Shown in pieces: positions 1-59,866 of a stretch of DNA of 59,866 bases. Under the pieces are notes generated by a model. That model was not told the DNA's origin. It ran no database searches and worked only from the letters and a program-made list of their open reading frames with translations. Made by a program: the position numbers and the translations under genes. How positions within the stretch are numbered: position 1 is the stretch's first letter; every line of letters begins with the position of its first letter. The DNA is from an uncultured Akkermansia sp. (lineage in GTDB: Bacteria > Verrucomicrobiota > Verrucomicrobiia > Verrucomicrobiales > Akkermansiaceae): assembly GCA_900548895.1 (NCBI GenBank), contig URLZ01000012.1:1-59866 (forward strand). Direction: 5' to 3'.

Positions 1-61
1 AGCTGAGCTTGCAGGCTTTTGCGCGCTGCCGCGCGCGTGCTGCGCTCCGCGCAGGTGGTTT

Positions 62-120
62 TGTGCTGGCGCATGGTGCGACCCGCCGTGTGTGCTGGCG
101 CATGCTGCCTCCCGCCGTGT
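62..120. repeat. imperfect tandem duplication, 29-bp period
   Basis: GTGCTGGCGCATG occurs at 63 and again at 92, and each copy is followed by a diverged CCGCCGTGTG segment. It lies just upstream of the rpiB-glyA promoter. No coding role is seen, and its function is unknown. Confidence 0.7.
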
Positions 121-130
121 GCGATAAGTC

Positions 131-159
131 TTGCAGTTCGCTCTCTCCTGTGGTAAAGT
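131..159 (+). promoter_or_regulatory. promoter of rpiB-glyA
   Basis: TTGCAG (131-136), a 17-bp spacer and TAAAGT (154-159), with TGG in front of the -10 (extended -10). Transcription would start near 166, leaving a leader of about 22 nt before the ATG at 188. This rules out the longer reading frame that opens at 131. Confidence 0.6.
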
Positions 160-187
160 GGGCGAGTCAGGCTATTTTAGACCTCTC

Positions 188-1873
188 ATGAATACGAATC
201 TTCGCATTGTCATCGGTTCGGACCACAAGGGTGTGGATCTGAAGGAAGCTGCGGTTGAGCTGCTTCGCAGCTGGGGCTATCAGGTGGAGGATGTCGGCCC
301 CGCTACAAAGGAGCCTTGCGATTACTCCGATTACGCTGCTGCTGTCTGCAAGCGTATTGTGGATGGTCGCGCTGATCGCGGTGTGCTGATTTGTTTCACG
401 GGTCTCGGGATGAGTATTGCGGCGAATCGCTTTAAGGGGATTCGCGCGACGCTGACGCGCTCTCCTCAGGTGGCGGAGCTTTCCCGCCTGCACAATGATT
501 CCAATGTGATGTGCCTGGCTTCGGCTTTCGTGCAGCCGGAGGATCTCGATAATTTGTTCCACGCTTGGCTGGCTGCTGAGTTTGAGGGTGGTCGCCATAT
601 TCCGCGCTTGCTGAAGGCGTCGGGTTCGCCGCTCGCGGTGTCGGATCCGGAGCTGGCGGGTTATATTGAGGAGGAGCGCCGCCGTCAGAATAATAATATT
701 GAGCTGATTGCTTCGGAGAATTTTACGTCTCCGTCGGTGATGGAGGCTCAGGGGAGTATTCTGACGAATAAGTATGCGGAGGGTTATCCTGGCAAGCGCT
801 GGTACGGCGGTTGCGAGGTGGTGGATAAGATTGAGCAGTTGGCGATTGATCGCGCGAAGGCTTTGTTCGGTTGCGATTTCGCGAATGTGCAGGCTCATTC
901 CGGTTCTCAGGCGAATATGTCGGTTTATTTCGCGTGCCTGAATTTCGGGGATACGATTTTGTCGATGGATTTGGCTCACGGTGGTCACTTGTCTCACGGT
1001 TTCTTCGCGAATTTCTCGGGCAAGCTTTACAAGGTGGAGCACTACGGTGTGGATCCTGAGACGGAGTGTATTGATTATGATGCTCTGGAGGCTCGCGCGA
1101 AGGAGTTGAAGCCGGCGCTGATTCTGGCGGGTGCTTCGGCGTATTCTCGCACGATTGATTTTGCCCGTATTCGCAAGATTTGCGATGAGGTGGGGGCGAT
1201 TATGTTTGTGGATATGGCTCACATTGCGGGGCTTGTGGCGGCTGGTGTGCATCCTTCGCCGGTGCCTTATGCGGATTTTGTGTCGACGACGACGCACAAG
1301 AGTCTGCGCGGGCCGCGCGGTGGTCTGGTGATGTGCAAGGAGAAGTGGGGCAAGAAGCTGAATGCGGCGACGTTCCCCGGTCTTCAGGGTGGCCCGCTGA
1401 TGCATGTGATTGCTGCGAAGGCTGCTTGCTTGGGTGAGGCGCTGAAGCCGGAGTTCAAGGAGTATGCGAAGCAGATTGTGAAGAATGCGAAGGCGATGGC
1501 TGCGCGTCTGCAGGAGCTGGGCTTCCGCATTGTGGCGGGTGGTACGGATAATCACTGCTTCTTGGTTGATCTGAGTGGCAAGGGGCTGAATGGTGCTGAG
1601 GCTCAGGAGGCTCTGGATAAGGTGGGGATTACGGTGAACAAGAATGCGATTCCGTATGACAAGGGGACGACGGCGAAGCCTTCGGGTATCCGTATCGGTA
1701 CGCCGGCGGTGACGACGCGCGGGATGAAGGAGGATGATGTGCGCCGCGTGGCTGATTTCATTGGCCGCTGCTTGGCGATTCTCGCGGCTCAGAAGGTTTG
1801 CGAGACGCCGGGGGCGTATGATGAGCTCCGCGCTGAGGTTTCGGCGTTCAATCAGGCGTTCCCGATGCCCTGA
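188..1873 (+). CDS. glyA: RpiB-GlyA fusion: ribose-5-phosphate isomerase B / serine hydroxymethyltransferase
   Basis: A 561-residue protein that joins two usually separate enzymes. Residues 1 to about 145 match RpiB/LacA-type isomerase: IGSDHKG at the N-terminus, the catalytic Cys in [19 protein letters not shown] (the usual CGTG has become CFTG) and SRLHNDSN. From about residue 150 it is a full [15 protein letters not shown], the PLP lysine in [14 protein letters not shown] (about 364-377) and [12 protein letters not shown] interconverts serine and glycine and charges tetrahydrofolate; RpiB interconverts ribose-5-P and ribulose-5-P. The upstream promoter and loss of homology before residue 1 support the ATG at 188. 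Both active sites look intact, so it is probably bifunctional. Two stacked terminators follow. Confidence 0.93.
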
Positions 1874-1882
1874 GTTTTGTGG

Positions 1883-1920
1883 GCCGGGCGGTGTTTTGCC
1901 GCCCGGCTGCTTTCTGCTTT
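1883..1920 (+). terminator. terminator 1 after rpiB-glyA
   Basis: A perfect 9-bp stem, GCCGGGCGG (1883-1891) with CCGCCCGGC (1899-1907), loop TGTTTTG, then a T-rich tail. Confidence 0.75.
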
Positions 1921-1922
1921 CG

Positions 1923-1960
1923 AGCTCTCGGCGGCTTGGTCCGCCGGGGGCTTTTTTTGT
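1923..1960 (+). terminator. terminator 2 after rpiB-glyA
   Basis: CGGCGG (1929-1934) pairs with CCGCCG (1941-1946) and can be extended outward with G-U pairs to AGC/GCT. The stem is followed directly by a run of seven T. It backs up the first hairpin. Confidence 0.8.
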
Positions 1961-2036
1961 TTGTTCGGGCTGCTGGCTGGGCTAGTGTGGGGTGTGTGGG
2001 GTGTGGGGTGTGGTGGTGTTTTTCTCGTTTTCTGTC

Positions 2037-2065
2037 TTGCCAAGTGGCGCTCATGGTGGCAGAAT
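2037..2065 (+). promoter_or_regulatory. promoter of the amidase gene, leaderless geometry
   Basis: TTGCCA (2037-2042), 17-bp spacer, CAGAAT (2060-2065), with TGG before the -10. Only six bases separate the -10 from the ATG at 2072, so the transcript should start at the start codon. The promoter also excludes the longer open frame from 1877. Confidence 0.55.
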
Positions 2066-2071
2066 ACGCCC

Positions 2072-2767
2072 ATGCCCCGCCGTTTTCCTCTTTTGTCTCT
2101 GCTTTTGCTGGCTGTGGTGTTTGGTGTGTTCGGGTGTCAGCAGCAGGGGTCGAATTCGTATGTGCGCACGCCTCGCGTGGTGAAGTTTAAGGCGGTGCCG
2201 GGGCCGATTCGCCCGCGGACGGTGACTCAGATGGCGCGCGAGATTAATATCCGGACGCGCATTGTGCCGTCGAATGCGTTGCAGCGCCGCAAGGCGAAGC
2301 GGATGCGCCCGACTTTTATTACGATTCACAGTACGGCGAATCATTCGTCGTCGTCGACGGCGATGCAGCATTCGAAGGCGCTGTGCAATGGGGCGTTCAC
2401 GAATCGCAGCTGGCATTTTACGGTTGATCAGTTCATGGTGGTGCAGAATTTGCCGCTGACGGAGACGGCTTGGCACGCGGGCAATGCGGCGGGCAATAAT
2501 AATTCGATCGGGATTGAGATGTGCGAGTGCGAGAATCGCGGGCACAATCATTTCCGCACGTGGGAGCGAGCGGCGAAGTTGACGGCTTTGTTGATGATGC
2601 GCTACAAGATTCGCCTGCGCCGGGTGGTGCCGCATTATCACTGGACGGGGAAGAATTGTCCAGCGCCTCTGCTGACGAATGGTCGCCCGGGGGCGAAGTG
2701 GGCGTGGTTCCATTCTCGCATTGATTATTATTACCGCTGCTTGAATCAGGGGCGGTCGTATCGCTGA
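2072..2767 (+). CDS. N-acetylmuramoyl-L-alanine amidase (Amidase_2), putative lipoprotein
   Basis: A 231-residue exported protein. The N-terminus PRRFPLLSLLLLAVVFGVFGC looks like a lipoprotein signal with Cys at about 22, although Phe at -2 is atypical for a lipobox. The Amidase_2/PGRP fold fills residues 85-220: FITIHST (first zinc His), SWHFTVDQF, ETAWHAG, NSIGIEMCE and HYHWTGKNCP (second zinc His and Cys). The family cleaves the bond between N-acetylmuramic acid and L-Ala, so the likely role is wall turnover or muropeptide recycling at the outer membrane or in the periplasm. recG starts 25 bp downstream and may share the transcript. The length fits an AmpD-like enzyme with a signal peptide. 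Confidence 0.85.
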   Translation: MPRRFPLLSLLLLAVVFGVFGCQQQGSNSYVRTPRVVKFKAVPGPIRPRTVTQMAREINIRTRIVPSNALQRRKAKRMRPTFITIHSTANHSSSSTAMQHSKALCNGAFTNRSWHFTVDQFMVVQNLPLTETAWHAGNAAGNNNSIGIEMCECENRGHNHFRTWERAAKLTALLMMRYKIRLRRVVPHYHWTGKNCPAPLLTNGRPGAKWAWFHSRIDYYYRCLNQGRSYR

Positions 2768-2792
2768 GTCTGTTGTTGCGGCGGGGTGGCTG

Positions 2793-4955
2793 ATGCTGCG
2801 TTTGTCTGATGAGCTGGCGGGGCTCCCGGAGCTTTCGGAGCGTGAGTGCAAGGCGCTTGCGGCGGCGGGGCTTTGCACGGTGGGGGATGTGTTGCTGCGG
2901 GCTCCGCGCCGCTATGAGGATCGCCGCACGGGGGGCTGTATTGCGGGGGTGGCGGATGGTGATGTGGTGTGTTTGCGGGTGCATGTTTACGGGGCGGGGT
3001 GGCGGTTTGCGCGCAAGCGCTATTTTGAGGTTTCGGCGGGTGGGGTGGGTGATCCACATGGGGCTCGTTTGCTGCTGCGCTGGTTTAATATGCCTTATGT
3101 GGCTCGTTTGCTGGCGGTGGGGCTGCAGTTGAGTGTGTATGGCCGGGTGCGCAATTACGGGGGGCGCCTGACGATGGTGAATCCGGATTTCGAGGTGCTG
3201 GAGGAGGAGGATACGGGGCATCGCTTGGCGGCGCTGGCTCTGGGGGGGGATGGGTCGGAGTTGTCGGGGTCTGAGGGTGCCGCGGGCTCGGGTGCCCCTG
3301 AGGTGCAGGAGCTTTCCGAGGTTCCGGGGATTCACACGGGGCGGATTGTGCCGGTGTATCGCTCGGTGTCGGGTGTGTCGGTGCGGGGGTATCGGGCTTT
3401 GGTGTTTCGCTTGTTACAGGGTCTGCCTCCTGTTGTGGAGGTGCCGGTGTATGATGCGGCGCCGGCGTATCCGTTTGCGGAGGCTTTGTGGGATTTGCAT
3501 TTCCCGCGTGAGGTGGGGGCGGAGCGGAAGGCTCGCTTGCGCTTTGCGTTGCAGGAGTGTTTTGTGCGTCAGTTCCGGGTGGCGTGGCGCCGGGCGCGTT
3601 GGCGCGGTCGGGCGGGGCAGGTGACGGCGGTGTCGGATGATTATGTGAGGGAGTTGCTGGGGCGTTTGCCGTTTCGCTTGACGGAGGCTCAGCTGCGCTG
3701 TGTGCGCGAGATTCGCGAGGATATGAGTCGTCCGGTGCCGATGAATCGCTTGTTACAGGGTGACGTGGGCAGCGGCAAGACGCTGGTGGCGCTCTGTGCG
3801 ATGCTGCTGGCTTATGAGTGCGGGAAGTGTGCGGCGCTGCTGGCTCCGACGCAGATTTTGGCGCAGCAGCATTATCACAATTTCTGCCGTTTGCTGGAGG
3901 GGATGGATGTGCGGGTGTCGCTGCGCACGGGGGAGCGCTCGGATGATTCAATGCTGGTGTGGGAGGATGATGCGGCTGCGGATGCGGGGCCTCGGTTGAT
4001 TGTGGGGACGCATGCGCTGCTGTACAAGAGGAGCCGCCCGCAGAATTTGGGGCTGGCGGTGATTGATGAGCAGCACAAGTTTGGGGTGGAGCAGCGGGAG
4101 CGTTTTATCAGCAGCGGGGAGAATCCGGATGTGCTGGTGATGACGGCGACGCCGATTCCGCGGACGCTGACGCTGACGCTGTACGGTGATTTGGATGTGT
4201 CGGTGATTGATGAGTTGCCGGCGCGGCGCGGGGAGGTGGTGACGGTGCTGCGCCACCCGGATCGCTTGAAGCGCTTGGTGGCGTTTATGCGCTCGGAGTT
4301 GGAGGCGGGGCGCCAGATTTACATTGTGGCGCCGTTGATTGAGGAGGGGAGCGGGCGCGAGCAGGCGTCGGCGACGGCGGAGTTTGAGCGTTGGCAGGGG
4401 GAGTTGCCGGGGGTGTCGATGGGTTTGCTGCACGGGCGTTTGTCGGCGGAGGAGAAGGATTCGGTGATGGCGGCGTTTTCGGCCAATGAGGTGCAGGTGC
4501 TGGTGGCGACGACGGTGGTGGAGGTGGGGGTTGATGTGCCGAATGCGACGATGATGCTGATCAATGATGCGGATAGTTTCGGGTTGTCGCAGCTGCATCA
4601 GTTGCGCGGGCGCATCGGGCGCGGCTGTCACCGCAGTTACTGTGTTTTGCTGTCGTGGGCGCGTCCGGGTGAGCCGGGGCGCGATAAGTTGGAGGTGCTT
4701 TGCCGCACGCAGAATGGTTTTGAGATTGCGGAGGAGGATTTCCGCCTGCGCGGCCCGGGTGATGTGTTGGGGACGGCGCAGAGTGGTCTCGGCGCGGTGG
4801 ATTTCCCGGAGTGGTTGAGTGATATGCGCTTGGTGGCGCGTGCGCGCCGCGAGGCGGAGGGGATTCTGGCGGAGGATCCGGAGTTGTCGGAGCCTCGCCA
4901 TGCGGCGCTGCGGCGCGCTGTGGCGGAGGAGTCGGGCGGCGCCGTGGTGAGCTGA
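2793..4955 (+). CDS. recG: ATP-dependent DNA helicase RecG
   Basis: A 720-residue helicase, close to the usual RecG length of about 690. The N-terminal wedge/OB domain (about 50-180) includes LRAPRRYEDR and the run ending in the YGRVRNYGGRLTMVNPDFEV strand. Superfamily 2 motifs follow in order: QGDVGSGKT (Walker A, about 322-330), LAPTQILAQQH, GTHAL, DEQHKFG (DExH box, about 424), MTATPIPRTL, TTVVEVGVDVPNA and QLHQLRGRIGRG. RecG remodels stalled replication forks and branch-migrates Holliday junctions. It carries an internal low-complexity stretch (GGDGSELSGSEGAAGSGAPE, about 150-170) in the wedge region. It follows the amidase gene closely. Confidence 0.95.
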   Translation: MLRLSDELAGLPELSERECKALAAAGLCTVGDVLLRAPRRYEDRRTGGCIAGVADGDVVCLRVHVYGAGWRFARKRYFEVSAGGVGDPHGARLLLRWFNMPYVARLLAVGLQLSVYGRVRNYGGRLTMVNPDFEVLEEEDTGHRLAALALGGDGSELSGSEGAAGSGAPEVQELSEVPGIHTGRIVPVYRSVSGVSVRGYRALVFRLLQGLPPVVEVPVYDAAPAYPFAEALWDLHFPREVGAERKARLRFALQECFVRQFRVAWRRARWRGRAGQVTAVSDDYVRELLGRLPFRLTEAQLRCVREIREDMSRPVPMNRLLQGDVGSGKTLVALCAMLLAYECGKCAALLAPTQILAQQHYHNFCRLLEGMDVRVSLRTGERSDDSMLVWEDDAAADAGPRLIVGTHALLYKRSRPQNLGLAVIDEQHKFGVEQRERFISSGENPDVLVMTATPIPRTLTLTLYGDLDVSVIDELPARRGEVVTVLRHPDRLKRLVAFMRSELEAGRQIYIVAPLIEEGSGREQASATAEFERWQGELPGVSMGLLHGRLSAEEKDSVMAAFSANEVQVLVATTVVEVGVDVPNATMMLINDADSFGLSQLHQLRGRIGRGCHRSYCVLLSWARPGEPGRDKLEVLCRTQNGFEIAEEDFRLRGPGDVLGTAQSGLGAVDFPEWLSDMRLVARARREAEGILAEDPELSEPRHAALRRAVAEESGGAVVS

Positions 4956-5118
4956 GGGAGAGGTACGCGGAGGGGCGCTGCGGGTGGGTGGTGCGCGGGG
5001 GGTGCGCTGAGTGTAGGTGCGCTGCGTGGTGGTGGGGTGGCGTGTTTGCGAGGCGGCGGGTTCGTTGGCTCCGCCGGTTTCCTTCTGCGATGGGGGCAGG
5101 GGCGGGCTTACTTTTGTC

Positions 5119-5147
5119 TTGCCTTGAGGGTGGGTTTATTGTGTAAT
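5119..5147 (+). promoter_or_regulatory. promoter of the HEAT-repeat gene, near-leaderless
   Basis: TTGCCT (5119-5124), 17-bp spacer, TGTAAT (5142-5147). The ATG at 5156 is eight bases past the -10, so the 5' leader would be one or two bases at most. Confidence 0.55.
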
Positions 5148-5155
5148 GGTTGGTG

Positions 5156-8100
5156 ATGAGATTTTCCCTGTGTGCGCTGAGCGTTCTGCCTTTGCTGCCG
5201 CTGTCGCTGGCTGCGGATGAGTCTGATGCGCTGAGGCGGATTGCGTCTTGGGAGGCTGAGCCTGAGCGCTGTGAGCGTGCTTTGCTGCTGGAGGATCTGC
5301 GGAGTGCGGATGTGCGGGTGCGCTCGGCGGCTTTGGATTTTCTGGAGTCGGTGACGGGGAGTGATTTCGGCTTGGATCCCTGGCTGCGGCCGGAGGAGGT
5401 TCCGGCGGAGGTGAGCCGGCGCTTGGAGAAGTGGGCTGCGGCGGGGAAGGGGCTCGGCGATGCGGCGGCTCGCCCGACGGAGCAGCAGTTGCGCGATGCG
5501 GTGGCGATGTTGTATGAGGCGGATGCGGATACGCTGCGGCGCATTTGCCGGCGCTTTGAGCGCCATCGCGAGCTTCTGGTGGCGGCGATTGAGCGGGAGT
5601 TGCGCCGCGATGCGGAGTTGCCGGAGCGGGCGCGGGACAATTTGCGCTTGGCTCAGTTCCGGGTGCAGCTGGGGGCCTGGGTGCCGGATCGCGCGGAGGC
5701 TTTGGCGGGGCTGCTGGTTTCTCATGTGCGCGCGGATGTGATTGAGGGGCTGGAGCAGCTGCGGGCGATGGGGAATGTGACGCTGCCGATAGTGGCCTGC
5801 TATGTGGAGTCGCCGGATGTGCTGATTCGCGAGACGGCGGTTGATATTGTGCTGCAACTGGGGAATGCGCGGGCTTATGTGTTTCTTGAGCCGCTGCTGA
5901 TGCGGGAGCGCGAGCGCAATATCTTGCAGATTGCGGCGAGCCGCGCGCCGGATGCGGCGCCGATTGTGGCGGTGGTGCGTTTTCTCAATCACTGTACGTC
6001 GCTGGAGGATGAGGATGTGGTGGTGGCGGCGTTGGATGCGCTGCGCGATTTGTCGTCCTATCAGTCGCATCAGAACAATGAGCCGCTCGGCGAGGGGGAG
6101 GCCTATCGCCTCGCCACGCCGGCGGATGGGCTGACGGCGCAGCAGATGCGCGATTTGATGGCGCGGCCGGAGTGGCGCATCCGGGCGGCAGCGGTCAGTT
6201 TGCTCGGGGCGTACAATGACCGGGCACCGGTGGCGGAGTCGCCGGAGATGTGCGATTTGCTTTTTGCGGCGTTGTCTGATGAGAGTGAGACGGTGCGCCA
6301 GAATGCGCTGATGATTATTCATGTGCGCCAGCTGATGCGGCCGGAGCGCGCGTCTGCCGCGGTGCAGCTGGCGCTGAGTCGCCCGGAGTGTGCGCCGCTG
6401 GTGGTGTGTTTGTTTGCGTCGGTGCTGCCGTCGCCGCCGGTGCCGCCGGAGATGGAGGCGGCGGTGCGGGCCTTCAGCCCGGAGCAGGTGGATATGCTGG
6501 CCCGCCTCGACGGGGATCTGAACGGCACGTTCACGAAGGCGCCGTCGGATAGTTCGGTGGGGCGTCTGCGCTCGGCGCTGCTGGAGAGTGAGGATGCGGG
6601 GGTGCGCGAGCGCCTGCGCCGCTGGCTCGGTGTGGATTTGGTGATGTTCTCGGAGGCTTGGTGCCCGCGCCTGGTGGCGTGGCTGGATGATGAGAAGACG
6701 GGGCGCGAGGAGCGCCGCGAATTCTTGGCGTCGTTCACGGGGGTCTGGAAGAAATATGGCCGCCGCGGGTTGCGCGAGTCGGTGTCGGCGCGCTCGCTTC
6801 CGCTGCGCGATTGGCTGGTGCGCCATGCGCTGCAGGAGGAGGATGCGCAGCTGGCGGCCGATAGCTACAGGGCGCTCTCGAACTGGGATCCCGAGCTGGC
6901 CGCGGAGGTGTTTGCCAAGGTGGCGCTGAAGCTGGACGATGAAACACTGGCGGATGTGATGGTAAAGCGGCCGGACCAGCTGGGTCGCGTGAGCCCCGAG
7001 GTGCTCATGGAGCTGATGCAGCGCGTCGGCAGCCGGGGCAGTACGCGTCTTCTGGAGGTGCTCGGGCGCAGTGAAGAGGGCATTCGCCTGCTGGAGAGCA
7101 GCCCGCTGCCGGCGGCGGCGTGGTACAACGGGGTGGTGAACCGCCTGCGCTACAACCCGAGCGCCTTGATCACGGGCTGGTGCCGCGCGGCTTTACGCTG
7201 CGCACTGGCTCCCGGTTCGTCCGAGAGGCGGCGCGCGGAGGCGGCGATGCTGCTGCTGGCCCGAGAGGGGAAAGATGAGTTGTTGCCGGAGGCTCGACGG
7301 GTGGCCGCTGCGCTGCCGGAGGAGACGCGGGCCCTGCTGCGCTGTTTGGACGAGGTGCCGGCGGAGCCGGAGCAGGTGGCGGCGTGGATTGAGCCCAAGG
7401 CGGCGAGCGAGAGCGCCTCGGTGCGCGCGCTGGCGGCGAGCATTCTGCTGCCGACTTCGGCCTGGTGCTTTGCCCTGCTGCCCGAGGGGCAGGATGACCG
7501 CTTGGTTTCGGTGTTCTGCCGCTTGGCTTCGGGCAGCGGTGAGCTCAGCCCGGTGGATTGCCCGCCAGAGCTTGTGCAGCAGGTGGAGAAGCTTCAGCGC
7601 GATGAGAATCCCATGGTGGCGACACTCGCCTGCGCGTCGATGTTGTATCGCACGGGGCACTGCGATACCGAGTGCCTGAACCGCGGGCTGCGCTACTGGC
7701 TCTCTCGCTCGGCGGATGACGATGAGCGCATCTGCATGGCGACGGCCCTGTACAATGTCTGGCGACGCTGGGCCAATTACCGCTCCGGCGTGGTGGACAT
7801 CTACCGCTTGCAGGGCGATGTGGACAACCCGGACGAGTCTCTGGCCTCGTCGCTCGTCCTGCTGCGCGAGCTGACAGGAGAGAGCTGGGGCGTGAATCAA
7901 GCCGTGGTGCGCCTCATCGGGCGGGCCGGGGAAAGCCCGCAGCAGATGGTGGCCCTGCGCCCGAGTTTCAGTTTGCTGGGTGAAGAGGAGGCCCCGGCCG
8001 CCGCCTCGGGGGATGCCGGCGCGAACTTGTCCTCCCGCATCGATGATTCGCCCGAGACTCCCGCAACAGCTGCTGCCGGCTTGGACGGAGAACCGGATTC

Positions 8101-8761
8101 TGGGGCGACGACCGAGAAGGGGAGCGCGTCTCGCTCGTCCTCGGAGGCCGCCGATGGGGCGGGGCAGGGGGCTGATGCGGCAGCGGTGTCCGCGCAGCCG
8201 GTGGACCGCAGCCGCAGGGTGCGGCTTGAGTTTTTCCGCCGTCGCGACTGCGGCGACTGCGAGCGCGCTGCGGCCCTTCTCGAGGAGCTGCGCGAGATCT
8301 ACCCGAATCTGGAGGTGATCGAATATGCGATTGAATCGCCGGAGGGCTACCGCCGCAATGAAGTGCTCTGCAACCGCTATCAGGTGCCGGCCGCGCAGCG
8401 ACGCAAGGCCCCGGCCCTCTTCGCCGAGGCGGGCTGCCTGCTCGGCGCGGAGATCAGCGCGCTGCCGCTGCGCGACCTCCTCGATGCCTCGCTGGAGCTC
8501 AGTGCCCGCGCGCCCGAGAGGCAGGCGGATGCTGAGTCATCGCAAGGCCCCGCTCCGCTCGAGCCGTCGGCGGACTCGCCTGCGGAGGGGTCTCGCATGG
8601 CCGCAACGACGGAGGCGGAGGCGGAGGGCGTCGAGCGTGCGCATTTCATCGAGCAGCTGGTCAGCTACGGGGTCTTCGCTCTGGGCGGCGTCGTGCTGCT
8701 GCTGGTGGTGGTGAGGCTTCTGCTGCGCCGCAGGGACGAGACCGACGACTCCGATCGCTGA
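5156..8761 (+). CDS. large exported HEAT-repeat protein with thioredoxin-like domain and C-terminal membrane anchor
   Basis: A 1201-residue protein with a signal peptide (MRFSLCALSVLPLLPLSLA-ADES). Most of its length is Ala/Leu/Glu-rich helical repeats of HEAT type, for example around VLIRETAVDIVLQLGNARAY and WRIRAAAVSLLGAY. A Ser/Ala-rich linker (about 945-1015) leads to a thioredoxin-like domain of about 95 residues with a CxxC motif (RDCGDCERA, about 1030) and a conserved-type proline in KAPALF. A second linker precedes one membrane helix (GVFALGGVVLLLVVVRLLL, about 1170-1190) and a basic/acidic tail. ATG 5156 is preferred over the in-frame TTG and GTG just before it because it fits the signal peptide. 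Third-position base use shifts from G/T-rich to C-rich near 6.9 kb. A periplasmic scaffold with redox activity is possible, but the function is unknown. Confidence 0.75.
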   Translation: MRFSLCALSVLPLLPLSLAADESDALRRIASWEAEPERCERALLLEDLRSADVRVRSAALDFLESVTGSDFGLDPWLRPEEVPAEVSRRLEKWAAAGKGLGDAAARPTEQQLRDAVAMLYEADADTLRRICRRFERHRELLVAAIERELRRDAELPERARDNLRLAQFRVQLGAWVPDRAEALAGLLVSHVRADVIEGLEQLRAMGNVTLPIVACYVESPDVLIRETAVDIVLQLGNARAYVFLEPLLMRERERNILQIAASRAPDAAPIVAVVRFLNHCTSLEDEDVVVAALDALRDLSSYQSHQNNEPLGEGEAYRLATPADGLTAQQMRDLMARPEWRIRAAAVSLLGAYNDRAPVAESPEMCDLLFAALSDESETVRQNALMIIHVRQLMRPERASAAVQLALSRPECAPLVVCLFASVLPSPPVPPEMEAAVRAFSPEQVDMLARLDGDLNGTFTKAPSDSSVGRLRSALLESEDAGVRERLRRWLGVDLVMFSEAWCPRLVAWLDDEKTGREERREFLASFTGVWKKYGRRGLRESVSARSLPLRDWLVRHALQEEDAQLAADSYRALSNWDPELAAEVFAKVALKLDDETLADVMVKRPDQLGRVSPEVLMELMQRVGSRGSTRLLEVLGRSEEGIRLLESSPLPAAAWYNGVVNRLRYNPSALITGWCRAALRCALAPGSSERRRAEAAMLLLAREGKDELLPEARRVAAALPEETRALLRCLDEVPAEPEQVAAWIEPKAASESASVRALAASILLPTSAWCFALLPEGQDDRLVSVFCRLASGSGELSPVDCPPELVQQVEKLQRDENPMVATLACASMLYRTGHCDTECLNRGLRYWLSRSADDDERICMATALYNVWRRWANYRSGVVDIYRLQGDVDNPDESLASSLVLLRELTGESWGVNQAVVRLIGRAGESPQQMVALRPSFSLLGEEEAPAAASGDAGANLSSRIDDSPETPATAAAGLDGEPDSGATTEKGSASRSSSEAADGAGQGADAAAVSAQPVDRSRRVRLEFFRRRDCGDCERAAALLEELREIYPNLEVIEYAIESPEGYRRNEVLCNRYQVPAAQRRKAPALFAEAGCLLGAEISALPLRDLLDASLELSARAPERQADAESSQGPAPLEPSADSPAEGSRMAATTEAEAEGVERAHFIEQLVSYGVFALGGVVLLLVVVRLLLRRRDETDDSDR

Positions 8762-8790
8762 GGCAAGGCGCGAGCTGAGGCAAGGCGCGA
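8757..8790. repeat. perfect 17-bp tandem duplication across a stop codon
   Basis: GCTGAGGCAAGGCGCGA occurs twice head to tail (8757-8773 and 8774-8790). The first copy includes the TGA stop of the HEAT-repeat gene. Confidence 0.85.
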
Positions 8791-8933
8791 AGGGCGGGGG
8801 AGCTCTGTCTCAAGCCCCTCCTCCCTCAGTGCTCCGCCTGACGTCGGCTCGAGCCCCGTGGAGCCCGGGATGAGCCGCAGGCGCTGCCATGCCGTATCCG
8901 TCGCAGCTCGCTCAGGCGACGCCGGCGATATGG

Positions 8934-8970
8934 CACGCGGGGCAGAGCTGTATCAGCCCTGCCCCGCGTG
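8934..8970. terminator. strong hairpin between convergent genes
   Basis: A perfect 12-bp stem, CACGCGGGGCAG (8934-8945) with CTGCCCCGCGTG (8959-8970), and a 13-nt loop. It sits between the plus-strand gene ending at 8761 and the minus-strand gene ending at 9017. There is no T-run on either strand, so termination would have to be factor-assisted. Confidence 0.5.
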
Positions 8971-9016
8971 AAAATCCGAAAAGCTTGTCGTTCTCGTGTC
9001 TGAGAGTGTTGCGCCC

Positions 9017-10123
9017 TCAGAGCGGAATATCCCCCGTCGGCGCCTGCCATTCATCGGGAGAAGCCGGCAGGGCCTGAGCCGGAGCCTGCCCAGAGGCCTC
9101 CTGGCGTCGGTTCGCCTCCGTATCCACCACGGGAGAACTGCCCTCGGGGCGATACTCCTTGCCGTCGACAATAATGCGCCCGCGGCGGCGCGGCTGCGCT
9201 GCCTGTTCGGGCTTCTTCTGCGCCTGAGGCTTCGGGGCGGCGGCCGCCTCACCATCCGCCTGCGTGAAGTCGCTCATATCGACCAGATCCTTGTAGCCGA
9301 AGGCATAGAGAACCAGATCCGGCAGATTGTCGCGCACGAGCTCGCGCACGTAGAAAGAGGCCTGACCCTCCGCCGAGCGCAGCACGAGGCGGCGAGCCGA
9401 GCCGCTGCCGTCCACGCGATAAATCGTCGCATTCGCGAAGTGCTTGCCCGCCTTCGTCGTCACATTGCCCACGCGCAGACCCGGCAGCAGGCCGAGCGCC
9501 ACGGCTCGGGCATCCTGGTCCGCTTGGCGGATCTCGTGCTGCACCCCGAGCGTCTGCGTGTGCAAACTCTTCAGCGTATTCTCACCCTCGGCCAGGCTCG
9601 CCTTGAGAGCCTCCACGCGGCCGTCGAGCTCCTTGAGCCTCGCCGCCTTCGCCAGGCTGATGTCCGCCGCCTCCGAGCGATTGAGCAACTCCTTCTGCTT
9701 GTCCGTCAGGCGGCGGTTCTCGGCCAGCTCCTGTTCAATCGGGCTGGGGATGCGATAGTTCGGCAGCTCCGTGTAGAGGAACCATCCCACATAGCCGATC
9801 GCGCCGATCAGGGCCAGCACCAGCACCGTATCCAGCACCACCGATCCGAATCGGGTCGGCTTCACCTCGGGTGCCGCGGCAGGGGCGGGCGTCACCGCAG
9901 CACTCGCCGCGGAGGCTGCCGTCGGCGCAGCCGCCGCAGTCCCGGCGACCGGAGCGGAGGACGCTGTCTGCGCCGGGGAAGAGGCTTGTTGCGCTGCCGC
10001 CGCGGGCTCGCCCGCGGGCTGTGCCGCTGCCGGCGCAGGCGCAGCGGCGGGGGCATCCGGGGCAGGGGAGGGAGCGGGCGCCGTGCGCGCCGTCCCGTTC
10101 ATCTCATCAGATTCAGAACTCAT
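9017..10123 (-). CDS. membrane-anchored protein with Ala/Pro-rich head and coiled coil, function unknown
   Basis: 368 residues. The first 90 or so are an Ala/Pro-rich disordered stretch ending in PTRFG. One membrane helix follows (SVVLDTVLVLALIGAIGYVG, about 94-113), then a coiled coil (about 125-200) and a small beta-rich domain (GNVTTKAGKHFANATIYRVD, about 215-270). A basic Pro/Ala-rich tail completes it. I have the impression that verrucomicrobial proteins often carry this kind of T-x-dG-x-x-y-x-n-x-x-V domain, but I cannot name the family. The start codon overlaps the stop of the upstream lipoprotein gene by four bases (ATGA), so the two are probably translationally coupled and act together at the inner membrane/periplasm. 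Function not recognised. Confidence 0.65.
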   Translation of the reverse strand: MSSESDEMNGTARTAPAPSPAPDAPAAAPAPAAAQPAGEPAAAAQQASSPAQTASSAPVAGTAAAAPTAASAASAAVTPAPAAAPEVKPTRFGSVVLDTVLVLALIGAIGYVGWFLYTELPNYRIPSPIEQELAENRRLTDKQKELLNRSEAADISLAKAARLKELDGRVEALKASLAEGENTLKSLHTQTLGVQHEIRQADQDARAVALGLLPGLRVGNVTTKAGKHFANATIYRVDGSGSARRLVLRSAEGQASFYVRELVRDNLPDLVLYAFGYKDLVDMSDFTQADGEAAAAPKPQAQKKPEQAAQPRRRGRIIVDGKEYRPEGSSPVVDTEANRRQEASGQAPAQALPASPDEWQAPTGDIPL

Positions 10124-10545
10124 GGCTGGGCAAGGGGTTGCTGGTCATTATCGCCGCTTACACCTGTGTTGCTGCTCTCTGCGGGCGAGGCCGCGGCCTC
10201 ATTCTGCAAAGTGCTGAAATCGTGGCGGAACTCCGAAAGGCGGCTGCGCAGCGCGATCAGACGCACATTCGCATCATAAATCTCATCCTTCTGCTGCGAC
10301 ACGCGCTCGCGCAGCTCGCTGATCTCCTGCTCGCGGGCCCGGAGATCGTCATCGAGAGAGGGGTTCACATCGCCCACGCGGCTGATATTCGTCTCCATGT
10401 GAGCAATCTCCTGGCTCAGCTGCTCGTTGAGCGCGCAGAGCTCCTCCAACCTCTGAGCGTCCGCGGCATCATCGCGGCGGCAGCCGGAGGAGAGAGCAGC
10501 CAGAGCGCCGAGAGCAAGAACGCTGGCGGTAGTTAAGCTTTTCAC
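10120..10545 (-). CDS. small coiled-coil lipoprotein, function unknown
   Basis: 141 residues, starting at GTG. The lipoprotein signal is TTASVLALGALAALSSGC, with the lipidated Cys at about 22. The rest is one long coiled coil (about 30-115: QRLEELCALNEQLSQEIAHM onward) and a short disordered tail. The GTG start is supported by a promoter six bases upstream and by the good lipobox; the nearest ATG (10553) is out of frame and stops after three codons. It is coupled to the coiled-coil membrane protein downstream. The pair could form an envelope-spanning bundle, but that is inference. Confidence 0.7.
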   Translation of the reverse strand: MKSLTTASVLALGALAALSSGCRRDDAADAQRLEELCALNEQLSQEIAHMETNISRVGDVNPSLDDDLRAREQEISELRERVSQQKDEIYDANVRLIALRSRLSEFRHDFSTLQNEAAASPAESSNTGVSGDNDQQPLAQP

Positions 10546-10551
10546 GGCACC

Positions 10552-10580
10552 ATCTTCGCCTAAAAGGGCCTTCTCGTCAA
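10552..10580 (-). promoter_or_regulatory. promoter of the lipoprotein/coiled-coil pair, leaderless geometry
   Basis: On the minus strand TTGACG (10580-10575), 17-bp spacer, then the weak -10 GAAGAT (10557-10552). The GTG start is six bases further on. The geometry matches the other leaderless promoters here, but the -10 has only three consensus bases. Confidence 0.4.
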
Positions 10581-10808
10581 GCCCGTAATGCGTCAGACCC
10601 GCGATTCCTCAGGCGCCCTCAGGCGCGCGAGCCGTCCCTCATGCGACCCTCTGGCACGCGTCCGCCGCTGGAAGCTCCAGTCGCCGCGCGTCGCGGGGCC
10701 GAGCGATGGAGGCTGGGCTGAGGAGAGGAATCCCCGATGCGCCGAGCGTCATATCACGCTCCTCTCCCTTTCGTCCATACCCCTCTCGGATGACTCTCGC
10801 GCTGATGC

Positions 10809-11462
10809 TCAGGAAAGGCGCGGCTCCGGGCGTTGAAGACTCAACCGCGCCATGCGGCGCACCGACTCATCGCAATCCGGCCCCTCCCCCGCCGCCAGTT
10901 CCTCCAGCCGCACCCACGCTGCCCCCTCCGACTCGTCGGAGACCACCGCCTCGCGGCAGGGAGCTTGCAGCAGGAAGCGCACATCGAAATGCCGATGCCT
11001 CGGCTCCCTGGGTCGCGCCGGAATCTCGTGAATATCCACATCAAAAATCTCGGTGGATAGCGCGGAAATCCCCCTGATGCCGCTCTCCTCCTCCGCCTCG
11101 CGCAGCGCCACCCGCAGCAAATCCTCATCGCCGTCCGCGTGGCCCCCCGGCTGCAACCAGCGCTGCAACTTGCGATGGCGCAGCAGCAAGGCCTCCCGAC
11201 CGCCCGGCGCCAGCAGCCAAGCCGAGCCCGTCAGATGCCCCTCAAGGCAGCTGCGGCAAAAGCAATCCGGCCTCCGCCTCACAAAATCGAGCATCTCCGC
11301 GACGATCGGGGCTCGCTCCGGCTGCCGCTCCGCCAAGCGTTGCAAAGCCTCCACCAGCCTCTGTCGTCCCTCATCAAGCACACCCTGCTCCCCGAGAAGC
11401 GCGGCGCCATCCTGCGGCGCCTCCGCAACCCCGTGCCCGACTCCGTTCGACACATCATTCAT
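10809..11462 (-). CDS. Nudix hydrolase
   Basis: 217 residues. A complete Nudix box is visible, G-x5-E-x7-RE-x-x-EE-x-G-I, in GGHADGDEDLLRVALREAEE followed by ESGI (about 108-131). This motif binds the metal and catalyses hydrolysis of a nucleoside diphosphate linked to another group. An N-terminal helical extension of about 65 residues precedes FCRSCLEGHLTGSAWLL, which starts the core fold. The substrate cannot be told from sequence. It is a single gene with a likely leaderless promoter at its ATG. Confidence 0.85.
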   Translation of the reverse strand: MNDVSNGVGHGVAEAPQDGAALLGEQGVLDEGRQRLVEALQRLAERQPERAPIVAEMLDFVRRRPDCFCRSCLEGHLTGSAWLLAPGGREALLLRHRKLQRWLQPGGHADGDEDLLRVALREAEEESGIRGISALSTEIFDVDIHEIPARPREPRHRHFDVRFLLQAPCREAVVSDESEGAAWVRLEELAAGEGPDCDESVRRMARLSLQRPEPRLS

Positions 11463-11468
11463 GCGCGC

Positions 11469-11474
11469 ATTCTA
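11469..11474 (-). promoter_or_regulatory. -10 element of the Nudix gene
   Basis: TAGAAT on the minus strand, ending six bases before the ATG at 11462. The -35 at the expected distance is poor (TCGCCT). The spacing again implies a leaderless message. Confidence 0.45.
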
Positions 11475-11550
11475 GCGCACCGGATTCGGAAAGGCGAGAG
11501 AAAAGAGCCCTCCCGACGCGCGCCCGCAAGCAAGCTCGGCCATTTCTCCC

Positions 11551-11579
11551 TTGACACCAGAGGGAGCGGTCGGTATACT
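11551..11579 (+). promoter_or_regulatory. promoter of the CAP-like protein gene, leaderless geometry
   Basis: Consensus TTGACA (11551-11556), 17-bp spacer, TATACT (11574-11579), then seven bases to the ATG at 11587. This is one of the best matches in the window. It overlaps the longer open frame from 11551, which is therefore not translated. Confidence 0.7.
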
Positions 11580-11586
11580 CAGGTTA

Positions 11587-12873
11587 ATGAAATGGTCATC
11601 TCTGCTCCTCTCTCCCTTGGCCGCATGTCTCATCTTGCCGGCGGAAGTCTTTGCCTTGGACGTGAGTGTGGGAGGCACCGGGAGCAGCATCGGCGCCAGC
11701 GTCGGGAGTCGCGACAAAGCCAAGTCCGGGAAGAGCGGCAGCAAGGCGAGGCAAAAGAGTAACAAACAGCGCCGAAGCGACCGCTCGAGGTCGCACCGCG
11801 GCTCCATCGCCGATCCCCTCGCTGAGGACGAAGCCAAGGGAGCCTCCCCGCGGTACCACGGCTATGGCAACGGCTCGGCAGACGACGCCGGACGAGCCCC
11901 CGGCAACACACCCGGCAGCCGTGCGGGAAAGCCGGCCGAGCGCCAAGGCCCCGCTCCTCAGGCCGCCAACCCGCAGGAGCTCAACCGGCTCATCGGCAAC
12001 GTGCCCGACAGCGAAGCGGCCGACCTCTGTCGCGATTATTATCCCCGCAGCCGCAGCGAGATCAAAAAAGCCCTTGAGCGCCTCGCCAGTGAGCAAGGGA
12101 GCGCCGACTCTGCTGCGAACGCCGACGCCGGGACCCTCGCCTGCTGCCGCATTGTCAACACCTACCGCTACCTCTGCGGACTGAGCAGCGATGTGCGGCC
12201 CGACGCCGCCCTCGCCGAGCGCGCCGCCCAATTCATCAGCGCCGCGAAAGAGCAGGGCTCCGTCGACGGCCAGCTTCAGGCCCGCTTCGGCTGCAACGTC
12301 GTGCTGTGCAATCCTGACGAAACCGTCCCGACAGCCTTCCTGAGCTCCTTTTCCGACGACGCCATCCCCCCGGTTGAGCAGTGCACCTTCCGCGGCGGCT
12401 ACATGATCCCCGGCCTTAAAGCCATCGGCGTCAGCAAGGGTAGCGTCACCCCCACCGAGGACGCCGTCGCCGCCTGCCTGCAAACCGCAGCCGCGCCCGT
12501 GCGCAAAGCTTGGTCACTGCCCGGGGAAGGCTTCTTCCCCGCTGCCTGCCTGCCCGGCCGCATCTGGAGCGTCTACACCGACGGGCACCTCGGCACCTCG
12601 CTGCACTCGGCCACCGTGCGCGTTTGGAAGCTTGCCGAGCGCCCCACGGCTCCCCTCGATCCGGACAAGATGCCCGCGAGCGCCAAACCCGTGCGCGTGA
12701 GTCGCGTCAACCCCACTGACCTCGGCGTGGACTTCGTGCCTGAGCTCGCACCTGCAGCACCCGGTGAGGACCAAATCTACGCCGTCAGCATCACCACGCG
12801 CAAGCGTGTCCAAGGGCCCGACGGGCAGAGCCGCCCCGCCTTCGAGCACTTCTACATTGTCGATCTCTTCTGA
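11587..12873 (+). CDS. secreted protein with a possible CAP/SCP-like domain
   Basis: 428 residues with a signal peptide (KWSSLLLSPLAACLILPAEVFA). A Gly/Ser/Arg-rich low-complexity region runs to about residue 125. From about 170 the pattern CRIVNTYRYLCGL...DAALAERAAQFISAAKEQ resembles the first helices of bacterial CAP (PR-1/SCP) domains. The later KAWSLPGEGFFPAACLPGRI and WSVYTDGHLGTSLHSATVRVW resemble the closing strands of those proteins. The N-terminal pattern is short, so the CAP assignment is tentative. It is followed after 24 bp by a membrane-anchored protein that may share its transcript. Role unknown, probably periplasmic or surface. Confidence 0.6.
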   Translation: MKWSSLLLSPLAACLILPAEVFALDVSVGGTGSSIGASVGSRDKAKSGKSGSKARQKSNKQRRSDRSRSHRGSIADPLAEDEAKGASPRYHGYGNGSADDAGRAPGNTPGSRAGKPAERQGPAPQAANPQELNRLIGNVPDSEAADLCRDYYPRSRSEIKKALERLASEQGSADSAANADAGTLACCRIVNTYRYLCGLSSDVRPDAALAERAAQFISAAKEQGSVDGQLQARFGCNVVLCNPDETVPTAFLSSFSDDAIPPVEQCTFRGGYMIPGLKAIGVSKGSVTPTEDAVAACLQTAAAPVRKAWSLPGEGFFPAACLPGRIWSVYTDGHLGTSLHSATVRVWKLAERPTAPLDPDKMPASAKPVRVSRVNPTDLGVDFVPELAPAAPGEDQIYAVSITTRKRVQGPDGQSRPAFEHFYIVDLF

Positions 12874-12897
12874 CGCGATCCTCCCCCTCCCCCTGCC

Positions 12898-14247
12898 ATG
12901 TCCAAGAGTGCGAAAATGACGGACGAGGCGCTTGCCGCCATCGAGGAGACCCAGCGGTGCAGCCGCCTCGTCTCCTTGCTGTCCGTCCTGTTCACCCTGC
13001 TGATCGGCAGCATCATCCTCGTGTGCATCACCGTCTTCATCCCCGCTGATCCGCCCTCCTCCTTCCTCGTCTACGCCACCAACGGCCCCCAGAAGGCGCA
13101 GAGCTCGGCGCCCATGCAGAAAGACCTCTCCGGCGGAGCCCCGCCCGCCCCGCCCGTCTCTCCCGTCGTCACCGCCGTTGACACCTCCTCGCTCGTTGCC
13201 TCGGCCGCCGTCGACACCAACCTGCTCGGCGACAGCCTTCTCGGAACGGAGGACGGAATGGAGGGCGGCTTTGGCCTCGGAGGCTTCGGCAGCGGCCTTG
13301 GCACCGGCATCGGCGACGGACTTGGCGGCGGCAACATCGGCATGGGCGGCCGCGAAGGCGGCAGCTCCTTCTGCGGGCGCTTCTGGGACCTCAAGAAAAC
13401 CCGCAACGGCGCCGATTCTCAGTTCAAGGACATGCAGGCGAACGGAACCGTCATGATGCTGGTGAGCCAATTCTACAACGAAGGATGGAATCCCGCCGTC
13501 TTCCGAGACTACTTTGAATCCTCCGTCAAGCTCTACACCTCCTGCTTCTACATGCCCATCAGCCTCGACCAGGAGGCCTCCAACGCCTACGACCCCGACG
13601 GCAGTATGGGGCTCTCGCCCTGCCGCTGGGTTGCCGTCTATAGCGCCCGTGTGCGCGCTCCCAAAACCGGGCGCTTCCGCTTCGTCGGCATCGGAGACTC
13701 CGTCATGGGCGTGCGTTTCAACGGCAAAAACGTTCTGCAATGCGGCTTCCACTCACTGGAAACCGGCGTGTGGAACGCCAACATCGAAGAATCCTACCTC
13801 AATAGCCACGAATTTTTCACTTACGCCAGCTGCCCGAGCTGGAATGAAATGTTCGGCGGCTTCCAAGCCGGCGACTACTTTGAAGTCAAAGAGGGCGAGT
13901 GGTATGAGATGCAGGTGCTCGTCTCTGAAATCGGCGGTGGCGCCTTCGGCTTCTGCCTGCTCATCGATGAAGAAGGCGCCGCGCGCCCCGTCGACGAGGG
14001 CGGAGCACCTATCTTCCAGCTCTTCCGCACCTCCTTCGTCGAACCGACCAAGGAAGAAGCCTATAAGGGCATCAAGTATCCCTGCACCACGGGCAGCGGC
14101 TATACCGTCACCGTTGATCCCCCCTACGATCCGGACAGTCGCATCTGGATGGCCGAGCCGCTTGACGGCAAGAATGTCGGCGGGAAGAGCCGCGAGCCCG
14201 ATAAGCGCGAGCGCAACAGGAGAAACGGAGCGCGACGCGGACGCTGA
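12898..14247 (+). CDS. membrane-anchored protein with Gly-rich linker and PA14-like domain
   Basis: 449 residues. One N-terminal membrane helix (LVSLLSVLFTLLIGSIILVCITVFI, about 23-47) is followed by a Pro/Ser linker and a Gly-rich stretch (about 120-160). The C-terminal part (about 230-370) has the outline of a PA14-type beta barrel: a strand RAPKTGRFRFVGIGDSVMGV with the fingertip FNGKNVLQ, then QAGDYFEVKEGEWYEMQVLV. PA14-like domains usually bind glycans. The tail is strongly basic. The gene follows the CAP-like gene by 24 bp. A similar anchor plus binding-domain layout is common in large paralogous families, so this may be one of many. Function inferred only at the level of surface binding. 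Confidence 0.6.
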   Translation: MSKSAKMTDEALAAIEETQRCSRLVSLLSVLFTLLIGSIILVCITVFIPADPPSSFLVYATNGPQKAQSSAPMQKDLSGGAPPAPPVSPVVTAVDTSSLVASAAVDTNLLGDSLLGTEDGMEGGFGLGGFGSGLGTGIGDGLGGGNIGMGGREGGSSFCGRFWDLKKTRNGADSQFKDMQANGTVMMLVSQFYNEGWNPAVFRDYFESSVKLYTSCFYMPISLDQEASNAYDPDGSMGLSPCRWVAVYSARVRAPKTGRFRFVGIGDSVMGVRFNGKNVLQCGFHSLETGVWNANIEESYLNSHEFFTYASCPSWNEMFGGFQAGDYFEVKEGEWYEMQVLVSEIGGGAFGFCLLIDEEGAARPVDEGGAPIFQLFRTSFVEPTKEEAYKGIKYPCTTGSGYTVTVDPPYDPDSRIWMAEPLDGKNVGGKSREPDKRERNRRNGARRGR

Positions 14248-14421
14248 GCGCGGTCGGCACGGAATGCATGCACGTCTCTCTCCGGAATCTGGCGTTTGAG
14301 AACGGCAGAGGACTGCAACTCATGAGTGAGAGGCTTCGCCGCTCCCTCTCTCAAGCCTAACGCAGGATCGGAGCTCGTGCCTCGAGGAGAGAAAAAAAAG
14401 GAAAAGACCCCTATTTTGCTC

Positions 14422-14449
14422 TTGCCAAGACACTCTCATATGGTATCAT
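14422..14449 (+). promoter_or_regulatory. promoter of tRNA-Gly and the exopolysaccharide unit
   Basis: TTGCCA (14422-14427), 16-bp spacer, TATCAT (14444-14449), with TGG before the -10 (extended -10). The tRNA begins 15 bases after the -10. Confidence 0.65.
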
Positions 14450-14463
14450 GAGCACGTGACAGC

Positions 14464-14534
14464 GCGGGTATAGCTTAATGGCAAAGCTCCAGCCTTCCAA
14501 GCTGGCCATGCGGGTTCGATTCCCGCTACCCGCT
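14464..14534 (+). tRNA. tRNA-Gly (anticodon TCC)
   Basis: 71 nt without an encoded CCA. Acceptor stem GCGGGTA/TACCCGC, D-stem GCTT/AAGC, anticodon stem CCAGC/GCTGG around loop CTTCCAA (anticodon TCC), T-arm GCGGG-TTCGATT-CCCGC. No terminator separates it from the coding sequence that starts 25 bp later, so it seems to head the downstream transcript and be cut out of it. Confidence 0.95.
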
Positions 14535-14559
14535 CTTAACCACTTACTATTCCAACGTC

Positions 14560-15069
14560 ATGAGAAAGAACATCATTCTGGCCCTCGCAGTGGCGGGGCT
14601 CTTGTCCGCGCCTCTCAGCGCCGCTGAAGAGAGTGCTCACATGCAAGAGGTCACCCGCATGGCGGCTGACCCCTCCGTCTCGATTGAGCAGCTCTGCCGT
14701 GCCGTTTATGAGGCCGCTCAGGCCGACCCGGAGAGTGCCGATCAGCTCCTCGCGACCGTGTTCGACGCACGTGCCAACACTATGTCGTCCAATGAACTCT
14801 ACATGGTCCTCCAGACCATCATGGCGGCCGTGCCTGAGATTGCCCAGAACTTCCAGCGCGAGGTTCAGAACTACCTCAATCGCGGCGTTCATTCCGAGTA
14901 CGGTGCTGCCGACCTTTCCAGCGTGACGGCACGCGTCGTGCAGGTTGTCTTCCAGACGAGCTCCTTCCAGCAGACGGTTCCTGCCTCCCGCCCCGACGAG
15001 ACGCCCGGCGCTCACACGCCCTCCAGCGACGAGAATCTCATCCCCACCCCTGTTTCTCCCCAGCAATAA
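14560..15069 (+). CDS. small exported protein in the exopolysaccharide unit, function unknown
   Basis: 169 residues with a clear signal peptide (MRKNIILALAVAGLLSAPLSA-AE). The mature part is mainly helical (about 25-125) with a Pro/Ser-rich tail. No known domain is recognised. It lies between the tRNA-Gly and the outer-membrane barrel gene (27 bp downstream), so a periplasmic accessory role in polysaccharide export is a guess from position. There is no Shine-Dalgarno sequence. Confidence 0.7.
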   Translation: MRKNIILALAVAGLLSAPLSAAEESAHMQEVTRMAADPSVSIEQLCRAVYEAAQADPESADQLLATVFDARANTMSSNELYMVLQTIMAAVPEIAQNFQREVQNYLNRGVHSEYGAADLSSVTARVVQVVFQTSSFQQTVPASRPDETPGAHTPSSDENLIPTPVSPQQ

Positions 15070-15096
15070 GCTTGGATCATCCTTGCCTCTTCATCC

Positions 15097-16281
15097 ATGA
15101 AAGCTTCGATTCTCAAAACGATTGCCCTGAGCGGCCTTGCCTCCGCTCCGGTGCTCGCCGGCTCCCTCTATGAGACGGCTCCCCGCATCGGTCTGCCTGA
15201 GTCTTACGCCATCGCTTGGAGCGCCTACGCCAACGTCGGTTACGACAGCAACATCAACAGTACTCCCGATCGCCAGGAAAGCGCCTTCGTGCGCTTTGGC
15301 GTGAGGTCGTCCTACGGCGAGTTCGAGTCTGCGGACAAGATGTCCTACAATCTGGCTCTCGGTGCCATCTGCTACATGCGCAGCGCCTACAGCACGAACC
15401 AGAAACTCTTCCCGGACATTACCCTTTCCGGCAGCTATGAGCATCAGATGGGCTCCGGCTCCGTCTTCGGTGCATCGGCGACCGTGGCCTACCAGCCCGA
15501 GCCTGACTTCTCCAACGGCATTTCCTCGGCCCGTGCCCGTGGCAACACCCTGATGTGGAACGTCAACACGACGTACTCCCAGCCCATCGACAGCCGTCTG
15601 AGCTGGAACGTTGCCCTCGGCACGAGCGGCTACCGTTACATGAAGAGCGAGTACCGCTGGGATGACCGCCAGTACGTCACTGTCTCGGGCGGCCTCGCCT
15701 ACAAGAGTTCGACGACGACGACCTATGGCCTCAACGTGACCTATCGTTGGGATCAGCGTGACTTCGGTCTCGATGCTAACAACCTTTACCTCAACGCCAG
15801 CGTCAGCCACGCGATTGACTCGGTGTCCAGCTGCTCGGTCAGCATTGGTCTTCAGACTAAGTTCATCGACGGTGAAACCAACTTCTATCCCAACGCACGC
15901 TTGGGCTACAACCGCCGCCTGACGGAGGGTCTTTCCGCCAATATGTACCTGAGTCTCGACAACGAGAACATCGGCACGTATTACGGCTCGTCCAACTACC
16001 TCTCCGACATGACCTGGCGTCTCGGTGCGCGCCTCGACTACCGCATTTCCCCGCAGTTTGCGATCAACGGCGGTGTCGAGTGGCTCTACAGCAACTACTC
16101 GCGCGGCACCAACGGCCTTGGTAGCATGCACCAGAGCACGTATCTGCTGACCGCCGGCTTCAGCTACTCGATCACCCGCGATCTGGCTTGGACGGCTCAC
16201 TACAAGTTCACCGACGGCAGCCAGTGGGCCGGCGATTACACGCGTCAGATTGTTGAGACCGGCTTTACCTACAACTTCTGA
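15097..16281 (+). CDS. outer-membrane beta-barrel protein (BBP2-like) of the exopolysaccharide unit
   Basis: 394 residues with a signal peptide (KASILKTIALSGLASAPVLA). The mature chain is a series of alternating amphipathic strands rich in Tyr, Ser, Thr and Asn, with a repeated pattern of about 20-25 residues (for example YSQPIDSRLSWNVALGTSGY, and later strands near YGLNVTYRW). It ends in Phe (TRQIVETGFTYNF), as most outer-membrane barrels do for assembly by BAM. Barrels of the BBP2 type often stand beside Wzz/Wza genes, as here, and may form the outer-membrane exit for the polymer. A terminator follows, which could limit expression of the kinase gene behind it. Confidence 0.8.
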   Translation: MKASILKTIALSGLASAPVLAGSLYETAPRIGLPESYAIAWSAYANVGYDSNINSTPDRQESAFVRFGVRSSYGEFESADKMSYNLALGAICYMRSAYSTNQKLFPDITLSGSYEHQMGSGSVFGASATVAYQPEPDFSNGISSARARGNTLMWNVNTTYSQPIDSRLSWNVALGTSGYRYMKSEYRWDDRQYVTVSGGLAYKSSTTTTYGLNVTYRWDQRDFGLDANNLYLNASVSHAIDSVSSCSVSIGLQTKFIDGETNFYPNARLGYNRRLTEGLSANMYLSLDNENIGTYYGSSNYLSDMTWRLGARLDYRISPQFAINGGVEWLYSNYSRGTNGLGSMHQSTYLLTAGFSYSITRDLAWTAHYKFTDGSQWAGDYTRQIVETGFTYNF

Positions 16282-16302
16282 TTGACTTGAATTTGAGTCA
16301 TG

Positions 16303-16348
16303 CAGGGTGGAATCTTTCTGCGCGCAGATGGGTTCCACCCTGTTTTTT
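16303..16348 (+). terminator. intrinsic terminator/attenuator between barrel and kinase genes
   Basis: A perfect 10-bp stem, CAGGGTGGAA (16303-16312) with TTCCACCCTG (16333-16342), followed by TTTTTT. The loop holds a smaller CTGCGCGCAG hairpin. The Wzc-like gene begins 16 bp after it with no clear promoter between, so partial read-through is likely. Confidence 0.85.
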
Positions 16349-16363
16349 CCTTAAATATAACAC

Positions 16364-18583
16364 ATGGCATCGGCTAGCATAGAGGCGAAGGGGCGCGAAG
16401 GCGCGTTGCACGTTCAGGACTACCTGAAGGCACTGCGCTCGCGCTGGAAGCAAGTGGCGGGCGTATTCCTCCTCATCTTCCTCACAAGCGTCGTTTTGAC
16501 ACGCATCACGACGCCGGAGTACACCAGTATCACGAGTTTTTCAATCAGCCAGCCTGGTGAGCTGGTGCGCTACACCGCGGGCGGCGACGTGACGCCCATC
16601 GAACTGGCCGAGCAGCCGGGCCCGTCTTGGACGGAGACCCAGTACGAGATCCTCCTCTCGGAAAAAACACTCAAAGTCGTCGTCGAGAATCTCAAACTCC
16701 TTTCGGAGTGGGGCGTCGACGAACCGACCGCCATCAACATGCTTCGAGGCATGACGGACGTCGCCCCCCGCACGGCGACGAACATCGTCGACGTGAGCGT
16801 CACGCATGTAGACGCTCACATGGCGCAGAAAATCTGCGCCGCCATCCCCGAGGCCTACAGCGAGATGCGCGACCGCGACGAGCAAGGCCTCTTGGAGGAA
16901 GCCGTGCAAGTCCGCGAACAGATGCTCAAGAAGCAGGAGCAGGTCGTCCAGGACAAGAAGGACGCCATCATGAGCTTCATCCGCCAGGGTAAGTTCCCCT
17001 CACTGAACCTCTACGGCGGCAACAGCAGTGCTCCCCTCTATGAATCCGCCGAGTACCAGAGCTTCAACAAGCTGCTGTCTGACCGCGACACCATGGAGTC
17101 GGAGATTCGCCAGATGTCCGTCCACATCAGCAAGCTTCATGACCTCAAGGACGAGGCTCTTCTGAGCTACGTCACTCGCGCCGGCCTGCTCACGGCTGAA
17201 ACCTTCGGCACCGCCAAAGTCCGCAGCCTCAACGAGGACTACGAAAAGGCCAAGAAGACGCGCGAGGAGATGATCATGAACGGTTACGGTGAGCGCCACC
17301 CCCGCGTTCTCGCCATCGACCAGAACATCGAGACCACGAAAGGCGCCCTCATGGTCGAGCTCGTTGGCATGCGGGATGCCATGAAAGAGCAGCTCGACGT
17401 CAAACAGAAAGAATTCGAAGCCCTTGGTGCCCGTCTCAAGAAAGCCGAATCCGACCTGCGCATGAAGCAGGAAGACATCCAGAAAGTGCAGTCTGAACTG
17501 CAGGACCTCTCGGCGGAAGTCGAGCGACGCAACAAGATGCGCGATGACCTCAAGGCTGACCGCGCACGCCTCAGTACGCCGCGCCCCTCCATCAAGATGT
17601 ACAACACGGCCTCGCTGCCCTTGGTGCCCAGCAAGCCGAACTACACCCTCAACTTGGCCGTCGGCGGCGTCCTCGGTCTTCTGGCGGGCATCATCTCCGC
17701 TCTCGTCGCCGGCTACTTCGACACCTCGATCAAGACCCTTGAAGACGCCGAAGTCCAGCTCGGGCTGCCCGTCCTCGGCGTCATCCCGCGCGATGCCGGC
17801 ATCCTCATGCTTCAGGACCAGGAGGGCCCCGACGCCGAAGCCTACCGCATCCTGAGAACTAACATCGAGCTCAAGCGCTCTCTCTACAACGCCACCACAT
17901 TCGCGGTCGTCTCCTCCAATGCGGGTGAAGGTAAATCCACCACCGTCTGTAACCTCGCCTACGTCTGTGCTCAGTCCGGCTACTCCACGCTCATGATCGA
18001 TGCGGACATGCGCCGCCCGCGACTGGGCCGCTACGCCGAGGTCAGCTCCGAGCTCGGCCTCTCCGATTACCTCAGCCGCGACCTCGAGCTCAAGGACGTC
18101 GTGCTGCGCTCCAGCGTGCCGAACCTCTTCATCCTGCCCTCCGGAGCACCGCCGCTCGACCCCTCGGGCCTCATCTCCTCCTCGCGCATGGATCAGCTGC
18201 TCGTTGAAGCCCGCAAGCGCTTTGACATCGTGCTCTTCGACTCCCCGCCCGTGCTCGGCGTCAGCGACGCCTCCCTGCTTGTGCACAAGGCTGATGCCAC
18301 ACTGCTCGTGCTCCAGCCCAAGCGCATGCCGCTCAAGGCCCTGCTGCGAGCCAAGACCACCATTGAGAACGCCGGCGGCCGCTTGATGGGCCTCGTCATG
18401 AACAACGTCGACATCAGCGGCGACACCCAGTACCAGTACTACACAACCTACTACTCCTACTACCGCAGCGAAGATCGAGACGGCAAGAGCCCGTCGAAAG
18501 ACTCCGCCTCGAAGAAGCCTGCTGCTCCCGCCGCCTCCAGCGCAGGAGCGGAAGAGAAAAACAGCACCGAAGACCTGTATTGA
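16364..18583 (+). CDS. polysaccharide co-polymerase / tyrosine autokinase (Wzc-type)
   Basis: 739 residues combining a Wzz-like chain-length domain and a BY-kinase. The first membrane helix is at about 33-48 (VAGVFLLIFLTSVVLTRI); a long periplasmic coiled coil follows; the second helix is near 427-447 (LAVGGVLGLLAGIISALVAG). The cytoplasmic kinase has Walker A (SSNAGEGKSTT, about 517-527), Walker A' (LMIDADMRRPRLG) and Walker B (FDIVLFDSPP, about 622-631). The tyrosine cluster for autophosphorylation (YQYYTTYYSYY, about 690) lies near the end and is followed by a Ser/Lys/Ala tail. Phosphorylation cycles of such kinases control polymer length and export. The Wza-like gene follows by 7 bp. All catalytic motifs are present. 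Confidence 0.93.
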   Translation: MASASIEAKGREGALHVQDYLKALRSRWKQVAGVFLLIFLTSVVLTRITTPEYTSITSFSISQPGELVRYTAGGDVTPIELAEQPGPSWTETQYEILLSEKTLKVVVENLKLLSEWGVDEPTAINMLRGMTDVAPRTATNIVDVSVTHVDAHMAQKICAAIPEAYSEMRDRDEQGLLEEAVQVREQMLKKQEQVVQDKKDAIMSFIRQGKFPSLNLYGGNSSAPLYESAEYQSFNKLLSDRDTMESEIRQMSVHISKLHDLKDEALLSYVTRAGLLTAETFGTAKVRSLNEDYEKAKKTREEMIMNGYGERHPRVLAIDQNIETTKGALMVELVGMRDAMKEQLDVKQKEFEALGARLKKAESDLRMKQEDIQKVQSELQDLSAEVERRNKMRDDLKADRARLSTPRPSIKMYNTASLPLVPSKPNYTLNLAVGGVLGLLAGIISALVAGYFDTSIKTLEDAEVQLGLPVLGVIPRDAGILMLQDQEGPDAEAYRILRTNIELKRSLYNATTFAVVSSNAGEGKSTTVCNLAYVCAQSGYSTLMIDADMRRPRLGRYAEVSSELGLSDYLSRDLELKDVVLRSSVPNLFILPSGAPPLDPSGLISSSRMDQLLVEARKRFDIVLFDSPPVLGVSDASLLVHKADATLLVLQPKRMPLKALLRAKTTIENAGGRLMGLVMNNVDISGDTQYQYYTTYYSYYRSEDRDGKSPSKDSASKKPAAPAASSAGAEEKNSTEDLY

Positions 18584-18590
18584 TAACACC

Positions 18591-19214
18591 ATGACAAACT
18601 ACCTCAAAAGCATCTGCTGCCTGCTGCTCGGCCTTCTCATCGCCGTGCAGGGAACAGTCGGCGCCCAAGACGCCACCGAGCCTCGTGCCATCCGCGGCGG
18701 TATGATCACCATCACCGTCAAGAACATCCCTGAAGAAGACGCCGCCAACGTCAACGGACAGTACAACGTCAGCGTCTCCGACGGCACCATCGCTCTGCCC
18801 TATCTCTCCGGCCGCATCAGCGTCGCCGGCAAGACCTCGCGGCAGATCGAAGACATCGTGCGCAGCCAATACCTCGCGCAGAAAATCTACCAGCGCCCCA
18901 TCGTCCAGGCCATCGTCGCTAACACCGAGGAAATCGAGCAGGCCATGGCCCGCTACGTGACCGTGTCGGGCTACGTCAACACCAAGCGCAACGTCCGCTA
19001 CCGCCCGGGCATGACCCTGCTTGAAGCCATCCTCGAGTGCGGTGACATCTCGGACTACGGCTCGCGTCGCATACAGGTCACGCGTCGCAACGTCACCCGC
19101 ACCTACGACTACTTCAGCGCAGCCGATCGCGGGCTCAAGCTTCAGGCCGACGACAAGATCTTCGTCCAGAAGCGCGGCGCCCTCGAAGCGCGACCCAGCT
19201 CCATCGGGCGCTGA
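18591..19214 (+). CDS. polysaccharide export protein (Wza-like, Poly_export/SLBB)
   Basis: 207 residues with a signal peptide (LKSICCLLLGLLIAVQGTVG-AQ). The Poly_export domain spans about 40-110 (YNVSVSDGTIALPYLSGRIS and GKTSRQIEDIVRSQYLAQKI), and one SLBB-type domain about 122-200 (VTVSGYVNTKRNVRYRPGMT then LLEAILECGDISDYG). It is shorter than E. coli Wza (about 380) and lacks the C-terminal amphipathic helix that makes the outer-membrane pore, so the neighbouring beta-barrel could supply the pore instead. No lipobox is evident; the two Cys are inside the signal. It lies 7 bp after the kinase gene. Confidence 0.88.
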   Translation: MTNYLKSICCLLLGLLIAVQGTVGAQDATEPRAIRGGMITITVKNIPEEDAANVNGQYNVSVSDGTIALPYLSGRISVAGKTSRQIEDIVRSQYLAQKIYQRPIVQAIVANTEEIEQAMARYVTVSGYVNTKRNVRYRPGMTLLEAILECGDISDYGSRRIQVTRRNVTRTYDYFSAADRGLKLQADDKIFVQKRGALEARPSSIGR

Positions 19215-19289
19215 GCGGACTCTCCCTCAGCAGCTCTCTCCTCCAACTTTTTTTCCCAGTCCCCGGCCCTGCGCCGGGGACTCGTGCCT

Positions 19290-20411
19290 ATGAGCCAAGC
19301 GCAACCCAGAGCCCTGCTGCTCAGCGTCGGCTACGGGCAGGGGCACCATGCCGCCGCCGCCGCCATCGCTGAGGAACTCGCCGCGCGCGGATGGAGCACG
19401 CGCACTGAAGACCCCTGCGCCCTCGCCCACCCGCACATCTTCCGCGCCACCCAGCACTTCTACCACTTCTGCGTCCGGCGCGCTCCCTGGCTCTGGGGCG
19501 TCACCTACGCCCAGACCGACACCGCCGACTGGAGCCGCCAAGTCATGCGGCCCATCATCCGCGGCTGCACCGAGCGCGTGCGCGAACTGCTGCTCAGCTA
19601 CCGGCCCGACGCCGTCTTCTGCACCTACCCCCTCTTCGCCTACATGCTCGACCACCTCGCTGCGAGCGAAGGCCTGAGCACCCCCTACACCCTCGTCGTC
19701 ACCGACGCCATCGAAATCAGCCGGCCCTGGATGACGACGCGCGCCCCCCTCATCTGCGTCCCCGACGAGTACTCCGCCGCCATGGCCTGCGAGCGCTACG
19801 CCCTCAGCCCGCGGCGCCTCATCGCCACCGGCTTCCCCGTGCGGCGTGCCTTCCGCAGCGCCGAGCGCGGCAAAGACAGCCCGCAGGCCGACACCCTCCG
19901 CATCGTCTACGGCGCCTTCTGCAGCATCCGCCGCTGCCGCGACGAAATCGCCGCCCTCCTGCACCGATTCCCCCGGGCGCACATCGACATCCTCGCCGGC
20001 GAGCGCCTCGAGCGCCTGCGCTCCGCCCTCGCCTCCCTCGGCATCAGCCCCGAGCGCCGGTCCATCCAACTCATCGCGCACACCGACCGCCTGCACGACC
20101 TCTTCGCCGACGCCCACCTCTACATCGGCAAAGCCGGTGCCGCCACCGTCTTCGAAGCCTACGCCTCAGGCCTCCCCGTCATCATCAACTACTCCCTGCC
20201 CGGGCAAGAGCAGGGCAACCTCGAACTCCTGCTGCGTGACGACTGCGGCCTCTACGCCGAAGGCCCCTCCGACCTCACCCGCGCCGTCGAACACATGCTC
20301 GCCCGCGGCGCCCACTGCTGGAACACCATGCGCACCCGCATGCAAAGCACCCGCCGCGCCGGCGGAGCCGCCGCCATCGTCAACGCCGCCCTCGCGCGCC
20401 TCGAGCCATGA
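19290..20411 (+). CDS. MGDG-synthase/MurG-like glycosyltransferase (GT28-type)
   Basis: 373 residues. The N-terminal half has the MGDG-synthase pattern LLLSVGYGQGHHAAAAAIAE (about 10-29) and RPDAVFCTYPLFAYML. The C-terminal half has the GT-B nucleotide-sugar loop GKAGAATVFEAYASGLPVII (about 285-304). Such enzymes add a hexose to diacylglycerol or a related lipid. The ATG at 19290 is chosen over the GTG two codons earlier. The last four bases overlap the coaX start (ATGA). Acceptor and donor cannot be told, and a role in glycolipid or exopolysaccharide synthesis next to the export unit is plausible but not shown. Confidence 0.78.
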   Translation: MSQAQPRALLLSVGYGQGHHAAAAAIAEELAARGWSTRTEDPCALAHPHIFRATQHFYHFCVRRAPWLWGVTYAQTDTADWSRQVMRPIIRGCTERVRELLLSYRPDAVFCTYPLFAYMLDHLAASEGLSTPYTLVVTDAIEISRPWMTTRAPLICVPDEYSAAMACERYALSPRRLIATGFPVRRAFRSAERGKDSPQADTLRIVYGAFCSIRRCRDEIAALLHRFPRAHIDILAGERLERLRSALASLGISPERRSIQLIAHTDRLHDLFADAHLYIGKAGAATVFEAYASGLPVIINYSLPGQEQGNLELLLRDDCGLYAEGPSDLTRAVEHMLARGAHCWNTMRTRMQSTRRAGGAAAIVNAALARLEP

Positions 20412-21154
20412 AGACACCCACCGTACTGCTCGTCGACAACTCCAACACCCGTACGAAATTCATGCTCAGCCGGGGCGGCATCCTGCAACCCTCGCAGCGC
20501 ATCCTGCCCACCGGCGCCATCTCTCCCCCCGCCGTCCGCCGCCTCCTGCACGGCTGGGACTACCAGCGCGCCGTCCTCTGCTCCGTCGTCCCCGCCAAAG
20601 CTGACATCCTCGCCGAAAGCCTCGGCGTCCCCGTCTGCCGCCTCACGCGGCACGCCCGCCTCAACATCCGGCTCGACTACCCCGGAGTCCGCACCCTCGG
20701 CGCCGACCGCATCGCCAACGCCATGGCCGCCGCGCGCAACTGCCCGCTGCCCTGCGTCGCCGTCGACCTCGGCACCGCCGTCACCTTCGACGTCGTCGTT
20801 CCCGGCGACGAACTCCCCCGCTTCATCGGCGGCGTCATCGCCCCCGGCCTCCCCTCGATGACGCAGTACCTCTCCCGCAACACCGCCCAACTCCCCGCCA
20901 TCGAGCCCGAAGAGCCCGAGCACGCCATCGGCCGCACCACTGCCGAAGCCCTCCACGCCGGCACCGTCCTCGGCTACCGCGGCCTCATCCGAGAAATCCT
21001 CAACTCCATCGCCGCCGAACTCGCCTGCACCCCCTACGTCATCGCCACCGGCGGAGACGCCCCCCTCCTCGCCTCCCAACTCAGCGAAATCACCGAACTC
21101 GACCCCCTCCTCACCTTCCGCGGCATCAACCTCGCCGGCCAGCTCAACCCCTGA
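20408..21154 (+). CDS. coaX: type III pantothenate kinase
   Basis: 248 residues, normal for CoaX. Family marks are the N-terminal LLVDNSNTRTKF (D-x-x-NT-x-x-K), the LGADRIANAMAA motif near 95-106, and VDLGTAVTFDVV followed by GGVIAPGL. It phosphorylates pantothenate as the first step of coenzyme A synthesis. The start overlaps the preceding glycosyltransferase stop by four bases, so translation is probably coupled. Codons are strongly C-ending, like the genes before it. Confidence 0.92.
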   Translation: MKTPTVLLVDNSNTRTKFMLSRGGILQPSQRILPTGAISPPAVRRLLHGWDYQRAVLCSVVPAKADILAESLGVPVCRLTRHARLNIRLDYPGVRTLGADRIANAMAAARNCPLPCVAVDLGTAVTFDVVVPGDELPRFIGGVIAPGLPSMTQYLSRNTAQLPAIEPEEPEHAIGRTTAEALHAGTVLGYRGLIREILNSIAAELACTPYVIATGGDAPLLASQLSEITELDPLLTFRGINLAGQLNP

Positions 21155-21291
21155 GCGCCCGCCCCCATCCGCCCCCGCGCCGCCGCGCCGCGCCCCGCCG
21201 CAAACCCCGCACCTCATCCTGCCGCCACCTCGCACGGCATCCGGCGCGCCACCCGGCTCAAGCCGAGCGTCGAGTAGCGTGCATAAACGCA

Positions 21292-21319
21292 TTGACAATC
21301 GTCCAAACGACGATACAAT
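21292..21319 (+). promoter_or_regulatory. promoter of the ArsR-family gene
   Basis: Consensus TTGACA (21292-21297), 16-bp spacer, TACAAT (21314-21319). The ATG at 21333 is only 13 bases beyond, so the leader would be about 6 nt. This promoter excludes the longer frame from 21279. Confidence 0.75.
21298..21314. promoter_or_regulatory. inverted repeat filling the promoter spacer; likely ArsR operator
   Basis: ATCGTC-CAAAC-GACGAT is a perfect 6-5-6 dyad lying between the -35 and -10. A repressor bound here would block RNA polymerase. Autorepression by the adjacent ArsR protein is the simplest reading. Confidence 0.6.
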
Positions 21320-21332
21320 CAGCCCGGAACCC

Positions 21333-21704
21333 ATGAACAGCCCCTCTCCCGACACCCCGGACACGCCCTCCTGCCACTGCGGCCCCCAACCCGCCGACGC
21401 CGTTGCCGCCATCCCCGCCACCCTCAGCGGCGTCACCCCCTACGCCGACTTCTTCAAAGCCCTCGGGCACCCCGTACGCCTCCTCCTCGTCCGCCTCCTG
21501 ATCGACGGCGAGCGCTGCGTCTGCGAACTCCGCGCCGACAGCAATCGAGACATGTCCACCATCTCCAGCCACCTCAACATCCTGCGCAACGCCGGCATCG
21601 TCCGCAGCGAACAGCGGGGCAAAAACATCTACTACAGCCTCGCCTGCCCCTGCCTCATCCCCATGCTCGCCTGCCTCAGCCGCAGCCCCCTCCCGCACCC
21701 TTGA
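21333..21704 (+). CDS. ArsR/SmtB-family repressor with three Cys-x-Cys motifs
   Basis: 123 residues. The winged helix-turn-helix core is FFKALGHPVRLLLVRLLIDG then RDMSTISSHLNILRNAGIVR. It has the ERCVCEL metal-site motif in the helix where classical ArsR/CadC/SmtB sensors place it, plus an N-terminal CHC (about 13-15) and a C-terminal CPC (YYSLACPCLIPMLAC). These six or more thiols suggest a soft-metal or arsenite sensor that leaves DNA when loaded. No efflux or detoxification gene is adjacent, so its targets apart from its own promoter are unknown. ATG 21333 is set by the promoter. Confidence 0.85.
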   Translation: MNSPSPDTPDTPSCHCGPQPADAVAAIPATLSGVTPYADFFKALGHPVRLLLVRLLIDGERCVCELRADSNRDMSTISSHLNILRNAGIVRSEQRGKNIYYSLACPCLIPMLACLSRSPLPHP

Positions 21705-22049
21705 GCGGTCTCCGTGATGTCTCGCTCAGTCAGCGACCTCGTAGACGTCGGCGTGGATACTTCAAACCTCCCGCGAGCTGGAATGCGGGAGCCCTGAGGG
21801 AAAGAGCGCGCAGATCCTCAAGAAATGCGCAGAAGTCGAGGCCATCCTACCCTAGCTGGATTACCACCAGCCTGGTCCTGTCATTCTGTTAGCTCTAGCA
21901 GACGATATATTCATGTAAAACCGATAGGCATTAAGACATCCAATACAGTAAAAACGAATGGCTTATTACTCAAAAAACTTGACTCTGTGGTGGTGTGATG
22001 GTAGCATAAGCATGGCTAAAGTATACACAGAGCACTAGTGCCCAAAGCA
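21705..22049. other. intergenic region at the left edge of the AT-rich block
   Basis: No gene was found in these 345 bp. The left part is GC-rich and carries a hairpin, CTCCCGC (21769-21775) with GCGGGAG (21785-21791), that may end the ArsR transcript but has no T-run. From about 21880 the sequence becomes AT-rich like the operon that follows. A promoter lies at 21979-22007. No tRNA end, integrase or direct repeat is visible. Confidence 0.6.
21979..22007 (+). promoter_or_regulatory. promoter of the Hsp70-module operon
   Basis: TTGACT (21979-21984), 17-bp spacer, TAGCAT (22002-22007), with TGG just before the -10. The start would lie near 22014, about 36 nt before the ATG at 22050. Confidence 0.5.
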
Positions 22050-24572
22050 ATGTCATTTTTTACATTATCAGACGACGACAGGAATACTGACCAAGTTCGT
22101 CCATTGCGCGAGACTCCTATCAGAAATGTAGAGTCGTGTATCCGTAAGCTTGTCGAGGAGAATCCCTATCGAGTGCTGGGGGTGTTTGCTAATTCAAGTC
22201 AAAAAGATTTGCTTGCGAATGCTAGCCGAATGTCTGCTTTTCTTCGAGTCAAGCGACAGATACCGTTTTCCTCAGATTCCATAGGAAATCTTAGTATAGT
22301 ACAGCGTTCTGAAGAAACAGTCAATCAAGCGAGAGCTGCAGTCTCTCTGCCTACCCAGAGATTGCAGCATGCTCTCTTTTGGTTTATGAAATCATCGCCA
22401 GAAGATTCTGAGGCGCTGAGTAGACTTGAGCAGGGGGATCATGTTGCGGCCGAGACGATATGGGAAGAAAAGAGCGATGTGACCGCGCGGCATAACTTGA
22501 TCTTATGTCGCTTTTTATCCTGTGAAGGAGAGCAGGCATTGAGGCTCTTAGGCTGTCTCTATGCGGAGTCAGCCGCAGAACTGGGAAGATTGGTCGATTC
22601 GAGTCTATGTCTAACTGAGGAGGACTTAGTAGACGTCTTTCTGTCCGAGCTCAACAAAGAATCTCCTGATAGCATCTTATCTCTAGCCGTATACGTCACC
22701 CGTCCCGTATGGAAGAGTAAACTATCGCGTTATTTGATGGATCGGCTGATCAAGCTCATCCAAGACTGGAAGGAGAAGCTGTCTGCTTCCGGGACGGTGT
22801 CTCTGGATGCTGCGAAGTCTCTTGTAATGGAGGCATTACCCATCCTACAAGGTCTGGAGTCATTGGTGGGTATAGATGATACGACGTACACGAATCTTTC
22901 CGATCAGGTTGCGACCGAGGTCTTGCAGAGCGCTATTGGGTACTTTAATCACCAGGAACCATCACATAGTATTGTTTCGGAGACTCTCCCCGTGATGGAA
23001 CTTGCCAGGAAAATAGCAAGGGGAAGTGCTGTACGTAAGAGATGTGACGAAAATATATTCGCGGTCCGAAAAATTACAAGCCAGTTACCTGATGAATCCT
23101 TGGGTGAAGAGGGGCAAAGCATATATCGCTTAATTAGGGAGATTCAGAAGCAGATCCCCACGGTTGACTCTCTTAACTCGTTCTTGAGGGAGGTGCGTCC
23201 CTATCTTAAAATTCTTCGTGGGCGTCTTGGGAAATCAAATGAAGGATATCTCAACCTGTCAGCGCGTGTGGTTGACTGTACTATCGATGGTCTTTTTCTG
23301 ATGCTTGCGAGAGCCGTAGAGCGGATGCAGCAGGAGGAAGAAAAATTCAAAAAAGCGCAAGTTATGGCGTCGTACGGCGCAGACCACGTGCTTGAGTCAG
23401 CTCTTTCATATCGACAAGCATATGCGGATGTCAGGCAAACTCTGGAAGAATCATGGAAAATCATGCGCTCTCTCGAGTTTTTCGACATGTTGAACTCTTT
23501 CCGTAGAGGAACTTATACCAAAAAGCGTTCGGACCTTAAGAAGATCTGCGTAGGGGCATCCATAAAGACAGTATATTTCACAGATTTCATCAGAAGATAT
23601 CCCAAGTGTTTTTGCGCTCTTATTATTCTTGCTATAGCTTTTCTGATGTTTCAAGCTAATGAGCTAGAGAGGTCTAGGTCGAGAGAGATCGACGTTATAA
23701 GACAAGATGAACTTAGAGAAAAACAAAGTCTGGAACGTAAGATAGCTCGTCAATACCATGAGGCAAAAACACTTGAGGACTACGAGAAATTAAGTAGAAG
23801 TTGTGCAGCTTATCTAAAAAAGTATAAGAAGAAATCTAGTAGGAGTATATTAGAAATAAGACGCAACGTAAAAAGGAACATAGAAGACATCAAAAGGGAA
23901 AGATTACAATCAAAGGCGAAAGAATTGGAGGACCGCTATGATCATGCTAAAACTAGTTTTCAGTATGATGTGATAGCTCAGGAAGCAAGAGATCTTGCAC
24001 GAGATATACCTTCGATGTCCAAATTGGCGAGTAGGGCAGATCAAAGAGCTGAAGACCTTCGACGGGAGGAGAAAGACAGAATACATGATCAGCTTTGGGG
24101 ATCCGAAAGTAGGGCATGGTCAACAGTGCAGACAAAGAAGTCTATAGAAGCCTATCGCAACTACTTAAAATATTATCCCAAGGGAATACATGCCGACAGG
24201 GTCAATAAGTTACTCATTGATGCAGAAGTTGATTCAGTTATCAAAAGTGGGCGATTCAGTGAAATTCCAGAATCAACTTATACCGAGACCTCAACGACGT
24301 CTTTTGCAAATATTGAGATATCAAACAATACTAGCTACACCTTAACTATTAGATACAGTGGATCTACTAGTACTAAACTGACGATCCCTCCACACAATAC
24401 TAAGACGATCGAACTTGTGCCGGCAACTTATAATATCGTTGCTTCTGTCAATGATTCAGACATCATGCCCTTGGCTGGCGCAGAGACTTATAAAGGAGGG
24501 AACTATCGTATAACGTATTATATCTCAACACGAACTGATTATAAACCACGATACAGAACTAACCTTTACTGA
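22050..24572 (+). CDS. membrane protein with degenerate J-like N-terminus, coiled coils and C-terminal beta domain (Hsp70 module, gene 1)
   Basis: 840 residues. Residues 38-70 (NPYRVLGVFANSSQKDLLAN then ASRMSAFLRVKRQ) look like helices I-II of a J-domain, but the HPD tripeptide needed to stimulate Hsp70 is missing. A mostly helical cytoplasmic part runs to about 515. One membrane helix follows (CFCALIILAIAFLMF, about 520-536), then a highly charged coiled coil (about 538-740) with KSIEAYRNYLKYYPKGIHAD in a TPR-like form. A small beta domain (about 752-835: SNNTSYTLTIRYSGSTSTKL onward) closes the protein. I recall proteins of the same layout in Bacteroidetes beside Hsp70 genes. The gene is AT-rich unlike its surroundings, and one base separates it from the next gene. 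A GTG four codons upstream is a possible alternative start. Role inferred as membrane co-chaperone or receptor. Confidence 0.75.
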   Translation: MSFFTLSDDDRNTDQVRPLRETPIRNVESCIRKLVEENPYRVLGVFANSSQKDLLANASRMSAFLRVKRQIPFSSDSIGNLSIVQRSEETVNQARAAVSLPTQRLQHALFWFMKSSPEDSEALSRLEQGDHVAAETIWEEKSDVTARHNLILCRFLSCEGEQALRLLGCLYAESAAELGRLVDSSLCLTEEDLVDVFLSELNKESPDSILSLAVYVTRPVWKSKLSRYLMDRLIKLIQDWKEKLSASGTVSLDAAKSLVMEALPILQGLESLVGIDDTTYTNLSDQVATEVLQSAIGYFNHQEPSHSIVSETLPVMELARKIARGSAVRKRCDENIFAVRKITSQLPDESLGEEGQSIYRLIREIQKQIPTVDSLNSFLREVRPYLKILRGRLGKSNEGYLNLSARVVDCTIDGLFLMLARAVERMQQEEEKFKKAQVMASYGADHVLESALSYRQAYADVRQTLEESWKIMRSLEFFDMLNSFRRGTYTKKRSDLKKICVGASIKTVYFTDFIRRYPKCFCALIILAIAFLMFQANELERSRSREIDVIRQDELREKQSLERKIARQYHEAKTLEDYEKLSRSCAAYLKKYKKKSSRSILEIRRNVKRNIEDIKRERLQSKAKELEDRYDHAKTSFQYDVIAQEARDLARDIPSMSKLASRADQRAEDLRREEKDRIHDQLWGSESRAWSTVQTKKSIEAYRNYLKYYPKGIHADRVNKLLIDAEVDSVIKSGRFSEIPESTYTETSTTSFANIEISNNTSYTLTIRYSGSTSTKLTIPPHNTKTIELVPATYNIVASVNDSDIMPLAGAETYKGGNYRITYYISTRTDYKPRYRTNLY

Positions 24573-24573
24573 A

Positions 24574-25740
24574 ATGTCTTTCCTGTTTTCTAGCTTTGCT
24601 TTACTTGTGGGTTCCTTCTTGTACCCCACTTTTTCTCCAGAAGGAGTGTCTGTTGGCGAACGTCTGAACCCTGATTCCTCTTCGTTTGGAACTGGGTCGC
24701 TAGTCTGGTCCTCTTCTCCAGACTGGGATGTAGTACTGCTCACACCAAGAGACATTAAAATATATTCAGAATTAATGAATATAAGGAAGAGTCTTGACTT
24801 GAAAGATAAGGAACTGGCAGGACTCAGAGATATTTCGCAAAAATTCGATCTTCGGATGGAGGAAGTAGAAAGTGGCACTTCTTTGCTTAAAGAGAAGTTG
24901 GATCGTTTGCAAGAAAAACTTTCTTCTTTACAAGATAAGAGTGGAATACAAGCTCAGCAGTTTAGAAAGGATTTAGACTTCCTTCAGCAATCTGAGCAGA
25001 GCCATGGAGACTCCATTTCCTCGTTACAGAGTGATTTTGCCCGTATTAGAACTGATTTTGACCAGTATCAGGAGAATTTGAGCAGATGTATTAATCGTCT
25101 GCAATGCGGCAATGATGACCAGCTTAGAAACATTCACAACATTCAGTATGAGCAGAATAAAAAGCTCGCGCAGATAGAAAATCTGCAAGATTATTTATGT
25201 GCGGGCCTTGTCGCGATGATCGTCTTATTTTTATCAGGTGTGGGCGTGGCCTTGCTTATGTTAAACCACCGCGTCAAGTGCATTTTTCAGCACTTGATCA
25301 AGAGAAGGCGCGTTGCTTGGGAACGCCTGAAGTGCGAAACTCTCGAGCTCACGTCGCAGTGTATGAAAAGCATCCAGGCGTCCTCTGTCTCTTCGCCTAC
25401 TGATAAGCCGGATCATAGCCCAATGCTTAAGTTCGCCAATGAGGTTGCTCGTATGGAGATGAACTTAAACCGAATGGATCCTTCCTCAAAGGGGTGGAAG
25501 CAGCTCATGAAGGGGCTGGAGCGCATAAAGAATAACTTTTCTGCTTCAGGCTATGATATGGTGCCGTTGCTCGGCCAGCCTTATCAAGAAGGACTGCGCG
25601 CAGACGTCGATTTTGTGGTGGACGATAAACTGCCTGCTGGGGAAAGGCGGATCACCTTTGTAACTCGTCCTCAAGTCAACTACAAAGGAGTCATAATCCA
25701 GAAATCCTGCATTACCGTTTCTCAAAATATATCACACTAA
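24574..25740 (+). CDS. membrane coiled-coil protein with GrpE-like C-terminal domain (Hsp70 module, gene 2)
   Basis: 388 residues. An N-terminal hydrophobic stretch (FLFSSFALLVGSFLY) may be a signal or anchor. Residues 60-205 form a long coiled coil. A membrane helix follows (AGLVAMIVLFLSGVGVALLML, about 209-229), then a basic segment and a C-terminal domain of about 100 residues: MLKFANEVARMEMNLNRMD, then a helix, then YDMVPLLGQPYQEGLRADVD and a segment ending PQVNYKGVIIQKSCITVSQ. The order helix - D/P-LGQP - V - P-G - Y-x-G-x-x-x-x-x-V-V follows the beta-wing of GrpE, the nucleotide-exchange factor of DnaK. This is pattern matching, not a database hit. It stands one base after gene 1 and 8 bp before the Hsp70 gene. 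Likely role: membrane-bound exchange factor. Confidence 0.65.
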   Translation: MSFLFSSFALLVGSFLYPTFSPEGVSVGERLNPDSSSFGTGSLVWSSSPDWDVVLLTPRDIKIYSELMNIRKSLDLKDKELAGLRDISQKFDLRMEEVESGTSLLKEKLDRLQEKLSSLQDKSGIQAQQFRKDLDFLQQSEQSHGDSISSLQSDFARIRTDFDQYQENLSRCINRLQCGNDDQLRNIHNIQYEQNKKLAQIENLQDYLCAGLVAMIVLFLSGVGVALLMLNHRVKCIFQHLIKRRRVAWERLKCETLELTSQCMKSIQASSVSSPTDKPDHSPMLKFANEVARMEMNLNRMDPSSKGWKQLMKGLERIKNNFSASGYDMVPLLGQPYQEGLRADVDFVVDDKLPAGERRITFVTRPQVNYKGVIIQKSCITVSQNISH

Positions 25741-25748
25741 TCTCAATT

Positions 25749-28250
25749 ATGAATCGAGTAAAAATTGATTATGGTATAGACCTCGGCACTACGAATTCAT
25801 CCATTTGCCGGATGGAACGAGGGGTGCCTACCATATGCAAGATCGAGGTAACAGATGACACAATGCCCTCGTGCGTTTTCTTCAACAAAAAGAAGAGTGT
25901 TATAGTGGGAAGCTCTGCTTATCAAGCCATGAAAAGCGATAAGAGACGAGCAACTCACGGCTGGTTGAGCGAGAGTTCGAATGCTTTCATCGAGTTCAAA
26001 AGAACCATGGGAACTGATCAGCAGTACAGGAGCTCCAACATGGGGCGTAGCTACAGTTCCGAGGAGCTCTCGGCAGAAGTCCTTAAAGCTCTCAAATCTT
26101 TCGTAACAGATGAAGAGATAAAAGCCGCCGTGATCACAGTGCCAGCCAAGTTCACAGTTAATCAAAAAACAGCAACGATGAATGCTGCTCACCTCGCCGG
26201 TTTTCAGAGGGTAGAGCTCTTGCAGGAACCCGTTGCTGCTTCTATCGCGTATGGATTAAGTGCCGATCAGAAGGATGGTCATTGGATGGTGTTTGACTTT
26301 GGCGGGGGAACCTTTGATGCAGCATTGCTTCGTGTTGAAGATGGAATCATACAAGTTTTCGACACTGCGGGAGATAACTATTTGGGCGGAAAGAATCTTG
26401 ACGAAGCTCTTGTCGATAGCATAATCATGCCCTCTTTGCTATCGCAATATTCTCTCAATAAGTGTCTCTCGGACCCTGCTCGTAAATCCGTACTTCGAGA
26501 TGCTTTGAAGACATATGCCGAGGATCTGAAAAATCAGCTTTCTTTCAAGCAAAAAGAGGACATACTCTCTAACCTCAGCGAGTTAGGGTGCGATGAACTT
26601 GGGGAAGAAATTGAACTGGATTTAACGGTGAATCAAGATGAGGCGTTCTCGGTGATGCGGCCTATCTTCCAGCGAGCTGTTAATATATGTCTTGATTTGC
26701 TCAAGCGTAATGGCATGAGCGGAGATCAGATTGATAAAATAATTCTTGTCGGAGGCCCCACGCATTGTCCACTCATACGCAATATGCTTGCAGAGCAGGT
26801 CTGCCCTAGAGTGGATTCGAGTATAAATCCGATGACAGCAGTATCGATTGGAGCAGCATTATATGCTTCAACGCTCGATAATGATGTCGTGGAAGAGATG
26901 CCTGCCTCTGATGTTCTTCGTTTCGAAATCGGGTATGAATCAACGACTGTTGAACTTCAGGAATGGGTGAGTATTCGATTAATCAAAGATCTATCCGGTG
27001 ATGCGCGTGCTGGCACTGTTTGGGTGGAGCTTGTGAGGGGAGATGAGGCTTGGTCTAGTGGGCGAACACCCGTCGATAATCAGGGCAACGTGATAGAATG
27101 CTCTCTGCAGGCGGGACGCCCCAATTCTTTCCTTGTGCGTGCATACAATGAAAAGGGCTCTCTCCTTAAGTGCTACCCAGAAGAAATCACGATACTCCAA
27201 GGCGCAAAAGTAGGGGCTGCTCCTCTTCCGTATAACATCGGTATTTCAGTTTGGGACGATCAGAGAGAGAAGGCAGTGTTTCACGTTCTGAAGGGGCTGG
27301 AGAAAAATACGCCCCTTCCAGCCGTCGGTGTCCGCAACGAGCTCCGTAGCACCACGGGGCTTCGCCCGGGAGTCGAGGACGATGTCCTTCTGATCCCCGT
27401 GTATCAGGCGGAAAACAACGCAGAGGGTAGCTTGGCCATTCTACATGAATACGTGGCTGACGTACGCATAAGTGGCGATGAAGTACCAGAGTATATACCA
27501 AAGGATAGTCCCGTTGATATTACGCTCAAGGTTGATTCTTCGGAGATGATGACAATGGAAGTATATTTCTCTCATCAAGACATCACCGTAAGTAAGAAAC
27601 TGGATACGTCACGGCAACAATCCATTCAAGAAGCGGCTGCACGAGTTTCGGAGTTTCTAGACACCGCGAAGGCCAGTCTGGCGCGTCTTGAGGCGGAAGG
27701 TTTAGATGTGAGCTCCCTTCGTGAGGAATTCAAATCTGTGCTTCAGGAGCAGAGAACAAGTAGCGAAAAGAAAGCGGTGTTGGAGCATGTAAAGCAAATG
27801 ATGAGACGCATAGAGGCTAAGGATTCAGAACAAGAATGGACGCGTCTTGTCTCTGCGATAGAGGAATATAGGGAAAAGCTGAGGCGAGCGCAGAGAGAGT
27901 TTGGTGACACTTCAAGTGCGTCTGCTCTCTCCAGGGTGGAAGAAGAGACAAGGAATGCTCTTTTGAGTGGGCAAGTCCCATTGGCGTCCAAAGCCTTGGA
28001 GTCTATGAAAAATATTTACTTCCATCTCACCCAGCTATATCAGTCTATTGGCATAATTCGGTATTGCGATGCACAGTATTCTGATATTGCGTGGAAGAAT
28101 CCGGCACGTGCTCGGCAACTTATAGATCAAGGACTGTCGCAAATATCCAAGTCCCCGAGTAAGGAGGCGCTGAGATCTATAGTCGTGGAGTTAGTGGAGT
28201 TGATTCCGGACGCGGATCTTAGGCGAACTTCTGTGGGACTTAGATTCTGA
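25749..28250 (+). CDS. Hsp70-family ATPase with inserted domain (Hsp70 module, gene 3)
   Basis: 833 residues. All three Hsp70 signatures are present: YGIDLGTTNSSI (about 8-19), VFDFGGGTFDAALLRVEDG with GDNYLGGKNLDEAL (about 180-220), and IDKIILVGGPTHCPLIRNML (about 328-347), so ATP binding is expected. After the nucleotide-binding domain comes an extra Ig-like segment (about 395-495) that DnaK lacks. Next is a substrate-binding beta part (LPYNIGISVWDDQREKAVFH onward, about 495-620) and a long helical tail to 833. It ends in GLRF rather than a DnaK/EEVD-type tail. DnaK is about 640 residues, so this is a divergent, longer relative. It is co-transcribed with J-like and GrpE-like partners. The housekeeping dnaK is not in this window. 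Confidence 0.88.
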   Translation: MNRVKIDYGIDLGTTNSSICRMERGVPTICKIEVTDDTMPSCVFFNKKKSVIVGSSAYQAMKSDKRRATHGWLSESSNAFIEFKRTMGTDQQYRSSNMGRSYSSEELSAEVLKALKSFVTDEEIKAAVITVPAKFTVNQKTATMNAAHLAGFQRVELLQEPVAASIAYGLSADQKDGHWMVFDFGGGTFDAALLRVEDGIIQVFDTAGDNYLGGKNLDEALVDSIIMPSLLSQYSLNKCLSDPARKSVLRDALKTYAEDLKNQLSFKQKEDILSNLSELGCDELGEEIELDLTVNQDEAFSVMRPIFQRAVNICLDLLKRNGMSGDQIDKIILVGGPTHCPLIRNMLAEQVCPRVDSSINPMTAVSIGAALYASTLDNDVVEEMPASDVLRFEIGYESTTVELQEWVSIRLIKDLSGDARAGTVWVELVRGDEAWSSGRTPVDNQGNVIECSLQAGRPNSFLVRAYNEKGSLLKCYPEEITILQGAKVGAAPLPYNIGISVWDDQREKAVFHVLKGLEKNTPLPAVGVRNELRSTTGLRPGVEDDVLLIPVYQAENNAEGSLAILHEYVADVRISGDEVPEYIPKDSPVDITLKVDSSEMMTMEVYFSHQDITVSKKLDTSRQQSIQEAAARVSEFLDTAKASLARLEAEGLDVSSLREEFKSVLQEQRTSSEKKAVLEHVKQMMRRIEAKDSEQEWTRLVSAIEEYREKLRRAQREFGDTSSASALSRVEEETRNALLSGQVPLASKALESMKNIYFHLTQLYQSIGIIRYCDAQYSDIAWKNPARARQLIDQGLSQISKSPSKEALRSIVVELVELIPDADLRRTSVGLRF

Positions 28251-28262
28251 TGATTCCTTGTC

Positions 28263-29924
28263 ATGGACATTGAAACCGGGCAACGTGTTGGCAAATATAC
28301 GGTCGTGTGTGCTCTGCCACACTTTGGGAAGCACAATACCTATTTTCGAGTCATCGATGACCAAGGACGAAAGCGATATATGTGTTTTCAGCCGGAGCCG
28401 TTCAGCTCTTGTGCTTTGCAAGAAAACGTTCAACATGTATGTCTCTTATCTCTCCTTGACCACGGCATAGTCGATGTCAAGGGAGTCAAGATGTTTTACC
28501 GTATCACCGATTTTGTAAGCGGTGAAACTCTGGCACAGAGACTGAAAAGGGAAGGTCGGTTAAGTGTTCATAAGAGCAAGCAGATAGTGCGTCAGCTGCT
28601 TTCGCTTGCCTATTGGCTACACTGTCAGCCCGGAGATTTATCATTGGGAGCGCTTAGCTCTTCGGATATTGTGCTGCACTTGAGAGATGATGGACTCAGC
28701 CTGCTGAGAACCCCTTCTGCTTCTCGTAAAGCTTGCCATGCTCCCGGGAGTGTGGCAGGTCAACCTGACCCTGAAAAGGACGATGTTTATCTTATTGGCA
28801 AATTGTTTTATTTAATGCTTTTCGGAGAAAACCCGAAGAGCATCACATCTGCATGTGGAAACGGTTTCGCCGCCTCTGAGAATTCAAGGGGTACGTGTTT
28901 ATACCCTTTACCTATACCCAAAGACGGTATCTTCGAGCTTAATGATGAAGTTATAAGGATATTAGAGCGAGCTCTTTCTCCTGATCTGAAAGAACGGTAT
29001 GACTCTGTTGCGGTCATGTTAAAAGATCTTGATCTTTCGGATCTGGATCACGGGGGGCAGATGTCGGTTCCAATTAATTCCGATTATGACTCTGGCCCTA
29101 TGGCCGTGGGGAAAATCGGTTCAGCTCGGGGGTTCGCTTCCATAGCAGGAATGAGCGAGCTCAAAAGCTTTTTGACAGCCAGCGTTATCAATCTCCTGCG
29201 TCATACGGATCGTGCAAAACGTTATCGTATACATATTCCCAATGGAATGTTGCTATATGGCCCTCCCGGATGTGGCAAGAGCTTTTTCGCCGAGAAATTT
29301 GCAGAGGAGGTCGGTTACAATAGTATGCATATAAAGGCCTCCGATCTTGCAAGTGTTTATGTTCACGGTACTCAGGGTAAGATAAGAGAGCTTTTCGAAC
29401 AAGCCCGCAATGAGGCTCCGACAGTCATCTGCTTCGATGAGTTTGATGCCATGTCTCCAAGTCGTAATGGGGCACTGAGCCCTCACCAATACGGAGAGGT
29501 AAATGAGCTTCTCTCTCAACTCAATAACTGTGGAAAAGACGGTATCTTTGTAATAGCGTCGACAAATAAACCGGAGCTGATTGATCCAGCTTTTCTACGA
29601 AGCGGAAGAATCGATAAAGTCGTTTACGTCCCAGAGCCAGACTCAGAGGCTCGGAGAGAGCTGTTTTCTCTTCATTTGCAAGGTCGTCCATGCGGTGATG
29701 ATATAGATACGTTGAGACTTGCAGATTTGACTCAGGGGTATGTATGTAGTGATATAGAGGCGATTGTTAACGAGGCAGCTATTTCCGCAGCAGAGCAAGA
29801 TGCCCCAATTCACCAGAGGGATATCGAGGAGGTGATAGAGAGGACTGCGCCATCTGTTAGCAAGAGAACACTTCAATATTATGAACTCATGAAACGAAGG
29901 CTGGATCTAGAGTACGGAAAGTAG
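28263..29924 (+). CDS. pseudokinase-AAA+ ATPase fusion (Hsp70 module, gene 4)
   Basis: 553 residues. Residues 1 to about 260 have the outline of a Hanks-type kinase: a C-lobe with KDDVYLIGKLFYLMLFGENP (the DVxSxG helix) and ALSPDLKERYDSVAVML at its end. The catalytic parts are gone: no VAIK lysine (RYMCFQPE), no HRD (GALSSSDIVLHLRDDG at that place) and no DFG. From about 290 there is a classical-clade AAA+ module: GPPGCGKS (Walker A, about 333-340), VICFDEFDAM (Walker B), VIASTNKPEL (sensor 1), LRSGRIDKVVYVPEPD (arginine finger) and a C-terminal lid. The ATPase should be active and the kinase part should act as a binding module. Last gene of the operon, 12 bp after the Hsp70 gene. Confidence 0.85.
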   Translation: MDIETGQRVGKYTVVCALPHFGKHNTYFRVIDDQGRKRYMCFQPEPFSSCALQENVQHVCLLSLLDHGIVDVKGVKMFYRITDFVSGETLAQRLKREGRLSVHKSKQIVRQLLSLAYWLHCQPGDLSLGALSSSDIVLHLRDDGLSLLRTPSASRKACHAPGSVAGQPDPEKDDVYLIGKLFYLMLFGENPKSITSACGNGFAASENSRGTCLYPLPIPKDGIFELNDEVIRILERALSPDLKERYDSVAVMLKDLDLSDLDHGGQMSVPINSDYDSGPMAVGKIGSARGFASIAGMSELKSFLTASVINLLRHTDRAKRYRIHIPNGMLLYGPPGCGKSFFAEKFAEEVGYNSMHIKASDLASVYVHGTQGKIRELFEQARNEAPTVICFDEFDAMSPSRNGALSPHQYGEVNELLSQLNNCGKDGIFVIASTNKPELIDPAFLRSGRIDKVVYVPEPDSEARRELFSLHLQGRPCGDDIDTLRLADLTQGYVCSDIEAIVNEAAISAAEQDAPIHQRDIEEVIERTAPSVSKRTLQYYELMKRRLDLEYGK

Positions 29925-29960
29925 GATGACAACCAGTGCCAAGCCTGCTGCTCATTTAGT

Positions 29961-29988
29961 TTGCGGAAGGCTACAAAAATCGTATCCT
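29961..29988 (+). promoter_or_regulatory. promoter of the candidate small RNA
   Basis: TTGCGG (29961-29966), 16-bp spacer, TATCCT (29983-29988). The expected start near 29995 falls two bases before the long closing stem of the RNA. Confidence 0.45.
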
Positions 29989-29994
29989 GCCCCT

Positions 29995-30118
29995 ATGCTT
30001 GCTCTCTTTGGCTGCTCAGGATTCAAGAGTGTCCCACGGCGTTGCAGTATGTGAGGAACTTAGGTAGGAGCTCTTCAGCGTGGGTAGGCGCACGGAGCGG
30101 GCGCTAAAGAGACCAAGC
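29995..30118 (+). ncRNA. candidate structured RNA of about 125 nt
   Basis: The ends pair over 16 positions, 29997-30012 (GCTTGCTCTCTTTGGC) with 30103-30118 (GCTAAAGAGACCAAGC), with one C-C mismatch and one G-U pair. Inside, CCCACG pairs with CGTGGG and GTG with CAC, giving one long interrupted hairpin. A promoter stands at the right distance, and no start-stop frame explains the pairing. The size and rod shape would suit a 6S-like RNA or another housekeeping or regulatory RNA. The SRP RNA core sequence is absent. The 3' end is uncertain because no T-run follows. Confidence 0.45.
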
Positions 30119-30580
30119 TAGGCGGGGTGACGCATTCGACGGTGAATCCCGTCTGCACATGTTGACCGGCGCATGGGGCTCTCACGCCTCCAGCCCCGCG
30201 CAGTAGAACTCGTGTGCGCTGCCTGTATCAGCCGGCACTTTAACAGGCAAGGATGGGCGAGGTTTGTGAGGGGGGATGTTTTGGCACGGAGGAAGGAAGC
30301 GGCGGGTTTGCGGGCTCGATACGGCGGATTGAACGGCTCGGTGGGCGGAGTCGAGAGCCGGGGCGTGGAGGCTGCGGGCCGCGCGAAGCGGGGCCGGGGT
30401 GCGGGAGAGTTCGCGGCCGTAGCGCTTGCCGCGGAGGCGGAAGTGACGCGGGTGATGACGCTGTTGATGGGTTATTCTCAGTCTGTTGGGGCGGTTTTGC
30501 GGTGCTCGGGGCAGGGGACTCGGCGGTGGGGGCTCCGTGCCGAGGGGCGGAGGAAAAATCCGCTCGGTGCAAATTTGGGG

Positions 30581-30609
30581 TTGCAAGGAGGAAAAAGCTG
30601 GGGTAGAAT
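30581..30609 (+). promoter_or_regulatory. promoter of acpP
   Basis: TTGCAA (30581-30586), 17-bp spacer, TAGAAT (30604-30609). The transcript would begin near 30616, giving a leader of about 25 nt before the ATG at 30641. Confidence 0.7.
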
Positions 30610-30640
30610 AGCCGCACTTAAAACCTCAGTCATAAATCTT

Positions 30641-30880
30641 ATGTCCGACAACATCGAATCCCAGGTTAAAGACATCATCGTCGAGCAGCTCGGCGTTGAG
30701 CCCGAAAAGGTGACCCTCGAGGCCAAGTTCATCGAGGATCTCGGCGCTGACTCTCTCGACATCGTCGAGCTCATCATGGCGTTCGAGGAGAAGTTCTCCA
30801 TCGAGGTGCCCGAGGAAGCTTCTGAAGGTCTCAAGACCGTTCAGGATGTGATCGACTTCATCAACAAGAGCAAGGCCTGA
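30641..30880 (+). CDS. acpP: acyl carrier protein
   Basis: 79 residues, acidic, with the phosphopantetheine site [18 protein letters not shown] (Ser at about 37) and the usual four-helix pattern ([16 protein letters not shown] near the start, [11 protein letters not shown] at the end). It carries growing acyl chains in fatty-acid synthesis. It stands alone here, without fabF or fabG next to it, with its own promoter and a hairpin terminator. Codons are C-rich, as expected for a highly expressed gene. There is no Shine-Dalgarno sequence. Confidence 0.97.
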
Positions 30881-30900
30881 TCGGCTGAGAGCTTTTCATG

Positions 30901-30939
30901 GGGCGGCTTCTCCCGATGGGCGGAGCCGCCCTTATTGTT
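30901..30939 (+). terminator. terminator after acpP
   Basis: GGGCGGC (30901-30907) pairs with GCCGCCC (30925-30931), followed by TTATTGTT. The tail is T-rich but not a pure run. Confidence 0.6.
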
Positions 30940-30972
30940 ATCTCGGCCCGCTGCGGCTTTTCCGTGTTCTGA

Positions 30973-31503
30973 ATGGCTTTGGAGGATCAGCGCATCGCCT
31001 ACGCGATGCAGGAGACGAGGCTCCTGTATGTGCCGGATCGCCGGATTGACAGTTTCGGTGATTCGCGCTTTCGCTTTGCCCTGGTGTCTGAGCTGATGGA
31101 TTCGGTGGGCTGCTGCCGCGTGCGCACCGGCTGGGTGGAGGCGCATCGCCCCCGCATTTTGCGCCCGCCGGATTTGCGCGAGATTGAGATGGAGGGCTTC
31201 AGCCCTGAGGTGGCCGGCTTTTTCCGCTGGATGCAGGAGCGCGGGGCGCGCTTGCAGCCGCTGATCAACTACGGTTTTCAATTTGCCCGCTCGTCCGTGG
31301 AGGAGGAGTTGGTGCACGAGGATGTGCGCGAGGTGGAGGATCGCGTCGTGCAGGAGGCTCGCTCTTCCGGGGATCCCTTCCGCGCCGTGATTCACGGGGT
31401 GGATGATGATTGGGAGCTGTCGCTGCTGCGCTTCATGGTGGAAATGATTCAGAAGTCTCATGAGATCAATATTTTTGACTTTAAGCGCCGCGGTTTGCTG
31501 TAG
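30973..31503 (+). CDS. conserved-looking protein of unknown function
   Basis: 176 residues, soluble, no signal peptide or membrane helix. Landmarks: MALEDQRIAYAMQETRLLYV, DRRIDSFGDSRFRFALVSEL and a strongly acidic helix (VEEELVHEDVREVEDRVVQE). No family recognised. Its 3' end overlaps the start of the LysM protein gene by 44 bp in another frame, an arrangement that suggests joint expression. A role linked to the cell wall would fit the neighbour, but nothing in the protein itself supports it. Confidence 0.65.
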   Translation: MALEDQRIAYAMQETRLLYVPDRRIDSFGDSRFRFALVSELMDSVGCCRVRTGWVEAHRPRILRPPDLREIEMEGFSPEVAGFFRWMQERGARLQPLINYGFQFARSSVEEELVHEDVREVEDRVVQEARSSGDPFRAVIHGVDDDWELSLLRFMVEMIQKSHEINIFDFKRRGLL

Positions 31504-32314
31504 TCTGCTGGCGGCGGCGGAGGACGGCCCCGCGAATTATTCTCTCTGGCCCCGCCGACCGGCGGAGCTGGAGCAGGCGCGCCGCCTGATGTCCGAGGGC
31601 AAGAAGAGTGAGGCGGCGTATCTGCTGCGGCCGTACTGGACGGCGCCGGGCATTGTGGGGCGCGAGGCGCGCCAGCTCACGAGTCTGATCAATGTGCCGC
31701 GCTATTTGTCGCGCCAGCATCCGCGCGCGTATCTCTACACGATCAAGCGCGGGGATTCGCTGCCGCGCATTGCCCGCAACACGAAGTGCCTGCAGGAGCT
31801 GCTCATGCTGCTCAACGGCCTGGTGGAGCCCTCGCGCCTGATGGCCGGGCAGAAGCTGGTGGCCGTGCCGGTGACGCAGCGGGTGGAGATTCATCTGGCG
31901 CACCGCGAGGTTTCGGTGTGGGACGGCGATATCCTCGTGGCGGATTACGTGATTGAGGAGGTGAACGGGGTGAAGATCGCCGGACAGAATGAGGTGACGA
32001 CGCTCAAGTCCTGCGATTCGTACGTGGACGGGGCGCGCGTGCGCAGTGTGGGCTCGGGGCTGGCGGCGACGGATCGCGCGCTGGTGCTGGCTTCTGGCTG
32101 CGTGCTGAGCGCGGGCGAGGGCGGCCGGGCGGTGCTGCGGATGAATCAGCGCGATCTCAATGAGATGGCGCTGCTGCTGGCGCCGGGGGCTGAGGTGTGC
32201 CTGGTGCGCGATGAGGAGGCTTATGCGCGCGAGCGCCAAGCGGCTCGCGAGTCGGCGGCCTCGGCTCAGGGGGCCGACGAGGCGGTGGAGGTTGAGGAGG
32301 AGCCGGCGAGCTGA
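31460..32314 (+). CDS. secreted LysM protein, possibly with a degenerate L,D-transpeptidase-like domain
   Basis: 284 residues with a signal peptide (RSIFLTLSAAVCCSLLAAA-ED). A LysM peptidoglycan-binding domain is at about 94-136 (YTIKRGDSLPRIARNTKCLQ then MAGQKLVAVPV). The part after it (RVEIHLAHREVSVWDGDILV then VLASGCVLS and LRMNQRDLNEMALLLAPGAE) has the order of strands of a YkuD-type L,D-transpeptidase, including a GC pair. It lacks the catalytic His of the usual HGC site and has about a dozen extra residues, so it may be inactive. The C-terminus is acidic. The start lies inside the preceding gene (44-bp overlap), and a clear terminator includes its stop codon. Confidence 0.7.
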   Translation: MRSIFLTLSAAVCCSLLAAAEDGPANYSLWPRRPAELEQARRLMSEGKKSEAAYLLRPYWTAPGIVGREARQLTSLINVPRYLSRQHPRAYLYTIKRGDSLPRIARNTKCLQELLMLLNGLVEPSRLMAGQKLVAVPVTQRVEIHLAHREVSVWDGDILVADYVIEEVNGVKIAGQNEVTTLKSCDSYVDGARVRSVGSGLAATDRALVLASGCVLSAGEGGRAVLRMNQRDLNEMALLLAPGAEVCLVRDEEAYARERQAARESAASAQGADEAVEVEEEPAS

Positions 32315-32355
32315 GGCGCCGTCGGATGGGGCTTGTTGGCTCGGGCTCTTTTTTT
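32300..32355 (+). terminator. intrinsic terminator after the LysM gene
   Basis: GAGCC-GG-CGAGC (32300-32311) pairs with GCTCG-GGCTC (32339-32348), a 10-bp stem with a two-base bulge, followed at once by seven T. The 5' arm overlaps the end of the coding sequence. Confidence 0.75.
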
Positions 32356-32682
32356 GTGCCGGGCCCTGCCGAGAGGGGTGCTGCGAAGGGGTGTGTGCCT
32401 CGCCGGGAAGGGCTGTGGTGTGGCGAGGCGGGCCTGACGCGGTATGGGAGCGGTGTCGCCGCCGTGATGCCGCCGTGACGGCGTGCGGCGAGTGTGAGGT
32501 GGGGGCGCTGTGCTTCACGCTTGCTGCGGGGTGTGGGGAATCTGCGCGCGTGTTTTTGCGGAGCCCTGTGTTGGTGGAGCCCGCGGCGGGCGGACGAGGG
32601 CCGGGTGAGGGGGTATCCGCCGCGGCGGCTTCGGTGGGGGGCGGCATCGGTGGCGGGTGGTCGAACAGTTGGCTCTAACTCG
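32356..32682. other. intergenic region without recognised gene
   Basis: Very G-rich, with many short GC palindromes. No reading frame with protein-like composition and no RNA gene were seen. A weak promoter for the permease follows at 32683. Confidence 0.5.
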
Positions 32683-32710
32683 TTGTCGCGGCGGTGCTTT
32701 TGTGTTAAAG
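32683..32710 (+). promoter_or_regulatory. possible promoter of the APC permease
   Basis: TTGTCG (32683-32688), 16-bp spacer, TTAAAG (32705-32710); the ATG is ten bases downstream. A modest match, but with the short spacing seen at other genes here. Confidence 0.35.
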
Positions 32711-32720
32711 CCTCAGGGGT

Positions 32721-34025
32721 ATGGGGAAGCTTGTTCAACGCGAAATCGGGCCCATGGGTGTGGTGGCGGCGATGATGGTGGGCCTCGGCTCGATGATCGG
32801 CGGCAGTGTGTTTGCGACGATGGGCCCGGCGGTGAAGAGTGCGGGGGCGGCGGCTCCGCTGGCCTTTATCTGGGGTGTCGTGCCGGCTTGCTTCACGGCC
32901 TGTGCGTATCTGCGGTTGACGCTGCGCTACCCCGGGGAGGGGGGAACGGAGGCTTTTTTCAATCGGGCCTTCGGCGGGGGCTATCTGTCGGCGAGTCTCA
33001 ATTTGCTGCTGGTGGTGTGCTATGCGAGTGTGGCGTCGCTGTATGCGGGGGTGTTCGGGGTGTATCTCGCCGGGCTGCTTCGCTGCCATGAGCTGTGGGC
33101 GGAGAAGCTGGCGTCTTGCCTCGGGGTGCTCTTCGTGGCGTGGATGAATCTGACGCCGCGCGGCTGGGCGCTGCGGCTGGGGGATCGGCTCAATGCCGGC
33201 AAGTTGGTGGTGATGGGGATTTTTGTGGTGGCGGCGCTGTGTTCGCCGCTGTGGCGCTGGGAGAATTTCGAGCCGCGCCACTGGGGCGGGCTCAGTCCGG
33301 TGCTGGTGACGGGGCTGACGATTTTCATGAGTTATCAGGGCTTCGAGCTGATCGCGGCAATTCGGCAGCCGATTCGCCGGCCGGAGCGCACGCTGCCCTG
33401 GGCCTTCGCTTTCAGTCTTTTCGTGGTGACGCTCTACTACAGCCTGATGGCGTTCTGCACGCTGGGGCATGTGGATTACGCGAGCGTGAATGCGGAGAGC
33501 GGCTATCTGGTGGCGGCGGTGGCGGAGCGCTTCATGGGGGTGGCGGGCGGTCTGCTGCTGAGTGTCGGGGCGCTGGTGGCGTCCTGCTCGGCGATGAATT
33601 CGGATGTGCGCTTTGTGTCGACGATTCCGGGGGATATGGCGCAGCATCGCGAGATGCCGCGCTATTTCTCGCCGCGGGCGTCGCGGGAGAGCCGCGCGGG
33701 GGTGCTGTTTCTCTGCGGGCTGATGGTGGTTTTTGTGCTGCTGGTGCGCACGGATGAGCTCAGCGCGCTGTCGAGTCTCGGCTTTCTCGTGATTTATGCG
33801 CTGGTCAATGCGGTGAGCCTGCGCCTCTGCCCGCGGCGGCGTCGCGATTGGCTGATCAGCGGGGCGGGGGCTCTGCTGTGTCTCTGCTCGGTCGGGGTGC
33901 TCGTGTGGCAGCTCGCGGCTCAGCCTCGCGCCACGGTGCTGATCGCGGTGACGGTGTGTATGCTGCTGCTGCCCTTTGTCTGGCAGGCGCTGTATCGCCT
34001 GGGGCGGCGCGGGGCGCTGCACTGA
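32721..34025 (+). CDS. APC-family amino acid permease
   Basis: 434 residues with about 12 membrane helices. The first helix carries the APC-fold unwound motif GLGSMIGGSVFATMG (about 20-34, the G-[SA]-x-I-G-G-[SG] signature). Later landmarks are TIFMSYQGFELIAAI in helix 6 and a basic loop PIRRPERTLPWA. It should take up an amino acid or related amine with H+ or by exchange, but the substrate cannot be predicted. It is convergent with the glycosidase gene ending 91 bp downstream. Confidence 0.82.
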   Translation: MGKLVQREIGPMGVVAAMMVGLGSMIGGSVFATMGPAVKSAGAAAPLAFIWGVVPACFTACAYLRLTLRYPGEGGTEAFFNRAFGGGYLSASLNLLLVVCYASVASLYAGVFGVYLAGLLRCHELWAEKLASCLGVLFVAWMNLTPRGWALRLGDRLNAGKLVVMGIFVVAALCSPLWRWENFEPRHWGGLSPVLVTGLTIFMSYQGFELIAAIRQPIRRPERTLPWAFAFSLFVVTLYYSLMAFCTLGHVDYASVNAESGYLVAAVAERFMGVAGGLLLSVGALVASCSAMNSDVRFVSTIPGDMAQHREMPRYFSPRASRESRAGVLFLCGLMVVFVLLVRTDELSALSSLGFLVIYALVNAVSLRLCPRRRRDWLISGAGALLCLCSVGVLVWQLAAQPRATVLIAVTVCMLLLPFVWQALYRLGRRGALH

Positions 34026-34116
34026 GGGCGCCGGGCGCAGCGACTGCGGCGTCGAGCTTCAGCGGCTGCGGAGGGGCTTGCCGGCTTCCGGCGGGGCGCG
34101 CATCGCGGGGGGATCT

Positions 34117-34935
34117 TCAAGAGCGGGGCGCTCGCGGGGCGAGTCCGATGTAGGTGCGCAGGGGCTTGGCGTTGCGGATGGAGAGGCCGGAGCTGCGGTC
34201 GATGAGGGCGGAGGAGCTGCCGCCGTCGAGGTTGAGCGCGCTTTGCACGCGGAAGTTGCCGAGGGCGCCGTCGTGCAGCCAGAGGGCGAGCTCGCGCAGG
34301 GTGACGGGGCTGCAGACGGCGATGCACCAGCGCCCGCGGCCGTCGGTGGCGATGAAGCTGCGCCGCGCGCGCCGGCTGTTGTTGAGCCCGGCGACGGGCT
34401 TGCCGTTCTCGATGAGGAAGGGGCCGGCCTGGAGGGCTTCTTTCATGGAGGCGATGGGGGTGCGCAGGGCTCGGCTGCGCTCGAGGCGGATGGTTTTGCC
34501 GTCGTCGCTGAGCACGCCGGCGACGGTGAAGGCGCCCGTGGCCAGTCGGTAGCGCTGGCGCCCGCCGTGGACGATGAGGCCCAGCGGGGTGGCGCGGGCG
34601 TCGGCGCCGAAGTAGCCGCCGTTGATGCCGGCCCGGCAGCCGTGGCGCCGCAGGGCTTCGCTCAGGCTGCCGTATTGCTTCGGCGAGCCTTCGTCGATGA
34701 CGATGAGCCGCGTGGTGGAGGCGTCAAAGAAGACGGCGTCGATGCGCGTTTCGCCGCGCAGCAGGGCCGCCAGCCCCGAGCCTTGCGCGGGGCGTGTGAA
34801 GCTTTCATGGGCCGGGCAGGGCAGGGCCGCGAGCGCGAGGAGGCCCAGCAGCGCGAGGGCGTGCGCGGCAAGGCGCCGGCCGAGTGGAGTGCGGGGGTGT
34901 CGGCGGAGGGAGAGAGCAGGCATCGGCGGGGTCAT
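34117..34935 (-). CDS. phosphodiester glycosidase family protein (NAGPA/DUF2233), exported
   Basis: 272 residues. A basic N-terminus and hydrophobic stretch (LAAHALALLGLLALAALPCPA-HE) form a signal peptide. The NAGPA core shows AGINGGYFG (about 103-111), GLIVHGGRQRYRL, LQAGPFLIENGKPV and ALNLDGGSSSAL near the C-terminus. The family includes the uncovering enzyme that removes GlcNAc from phosphodiesters, and related bacterial proteins act on the wall or extracellular polysaccharide. ATG 34935 is used; an ATG four codons later (34923) would keep the same signal peptide. A TATGAT -10 lies eight bases upstream. Confidence 0.82.
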   Translation of the reverse strand: MTPPMPALSLRRHPRTPLGRRLAAHALALLGLLALAALPCPAHESFTRPAQGSGLAALLRGETRIDAVFFDASTTRLIVIDEGSPKQYGSLSEALRRHGCRAGINGGYFGADARATPLGLIVHGGRQRYRLATGAFTVAGVLSDDGKTIRLERSRALRTPIASMKEALQAGPFLIENGKPVAGLNNSRRARRSFIATDGRGRWCIAVCSPVTLRELALWLHDGALGNFRVQSALNLDGGSSSALIDRSSGLSIRNAKPLRTYIGLAPRAPRS

Positions 34936-35059
34936 AGAGTTGTATCATACGGCACGGCGCGGCGAGCGGCGAGCTTGCGTTTTGTCATGCGGGCCGGGCC
35001 TCGCGGTGCGGGGCGCCGGGAGGGTGTCTGTTTCCATGCGTTTTGGGTGCAGAAAAGGC

Positions 35060-35088
35060 TTTTCAAGAGGCGCCCGCTGTGTTACCAT
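35060..35088 (+). promoter_or_regulatory. possible promoter of the acetolactate synthase gene
   Basis: TTTTCA (35060-35065), 17-bp spacer, TACCAT (35083-35088). It would give a leader of about 55 nt. The match is partial (4/6 at each element). Confidence 0.4.
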
Positions 35089-35150
35089 GCTCGTACCGCA
35101 GAATCCGCTACGGGGTGCTGCGCTGATAACTGCTAACGATACGAAACGCT

Positions 35151-37004
35151 ATGACTGATCCCGAAAACACATCAACGAATGCCGCAGGTAAAATGATGAC
35201 CGGAGCCGAGGCTCTTGTGCAGAGCCTTGTGCGCGAGGGTGTGGAGGTGGTATTCGCGTATCCGGGCGGTGCCAGCATGCCCATTCATCAGGCTCTGAGC
35301 CACGAGCCGTCCATCCGCACGATTCTGCCGCGCCACGAGCAGGGCGGCGCCTTCGCCGCTGAGGGCTACGGTCGCGTGACGGGCAAGGTCGGCGTCTGCA
35401 TGTCGACCTCCGGCCCGGGTGCCACGAACATGATTACGCCGATTGCCGATGCCTTCCTCGATTCGATTCCCATGGTGGCGATCACGGCTCAGGTGGGCAG
35501 CTCGATGATCGGCAGCTCGGCTTTCCAGGAGACGGACGTGTTCGGTATGACGTCCCCGATTGTCAAGCACAGCTATCTGGTCACGAAGCTGGAGGATATC
35601 CCCCGCATCATCCGCGAGGCTTTCTACATTGCCCGCACGGGTCGCCCCGGTCCGGTGGTGATCGACGTGCCGAAGAATTTCCAGGAGGGCCGCTTTGTGC
35701 CCGATTTCGATGCCCCGATGGATCTGCCCGGCTATCAGGCTGAGGTGAAGACGGATGTGGCTGCGCTCGATGCGGTGCTGCCGGTGATTCTGTCGGCGAA
35801 GCGCCCGGCGATTTATGCGGGCGGCGGCGTGATTATGTCCGACGCGTCGGACGAGCTGCGCGAGTTTGCCGAGCGCACGCAGATTCCCGTGGCGACGACG
35901 CTGATGGGTATCGGCGCGATGCCCGAGAGCCACCCGCTGTCGGTGCGCTGGCTGGGCATGCACGGCCCGGTCTACGCCAACAACACGGTCAACGAGGCCG
36001 ATGTGGTGATTGCCATCGGTGCTCGCTTTGATGACCGCGTGACGGGTGCCGTCAAGACCTTCTGCGAGCACGCGCGCATCATCCACATTGATCTGGATGC
36101 CGCGGAGCTCAACAAAAACAAGCGCGTGGAGTTCGCCATCCGCTCGGATGCGAAGCAGGCGCTGCGCTACCTCAATGAGCGCCTGGAGGCGAAGGGCTAT
36201 CCTGTGCGCGCCTATGAGGAGAGTTATCGCCCGGAGTGGTTCGGGATGATCCGCCGCTGGAAGGAGCAGTACCCGCTCTGCTACGAGAAGCGCACGCACG
36301 AGATTGCGCCGCAGATGGTGATCGAGGAGCTCCACCGCCAGCTGGAGGGCAAGGATGCGGTGATCTGCACGGGCGTGGGCCAGCATCAGATGTTCACGGC
36401 CCAGTTCTTCCCCTTCGATAAGCCGCGTCGCTTCTCGACCTCCGGCGGTCTGGGCTCGATGGGCTACGGTCTGCCGGCGGCGATGGGCGCCTGTGTCGCC
36501 TTCCCCGACAAGCCCGTGGTGAATGTGGACGGCGACGGTTCCTTCCTCATGAATGTGCAGGAGCTGGCGACGATTCACATCGAGCGCATGCCGGTGAAGT
36601 GCATCATTCTCGACAACCAACATCTGGGCATGGTGGTGCAGTGGGAGGACCTCAAGTATGACTCCAACCGCGCCAACACCTTCCTGGCTGATCCCCGCGA
36701 TCAGTACGACCCGACGCACCACACGCCGGACATCCTCTACCCGAATTTCCCCGTGCTCTGCGCCGGCTTCGGAGTGAAGTGCGAGCGCGTGGTTGAGCCT
36801 TCGGAGCTTCCGGAGGCGATCGGTCGCATGCTGGCGGCGGAGGGCCCCTACGTGCTCGATGTCATGGTGCCCTACGATGTGCACGTGCTGCCGATGATTC
36901 CGGGCGGCATGGGCTACCGCGATGTGGTGCTCGAGCGCATTGCCGGCGACGGCAAGGGCCGCAAGGCCTCGGATCTGGGCAAGGAGATTCCCTCGGCTCT
37001 CTGA
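35151..37004 (+). CDS. ilvB: acetolactate synthase large subunit
   Basis: 617 residues, slightly longer than usual (about 560-590) because of short N- and C-terminal tails. ThDP-enzyme marks: FAYPGGASMPIHQAL, the catalytic Glu in RHEQGGAFAAEGYGR, GVCMSTSGPGATNMITPIAD, IGSSAFQETDVFG, and the ThDP-Mg site GDGSFLMNVQEL running to N in LDNQHLGMVVQWED. It joins two pyruvates (or pyruvate and 2-oxobutyrate) in branched-chain amino acid synthesis. No regulatory subunit gene (ilvN) is next to it, which is unusual, so that gene must lie elsewhere. Confidence 0.94.
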   Translation: MTDPENTSTNAAGKMMTGAEALVQSLVREGVEVVFAYPGGASMPIHQALSHEPSIRTILPRHEQGGAFAAEGYGRVTGKVGVCMSTSGPGATNMITPIADAFLDSIPMVAITAQVGSSMIGSSAFQETDVFGMTSPIVKHSYLVTKLEDIPRIIREAFYIARTGRPGPVVIDVPKNFQEGRFVPDFDAPMDLPGYQAEVKTDVAALDAVLPVILSAKRPAIYAGGGVIMSDASDELREFAERTQIPVATTLMGIGAMPESHPLSVRWLGMHGPVYANNTVNEADVVIAIGARFDDRVTGAVKTFCEHARIIHIDLDAAELNKNKRVEFAIRSDAKQALRYLNERLEAKGYPVRAYEESYRPEWFGMIRRWKEQYPLCYEKRTHEIAPQMVIEELHRQLEGKDAVICTGVGQHQMFTAQFFPFDKPRRFSTSGGLGSMGYGLPAAMGACVAFPDKPVVNVDGDGSFLMNVQELATIHIERMPVKCIILDNQHLGMVVQWEDLKYDSNRANTFLADPRDQYDPTHHTPDILYPNFPVLCAGFGVKCERVVEPSELPEAIGRMLAAEGPYVLDVMVPYDVHVLPMIPGGMGYRDVVLERIAGDGKGRKASDLGKEIPSAL

Positions 37005-37005
37005 T

Positions 37006-37027
37006 CGGGCAGCTTCGGGCTTGCCCG
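37006..37027 (+). terminator. short hairpin after ilvB
   Basis: CGGGCA pairs with TGCCCG around a 10-nt loop, with no T-run. It is a weak terminator or a spacer element before the next gene, 44 bp after the ilvB stop. Confidence 0.3.
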
Positions 37028-37047
37028 CTTGACTCGTCGCTGCAGTC

Positions 37048-38610
37048 ATGAACACGGACGTCATCCAGAAGACCTTCGTCGGTCTCTTCCTGATGGTGCT
37101 GGCCTTCGTGGTCGGCACCCTCGTGGCGGGAAATGCGAAGGAGGCGTTCCTGTTCGTGAGTGCGGTGGCGGGTCTTTTCATCGTCATCGCCCTAGGCCGG
37201 CGATGCTGGTGGCTGATTTTCCTCGCGCCGCCTCTGCTGAGTCTGGTGCCGCTCGGTATTGTATCCAAGCTGCCGATGGCCTTTGCCGCGGCGACGGGCA
37301 TCATGCTTTACTGGGTGCTGATGAGTATCACGGGGGCTGCCCGCCTCGGCTGGCGATCCTTGGGCTGGCTGGATTTCATGGTGGTGCTGCTGGCCTGCCT
37401 CTTTGCCTACTCCTATTATTGCCATCCGGTTGTGATGGGCTTTTTGGGCGGCAAGGGCGGTGTGGCCGGTGGTAGTTCCTATATTTGGTGTATTTTCGGC
37501 ATTCTCTACTACGTCGTTTTGAGCGCTCTCCCCTGTTCGCGTCAGGAGCTCGACCCCGTGTTGCGCTGGGCTGTTTGGATTGCAGCCATCAGCGCGGTGC
37601 TTGCCTCCCTGTGGGAAGCCTTTGGTGTAGGCGGCAGCGAAGAGAATTTGGGTGCCGAGATGGCCGACACGCGATTCGGCATGTTCGTGGGGCTGGGGCA
37701 GGTCATCATCTTGCTGGTTGTCTGCCGCTATAAGCTCTGGCGCATTCTGGTCTCACCCCTGCTTCTCGGGCTCGTGCTGTTGGGACTGGCCATGGTTTTC
37801 CTCTCCGGTTTCCGAGAGAAGCTTGTTTGCTCGGCCGTTTTGGTCATCTATGTGGCCATCATACGCCGAGAGTTTATCACGGTGACGCTTCTGGCCGGCT
37901 TTTCTTACGCACTCCTGATCTTCATGAGTTCAACGGGACTTATCCTGTCGTTGCCCTTTGGTATTCAACGTTCGCTGAGTATCGTGCCGGGTGTGGTCGT
38001 CAGCGACGACGTGAAACGCGGAGCTCAGCACTCTGCGGATTGGCGCGTGGAGATGTGGGGCTGGGCTCTGGATCCCCGAACGGGATACATCAAGGATTAT
38101 GTGTGGGGTGATGGCTTCCGGGTGGATATGGAGGTTCAGTCTCGCCAGTTCCGCTTGATGTACCGTGATAAGATCGAGGGGGCTATGGGTGATCTGAGGT
38201 TCTTTGCGAAGGCCGGGGTGTGGCACAACGGAGCGATTTCCACGATTCATCGCATGGGGTACGTGGGCTTGGGGCTCATATCGCTCTGGTTTATCGTCGG
38301 TCTTGTCCTGGTCGCGAGGACGTGCGCTGCGTACCGAGGTACACCCCAGCAGTTTTATTATCTGTACTATACGGCTCCTCTCGCTGAACTTGTGACGAAA
38401 TTCTACGCATCGGCCGGAGGCGTGTCGTTTGCCTTCCAAATGATGACCTACGTGGCTCTCGCCAAGCAGCTCTACGTCTTTGCCCTTGAGGAGGGGCGTA
38501 TTAAGCCTCTCTTCAGCCGCTCTTCCTATGTGCCGAGGATGCTGCGCTGGAATGAGGAGAAAAAAGAGTTCGCCTCAGGTTCTGAGCCACCGCCGCTGCC
38601 TCGCCCCTGA
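37048..38610 (+). CDS. polytopic membrane protein, O-antigen ligase/polymerase-like
   Basis: 520 residues with about 10-12 membrane helices. A large hydrophilic loop at about 325-400 holds SADWRVEMWGWALDP and the motif WHNGAISTIHRMGYVGLGLI, which matches the His-Asn-x-x-G arrangement of the periplasmic loop in WaaL/Wzy-type enzymes. Such enzymes link or polymerise lipid-borne sugar repeats. The C-terminus is cytoplasmic and Pro-rich. It lies apart from the export unit at 14-19 kb and from any glycosyltransferase cluster. Composition is less skewed than that of ilvB. Assignment by topology and motif only. Confidence 0.6.
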   Translation: MNTDVIQKTFVGLFLMVLAFVVGTLVAGNAKEAFLFVSAVAGLFIVIALGRRCWWLIFLAPPLLSLVPLGIVSKLPMAFAAATGIMLYWVLMSITGAARLGWRSLGWLDFMVVLLACLFAYSYYCHPVVMGFLGGKGGVAGGSSYIWCIFGILYYVVLSALPCSRQELDPVLRWAVWIAAISAVLASLWEAFGVGGSEENLGAEMADTRFGMFVGLGQVIILLVVCRYKLWRILVSPLLLGLVLLGLAMVFLSGFREKLVCSAVLVIYVAIIRREFITVTLLAGFSYALLIFMSSTGLILSLPFGIQRSLSIVPGVVVSDDVKRGAQHSADWRVEMWGWALDPRTGYIKDYVWGDGFRVDMEVQSRQFRLMYRDKIEGAMGDLRFFAKAGVWHNGAISTIHRMGYVGLGLISLWFIVGLVLVARTCAAYRGTPQQFYYLYYTAPLAELVTKFYASAGGVSFAFQMMTYVALAKQLYVFALEEGRIKPLFSRSSYVPRMLRWNEEKKEFASGSEPPPLPRP

Positions 38611-38660
38611 TGTGTGTCGATTCCGGCAGACCTGCGGCATACTGAGTCTGCCTCGGAGCT

Positions 38661-39464
38661 TTATGTAGAGGAGTTCGACGTGAGCTGTGCCCCGTCTCCG
38701 CCGGGCTTTGTTGCCAGCAGGATGATCGGTTCGTAATGGAGCGGAAGATCGCTCTCCGGGGCTTCGGTGAAAGCTTGGCGGTATTGTTCTTCCAAGGCGG
38801 CGAGTTGCCGTCTGCTGCGGATTTCCGCACTGCTGCGTCCGTTGACGCCTGTGCTGCGCAGGTGGAGCAGGAGTGCGTGCAGGCTCGGGAAGTGCAGAAC
38901 CTGCGGATGGGATTCGCAGCAGGCAACTCCAAAACCGGCTTCCGTTGCCATGCGGCAGAGATCAGAGGGTGTCGGGTAGGGTAGGGTGTGCCCCGTCAGC
39001 AGCCTGAGCTCGCGAAAATGACCGTCGGCAAAGCTGGAAAGAGCCAGCAGCGCACCGGGAGCCAGAGCTCTGAAAGCTTTATGAAAGAAGCGCGGCAGGT
39101 CGTCAAACCATTGAATGGCCGAGGCGCTTGCGATCAAATCGAGCGATTCCGGAAAGGTAATGTGTTCGGCATCGCCCGGCAGAAGTCGGACATGTTGCAG
39201 ATGGCGGGGGACGTGGTCCAGCGCCTGCGGAACCAAGTCATTAAACCACCATTCCGCCTCCGGGAAGCGCTTGGAGAGCAGGTTGCTTAAAAAGCCGGTT
39301 CCCATGCCGATTTCCAGCGCACGGAGGATCGCTGTTGATTCCGCGTGCTGCCCGATGAGCGCATCGAGCCGAGCGGCAACGCCGCGCTGTACAACGGCAT
39401 GCCTCTCGTAGCTGTCATAGTGGCGGGCAAAGGCGCGCCCGACGCGATGCGCATCCGTGCTCAT
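38661..39464 (-). CDS. bioC: malonyl-ACP O-methyltransferase
   Basis: 267 residues. SAM-binding motif I is ALEIGMGTGFLSNLL (about 49-63). BioC-typical features are the N-terminal AFARHYDSYERHAVVQ, the post-I segment EWWFNDLVPQAL, and SLDLIASASAIQWFDDL (motif II/III), then FRALAPGALLALSSF. It methylates the free carboxyl of malonyl-ACP so that fatty-acid synthesis can extend it to pimeloyl-ACP methyl ester for biotin. Its start codon shares one base with the bioG stop (TGATG). It is the last gene of the queD-bioF-bioG-bioC string and is convergent with the membrane protein gene. Confidence 0.9.
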   Translation of the reverse strand: MSTDAHRVGRAFARHYDSYERHAVVQRGVAARLDALIGQHAESTAILRALEIGMGTGFLSNLLSKRFPEAEWWFNDLVPQALDHVPRHLQHVRLLPGDAEHITFPESLDLIASASAIQWFDDLPRFFHKAFRALAPGALLALSSFADGHFRELRLLTGHTLPYPTPSDLCRMATEAGFGVACCESHPQVLHFPSLHALLLHLRSTGVNGRSSAEIRSRRQLAALEEQYRQAFTEAPESDLPLHYEPIILLATKPGGDGAQLTSNSST

Positions 39465-40111
39465 CAGTTCCCGAGTTGTCGCAGCACGATATTCGGGTCC
39501 GCAAAGGGATAGTGATAGCTCTCAAAGCCTGTGCCGAGCCCGACGCTTTGCCAGTATGCCCACATCTTGGCCGGAGGGAAAATCTCATCCTTGTCGCCGA
39601 TCCATGCCTCATCCCAGCGAATGTGTGCGGCGGAGTTCTCCTTGCTCCATTCGGCCAGAAGCCTGAGCTCTTCGATCTTATCCTCGATGCTGCGGTCGGG
39701 GAAGGGGCCTTCCGGGATGTAGCGCAGGCCCCCGTAGGTCTTTTCGTGAAAAGGATTCATGCCGACTCGCGCCAGCCCTTGCATGGTGCGCATGACAACG
39801 CGCAGTCGCATACCGTATCGATCGTCAACAGGGAAGGGCGTGCCGTTGAGAGCGATGGCTCGGTGAAGCGGCAATTCTCGGCAGCATTGCTCGGCGACCC
39901 AGACCCCGAAAGACCACGCAAAAAGGTAGATGCGACGGTAGTGCGCCAATTCGCTCGCTGACAGCGGGGCCACGCTGCGGTAGTCGCAACAGGCGAGTAC
40001 GTCGCATTGAGACGGCTTGATGTGCCAGACGGCATTGGGCGTGGATGCCCAGCCGAGCATATAGAGGACGAGATCGGGGTTACCCTCTTTCTTCAGCCAA
40101 AATTGTTGCAT
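39464..40111 (-). CDS. bioG: pimeloyl-ACP methyl ester esterase, BioG type
   Basis: 215 residues, typical of BioG (DUF452) rather than BioH. Landmarks: LVLYMLGWASTPNA near the start, DYRS in LACCDYRSVAPL, the nucleophile Ser in FAWSFGVWVAEQC (about 69-81), IALNGTPFPVDD and a C-terminal His (SYHYPFADPN). It removes the methyl group that BioC added, ending chain extension. It overlaps bioF by 19 bp and bioC by one base, so translation is coupled. Confidence 0.9.
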   Translation of the reverse strand: MQQFWLKKEGNPDLVLYMLGWASTPNAVWHIKPSQCDVLACCDYRSVAPLSASELAHYRRIYLFAWSFGVWVAEQCCRELPLHRAIALNGTPFPVDDRYGMRLRVVMRTMQGLARVGMNPFHEKTYGGLRYIPEGPFPDRSIEDKIEELRLLAEWSKENSAAHIRWDEAWIGDKDEIFPPAKMWAYWQSVGLGTGFESYHYPFADPNIVLRQLGN

Positions 40112-41301
40112 AGATCGACAATGCTGTTCATGTGTTCGTCCGTTAGCCCGGCTCGCAGCGAGAGGCGAAGGCGGGCGCTGCCGAGCGGTACGGTGGGGTG
40201 CCTGATGGCCGTGAGCCAGAGGCCGGCCTCGCGGCCGCTCTCAGCCATGGCGAGGGCTTGTTCGTTGCTGCCGGCGTGCAGCGGTACAATCTGCGTCTCC
40301 AGTTTCAAACCGGTCAGGCAGCTGAGCTCCCGCACCAGAGAGGCTAGGTGTGCGCGCCGCGCATCGAGCCCCGGATAGCCTTCGGCCTTGAGCGACTCCG
40401 TGCGCATCTCATGCACCACCATCGTGTCCCATTGCAGGGTGCAGGGCGGAAGCGCCGTCGAGAAAATGAGCGGCCTCATCCGATTGATGAGGTAGCGCTT
40501 CACCGTCGGGCTGCAGATGACGCAGGCTCCCGCTCCGGCCAGCGCCTTGCCGAAGGTGCAGACCAGCAGGTCAACCTGCCCGCCCAGCCCCAGCTCGGCG
40601 CAGTAGCCGGCGCCGCAGGGACCGCAGACGCCGAAGGCGTGCGCCTCATCCACGCAGAGGCGGAAGGGGTATTTCTCGCGCAGGGCCAGGATTTCGCGCA
40701 GCGGCGCGCGATCCCCGTCCATGCTGTAGACGGACTCCACGACCACCCAGACCTCGCGGGCATCCCCGGCGCTGCGCAGCAAGTGCTCGAGATGAGCGAC
40801 ATCGTTGTGGCGGAAGCGACGGAAGGGAGCGGAGCCCTGTTGCAGCCCCGCCAGAATGCTCGCATGCGCCAGCCTGTCCGCCAGAATCAGATCGCCGGGG
40901 CCCGTCAGGGCCGGCCAGAGGCCGCTGTTGACCATGTAGCCGCAGCTGAGCACGAGAGCCTCGCGCCCCGGGTAGAGGGCAGCCAGCTCCGATTCGAGAA
41001 CGTCATATTCGGGGCAGTTGCCCGTCATCAGCCGTGAAGAGGGGCTGCTGTGAGGGAAGGGGGAGCGCGTCGCCTCCCCGAAGCGCTTATCCCAGTAGTC
41101 GGCGAGACAAACGCCGGCGTAGGGCGAAGCCTCCAGCCCCAGATAGTCGTTGGAGGAGAGGTTCAGGTAGCGCTGTCCGTCGCGGACGAGATACAGTCCC
41201 TCCGAGCGCACGGTGCTCAGTTGCCGCAGGTTACCGGCAGCTTCCAACTGCTTCAGCTCGTCGAGCAGGCGGGCTTCTCCGGAATGCCTCATCGTGTCCA
41301 T
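40093..41301 (-). CDS. bioF: 8-amino-7-oxononanoate synthase
   Basis: 402 residues. The alpha-oxoamine synthase pattern is clear: LNLSSNDYLGLEASP, SRLMTGNCPEYDVLE, DRLAHASILAGL, the VVESVYSMDGDRAPL strand, LCVDEAHAFGVCGPCGAG, and the PLP lysine in CTFGKALAGAGACV (about 246-259). It condenses pimeloyl-ACP with alanine in biotin synthesis. ATG 41301 is chosen because it shares its A with the queD stop (TGATG) and because homology begins there; the longer upstream frame runs through queD in another frame. bioA, bioB and bioD are not nearby. Confidence 0.93.
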   Translation of the reverse strand: MDTMRHSGEARLLDELKQLEAAGNLRQLSTVRSEGLYLVRDGQRYLNLSSNDYLGLEASPYAGVCLADYWDKRFGEATRSPFPHSSPSSRLMTGNCPEYDVLESELAALYPGREALVLSCGYMVNSGLWPALTGPGDLILADRLAHASILAGLQQGSAPFRRFRHNDVAHLEHLLRSAGDAREVWVVVESVYSMDGDRAPLREILALREKYPFRLCVDEAHAFGVCGPCGAGYCAELGLGGQVDLLVCTFGKALAGAGACVICSPTVKRYLINRMRPLIFSTALPPCTLQWDTMVVHEMRTESLKAEGYPGLDARRAHLASLVRELSCLTGLKLETQIVPLHAGSNEQALAMAESGREAGLWLTAIRHPTVPLGSARLRLSLRAGLTDEHMNSIVDLCNNFG

Positions 41302-41756
41302 CAGGCCTCTTCGCTGTATTCTGCCCACGAGCTGCTCGTCTCCCACACGCGCACGCGCTCCAGCCTCACGCAGTCGCGAGCCTTGAAGCTGAAGGCGCCC
41401 TCCACGGCGCGCTGCAGCGCCTGCTTGGCGTAGCAAAAGACGGTGTAGGCCATCGCCTCGCTGGTGGGATCCTGATGCTCGAAGGGAATGATGCGCTCGC
41501 CGTAGCTGCGACGGAAAAGCTCATAGTTCGCATCATCCGTGTTCATGCAGAGCGCATGGTCAAAGCGCTCGAGAAAGTTGCCGAGCATTTCCTTGATCAG
41601 CTTGAAATCCATGACCATATCATTGGCGTCCAAGCTGTCCGCCGTGAAGACGAGCTCAACGCTGCGGGTGTGTCCATGCGGAAACTTGCACTGCCCCGGG
41701 TGCTTGGAGAGCAGGTGCCCGCTTTCAAGTTCGATGCTCTTGCAAATGCGAAACAC
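41301..41756 (-). CDS. queD: 6-pyruvoyl-tetrahydropterin synthase / QueD family protein
   Basis: 151 residues. The zinc and catalytic motif KHPGQCKFPHGHTRSVELVF has Cys and the two His of C-x3-HGH; the third zinc His is in ESGHLL. Further marks are MVMDFKLIKEML, ERFDHALCMN and DPTSEAMAY. The family makes 6-carboxy-tetrahydropterin for queuosine or 6-pyruvoyl-tetrahydropterin. It begins with GTG. It is the first gene of a tight string with bioF, bioG and bioC, an odd pairing of tRNA-modification and biotin genes. No queC or queE is seen. Confidence 0.88.
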   Translation of the reverse strand: MFRICKSIELESGHLLSKHPGQCKFPHGHTRSVELVFTADSLDANDMVMDFKLIKEMLGNFLERFDHALCMNTDDANYELFRRSYGERIIPFEHQDPTSEAMAYTVFCYAKQALQRAVEGAFSFKARDCVRLERVRVWETSSSWAEYSEEA

Positions 41757-41852
41757 GGTGTTTTTTCAGTGGATGAAATGCGTTGTATCGGCGTCTGGGA
41801 GGGGGGCCGGCATGCGGGCTTCTCGCGAGGAGAGCTTTTGTTGCGTCTGAGT

Positions 41853-42272
41853 TCAGACCATCGGCGTGACGCCCTTTTTGAGGATGATGTTGCCGTACTG
41901 TGCGGTCTCGCTCGTCATGACGACGGCGTGAGCCTGAGCCGCCCGGCGGTAAAAGTCGCCGCGTGTGAGCCGCTCGATGGTGCCGTCGTACTGGAGGGCG
42001 TCGCGGTAGGACTGCTCGACCTCGGGGTTGAGGGTATCGCCGCGCACCGGGGCCATCATGTAAACAGGTTGGGCGTAGCTGTCGAGCTCGAAGAGCGGCT
42101 GGATGGCGCGCAGCAGATCGGCTGCACGGATGCCGTCGGCTCGCAGAACGAGAGGCCCGATGCTATGGCCGGGAAAGTGGGCATCGCCGAAGACGATCTC
42201 ATCCCCGTGCCCCATTTCGCAGAGCAGCTTCAGCAGGCTCGGCGAGATCAGCGGTGATATGCCTTTCAACAT
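41853..42272 (-). CDS. fucU: L-fucose mutarotase (FucU/RbsD family)
   Basis: 139 residues, almost colinear with E. coli FucU as I recall it: [53 protein letters not shown] and [13 protein letters not shown] at the end. It interconverts alpha- and beta-L-fucose, helping the cell use fucose released from mucin or other host glycans. ATG 42272 is chosen on homology and on a promoter nine bases upstream. No fucose isomerase or kinase gene is beside it. Confidence 0.93.
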
Positions 42273-42281
42273 AACGGAGGT

Positions 42282-42310
42282 ATGATGCCACAAGTCGCCG
42301 CAGAGGTCAA
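42282..42310 (-). promoter_or_regulatory. promoter of fucU, near-leaderless
   Basis: Minus strand TTGACC (42310-42305), 17-bp spacer, CATCAT (42287-42282). The ATG at 42272 follows nine bases later, a leader of two or three bases. Confidence 0.5.
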
Positions 42311-42318
42311 TCGCAAAT

Positions 42319-43389
42319 TCAGAGGCCTGAGCTTACCTCGGATTGTGAAGATTCAGAGGCCGGAGCTCCGAGGTGTGCAGATGGAGTTCTTGGGGAGCCA
42401 TCGGTATTATAGCCGTGCTCCGCCAGCCAGAAGGTCAGACTCTCTTCGGTCCAGAACTCGGGGTGAAGTAGCCGCAGGGCGAGCCTGTTCGTGTTTCGCC
42501 GCACGCCTTTGGGGCCGGAGTGGTAAGTCAGATCGGAGAAACAACGGGCATCGCCCGTCACGTTGAATTCCTCGTCTCTCAGTACCTGATACCCGAGGCG
42601 CACCATAGTGAGAGCCTCGAGCGCCGCCTGCACTTGGTAAGATTCGTGAGCGAAGATCGGGGCTCTCCATATCCACAGCTTGACGCCCTTATTCTGGCAG
42701 AGCTGCTGGAAGGCGGAGCTAAAGTGAACAAAAGGCTCCGAAACCTGAGGTGATCGGAAGGCTTGGTGCTCCGACGTCGGGCTCGGCGTCGACTGGGCCT
42801 GAGTGTATCTGATATCCATCAGGCCGGACGGCTGAATACAGGTTTGTTGATCGTAGCGGTAAATGCGATCGGGCATCATGATGCGCTTGGCGGCGTAGAG
42901 ATTCAGGTCGCCGGAGTTGCATTTGAACAGTGTCAGCAGCTCCCCCCAAGGCAAACCGATACCGGGAGTGGTGAAAGCCTGAATGCCACGGCGGTAGATG
43001 GCGGAGCGCGAGCCTATGTCAGTCTGCCCGACGAAAGCATCAGTCGTGATATGGGCAACGATGGTGTCACCGGGTCTCGCGTAGCGAAGAGCCGAGAGCA
43101 GATTATTTTGAATACCAAAGCCGGCATTCATAGCGGCGTTGACGGAGCGGATGCCGTACGAATCGAGCAGAATCTGCGGATCGATGGACGAGCGCGTTTC
43201 CGAGCCGCCGGCGAAAATGAAGAGGGGCTCACCATGGGCCTGTTCTCTCATGCTCTGCTCCCACTGATCACTGACTTCGGCAGCGTGAAGGAAGAAGCGA
43301 ATATCCGGATGCAGGTAGCGGTTGAACACCAAAGCTACGGTGCATCCCAGAAAGACAGCGGACAGAATGATGAGAAGGAGCTTTTTCAT
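42319..43389 (-). CDS. SGNH-like (DltD/AlgX-type) exported partner of the MBOAT acyltransferase
   Basis: 356 residues with an N-terminal membrane/signal segment ([21 protein letters not shown]). [18 protein letters not shown] (about 58-75) provides the SGNH-type nucleophile Ser, GYGIR/AMNAGF follows, and [20 protein letters not shown] (about 296-315) gives the D-x-x-H pair. Proteins of this type take an acyl group passed across the membrane by an MBOAT protein and place it on a polysaccharide. It lies three bases after the MBOAT gene. The C-terminal tail is low-complexity. The target polymer is unknown. Confidence 0.75.
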
Positions 43390-43392
43390 GCC

Positions 43393-44808
43393 TCAGAAGG
43401 CGAAGTAGATGAAGGGACTGGCAACGCCCGGGGTGTAGATCGTCAGCATAAAGACCATCAGACCGACAATCCAAGGGTTGAGGAAGATGCGGTAGGGATC
43501 CTCATAGCGTCTCTGCGAGATCGCTTCGGCAATGATGATGAGGAGGCTGAGCAGCAGGGGTGGGAGAGCTCCGGCAATCAGGTAGGCAAATTCCTTTTCG
43601 GAGACAAGGGCTGCCAGATGATGGATTCCGTAGGCGTCTGAGCGGAACATCAGTTGCATTCTCGCAGCGATGACGGAGAAATCCTGCTCGTAGAAAAACA
43701 TCCAGATCACAACCGTGCAGAGAAAGGTGAGTAGCCACCCGGCCCAGCTCGGGAGCTGGTGGCCTCGCTTTCGAAAGATTCGGTGGATAATCATCGTGAT
43801 GCCGATGACGGCTCCCCAGACGATGAAGTTCCAGTTAGCGCCGTGCCAGAGCCCTGAGATCAGGAACACGATGAGGATGTTGAGAGCCCACCGCTTGGTG
43901 CGGCTTCCCCCCAGCGGAAAATAGATGTAGTCTCGAAACCAGAGAGTGAGAGACGTGTGCCACCGACGCCAGAATTCGGAGACGTTGGTGGATGTGTACG
44001 GGCTCAGGAAATTGAGCCTCAGCTTGATGCCCATGCACTTGCCCAAGCCGTATGCCGTGAGACCATAGCCGGCGAAGTCAAAATAAATGCGGAAGGTGAA
44101 ACTGAGATTGTTGAGCCAGAGCAGGTAGGCCGATTGCTGCTCGACGTCCCTTGCTCCGGGGAAGTTGGCGGCCAAGTTGTCGGCAACGCAGCCCTTGAAG
44201 AACAAACCGAGAATGACATAGCTGATGCCCTGCACCAGAGAGGTCTCATCCGGCCTGAGCTTCATCTCGCGGACTTGCGGCAGCAAGTCATCGCGTCGCT
44301 CGATCGGCCCGGCGACAATCTGCGGGAAGAAGCTGCAGAAGTTCATGTAATCAATGAAGCCGGGGACTGGGAGCCGGCGGATGAGGGTGTCGATACAGAA
44401 GCCGATGATCTGAAAGGTGTAGAAAGAAATGCCGATCGGGATGACGAGGTGGCGAAGCGTATCCCAGTCGCGGTCGGGCTCCAAGTTGCTGCAGATGAAG
44501 TAGCCGTACTTGTAGTAAAGCAGAGGCAACAGGAGAAGGGCGATGAGCAGCCCTAGAATGAGCCGCCGTCCCCTTTGGAGAGGTTCGGCCGCGCGGCAGA
44601 TGACGTAGGCGACAATGGCTACCAGGCAGAAGATGAGCAGGGTGAGTGTGCTCGCGATGCCCAGCAAGGTCAGGCTGGTGAGGAGAATGAAGTATCGGTT
44701 GTTGCGCCTCCTGCTTGCCTCATCTCGGCCGATGCATTTGTTGACCAGCGCCAGAAGCAAGAGAAAGGGAATGAGAGTGAGCCAAAAGTTGAGCGCCGAA
44801 AAGTCCAT
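43393..44808 (-). CDS. MBOAT-family O-acyltransferase (AlgI/DltB-like)
   Basis: 471 residues with about 11 membrane helices. The MBOAT core is SEFWRRWHTSLTLWFRDYIY then FPLGGSRTKRWALNI and FLISGLWHGANWNFIVWG, with the conserved catalytic His in GLWHGA. FPQIVAGPIERRDDLLPQ and YFDFAGYGLTAYGLGKCMGI are also typical. It moves acetyl or a similar group across the inner membrane for attachment to an envelope polymer by the SGNH partner next to it. ATG 44808 is set by the family start (MDFSALNFWLTLIPF) and by a strong promoter; the longer frame to 44934 crosses that promoter. Confidence 0.92.
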   Translation of the reverse strand: MDFSALNFWLTLIPFLLLLALVNKCIGRDEASRRRNNRYFILLTSLTLLGIASTLTLLIFCLVAIVAYVICRAAEPLQRGRRLILGLLIALLLLPLLYYKYGYFICSNLEPDRDWDTLRHLVIPIGISFYTFQIIGFCIDTLIRRLPVPGFIDYMNFCSFFPQIVAGPIERRDDLLPQVREMKLRPDETSLVQGISYVILGLFFKGCVADNLAANFPGARDVEQQSAYLLWLNNLSFTFRIYFDFAGYGLTAYGLGKCMGIKLRLNFLSPYTSTNVSEFWRRWHTSLTLWFRDYIYFPLGGSRTKRWALNILIVFLISGLWHGANWNFIVWGAVIGITMIIHRIFRKRGHQLPSWAGWLLTFLCTVVIWMFFYEQDFSVIAARMQLMFRSDAYGIHHLAALVSEKEFAYLIAGALPPLLLSLLIIIAEAISQRRYEDPYRIFLNPWIVGLMVFMLTIYTPGVASPFIYFAF

Positions 44809-44841
44809 GAGACCGAACAGGGAGGGAGAGCGAGCCAAGCC

Positions 44842-44870
44842 ATTGTAGTGAAAGCCACCGCATCCGTCAA
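44842..44870 (-). promoter_or_regulatory. promoter of the acyltransferase pair
   Basis: Minus strand TTGACG (44870-44865), 17-bp spacer, TACAAT (44847-44842). The start would be near 44835, about 27 nt before the ATG. Confidence 0.65.
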
Positions 44871-45106
44871 GGTTAATGTGTCCCCCGTTCATGTCGCGCA
44901 AGTCCTCCCGTGTGAGGGATTCAAGCACGCGCATGAAATCGTGAATCCCTGAGATATCTCAACCTGCGCCGACCCGCAAGGATTGAGGGCTGTCGGGCAA
45001 CGTGTTCTCTCCGAGAGATGCGCGGCGGATGGGGCTCTGCGTGAGCCGCAGATAGCCGGGCAAAATGTGCTGCGAGAAATATGCGCCCGAGGAGGAGTCC
45101 TCGAGA
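44871..45106. other. intergenic region between MBOAT promoter and rplS terminator
   Basis: No gene was found. It contains short AT-richer patches (for example GAGATATCTC near 44951-44960, a perfect 10-bp palindrome) and no RNA gene that I recognise. Confidence 0.45.
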
Positions 45107-45141
45107 CGAAAATCCCCCTCGCAGCAGAGGCCGCGAGGGGG
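45107..45141 (-). terminator. terminator after rplS
   Basis: Perfect 9-bp stem CCCCCTCGC (45114-45122) with GCGAGGGGG (45133-45141). Read on the minus strand it is followed by GATTTTCG. The plus strand also shows ACGAAAAAG after it. Confidence 0.7.
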
Positions 45142-45178
45142 ACGAAAAAGGGAAGAGCGCTCAGGCGCTGAGGAAGGC

Positions 45179-45523
45179 TCAGCGGGCGGACTTGACCGTG
45201 ACGGCCTCCTTGCCCACGCGGTCGCGCAGGTAGTGCAGCTTGGCGCGGCGCACCTTGCCGCGGTTCACCACCTCGATCTTCGCGATGCGGGGGGTGTGAA
45301 TGGGGAAGGAGCGCTCAACACCCTCGCCGTAGGCAATCTTGCGAACGGTGAAAGCCTCGTTGACGCCGGAGCCGCGGCGGGCAATGACGATGCCCTGGAA
45401 AATCTGCACACGTTCCTTGCCACCTTCGATCACGCGGCAGTGAACCTTGACGGTGTCGCCGACGTTGAAGGGCGTCACGTCGTCCTTCAGCTGTTCCTTT
45501 TCAATAGTGTCGAGAATGTTCAT
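45179..45523 (-). CDS. rplS: 50S ribosomal protein L19
   Basis: 114 residues, normal for L19. Typical parts: [20 protein letters not shown] then [36 protein letters not shown], and [19 protein letters not shown]. It sits at the 30S-50S interface. ATG 45523 fits the family and is preceded by AAGGAG, one of the few clear Shine-Dalgarno sequences in the window. It is transcribed alone from a good promoter, without the usual rpsP-rimM-trmD partners. Confidence 0.97.
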
Positions 45524-45560
45524 CTTGTCTCCTTCTTCTGATTGATGTAAATGAGTTGCT

Positions 45561-45574
45561 GAGCCTTTCGGCTC
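45561..45574 (-). promoter_or_regulatory. 5'-leader hairpin of rplS
   Basis: On the minus strand GAGCC-GAAA-GGCTC, a 5-bp stem closed by a GNRA tetraloop, within about 10 nt of the predicted transcript start. It could stabilise the message or serve in regulation. Confidence 0.4.
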
Positions 45575-45587
45575 GGGTGGGTGCGAC

Positions 45588-45616
45588 AGTTTACCCGATT
45601 TCAAGCCTCTTGGCAA
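45588..45616 (-). promoter_or_regulatory. promoter of rplS
   Basis: Minus strand TTGCCA (45616-45611), 17-bp spacer, TAAACT (45593-45588). It gives a leader of about 58 nt, long by the standard of this window. Confidence 0.6.
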
Positions 45617-45648
45617 CCCAAATTTGCATGCTGACCGTGTTTTTTTGT

Positions 45649-46185
45649 TTAATTTGATGTCTCAGAGCCGTCGGCGGACGTACAGAGGCGGGACAGCAGG
45701 CGCTTTTCTGCCTCGGTGTAGGGTGCGGCCCTCCCCTCCTTGTCGCGCCGCGCGGAGATGCAGCGCAGCTCGGCGCAGGGGCCCTCCGGCCCCTCGACGA
45801 GGAAGTGCCAGTGAAGCGAGCTCTTGCCGATGCGGGTGAGGGAGGTCCGCACGATCACCTCATCGCCGAAGTGCAGGGGGCGGCGGTATTCGGCTGAGGC
45901 AGCTGCACGGGGGTATTGCATGCCCTCGCGCGGGCCGGGCAGCCCGAGGTGGCGCAGACATTCCGTCTCCGCCTCTTCCGCGAAGAGAAAGTAGCGGGCG
46001 AAGTGCACGATGCCTGCGGCGTCCGTGTGATGAAAGGCGACGCGGCAGCGGTAGAGGAAGGAGCTGTGCGCCTGGGCGGATGCAGCGGGAGCTGCTGCGG
46101 GGGCCGCAGCGGGAGTCGTTGCGGGGGCCAATGCGCGCGTTGTTGCCGGAGCTTGAAGGGGAGTCTCGGAGGATGAAGAAGTCAT
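45649..46185 (-). CDS. hotdog-fold acyl-CoA thioesterase (YbgC/4-HBT type)
   Basis: 178 residues. The catalytic loop [20 protein letters not shown] (about 55-74) contains the Asp of 4-hydroxybenzoyl-CoA-type thioesterases, and [19 protein letters not shown] follows. The first 40 or so residues are an Ala/Pro/Thr-rich extension not found in ordinary YbgC. ATG 46185 is the nearest good start; frames further upstream are low-complexity. The substrate could be a short acyl-CoA, acyl-ACP or dihydroxynaphthoyl-CoA. It follows the membrane protein gene by 124 bp on the same strand. Confidence 0.82.
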
Positions 46186-46309
46186 GGCAGGCGGGGAGAA
46201 GGGAGTGGGAGGGGGCGCCCCTGCATCGTGGTTGCACGAAGGGCGGGGCGAGTGAACGAATCGACGGGGCGGCGGAGGTGGAGAAATGCGGGGCCCTGAG
46301 GCAGGGGCA

Positions 46310-47422
46310 CTATTTGATGATGTAGCGCGTGCGAGCTCTCTTGCGCTCGGCATCGGCAGCCGCATCCCAGCCGGCGTCGCGCACCTCGGCGATGTTGATG
46401 GCCGTGCCGTCTTCATTGAGCAGTAGGTAGAGCACGGCGATGCGGCGCCCGTCCGTGAGCGTCAGAAAGCGCGTGCGGTTGCTGGCCTGGGCGTCCATGG
46501 AGGCCAGCGCCAGCGGGCGCGAGTCGAGCACCTGGCTGCGGTAGGGCTCGGGCAGGGTGTCCAGATGGAGGCGCTGCCGCGCCTGCTCGGGGGAGAGTCC
46601 GTCGATGAGCCCGAGATTCTGCACCTGCTTCATGACGCGGTAGCCAGCGTGAACGGCGGCGGTGGTGGCAACGAGGCGTCCGTCGGCCAGGGAGCGCGTG
46701 TCGCGCATCAGCTCGAGGTCGCGCTCAAAGGCGCTCGCCGCATCGGGCTGCGGGTAGCAGAAAAACCAGAGAAGAGCCGGGATGGCCAGCAGCCCGAGCA
46801 CCGCGTAGCGCAGAGCCCGGCGCCGCGCCACCGCGCGCACGAAGCAGCGGAAGCGCTCGACGAGCGCCATGTCCGGGTCGCCGAAGAGGAAGCGCGGGCG
46901 AACGATGACGGGGTTGGCGATGATCTCCTGCACCGTGCGTCCCTTTTCAGGCGCCAGCTCGCTCATATCAGCCGTGTTCAGCTCGTTCTCCGGCTCCGGA
47001 GGCGGCGGGCTGAAGTAGTGCAGCAGCGCACAGAGCGGCAGGCTGATGAGGGTGATGAGCAGCAGGAGCGCCAGCCCCTTGGGCAGCATGCCGGATTGAT
47101 AGCTGAAGGTCGGCTCGATGAGCTCGGGGCGCAGGCTGCGCAGCACGGGCCAGCTCAGGAAGCCGACGAGGAGCACGGTAAATAGCGCTGACAGGAGGCG
47201 CTTGCTGAATCCGCTGCCGGCGCTCGCGATGAGCAGCAGCAGAAGGGGGGGGATGTAGAGGTAGTCGCGCAGCAGGGCTGCGGGGGAAAACTCTCCGGCG
47301 GGCGCGGCATCGGGGGGCAGCGGCGGGAGAATCGCGTCCGGGTAGCTGAGGGTGATGAGCAGCAGCGCTGCGCAGGCGGTGGCGAGCAGGTAGCGCAGCA
47401 GCCGGATCAGGAGAGCGAGCAT
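46310..47422 (-). CDS. membrane protein of unknown function
   Basis: 370 residues. Three or four N-terminal membrane segments (LLRYLLATACAALLLITL, LYIPPLLLLLIASAGS, LLSALFTVLLVGFLSWPV, LALLLLITLISLPLCALL) come before a hydrophilic linker. One more helix (AVLGLLAIPALLWFFCY, about 225-241) is followed by a C-terminal soluble domain of about 120 residues ending in basic KRARTRYIIK. No family recognised. The start is strongly supported by a promoter whose -10 ends six bases before the ATG. Confidence 0.65.
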   Translation of the reverse strand: MLALLIRLLRYLLATACAALLLITLSYPDAILPPLPPDAAPAGEFSPAALLRDYLYIPPLLLLLIASAGSGFSKRLLSALFTVLLVGFLSWPVLRSLRPELIEPTFSYQSGMLPKGLALLLLITLISLPLCALLHYFSPPPPEPENELNTADMSELAPEKGRTVQEIIANPVIVRPRFLFGDPDMALVERFRCFVRAVARRRALRYAVLGLLAIPALLWFFCYPQPDAASAFERDLELMRDTRSLADGRLVATTAAVHAGYRVMKQVQNLGLIDGLSPEQARQRLHLDTLPEPYRSQVLDSRPLALASMDAQASNRTRFLTLTDGRRIAVLYLLLNEDGTAINIAEVRDAGWDAAADAERKRARTRYIIK

Positions 47423-47428
47423 GGCCCT

Positions 47429-47457
47429 ATTGTAAGGGGGTGACGCTGCGGCGTCAA
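47429..47457 (-). promoter_or_regulatory. promoter of the membrane-protein gene, leaderless geometry
   Basis: Minus strand TTGACG (47457-47452), 17-bp spacer, TACAAT (47434-47429), then six bases to the ATG at 47422. Ten of twelve consensus bases match, making this the clearest leaderless case in the window. Confidence 0.75.
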
Positions 47458-47853
47458 GCGGACTGTGTGAGCGCCCGCAACATTTTGCTCGGCAAAGCGG
47501 CTCCCCGCTGAGGGCCGGGCGCCCTCGCCGAGGAGCTCTCGACTCGAGCGGCGGGCTTTCGGAGCTCTGTTCCCTTCTGCGCTATGGCGTTGCGTATACG
47601 TTCGCGCCCCCGATGCTGGCGAGACTTCGCGTCCCTCAGCCCTCGTTTGCAATCATCCCGTGTTGCCCGAAGCTGACGGACGGACTCGGAAGCGAGCGGC
47701 GCGGGGCATCCGCCCGCTTCCGGGCAGGGGCGGATGCCCGAGGAGGCTCCTGAGGAGCCTGAGACGATCCGGACTCCGGAGAATCCCCGAGCGCCGCGGT
47801 GGCTTCTGCGTATCTCAGAGGGGACGGGGGCTCTCAGAGGGTCGTAGGGTATC
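47458..47853. other. intergenic region with strong paired structures
   Basis: No gene was found. It holds two adjacent perfect hairpins: GGGCATCCGCC (47704-47714) with GGCGGATGCCC (47729-47739), which encloses a smaller GCCCG/CGGGC, and AGGCTCC-TGA-GGAGCCT (47744-47760). TCTCAGAG is repeated at 47813, 47832 and 47853, the last copy running into the end of the dehydrogenase-like gene. The hairpins lie beyond the 3' end of that minus-strand gene and may end its transcript. Confidence 0.5.
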
Positions 47854-48918
47854 TCAGAGCACTTCAGAGCTGACGAGCTCGAGGTCGTCGCGGATGATGC
47901 CCTTGGTGCGGACGGCGTTGAGGATGTGCTCCTCGACGTCCGGGGGAGGGGTGAGGCCGCGGTGGGGCAGATCCTGCGAGAGCAGCTCGAGGGCGCAGGC
48001 GTTGTGCAGCGCCATGGTGGCGTCGATGAAGCGCATGCTCGTCGGGTCGCTGAGCATGAAGTTGAGCGGGTGTTTGTTGTTGAGCACGCGGCTGTCCGGG
48101 ATGGAGGAGCCGTATTCGTCCTCAACACCCATGTTTGCCAGCAGCACGGGAGACTCGATGACGGCCGGCACGTTGAGCTTGTGGCGCAGGGCGCTGATCT
48201 TGCCCGTGGCCGTGACGACGCACCAAGAGTGCAGGATGGCGTCGTTGAAGGCCTCGCTGTCGCTCACGGAGACGAAGTTGACGTCGCCCGGCAGCTCGCC
48301 GGATTTGTCGACCTCATCGGCAATGGTGACTTTCATGCCCTTTTTGCGCGCGTAGTAGGTGATGCCGTGGCCGACCTTGCCGTAGCCGACGACGAGCAGG
48401 CGCCGCCCTGCCACGTCGCTGTGCCCGAGCTGGTTGAGCGCGCGGAAGAAGCTTTCGCCTGTGCCGAGCACCGCCTCGATGCGCTTGATGCGGCTGGCGT
48501 CCACGAGGTAGACGGGGCTGTGGACGCGCTCGTAGCGCGGCACGCCGGAGCGCGTCAGCTCGCAGAAGCCGAGCGTGGGGTGCAGTTGGGCGTTCTGCCC
48601 CGAACAGTCCAAGATAATATCAAAGTTGTCATCACCGCGCTTGGCGCAGGAGACGCCGAAGTCGCCCAAGCGCTTGAGCACGTCGCGATCATAGGGCAGG
48701 GTGTAGCGCCACGGAACGCAGACCTCGGCTCCGGCGGACAGCAGGGCCATGAACTTGCCCAAGGTGTTGCAGTAAAGCGGCGTGGCATCGAGGAGGCGCA
48801 GGCCTTCCAGCGGGCGGGTTTCGGCCCACTCCTCGGCCTGCTGGAGCAGCGCCGGCCACTCCTCTGCCCGGTAGCGGGCCATGAGCGTGTCTTTGATTTT
48901 TTGTACAAACGAGTTCAT
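47854..48918 (-). CDS. S-adenosylhomocysteine hydrolase-like NAD-binding protein
   Basis: 354 residues. The central Rossmann part is RRLLVVGYGKVGHGITYYAR (about 160-179), then a strand MKVTIADEVDK, SWCVVTATGKIS, the LLANMGVEDEYG segment, and LSDPTSMRFIDATMALHNAC near the end. The order follows the NAD domain and C-terminus of adenosylhomocysteinase. The protein is shorter than real SahH (about 430-480), and the usual GHF-D-x-E loop is replaced by ANMGVEDEYG. It may be a dehydrogenase of related fold rather than a true SahH. ATG 48918 is set by a promoter nine bases upstream. Confidence 0.65.
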   Translation of the reverse strand: MNSFVQKIKDTLMARYRAEEWPALLQQAEEWAETRPLEGLRLLDATPLYCNTLGKFMALLSAGAEVCVPWRYTLPYDRDVLKRLGDFGVSCAKRGDDNFDIILDCSGQNAQLHPTLGFCELTRSGVPRYERVHSPVYLVDASRIKRIEAVLGTGESFFRALNQLGHSDVAGRRLLVVGYGKVGHGITYYARKKGMKVTIADEVDKSGELPGDVNFVSVSDSEAFNDAILHSWCVVTATGKISALRHKLNVPAVIESPVLLANMGVEDEYGSSIPDSRVLNNKHPLNFMLSDPTSMRFIDATMALHNACALELLSQDLPHRGLTPPPDVEEHILNAVRTKGIIRDDLELVSSEVL

Positions 48919-48927
48919 CTGGCTCCC

Positions 48928-48955
48928 AGTATAGCGCGCGGAGGGCAAAAATCAA
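48928..48955 (-). promoter_or_regulatory. promoter of the SahH-like gene, near-leaderless
   Basis: Minus strand TTGATT (48955-48950), 16-bp spacer, TATACT (48933-48928), then nine bases to the ATG. Confidence 0.55.
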
Positions 48956-49065
48956 GAGAGAAGCTGCGCGTCCGCACGAGATTGCGCGGCAGTGCCGCGC
49001 AAAAAAAGGCCGCGCAGCCGAGGCGGCTGCGCGGCGCGGAAAGTCGGGAGCTTGCCCGAGCACCG

Positions 49066-50877
49066 TCAGGGCAGGCGATCCTGCGGGCCGGGGCCCCAGC
49101 TGGGGCGCACGGTGGGCTTCTTCGGGCCGTCGCCGGGCAGGTTCGCGGGAACGCGGTACTGCTGGCGGGCAGCTTCATATTTGGCCTTCAGGTCGGCAAA
49201 GACGTCCTTGTACTCGGGGTCGAAGGCGACGTTTCGCGTCTGGTGCGGGTCCTTCTCGTTGTCGAAGAGCATCCACTCGTTGCTCGGAATGCGCTTGCCG
49301 CTCTTGCGCTCCTCGGCCGTCGGGGTCCAGATGCGCGCGAAGGTGTAGCGCTTCGTGCGGATGCCGTCGTGGCGGGCGGCGTTGTGCTCGCCGGGCTGCT
49401 CGTAGAAGGCGTAGTAGAGCGTGCGGTCGCGGAACTGCGGGGCGTCGCCCGTCTTGAAGAGCGGGGTCAGCGAGATGCCGTCAAAGGTGCGGGTGTTTTC
49501 AGGCGTGTCGGCACCGGCGAGCTCGACGATGGTCGGGGCGTAGTCGATGTTCTGCACCATGGCCTCGGAGCGGGCCCCGGCCTTGATGTGCCCCTTCCAG
49601 CGCATGATGAGCGGCATGCGGAAGGACTCCTCGAAGATCCAGCGCTTGTCGTAGAGACCGTGCTCGCCCAGATAGAAGCTCTGGTCGCCGACGTAGATGA
49701 CAAGGGTGTTCTCGGAGAGCCCCTCCTGATCGAGGTAGTCGAGCAGCAGGCCGACGGATTCATCGAGCGCCATGACGGTGCCCAGGTAGTCCTCCATGTA
49801 CCAGCGCCAGCGCTGCTCGGTCATCTCCTTGATGGTCGGGTACTTGCCGGCGCGGAAATTGCGGACGAACTCGCGCGTGCGGTCGGCGTAGAAGTTGTAG
49901 TAGACGTCGTTGATGCCCGGCTCGGCGGCGTTGCGCGGGTTGAAGCTCAGGTTCGTGATGGGAGCGAACTTCGGCTCGTGCTTCTTCCAGTCAAAGTTTG
50001 CGGGAATCTCATCCTTGAAGCGCCCGTTCTTCACCATGTTGCGAAGCTGCGGCTTGGGGACGATCTCCTTCATGACGTCAAAGGGAATGAGCTCCTGAAC
50101 GAGGTGGTTGTCATTCCAGTTGCAGAGGTCGCGCGAGACGGTCTGTCGGCTGTTGAGCAGGAACTCGGGGCGGTTGGCCCAGTCCTCATGCAGGTCGGCC
50201 GGCGGCGTCAGCTTCGCGACGTACTGACGAATCTTGCTCATGTGGCGGGGAGCCATCAGCCAGTTGCGGTGCGGCGCCTTGTGGCCGAGCATGAGGCAGA
50301 AGGGGCGGCTCTTGTCGCGGTTGTGGATCCAAGAGATAGCCTTGGTTGTCAGCACGTCGGAGACGTAGCCGGGCTCGCGGTGGCTGACGGTTTTTCCCTG
50401 AGCGTTGGGTGCGAGGAAGGTGGGGTTCCAGTACTGCCCCTGGTGCAGGAAGATCTGCCAGTTGTCGAAGCCCGTGGGCTGGGATTGCAGGTGCCACTTG
50501 CCGATGATGCCGGTCTGGTAGCCGGCCTTCTGCAGCATCTTCGGGTAGGTGGGCTGGGCTCCGTCGAAGTCGGGCCCGCCGTCATTGAAGAGGAAGCCGT
50601 TGTTGTGGGAGTGCCGCCCGGTGAGCATACAGGCGCGCGAGGGGCCGCAGAGCGAATTGGCGCAGTAGGCGCGGTCAAAGACCATGCCTTCGCGGGCCAT
50701 GCGGCGGAAGCCCGGCAGGGGGACCGGGGAGTCTTTGTCACAGGTTCCCAGAGCGGCCGCAGCGTGGTCGTCTGAGATGATGAACAATACGTTGGGACGC
50801 TGATCCGCGGCCTTGACCATGGGCACCACGGCCAAGATGGCGCCGGCCAGCACGGATATCATGTGGGCGAACTTCAT
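49066..50877 (-). CDS. secreted type I sulfatase
   Basis: 603 residues with a signal peptide (KFAHMISVLAGAILAVVPMVKA-AD). The metal-binding NVLFIISDDHAAAALG comes first. The formylglycine motif C-x-P-S-R is in NSLCGPSRACMLTGR (Cys 77), then GIIGKWHLQ, LMLGHKAPHRNW and VIYVGDQSFYLGEHGLYDKR with the second Asp of the metal site. A maturase (anaerobic or FGE) must activate it. Sulfatases of this kind remove sulfate from mucin or other sulfated glycans. No sugar hydrolase is adjacent, so the exact substrate stays open. A promoter nine bases upstream fixes the start. Confidence 0.92.
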   Translation of the reverse strand: MKFAHMISVLAGAILAVVPMVKAADQRPNVLFIISDDHAAAALGTCDKDSPVPLPGFRRMAREGMVFDRAYCANSLCGPSRACMLTGRHSHNNGFLFNDGGPDFDGAQPTYPKMLQKAGYQTGIIGKWHLQSQPTGFDNWQIFLHQGQYWNPTFLAPNAQGKTVSHREPGYVSDVLTTKAISWIHNRDKSRPFCLMLGHKAPHRNWLMAPRHMSKIRQYVAKLTPPADLHEDWANRPEFLLNSRQTVSRDLCNWNDNHLVQELIPFDVMKEIVPKPQLRNMVKNGRFKDEIPANFDWKKHEPKFAPITNLSFNPRNAAEPGINDVYYNFYADRTREFVRNFRAGKYPTIKEMTEQRWRWYMEDYLGTVMALDESVGLLLDYLDQEGLSENTLVIYVGDQSFYLGEHGLYDKRWIFEESFRMPLIMRWKGHIKAGARSEAMVQNIDYAPTIVELAGADTPENTRTFDGISLTPLFKTGDAPQFRDRTLYYAFYEQPGEHNAARHDGIRTKRYTFARIWTPTAEERKSGKRIPSNEWMLFDNEKDPHQTRNVAFDPEYKDVFADLKAKYEAARQQYRVPANLPGDGPKKPTVRPSWGPGPQDRLP

Positions 50878-50886
50878 AGCGGCACC

Positions 50887-50916
50887 ATACTAGCAGACTG
50901 AGCTTCCCCTTGTCAA
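50887..50916 (-). promoter_or_regulatory. promoter of the sulfatase gene, near-leaderless
   Basis: Minus strand TTGACA (50916-50911), 18-bp spacer, TAGTAT (50892-50887), nine bases to the ATG at 50877. Confidence 0.6.
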
Positions 50917-51247
50917 GGTTTCGTTCCGTCTGTTTCCTGCTTTGCGGCTGCGGCAGAGTCAGCGACGAGAGCCCTCCGCCTCTGCTCGATGAGCCTTTGA
51001 CCGCAGTGAGCCGGGCGGCCGCGAGAGGGGCAGCCGCGAGCCGTGACTTCGGGGTCTGCTGTCGTTGGGTGAGTGAGCGGAGGGGCGTTGAGGGTGCGGG
51101 AGAATCGTTTAGGGAGCGGAGAGGTGGCGTTGAGAAAGTTGATGGAGGTTGAGGGAGGTTGATGGAGGTGCCGGGTTGCCGGGCCGGTTGCGTCCTCCTT
51201 CCGAGCGGACTGCGGGGCGCCCTCCGGGGCGCTGTCGCGACGCAGGC
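50917..51247. other. intergenic region between divergent sulfatase and lysR genes
   Basis: No gene was found. It contains a 10-bp tandem repeat (51138-51169) and GC-rich short palindromes. The two promoters at its ends face outward. Confidence 0.5.
51138..51169. repeat. 10-bp tandem repeat, about 3.2 copies
   Basis: Unit GTTGAKGGAG (K = T or G) in direct tandem, with a further partial copy (CGTTGAG) just before. It lies in the sulfatase-lysR intergenic region. Confidence 0.75.
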
Positions 51248-51276
51248 TTGACGCTGCGCCCCGTCTGTGACATGCT
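51248..51276 (+). promoter_or_regulatory. promoter of the lysR gene, near-leaderless
   Basis: TTGACG (51248-51253), 17-bp spacer, CATGCT (51271-51276), nine bases to the ATG at 51286. The -10 is poor, but spacing and -35 fit. Confidence 0.45.
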
Positions 51277-51285
51277 GATAGAGGC

Positions 51286-52329
51286 ATGGAACTCCGAGTC
51301 CTGAGATATTTTCTGGCCGTCGCGCGCGAGCGCTCCATGACGCGTGCCGCCGTCGCCCTGCACATCACGCAGCCCACGCTCTCGCGCCAGATCATGGAGC
51401 TGGAGGAGGAGCTGGGCACCAGGCTCTTCGAGCGCGACAAGAAGCCCATGAGGCTCACGGAGGCGGGGATGCGCTTCTGCCAGCGCGCGGAGGAAATCGT
51501 TTCGCTCTCCGAACGCACGGTCAAGGAGTTTGCCGCGCGGCAGTCGGATATCAGCGGCGATATTGTGCTGGGCTGTGCCGAATCCCCCGGCATCAGCATC
51601 ATCGCCGAAGTCATGCGGCGCATCCACCGCCATCACCCCCGCATCCGTCTCGTGATGCAGACGGCCAACGCCACCCTCATCACGGAGCAGCTCGAGCACG
51701 GCGTCATCGACTTCGGCTTCATTCTGGCCCCGGCGGACATTTCCCGCTTTGATCACCTGCGCTTGCCGCACACCGACACCTGGGGCGTCCTGTTGCGCCG
51801 CGACCATCCCCTGGCGAACAGCAGCGACGTGACACCTCAGCAGGTTGCCGCGCTCCCGCTCATCATCCCCTCGCGCCCCCCGGTGGCGTCCTTCCTCTCC
51901 GGCTGGCTGGGCCGCGATATCAATGAGTGCGACCTCATCGGCCGTTTCAACCTCTCCTACAACGCCTCCAAGTTTGTCGAGGCCGGTCTGGGTGCCTCAA
52001 TCACCCTCGGGGGACTGACGGATACGTCGGACGCCTCGCCGCTCTGCTTCATCCCCTTCCGCCCGGCGCTGCTCTCGCCCTGCTACCTCGTGTGGAAAAA
52101 GGCGCGCCTCTTCAACCGCGCAGCTCAGGTGTTTTACCTCTTTTTGCAGCGCTACGTGCAAAAGGCCTTCGAAGCGGGCGACGGCTCTGCCGCTCCCTCG
52201 CAGGCGGCTTCTCCTGTGGCTTCCCACGGGGGGGCTCAGGTGGCTTCAGCAGATGCCGAGGCGCAGGAAGCGCATGCTGCCCCTCGCCGGGCCAAAGGTG
52301 GGGAGTCGGAGGCCCCGAGGGAAGTCTGA
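51286..52329 (+). CDS. LysR-family transcriptional regulator
   Basis: 347 residues. The N-terminal helix-turn-helix is textbook: MELRVLRYFLAVARERSMTR, AAVALHITQPTLSRQIMELE and LGTRLFERDKKPMRLTEAG. The effector domain (about 90-295) starts at DISGDIVLGCAESPGISIIA and includes LLRRDHPLA. The last 45 residues are an Ala/Ser-rich extension absent from most relatives. It probably controls the redox genes directly downstream on the same strand; a fitting dyad lies before the first of them. The effector is unknown but may be an aldehyde, quinone or oxidant, given those genes. Confidence 0.92.
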   Translation: MELRVLRYFLAVARERSMTRAAVALHITQPTLSRQIMELEEELGTRLFERDKKPMRLTEAGMRFCQRAEEIVSLSERTVKEFAARQSDISGDIVLGCAESPGISIIAEVMRRIHRHHPRIRLVMQTANATLITEQLEHGVIDFGFILAPADISRFDHLRLPHTDTWGVLLRRDHPLANSSDVTPQQVAALPLIIPSRPPVASFLSGWLGRDINECDLIGRFNLSYNASKFVEAGLGASITLGGLTDTSDASPLCFIPFRPALLSPCYLVWKKARLFNRAAQVFYLFLQRYVQKAFEAGDGSAAPSQAASPVASHGGAQVASADAEAQEAHAAPRRAKGGESEAPREV

Positions 52330-52540
52330 GCTCGCCGCCGGCTACATCCCTGGTCCGGCTGCGTCGTGGGGAAGGTCTGCTGAGGGTGGGCTCCCGGTGG
52401 CCTCGGGCCCGCCATTCCGAGGCCGGAGCACGAGCCCGGAGCGCGGCGGCGGGGAGAGCCGAGGACGCAGGGGGCGAGCGATTCCGGCGGGAGAAAGCGC
52501 GCGGCTTCGGACTTTGCCTCGGTCGGGGAATAGGCGAGGT
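52330..52540. other. intergenic region after lysR, no gene
   Basis: GC-rich, low-complexity sequence. No terminator with a T-run is visible. The regulatory site and promoter of the next gene follow at 52541-52609. Confidence 0.5.
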
Positions 52541-52561
52541 ATCATGCCCGGAAGGCATGAT
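52541..52561. promoter_or_regulatory. LysR-type recognition dyad (T-N11-A) upstream of the redox genes
   Basis: Perfect 8-5-8 inverted repeat ATCATGCC-CGGAA-GGCATGAT. T52545 and A52557 form the T-N11-A core. Its centre (52551) is about 65 bases before the predicted transcript start (near 52616), the usual place of a LysR recognition site. A third half-site, TATGCC (52566-52571), lies toward the -35, where an activation site would be. Confidence 0.75.
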
Positions 52562-52581
52562 GAAGTATGCCGAGCAAGTAT

Positions 52582-52609
52582 TTGATTTTGCGGGGCTTCG
52601 GCGTACAAT
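52582..52609 (+). promoter_or_regulatory. promoter of the redox gene set
   Basis: TTGATT (52582-52587), 16-bp spacer, TACAAT (52604-52609). The leader to the ATG at 52696 is about 80 nt. Confidence 0.55.
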
Positions 52610-52695
52610 ACAAGCATCGGAGGCCCCCCTTCATCGGGTGCAACTCCGAAAGTTCAAACCCGGGCTTCCGCCCCACAACCCCATCACCTGTGACC

Positions 52696-53520
52696 ATGAA
52701 GACAACCGCCTGCATCACCTGCGCCGCCATCCTTTTCACCACCCCTCTTATGTCTCAACAAAGCATCAAACAAACCGCCGGTCGTGACCAGCTCGGGGAC
52801 TTCGCCCCGAAGTTCGCCGAGCTCAACGACGACGTTCTCTTCGGCGAAGTCTGGAGCCGCACGGACAAACTCAGCCTGCGCGACCGCAGCCTCGTCACCA
52901 TCACCACGCTCATCAGCATGGGTATCACGGACAGCTCGCTGAGCTATCACCTCAGCGAAGCGAAAAAGAACGGCATCACCCGAAGCGAAATCTCGGAAAT
53001 CCTCACCCACATCGCCTTCTACGCCGGCTGGCCCAAGGCCTGGGCCGCCTTCCGCCTCGCCAAGGACGTCTGGGCCGAGGACAGCGCGGGCGAGGATGCC
53101 CAATCCGCCTTTCAGCGGAGCATGATTTTCCCCATCGGCGAGCCCAACACCGCCTACGCGCGCTACTTCACCGGCAAGAGCTATCTGGCCCCCATCTCCC
53201 GAGATCAGGTCAACGTCTCCAACGTCACCTTTGAGCCCGGCTGCCGCAACAACTGGCATATCCACCACGCCACGAGCGGCGGCGGACAGATGCTCATCGG
53301 TGTTGCGGGCTGCGGCTGGTATCAGGAGGAGGGCAAGCCCGCCGTGGAGATTCTGCCCGGCACGGTCATCCACATCCCCGCCGGCGTCAAGCACTGGCAC
53401 GGCGCTGCCGCGGACAGCTGGTTCGCCCATCTCGCCTTCGAAGTCAGCGGGGAGAACTGCTCCAACGAGTGGCTCGAGCCCGTCAGCGACGAGGAATACG
53501 CCAAGGTCGGGAAGGAGTGA
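52696..53520 (+). CDS. exported carboxymuconolactone decarboxylase-cupin fusion protein
   Basis: 274 residues with a signal peptide (KTTACITCAAILFTTPLMS-QQ). A CMD/AhpD-like helical domain spans about 35-125 (LSLRDRSLVTITTLISMGIT and EILTHIAFYAGWPKAWAAF); the CxxC of AhpD is absent. A cupin domain spans about 150-265, with metal-type His in CRNNWHIHHATSGGGQMLIG and GTVIHIPAGVKHWHGAAAD. Both domains are small oxidant/aldehyde-related folds often found next to aldo/keto reductases. It is the first gene behind the LysR dyad, which sets the ATG at 52696 with a leader of about 80 nt. Confidence 0.85.
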   Translation: MKTTACITCAAILFTTPLMSQQSIKQTAGRDQLGDFAPKFAELNDDVLFGEVWSRTDKLSLRDRSLVTITTLISMGITDSSLSYHLSEAKKNGITRSEISEILTHIAFYAGWPKAWAAFRLAKDVWAEDSAGEDAQSAFQRSMIFPIGEPNTAYARYFTGKSYLAPISRDQVNVSNVTFEPGCRNNWHIHHATSGGGQMLIGVAGCGWYQEEGKPAVEILPGTVIHIPAGVKHWHGAAADSWFAHLAFEVSGENCSNEWLEPVSDEEYAKVGKE

Positions 53521-53751
53521 GCCGAAGCCGGGAGGGCGAGCTCCATGCTGGAGCCTCGGGCAACGCAACGCACGAGCAAAGAGCGTCCGGCTGTGCTCCG
53601 CCACCTCAGCGGGAGCTCCGCGAGAACGCAGAAACGCCCCTCAGCCGCGCCCCCGCCGCGACACCCGCCGCGCTCCGCTCTCCCTCCCTCCGGCGCTCGC
53701 AACAAGCATCATTCAAGAACATCCTCAACATTATCCGACAGAACCTGCACC

Positions 53752-55194
53752 ATGACACAAGCCATCAAGACCCTCACCAACGCCTTCATCGGCCTCGGCC
53801 TGAGCTGGGGAGCCGTTTCGTGCTGCCCCGCTGCCGCCGATGCCGGGCCAGGCGACCGTTCCGGAGCGTCTCCGCGCGCTCTCGTCGTTTACTTCACCTG
53901 CACCGGCAACACCAAACGCATGGCCGAGACCATCGCCGTGGCTGCGGGAGCCGCCACGTGGCGCATTGAGCCCACGGAGCCCTACACGCCCGCCGACCTC
54001 GACTACGAGGTGGCCGACTCGCGCGCCAACCGCGAGCAAAGTGATCCCGCCGCGCGTCCCGCCATCAAAGGACACTGCGACGCCGTCGCCGCTGCGGATA
54101 TCATCTTCATCGGCTACCCGATCTGGTGGGGTGAGGCCCCGCGCGTCATCTCCACCTTCCTCACGCAGCATGACTTGAGCGGCAAGACCATCGTCCCCTT
54201 CTGCACCTCGGGCTCAAGCCCCTTGGGCGAGAGCGACACGCACCTGCACCACCTCGCCCCCCAAGCCCACTGGAAGCCCGGAAGGCGCTTCGGCGGGCTC
54301 GAATCCCGCGACGCCATCCGGCAGTGGTTCAAGGCGCTGCACCTGCCGCTGCCTCTGACGATGGGCTCGGAGGGGCGCCGGGCGGAGTGCGGGGCGGTGC
54401 CCACCGTGCTCCTCAATCAGGGCAGCGCCATGCCCGTGCTCGGCCTCGGCACATACAGCCTGCGCGGCGAGGCCGGTGTGGCCGCCATGCGCGAGGCGCT
54501 GAACGCCGGCTACCGCAAATTCGACACCGCTCACATCTACGAGAACGAGCGCGAGACCGGGCGCGCCATCCGCGAATCCGGCCTGCCCCGAGAGGAGATG
54601 TTCGTGGCGACGAAGATTTACCCGAATCAATACGGCGATCCGGCCGCAGCCATCGAGCAGAGCTTGCGCGAACTGGACCTCGGCTACATCGATCTGATGC
54701 TGCTGCACCATCCCGGCGAGGGAGACGTGCGAGCCTACCGGACGATCGAGTCCTACATCGCCGCCGGCACCATTCGAGCCGTCGGACTCTCGAACTACTA
54801 CGAGGACACTCTCCGCGACTTCCTGCCCCGCGTCGACAGCACGCCGGCGCTCGTGCAGAATGAAATCCACCCCTATTATCAGGACACGCGCAACGTCGAA
54901 GCCATCCGCAGCCGCGGCATTGCCGTCGAAGCCTGGTACCCGCTCGGCGGGCGCGGCCACACCGCCGCGATGCTCGGCGATACGAGTATCAAGCACATCG
55001 CGCAGGCGCACGGCAAGAGCCCGGCGCAAGTCATCCTGCGCTGGCACCTGCAGCGCGGCGTCGTCCCCGTGCCGGGCAGCGCCAGCCCGCAGCACCTCCG
55101 CGACAACCTCGACGTCTTCGACTTCGCCCTGACGGAGGCCGACATGCAGCAGATCGCCGCCCTCAACCGTGACGAAAAACACGACTGGTATTGA
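53752..55194 (+). CDS. flavodoxin-aldo/keto reductase fusion, exported
   Basis: 480 residues joining two proteins. After an N-terminal signal-like segment with Cys at about 24-25 (TNAFIGLGLSWGAVSCC, possible lipoprotein) comes a flavodoxin domain (about 42-195): ALVVYFTCTGNTKRMAETIA, the FMN loop, and FIGYPIWWGEAPRVISTFL. From about 217 it is a complete aldo/keto reductase: VLGLGTYSLRG, FDTAHIYENERETGRAI (catalytic Asp and Tyr), FVATKIYPNQYG (Lys), LMLLHHPGEGD (His) and VPVPGSASPQHLRDNL for cofactor binding. All four catalytic residues are present. ATG 53752 begins the signal. It lies 231 bp after the CMD-cupin gene. A periplasmic NADPH supply for the AKR half is hard to explain, so the real location is uncertain. 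Confidence 0.87.
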   Translation: MTQAIKTLTNAFIGLGLSWGAVSCCPAAADAGPGDRSGASPRALVVYFTCTGNTKRMAETIAVAAGAATWRIEPTEPYTPADLDYEVADSRANREQSDPAARPAIKGHCDAVAAADIIFIGYPIWWGEAPRVISTFLTQHDLSGKTIVPFCTSGSSPLGESDTHLHHLAPQAHWKPGRRFGGLESRDAIRQWFKALHLPLPLTMGSEGRRAECGAVPTVLLNQGSAMPVLGLGTYSLRGEAGVAAMREALNAGYRKFDTAHIYENERETGRAIRESGLPREEMFVATKIYPNQYGDPAAAIEQSLRELDLGYIDLMLLHHPGEGDVRAYRTIESYIAAGTIRAVGLSNYYEDTLRDFLPRVDSTPALVQNEIHPYYQDTRNVEAIRSRGIAVEAWYPLGGRGHTAAMLGDTSIKHIAQAHGKSPAQVILRWHLQRGVVPVPGSASPQHLRDNLDVFDFALTEADMQQIAALNRDEKHDWY

Positions 55195-55217
55195 GTCCGC
55201 CGTCGGTACAGCAGTCC

Positions 55218-55250
55218 GCAATCTCTGCAATCTCTGCAATCTCTGCAATC
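55218..55250. repeat. 9-bp tandem repeat, about 3.7 copies
   Basis: Unit GCAATCTCT in perfect tandem between the flavodoxin-AKR stop (55194) and the alcohol dehydrogenase start (55319). Copy-number slippage could change the spacing or leader, but the unit is a multiple of three and lies outside both genes. Confidence 0.85.
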
Positions 55251-55318
55251 CCGACTCGGCGTCTCACCCCGTCATCTCAACCCCCAGTTTGAACACACAA
55301 CCCTTCCGAAATCACACC

Positions 55319-56518
55319 ATGAACACCACGAACATCATGAACACCAATCTCAACTACGATCAGTTCATCCCCACCCGCATCCTCTTCGGCGCGGGGCAGC
55401 TCAACACCCTCGGCGAGCAGCCCATGCCGGGCAGCAAGGCTCTCATCGTCATCTCCAACGGCAAATCGACCCGGGCCAACGGCTACCTCAGACGCACGGA
55501 GGAGCAACTCGCCCGCGCCGGCGTCACCTGCACCGTCTTTGACGGCATCGAGCCCAACCCCACCGTTGTAAACGTCAACGCCGGCGCCGCCTCGGCGCGC
55601 GAGAGCGGCTGCGACTTCATCGTGGCCCTCGGCGGCGGCAGCGTCATGGACGCCTCCAAGGCCATCGCCCTTATGGCCACCAACGAAGGTGAACTCTGGG
55701 ACTACGTCCCCATCGGCTCCGGCAAGGGCAAAGCCGCCAGCTGCCCCCCGCTGCCCATCATCGCCATCACCACCACCGCCGGCACCGGCTCGGAAACCGA
55801 CTGCTCGGGCGTCATCACCAAGAGCGACACCTTTGAAAAAGCCTTCATCAGCGCGCCCTCCCTCTTCCCCAAGATCGCCATCGTCGATCCCGAGCTGATG
55901 GTCAGCGTGCCGTCGCACTTCACCGCCTTCCAGGGCTTCGACGCCCTCTTCCACAGCATCGAGGGCTACATCGCCAAGGGCGCCAACCTCATGAGCGACA
56001 TGTGCGCGCTGACGGCCATCGAGAACCTCGCCACCTACCTGCCGCGCGCCGTGAAGGACGGGCAGGATCTCGAAGCCCGCACGCGCGTCGCCTTCGGCAA
56101 CACCCTCTCCGGCATGGTCATGTGCCTGACGCTCATCACCAGCGAGCACGGCATGGAGCACGCCCTCTCGGCCTATCACCCGAACCTGCCGCACGGCGCC
56201 GGCCTCATCATGATCAGCCTCGCCTACTACCGCTACTTCATCACGCACCACGCCTGCGACGAGCGCTTCGTGCGCCTCGCCCGCGCGCTCGGCATGCACG
56301 AGGCTGACAAGCCCGAAGACTTCCTGACCGCCCTCGCGCGCCTGCAGGAGGCCTGCGGCGTGGCGCAGCTCAAGATGTCCGACTACGGCATCTGCTCCTG
56401 CGAGTTCAGCTCCTTCGTTCGCAATGCGCGGGACGTCATGGGCATCATGTTCACCAGCGACCGCCTGCCCATGAGTGACGAAGACATCTTCAACATCTAC
56501 CGCGACTCCTGGAAGTAA
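55319..56518 (+). CDS. iron-containing alcohol dehydrogenase
   Basis: 399 residues. Group III ADH pattern: IPTRILFGAGQL, ALGGGSVMDASKAIAL (about 106-121, NAD-binding), AITTTAGTGSETDCSGVI, FQGFDALFHSIEGYI and the metal His in SEHGMEHALSAYHPNLPHGA. Reduces aldehydes or oxidises alcohols with NAD(P) and a divalent iron; YqhD-like members clear toxic aldehydes. ATG 55319 is used; the ATG at 55337 is equally possible and starts nearer the conserved core. It follows the AKR gene in a set that would make sense as aldehyde or redox detoxification. Confidence 0.9.
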   Translation: MNTTNIMNTNLNYDQFIPTRILFGAGQLNTLGEQPMPGSKALIVISNGKSTRANGYLRRTEEQLARAGVTCTVFDGIEPNPTVVNVNAGAASARESGCDFIVALGGGSVMDASKAIALMATNEGELWDYVPIGSGKGKAASCPPLPIIAITTTAGTGSETDCSGVITKSDTFEKAFISAPSLFPKIAIVDPELMVSVPSHFTAFQGFDALFHSIEGYIAKGANLMSDMCALTAIENLATYLPRAVKDGQDLEARTRVAFGNTLSGMVMCLTLITSEHGMEHALSAYHPNLPHGAGLIMISLAYYRYFITHHACDERFVRLARALGMHEADKPEDFLTALARLQEACGVAQLKMSDYGICSCEFSSFVRNARDVMGIMFTSDRLPMSDEDIFNIYRDSWK

Positions 56519-56527
56519 GCCGCAACT

Positions 56528-56556
56528 CGGGTTGGCGGCTCCGGGCCGCCAACCCG
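56528..56556 (+). terminator. strong hairpin between ADH and cyclophilin-like genes
   Basis: Perfect 11-bp stem CGGGTTGGCGG (56528-56538) with CCGCCAACCCG (56546-56556), loop CTCCGGG, no T-run. It may be a partial terminator or an mRNA-stability element within the gene set. Confidence 0.55.
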
Positions 56557-56599
56557 CTGACCCTCGCAACTGACCACCCGGTAAGCAAGCGACCGCATC

Positions 56600-57145
56600 A
56601 TGAGAACGCTGATTCCCCACCCCCTGCGCCTCGCCGCCCTGGCCCTCTGTGCCGTCGGCGGCTGCTCCCCCGCGCCCGCCGATGCGCAGAAAATCGAGCT
56701 CATCGTCGGCGAACAGCGCCTCACCGCCACCATGGAGGACAGCGCGGCAGCGCGCGCCTTCCTGAAGCTTCTGCCCGTGAGCACCACGCTGGAGGACTTC
56801 AACAACACCGCAGAGAAAATCTATTACCCCGCGCAACGTCTCACCGCCGAGGGCTGCCGCCCCGGCTGCGCCCCCGAGGCGGGAGATATCGCCATCTACC
56901 TCCCCTGGGGCACCGTGGCCATCTTCTGCAAACCCGTCTCCTACAGCCGTGACCTGCTGCGCATCGGCCGCTTGGATGGCGACGGCATCCGCGCCCTCCA
57001 AGTCCACGGCGACCTCGAAGCCCGCATCAGGATCCTCCCGCGCGGTGCCGCCGAGAAAGCCGAAAAAGCCGAGATCTCCGAGCCCGGCGCGCCCTCCGAG
57101 CCCCCCGAGACCGCCGCCGACTCCGCCTCCCGCGCGGGCAACTGA
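56600..57145 (+). CDS. cyclophilin-like fold lipoprotein
   Basis: 181 residues with a lipoprotein signal (HPLRLAALALCAVGGC, Cys at about 22). The body (about 32-145) follows the bacterial cyclophilin-like pattern: IELIVGEQRLTATMEDSAAA, FLKLLPVSTTLEDFNNTAEK, APEAGDIAIYLPWGTVAIFC and LLRIGRLDGDGIRAL. These proteins share the cyclophilin barrel but not the prolyl-isomerase residues. They often sit beside flavodoxin and aldo/keto reductase genes, as here. The C-terminal tail is low-complexity (Glu/Ala/Pro). Role unknown. Confidence 0.8.
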   Translation: MRTLIPHPLRLAALALCAVGGCSPAPADAQKIELIVGEQRLTATMEDSAAARAFLKLLPVSTTLEDFNNTAEKIYYPAQRLTAEGCRPGCAPEAGDIAIYLPWGTVAIFCKPVSYSRDLLRIGRLDGDGIRALQVHGDLEARIRILPRGAAEKAEKAEISEPGAPSEPPETAADSASRAGN

Positions 57146-57221
57146 CCAACAAGCGCTCCGTGCGCGGCGACACTCCCTGGTCAAGCCCGCGAACCCTGAA
57201 CCTGAACACACTGACAGCACA

Positions 57222-58067
57222 ATGACCTCTCTGAAAAACACTGAATTCGGAGGTGAGCGCCCCCTCTTCGCCTCCCACCACCTGCACCTGCAGAATGTCA
57301 CCATCCACGCCGGTGAATCCGCCCTCAAAGAGTGCAGCGACATCACCGCCGAGCATTGCCGCTTCGAAGGCAAATACCCCTTCTGGCACGTGCGCGGCTT
57401 CACCATCAGCGACTGCCTGTTTACTGAAGGCGCCCGCGCCGCCCTCTGGTATTCGCAGCAGCTGCGCATGAGCGACACCCTCGTCGAAGCCCCCAAAATG
57501 TTCCGCGAGATGGACGACCTGCACCTCGAGCGCGTACACCTGCCCAACGCCGCCGAAACCCTCTGGTTCTGCCGCGGCATCGAGCTGCGCGACGTCGACG
57601 TCAGCAACGGCGACTACATCTTCCTGCACAGCAGCAACATCCGCATCGACCGCTACCGCCAGCTGGGCAACTACTCCTTCCAGTACTGCCGCGACGTCGA
57701 GATCCGCAACGCCGAGATCCACTCCAAAGACGCCTTCTGGAACTCGGAAAACGTCACCGTCTACGACTCCCTGCTCGACGGCGAATACCTCGGCTGGCAC
57801 TCCCGCAACCTGCGCCTCGTCAACTGTCGCATCGCCGGCACCCAGCCCCTCTGCTACGCCGAGAACCTCATCATGGAAAACTGCACCATGGCCGAGGACT
57901 GCGACCTCGCCTTCGAGTACAGCACCCTGCAGGCCGACATCCGCAGCCGCGTGACCAGCGTCAAAAACCCTGCCGATGGCAGCATCCGCGCCGAGAGTAT
58001 CGGCGAGCTCATCCTCGATGAGCACTGCAAGAACCCCGGCGCCTGCCGCATCGAGACCGAGCACTGA
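57222..58067 (+). CDS. DUF3737 family protein (right-handed beta-helix)
   Basis: 281 residues. The chain is built of short repeating strands (for example DITAEHCRFEGKYPFWHVRG, YIFLHSSNIRIDRYRQLGNY and VTVYDSLLDGEYLGWHSRNL) that stack as a parallel beta-helix. It fits DUF3737, which as I recall is frequent next to PatB-like lyases and flavodoxins in gut bacteria. No signal peptide. ATG 57222 opens the conserved part; the longer frame upstream overlaps the previous gene and is low-complexity. Function unknown. Confidence 0.85.
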   Translation: MTSLKNTEFGGERPLFASHHLHLQNVTIHAGESALKECSDITAEHCRFEGKYPFWHVRGFTISDCLFTEGARAALWYSQQLRMSDTLVEAPKMFREMDDLHLERVHLPNAAETLWFCRGIELRDVDVSNGDYIFLHSSNIRIDRYRQLGNYSFQYCRDVEIRNAEIHSKDAFWNSENVTVYDSLLDGEYLGWHSRNLRLVNCRIAGTQPLCYAENLIMENCTMAEDCDLAFEYSTLQADIRSRVTSVKNPADGSIRAESIGELILDEHCKNPGACRIETEH

Positions 58068-58087
58068 CCCGGACTCGCGGCACCCCC

Positions 58088-58136
58088 TTTCCCCGGGGCG
58101 CCGGGCTCCCGCAGAACCCGGCGCTTCCCGGGAAAG
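58088..58136 (+). terminator. long GC-rich hairpin between DUF3737 and PatB-like genes
   Basis: GCGCCGGG (58098-58105) pairs perfectly with CCCGGCGC (58117-58124), and the flanking CTTTCCC/GGGAAAG can extend it. No T-run. Like the hairpin at 56528, it may tune expression within the gene set. Confidence 0.5.
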
Positions 58137-58226
58137 CCCCCGTCTCGCGACCTCGTTTCCTCAGCCGCGTCTTTCCCCCTTTCCCTCCCGTCCTCCCCCA
58201 CTCCTCCCCATCCCCCTCTGAACAGC

Positions 58227-59576
58227 ATGAGCCCCCATCCCCAACCCGCCGACCCTCAGCCGGCTTCCCCCGACCCGACCCGCCGCGATGCCCCCCTCGC
58301 CGGCAACGCCCGCAGCGTCGAAACACCCTGCAACGCCGCTCCCCTCGCCGCCGCCGCAACCGACCCCCTCTTCGACGAGCCCGTCCCGCGGCGCGGCACC
58401 GACTCCAGCAAGTGGAACAGCGACAGCCGAGACGACATCCTCCCCCTCTGGGTCGCCGACATGGACTTCCGCACCGCCCCGGCCATCATCGACGCCCTCC
58501 GCGAGCGCGTGCAGCACGGCATCTTCGGCTACGTGAGCGTCCCCGCCGCCTACGATCAGGCCCTCATCGGCTGGTATGCGCATCGGCACAGCTGGAGCTT
58601 CCCCGCCGAGCACATCCTGCACACCACCGGCGTCGTCCCCGCGATCTCCGCCGCGCTGCGCGCCCTCACCCTCCCCGGCGACGGCGTCCTCGTGCAGACC
58701 CCCGTCTATAACTGCTTCTTCTCCTCCATCCGCAACATGGGTTGCCGCGCCATCGCCAGCCCCCTGCGCCGCGAAGGCGATCACTACCTCATGGACTTTG
58801 AGGACCTGGAGCGCCGCGCCGCCGATCCCCGCACGACCGTCATGCTGCTCTGCAACCCCCACAACCCCGTCGGCCGCGTCTGGACACCCGACGAACTCCG
58901 GCGCCTCAGCGACATCTGCCGGCGCCATCGGCTCGCCCTCATCTCCGACGAAATCCACGGCGACCTCGCCCTGCCGGGCTACCGCTACACCCCCTGCGCC
59001 TCCCTGCCGGGCAACTCGGGCAGCTGCATCACCCTCGTGTCGGCCAGCAAAGCCTTCAACATCGCCGGCCTTCAGCTCGCCTCCATCATCTGCGCCGATC
59101 CCGAAACCCGCCGCCGCATCGACCGCGCCATCAACATCCATGAAGTCTGCGACGTCAACCCCTTCGGCGTCGCCGCCGCCATCGCCGCCTACACCCGCGG
59201 AGAAGAGTGGCTCAACCGCCTGCTCGCCTACCTTCAGGGCAATTACCTCGAGCTCTGCCGCTACTTCAGCCGCCACCTGCCGCAGCTCCCCGTCATTCGC
59301 CTCGAGGGCACCTACCTCGTCTGGGTCGATTGCCGCAGCCTGCTGAACACCCCGGCAGCAGCGGTGACTGCGGGAGCGGGATCATCCGGCCTCGACGGAG
59401 CCGACAGCGCGCCCTCCCTCGCCGATCGCCTGCTCGACGCCACCGGACTGCGCCTCAACGGCGGCGAACTCTACGGCGCCGAGGGCTACGGCTACCTGCG
59501 CTGGAACATCGCCTGCCCCCGCCGCACCCTCCGCGACGCCCTCGATCGCTTCCGCAGCTTCGTCGACACCCTCTGA
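58227..59576 (+). CDS. patB: PatB/MalY-type aminotransferase (cystathionine beta-lyase)
   Basis: 449 residues, against about 390 usually; the extra part is a Pro/Ala-rich N-terminal extension of about 45 residues and an Ala/Gly-rich insert near 375-395. Core motifs: LPLWVADMDF, GIFGYVSVPAAYDQAL, LLCNPHNPVGRVW, LISDEIHGDL and the PLP lysine in LVSASKAFNIAGLQLA (about 277). It should cleave cystathionine or cysteine to pyruvate, ammonia and a thiol. It closes the LysR-linked set, and such C-S lyases are common partners of DUF3737. Start chosen as the only Met before the core. Confidence 0.88.
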   Translation: MSPHPQPADPQPASPDPTRRDAPLAGNARSVETPCNAAPLAAAATDPLFDEPVPRRGTDSSKWNSDSRDDILPLWVADMDFRTAPAIIDALRERVQHGIFGYVSVPAAYDQALIGWYAHRHSWSFPAEHILHTTGVVPAISAALRALTLPGDGVLVQTPVYNCFFSSIRNMGCRAIASPLRREGDHYLMDFEDLERRAADPRTTVMLLCNPHNPVGRVWTPDELRRLSDICRRHRLALISDEIHGDLALPGYRYTPCASLPGNSGSCITLVSASKAFNIAGLQLASIICADPETRRRIDRAINIHEVCDVNPFGVAAAIAAYTRGEEWLNRLLAYLQGNYLELCRYFSRHLPQLPVIRLEGTYLVWVDCRSLLNTPAAAVTAGAGSSGLDGADSAPSLADRLLDATGLRLNGGELYGAEGYGYLRWNIACPRRTLRDALDRFRSFVDTL

Positions 59577-59866
59577 TCCGGGGCGGAAGCCGGCCCCGCG
59601 CCTTCGGCGCCTCCCCGGACCTTGCCCAGCCCCCTCATGGGCCCCTCTCCGGCCCCTCATTCGGCCCGCTACTCGGCCTCCCCGAGCTCCGTACCCGGAG
59701 CTCGCCGCCTCCGCTTTGCCCGCCCCAACTGGGGAGCTTTTGCCCCCGCCCTCTGGCTTCGTCAGCCCCCTCCCTCCCCGAGAACACCCCCGTTTCCGGC
59801 CTCTTGCCGGTCTCCTTCCGGCCTTCCCGGCCTCCTTCCGGCCCCTCGCAGGCCCCTCGCCGCGCC
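59577..59866. other. intergenic end of window, C/T-rich with hairpin
   Basis: No gene was found. It contains a perfect 9-bp hairpin, CGAGCTCCG (59683-59691) with CGGAGCTCG (59696-59704) and a 4-nt loop, and many copies of CCGGCC/TTCCGGCC in the last 80 bp. The plus strand is extremely C- and T-rich. Confidence 0.5.

What the first reader, a model, noticed from the sequence alone, without database searches (positions are those of the whole stretch)
21979..29924. Four-gene membrane-linked Hsp70 machine with AAA+ pseudokinase
Four genes with gaps of 1, 8 and 12 bp encode: a membrane protein with a J-like start (NPYRVLGV), a membrane coiled-coil protein ending in a GrpE-like domain, a full Hsp70 ATPase with an extra domain, and a pseudokinase fused to an active-looking AAA+ ATPase. 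All three DnaK-machine roles (J, exchange factor, Hsp70) would thus be duplicated in specialised, membrane-tied form together with an unfoldase-type ATPase. The two membrane proteins each have a long coiled coil on the far side of the membrane that could pair. A sensing or quality-control machine at the inner membrane, or an immune/toxin-type function, is possible. I know of no described system with this set, though similar proteins exist in Bacteroidetes.
Basis: partly seen in the sequence, partly recalled or inferred. Interest (0 to 1): 0.92.

Follow-up and report, generated by a model that had tools for sequence, protein, structure and literature searches.

The report
Membrane-tied private Hsp70 chaperone machine
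A block of four foreign genes gives this bacterium a second protein-folding (Hsp70) machine, tied to the cell membrane and apparently insulated from the normal one; related blocks turn up here and there in other bacteria, a few of them beside anti-virus genes, and the machine's job is unknown.

Summary
Four genes at 22038-29924 encode a membrane J-like protein (P1), a membrane coiled-coil protein with a GrpE-like domain (P2), an Hsp70 (P3) and a pseudokinase-AAA+ protein (P4). They travel together: P3 follows P2 in 49 of 49 loci, P1 precedes it in 44 (the other 5 are cut by contig ends), P4 follows in 38, a TerB-like gene absent from the window in 32. In 395 Bacteroidota genomes P2-type and P3-type genes occur in the same 6. 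The window's copy is a low-GC insertion; 7 of 8 relatives show the empty site. P2's model matches GrpE best. P1 is J-like by profile but lacks HPD. P3 keeps ATPase motifs, but most residues that dock DnaJ in DnaK are replaced (R167 to E/D, 46 of 46): apparently an insulated, rewired machine. Defence genes lie near 3 of 5 further loci, an integrase near one, yet 194 neighbours of the 49 loci showed no clear defence enrichment. Function (phage defence or membrane quality control) is inferred; eight searches found no description.

The parts
22038..24572 (+). P1: membrane protein, N-terminal J-like domain (about residues 38-115, no HPD), helical-repeat middle, TM 522-540, then helices and a C-terminal beta-sandwich (about 745-830)
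   Evidence: (AlphaFold2 mean pLDDT 89.2)
24574..25740 (+). P2: long coiled coil (model helix 61-259) with TM 212-230, then a GrpE-like domain (residues 282-384)
25749..28250 (+). P3: Hsp70 with ATPase motifs kept, about 110 extra aa between linker and SBD-beta, SBD-beta-like region and helical end; J-docking residues replaced (E156 at the place of DnaK R167)
28263..29924 (+). P4: pseudokinase domain (N-terminal) fused to an AAA+ ATPase (about residues 310-525)
21705..30640 (.). Interval between arsR and acpP that holds the four genes and is not found in relatives; its low-GC core runs from about 21.7 to 29.95 kb; exact ends not found
   Evidence: GC3 of P1-P4 0.427-0.485; coaX 0.907, arsR 0.858, lysM 0.835; right-hand spacer GC 0.609

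Best explanation
A horizontally spread operon for a second, membrane-tethered Hsp70 machine with its own co-chaperones. Shown by sequence, synteny or predicted fold: P3 is an Hsp70 with its ATPase motifs; P2 holds a GrpE fold on a transmembrane coiled coil; P1 is a J-like membrane protein without HPD; P4 joins a dead kinase domain to an AAA+ motor with its motifs; most relatives add a TerB-like protein. Inferred: P3 works only with its own partners, because most residues by which DnaK docks DnaJ are exchanged while the J-like loop keeps a K/R and a D; P1 recruits P3 to a client at the membrane, P2 releases ADP there and may be controlled through its coil from outside the cytoplasm, and P4 pulls apart the client or the complex, switched by its pseudokinase. 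Most likely use, inferred from mobility, patchy spread and some neighbours: a conflict (anti-phage) module that senses or takes apart foreign proteins at the inner membrane. My estimates: insulated membrane Hsp70 machine about 0.8; conflict role about 0.5.
Confidence: 0.52

Rival explanations
1. A membrane or envelope protein quality-control machine, unrelated to immunity: P1 binds misfolded inner-membrane or exported proteins, P3 holds them, P2 recycles P3, P4 extracts them.
For: Membrane ties on both co-chaperones; a clade that keeps the Hsp70 part beside shared genes without P4 and TerB; extra P1-family ORFs upstream of P2 in several loci, up to four, could be client adaptors; the Pfam families shown for 96 of the 194 neighbours (25 of 112 listed) are mostly ordinary.
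Against: Rare and patchy: 6 of 395 and 1 of 145 genomes; foreign composition and empty sites; defence or integrase neighbours in 4 of 5 further loci with flanks to read.
Confidence: 0.3
2. P3 has left the J-cycle: the J-like domain is only a structural adaptor and P3 with P2 forms a nucleotide-gated switch or scaffold that signals to P4.
For: HPD lost and R167, N170, E206, E217, Q378 replaced; extra domain at the start of the substrate-binding part; pseudokinase on P4.
Against: The J-like region keeps K/R in 56 of 56 and D in 55 of 56 at two loop positions; P3 keeps an SBD-beta-like region and helical end.
Confidence: 0.13
3. Chance neighbours: an Hsp70 paralogue beside unrelated membrane genes.
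For: None found.
Against: 49 loci and 5 of 5 further genomes; pairwise distances of the four proteins over 38 sets correlate at 0.57-0.83, not corrected for kinship of the hosts.
Confidence: 0.01

Closest known systems
DnaK-DnaJ-GrpE machine
   Same: Hsp70, J-like and GrpE-like parts; ATPase motifs and GrpE fold
   Different: Both co-chaperones are membrane proteins, HPD absent, most J-docking residues of the Hsp70 replaced, extra Hsp70 domain, AAA+ pseudokinase and TerB-like partner; the canonical set is present besides in 10 of 10 genomes tested
HscA-HscB and HscC with their own J-proteins (PMC8215388, passages)
   Same: Specialised Hsp70 co-evolved with its own J-protein
   Different: That review says an exchange factor was no longer needed there; here an exchange-factor fold is encoded in the operon, in the membrane
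GAP1-N2 GTPase conflict systems with HSP70, GrpE and DnaJ-FNIII proteins (PMC7159879, passages)
   Same: Conflict-type neighbourhood with a private Hsp70, GrpE and J-domain set
   Different: Built round GTPases, mostly in actinobacteria and firmicutes; no transmembrane GrpE or pseudokinase-AAA+ told in the passages read
CoCoNuTs with Hsp70-like CnuD (PMC11090510, passages)
   Same: Hsp70-like protein in a predicted defence operon
   Different: McrBC-type systems; CnuD is described there as hardly able to hydrolyse ATP, while P3 keeps its motifs
IetA, MAD6 and PD-T4-6 proteins (PADLOC models)
   Same: AAA+ part of P4 matches IetA (5.2e-33); the kinase part of a relative matches mad6 (2.5e-42) and PD-T4-6
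   Different: P4 fuses both and its kinase is dead; the library holds only defence proteins, so the nearest match there says little
Shango and Bunzi (TerB-containing defence systems; PMC10952713, one passage)
   Same: A TerB domain protein
   Different: The TerB-like genes tested here had no PADLOC match; the rest of the set differs

Membership tests
Hsp70 | ATPase motifs of the nucleotide-binding domain | tested here: met
   DLGTTN, E171 and DFGGGTFD positions kept in 45 or 46 of 46 P3 proteins, L of DLGGGTFD being F in all; Pfam HSP70 E 2.8e-67
Hsp70 | SBD-beta and helical end after the linker | tested here: met
   by alignment with 10 canonical DnaKs, after an insert of about 110 aa; no structure was predicted for P3
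DnaK (NCBIfam equivalog TIGR02350) | score over the curated cut-off | tested here: not met
   234.4 against 822.55 bits
GrpE | GrpE fold (helix pair plus beta-wing) | tested here: met
GrpE | match to the Pfam GrpE profile PF01025 | tested here: not met
   not listed for P2 up to E 0.5; one match per cassette genome in 10 of 10, the canonical gene
GrpE | dimer and nucleotide exchange on its Hsp70 | not testable with these tools
   needs biochemistry or complex prediction
J-domain proteins | J-domain homology | tested here: met
   profile comparison score 30.9 against at most 19.75 in 100 shuffles; model helices 43-46, 55-70, 92-101, 105-112; whole-model fold searches did not test this domain
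J-domain proteins | HPD motif | tested here: not met
   absent from all 56 J-like stretches and from the first 200 residues of all 64 P1-family ORFs of the loci; a D at the HPD place is kept in 55 of 56
J-domain proteins | stimulates the ATPase of its Hsp70 | not testable with these tools
   needs biochemistry
Protein kinases | catalytic lysine, HRD and DFG | tested here: not met
   all lost in the window; of 38 proteins 25 have H-x-E and 2 H-x-D at the HRD site, 25 keep DFG
AAA+ ATPases | Walker A, Walker B, sensor 1, arginine finger | tested here: met
   Walker A 38 of 38, Walker B DE 37 (L048 EE), sensor 1 TN 37 (L041 SN), R-x-G-R 38; motif names recalled
Anti-phage defence system | protection from phage | not testable with these tools
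   needs plaque assays
Anti-phage defence system | lies in defence islands | tested here: inconclusive
   defence genes near 3 of 5 further loci with flanks, no clear enrichment in 194 neighbours of the 49 loci
Bunzi/Shango | PADLOC model of the TerB or partner protein | tested here: not met
   no match for 5 TerB-like proteins; P2 matches BnzB only at E 0.003 through its coil
GAP1-N2 GTPase conflict systems | GAP1-N2 GTPase genes beside the Hsp70 set | not tested
   no GTPase profile was looked for among the neighbours

The most novel reading that the evidence does not exclude
A transmembrane receptor that works by nucleotide exchange: a GrpE domain hung on a membrane-crossing coiled coil lets an event outside the cytoplasm (for example phage entry) switch a private Hsp70, which is charge-swapped so that only its own HPD-less J-like partner can drive it, and which hands clients to a pseudokinase-gated AAA+ motor. 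It would be an orthogonal Hsp70 machine used as a mobile immune sensor and disassembler.
Probability: 0.3. Interest if true: 0.92.

Novelty: new variant of a known kind. Interest (0 to 1): 0.72.

Why it matters
Hsp70 machines are driven through one J-domain switch, HPD on the Arg167 site (PMC8215388, passages). A natural Hsp70 family in which that contact and most of its surroundings are replaced, with its own co-chaperones in one operon, would make the question of how J-Hsp70 specificity evolves directly testable and would offer an orthogonal chaperone. A GrpE fold on a transmembrane coil suggests that nucleotide exchange can be a signalling output. If the neighbours mean defence, it adds a complete chaperone cycle to bacterial immunity.

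Tried and rejected
Sequence-only proof that P2 is GrpE: hhalign gave score 15.5, E 0.1, colinear over 90 columns, but column shuffles (40) reached 21.9, so it counts as negative; the claim rests on fold. PDB sequence search with the P2 alignment listed coiled-coil and other unrelated proteins, no GrpE, among the 60 shown of 81. Whole-model fold searches of P1 returned helical repeats and did not test the J-like part. The viral-contig scan and the phage collection gave nothing for P2; plasmids gave one record. The window's own genome is not held. General defence enrichment near the 49 loci: not found; these calls list families (25 shown of 77, 37 and 37), not genes, so member counts could not be made; the random genes came from 9 of the 10 genomes, 97 of 245 ORFs. 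TerB by Pfam: over the cut-off in 1 of 4 proteins tested, below it in 2, absent in 1. Direct repeats of 10 bases or more between the flanks of the insertion: none printed; the acpP row was read in a wrong frame and is not used. Literature searches for the set or its parts; one search was for R167. Dropped rows: neighbours of one cluster were kept once (222 to 194 genes); four loci whose P3 is cut or split (L012, L018, L032, L035) were left out of the residue counts, so 45 loci plus the window, and L013 dropped out of the D477 count; 9 of the 65 P1-family ORFs (window included) are not in the J-like set of 56, being split, cut at a contig end, started late or matching only P1's C-terminal part, and the pattern that picked the 56 asked for the NPYR-LGV start, so the conservation of that start is partly by choice; canonical J-domains were picked by a pattern with HPD, 15 true ones of 20 fetched loci, and one false one (L117) was removed before the second comparison, which raised the score from 26.4 to 30.9. 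Residue numbers of P1 printed are one too high.

Full report
What is in the window. Four + strand genes with gaps of 1, 8 and 12 bp encode P1 (844 aa), P2 (388 aa), P3 (833 aa) and P4 (553 aa). P1 and P2 each have one transmembrane stretch by hydropathy, P3 and P4 none. P2 has 5 K/R in the 15 residues after its TM and 1 before, so its C-terminal domain should be cytoplasmic; for P1 the same count is 3 before and 4 after, so its orientation is inferred from the J-like domain, not shown.

Foreign block. GC is 0.40-0.51 in 1-kb windows between 22 and 29.9 kb against 0.59-0.71 beyond 30.5 kb and before 22 kb; GC3 is 0.427-0.485 in P1-P4 against 0.907 in coaX, 0.858 in arsR and 0.835 in lysM. The spacer before acpP has GC 0.609, so the foreign part may end near 29.95 kb. 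In relatives the flanking genes coaX and acpP are adjacent in 7 of 8 stretches read; in the eighth (L134) coaX was not found. One of the 7, genome G001, holds a cassette at another place (L001, L060) and an empty site here (L141). Of 145 genomes of that family one, G001 itself, has a close P3 at E 1e-100 or better. So the cassette was gained here, and apparently separately in G001.

The four genes travel together. A genome-collection scan with 26 P2 relatives gave 49 loci, by record title mostly Bacteroidota and many from gut or rumen, one Akkermansiaceae, and four with other labels (L007, L021, L041, L047) that may be binning errors. P3 follows P2 in 49 of 49 (gap median 12), P1 precedes it in 44 of 49 (the 5 misses lie 132-868 bp from a contig end), P4 follows in 38 of 49 (of the 11 misses 4 have under 1.7 kb downstream), and a TerB-like gene in 32 of 49. 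Because this scan started from P2, I took 395 Bacteroidota genomes and searched P2, P3 and P4 apart: P2-type in 6, P3-type in the same 6, P4 in those 6 plus one matched only in its AAA part; one of the 6 was the seed. The other 5 carry the cassette: complete with TerB in L143, L144 and L145, P1-P4 at a contig end in L146, and P3-P4-TerB-P1 in L147 with P2 matched on another contig. Distance matrices of the four proteins (37 loci plus the window) correlate at 0.57-0.83, not corrected for host kinship.

P1 is J-like without HPD. An 85-residue stretch of 56 P1-family proteins compared with 15 canonical J-domains of cassette genomes scores 30.9 (E 1.5e-5, single comparison) against at most 19.75 in 100 column shuffles; the first comparison, with one false J-domain left in, scored 26.4. 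HPD occurs in none of the 56, nor in the first 200 residues of any of 64 P1-family ORFs. In its place a longer loop keeps K or R (window R73) in 56 of 56 and D (window D80) in 55 of 56. The rest of P1 is helical and varies at its end: by eye many relatives end in a C-terminal hydrophobic tail, often starting with Gly-Cys, while the window's P1 and some others go on to a beta-sandwich. Two or more P1-family ORFs lie upstream of P2 in 12 loci; of these L001 and L018 are partly split ORFs and in L043 the second matches only P1's C-terminal part.

P3 is an Hsp70 with most of its J-docking surface rewritten. Compared with 10 canonical DnaKs of cassette genomes, P3 keeps the nucleotide motifs, but at DnaK R167 has E in 45 and D in 1 of 46, at N170 Q in 46, at E206 K/R in 45 of 46, at E217 no E in 46, at Q378 Y/F in 46, and at D477 K in 35 and D in none of 45 (positions placed by motif, their numbers partly recalled). 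D211 is kept as D or E in 45 of 46. Passages of PMC8215388 state that D35 of the HPD motif bonds R167 and Q378, that E206, D211, E217 and D477 meet the J-domain, and that R167 also serves an interdomain clamp. The plasmid copy, not used in the alignments, has the same E, Q and K. Between linker and SBD-beta there are about 110 extra residues. Each of 10 cassette genomes has two Hsp70s at E 1e-20, one Pfam GrpE and at least one canonical J-protein.

P4. In 38 aligned proteins Walker A is kept in 38, Walker B DE in 37, sensor 1 TN in 37 and the R-x-G-R motif in 38. The kinase-like domain is dead or doubtful: H-x-E at the HRD site in 25, H-x-D in 2, DFG in 25, all lost in the window and L001. In PADLOC the AAA+ part is closest to IetA and a relative's kinase part to mad6 and PD-T4-6; that library holds only defence proteins, so this is no evidence of defence by itself.

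Neighbours. On Haliscomenobacter plasmid pHALHY02 the five-gene cassette (P1-P4 plus TerB) lies between SIR2 and WD40 genes and BREX genes, with McrBC-like, DUF4433 and macro-domain genes beyond. L144 has DUF6804, HsdM, HsdS and a ThsB-like TIR protein after the cassette; L146 a NACHT protein with a weak DUF4062 match; L145 a phage-type integrase; in L143 two genes were scanned for defence and had no match; L147 is too short to tell. I picked these genes by eye, so this is a lead, not a count. Against it, 194 neighbours of the 49 loci gave only scattered PADLOC matches, 77 families in 96 genes and 37 in 98, against 37 families in 97 random genes.

How it may work (inferred). P1 brings P3 to a client at the inner membrane; P3 clamps it; the GrpE-like end of P2 resets P3, perhaps under control of the coil on the other side; P4 unfolds the client or the complex. 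The exchanged J-docking surface would keep DnaJ away. A conflict role is my first choice at about 0.5, envelope quality control second at 0.3.

Novelty. Eight literature searches of an open-licence library listed no paper that I recognised as describing this set; I opened passages of six papers and the outline of one, and subscription papers are not held. Nearest are GAP1-N2 conflict systems with Hsp70, GrpE and DnaJ (PMC7159879, passages) and CoCoNuTs (PMC11090510, passages). DnaK paralogues with different clients, one more membrane-associated, are known in Myxococcus (PMC11019930, passages), and TerB proteins are told as part of Ter systems in PMC7824862 (passages). Chaperone use in phage sensing is known from bNACHT25 and DnaJ (PMC12169576, abstract and outline). 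I rate it a new variant of a known kind.

Noticed in passing
L010:15016-15504 and 31 other loci: TerB-like gene of about 160 aa after P4 (in L039 after P3) in 32 of 49 loci; not found in the window or in L001.
   Followed up: partly
L144:14226-14522, L145:5982-6281; family c5 in L002, L015, L046, L048, L049: Small membrane protein DUF6804 (Pfam in L144 and L145) beside the cassette; similar starts, by eye, in family c5, in part on longer proteins.
   Followed up: partly
L027, L029, L042 (and L026, L030, L038 near contig ends): Reduced form: up to four P1-family genes, short P2 of 171 aa and P3, without P4 and TerB, with shared downstream genes (purM-, prfA- and pyrF-like by eye).
   Followed up: partly
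L003:13083-13733, L007:13115-13732, L004:13400-14371, and P1 tails of L010, L012, L013: Accessory proteins and P1 relatives with C-terminal hydrophobic tails that begin with Gly-Cys; the plasmid P1 is annotated CFI-box-CTERM.
   Followed up: no
window 21279-21704: ArsR-type regulator between coaX and the insertion, not found between coaX and acpP in the relatives read, yet of native GC3.
   Followed up: no
window 15097-19214: Probable exopolysaccharide export genes upstream (named by eye as Wzc- and Wza-like), kept beside coaX in several relatives.
   Followed up: no
L013:15397-18210: J-like stretch in the middle of a 937-aa protein whose N-terminal part looks, by eye, like BspA-type leucine-rich repeats.
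   Followed up: no
L001:7005-9373: P1 of the Akkermansiaceae relative is split over two frames.
   Followed up: no
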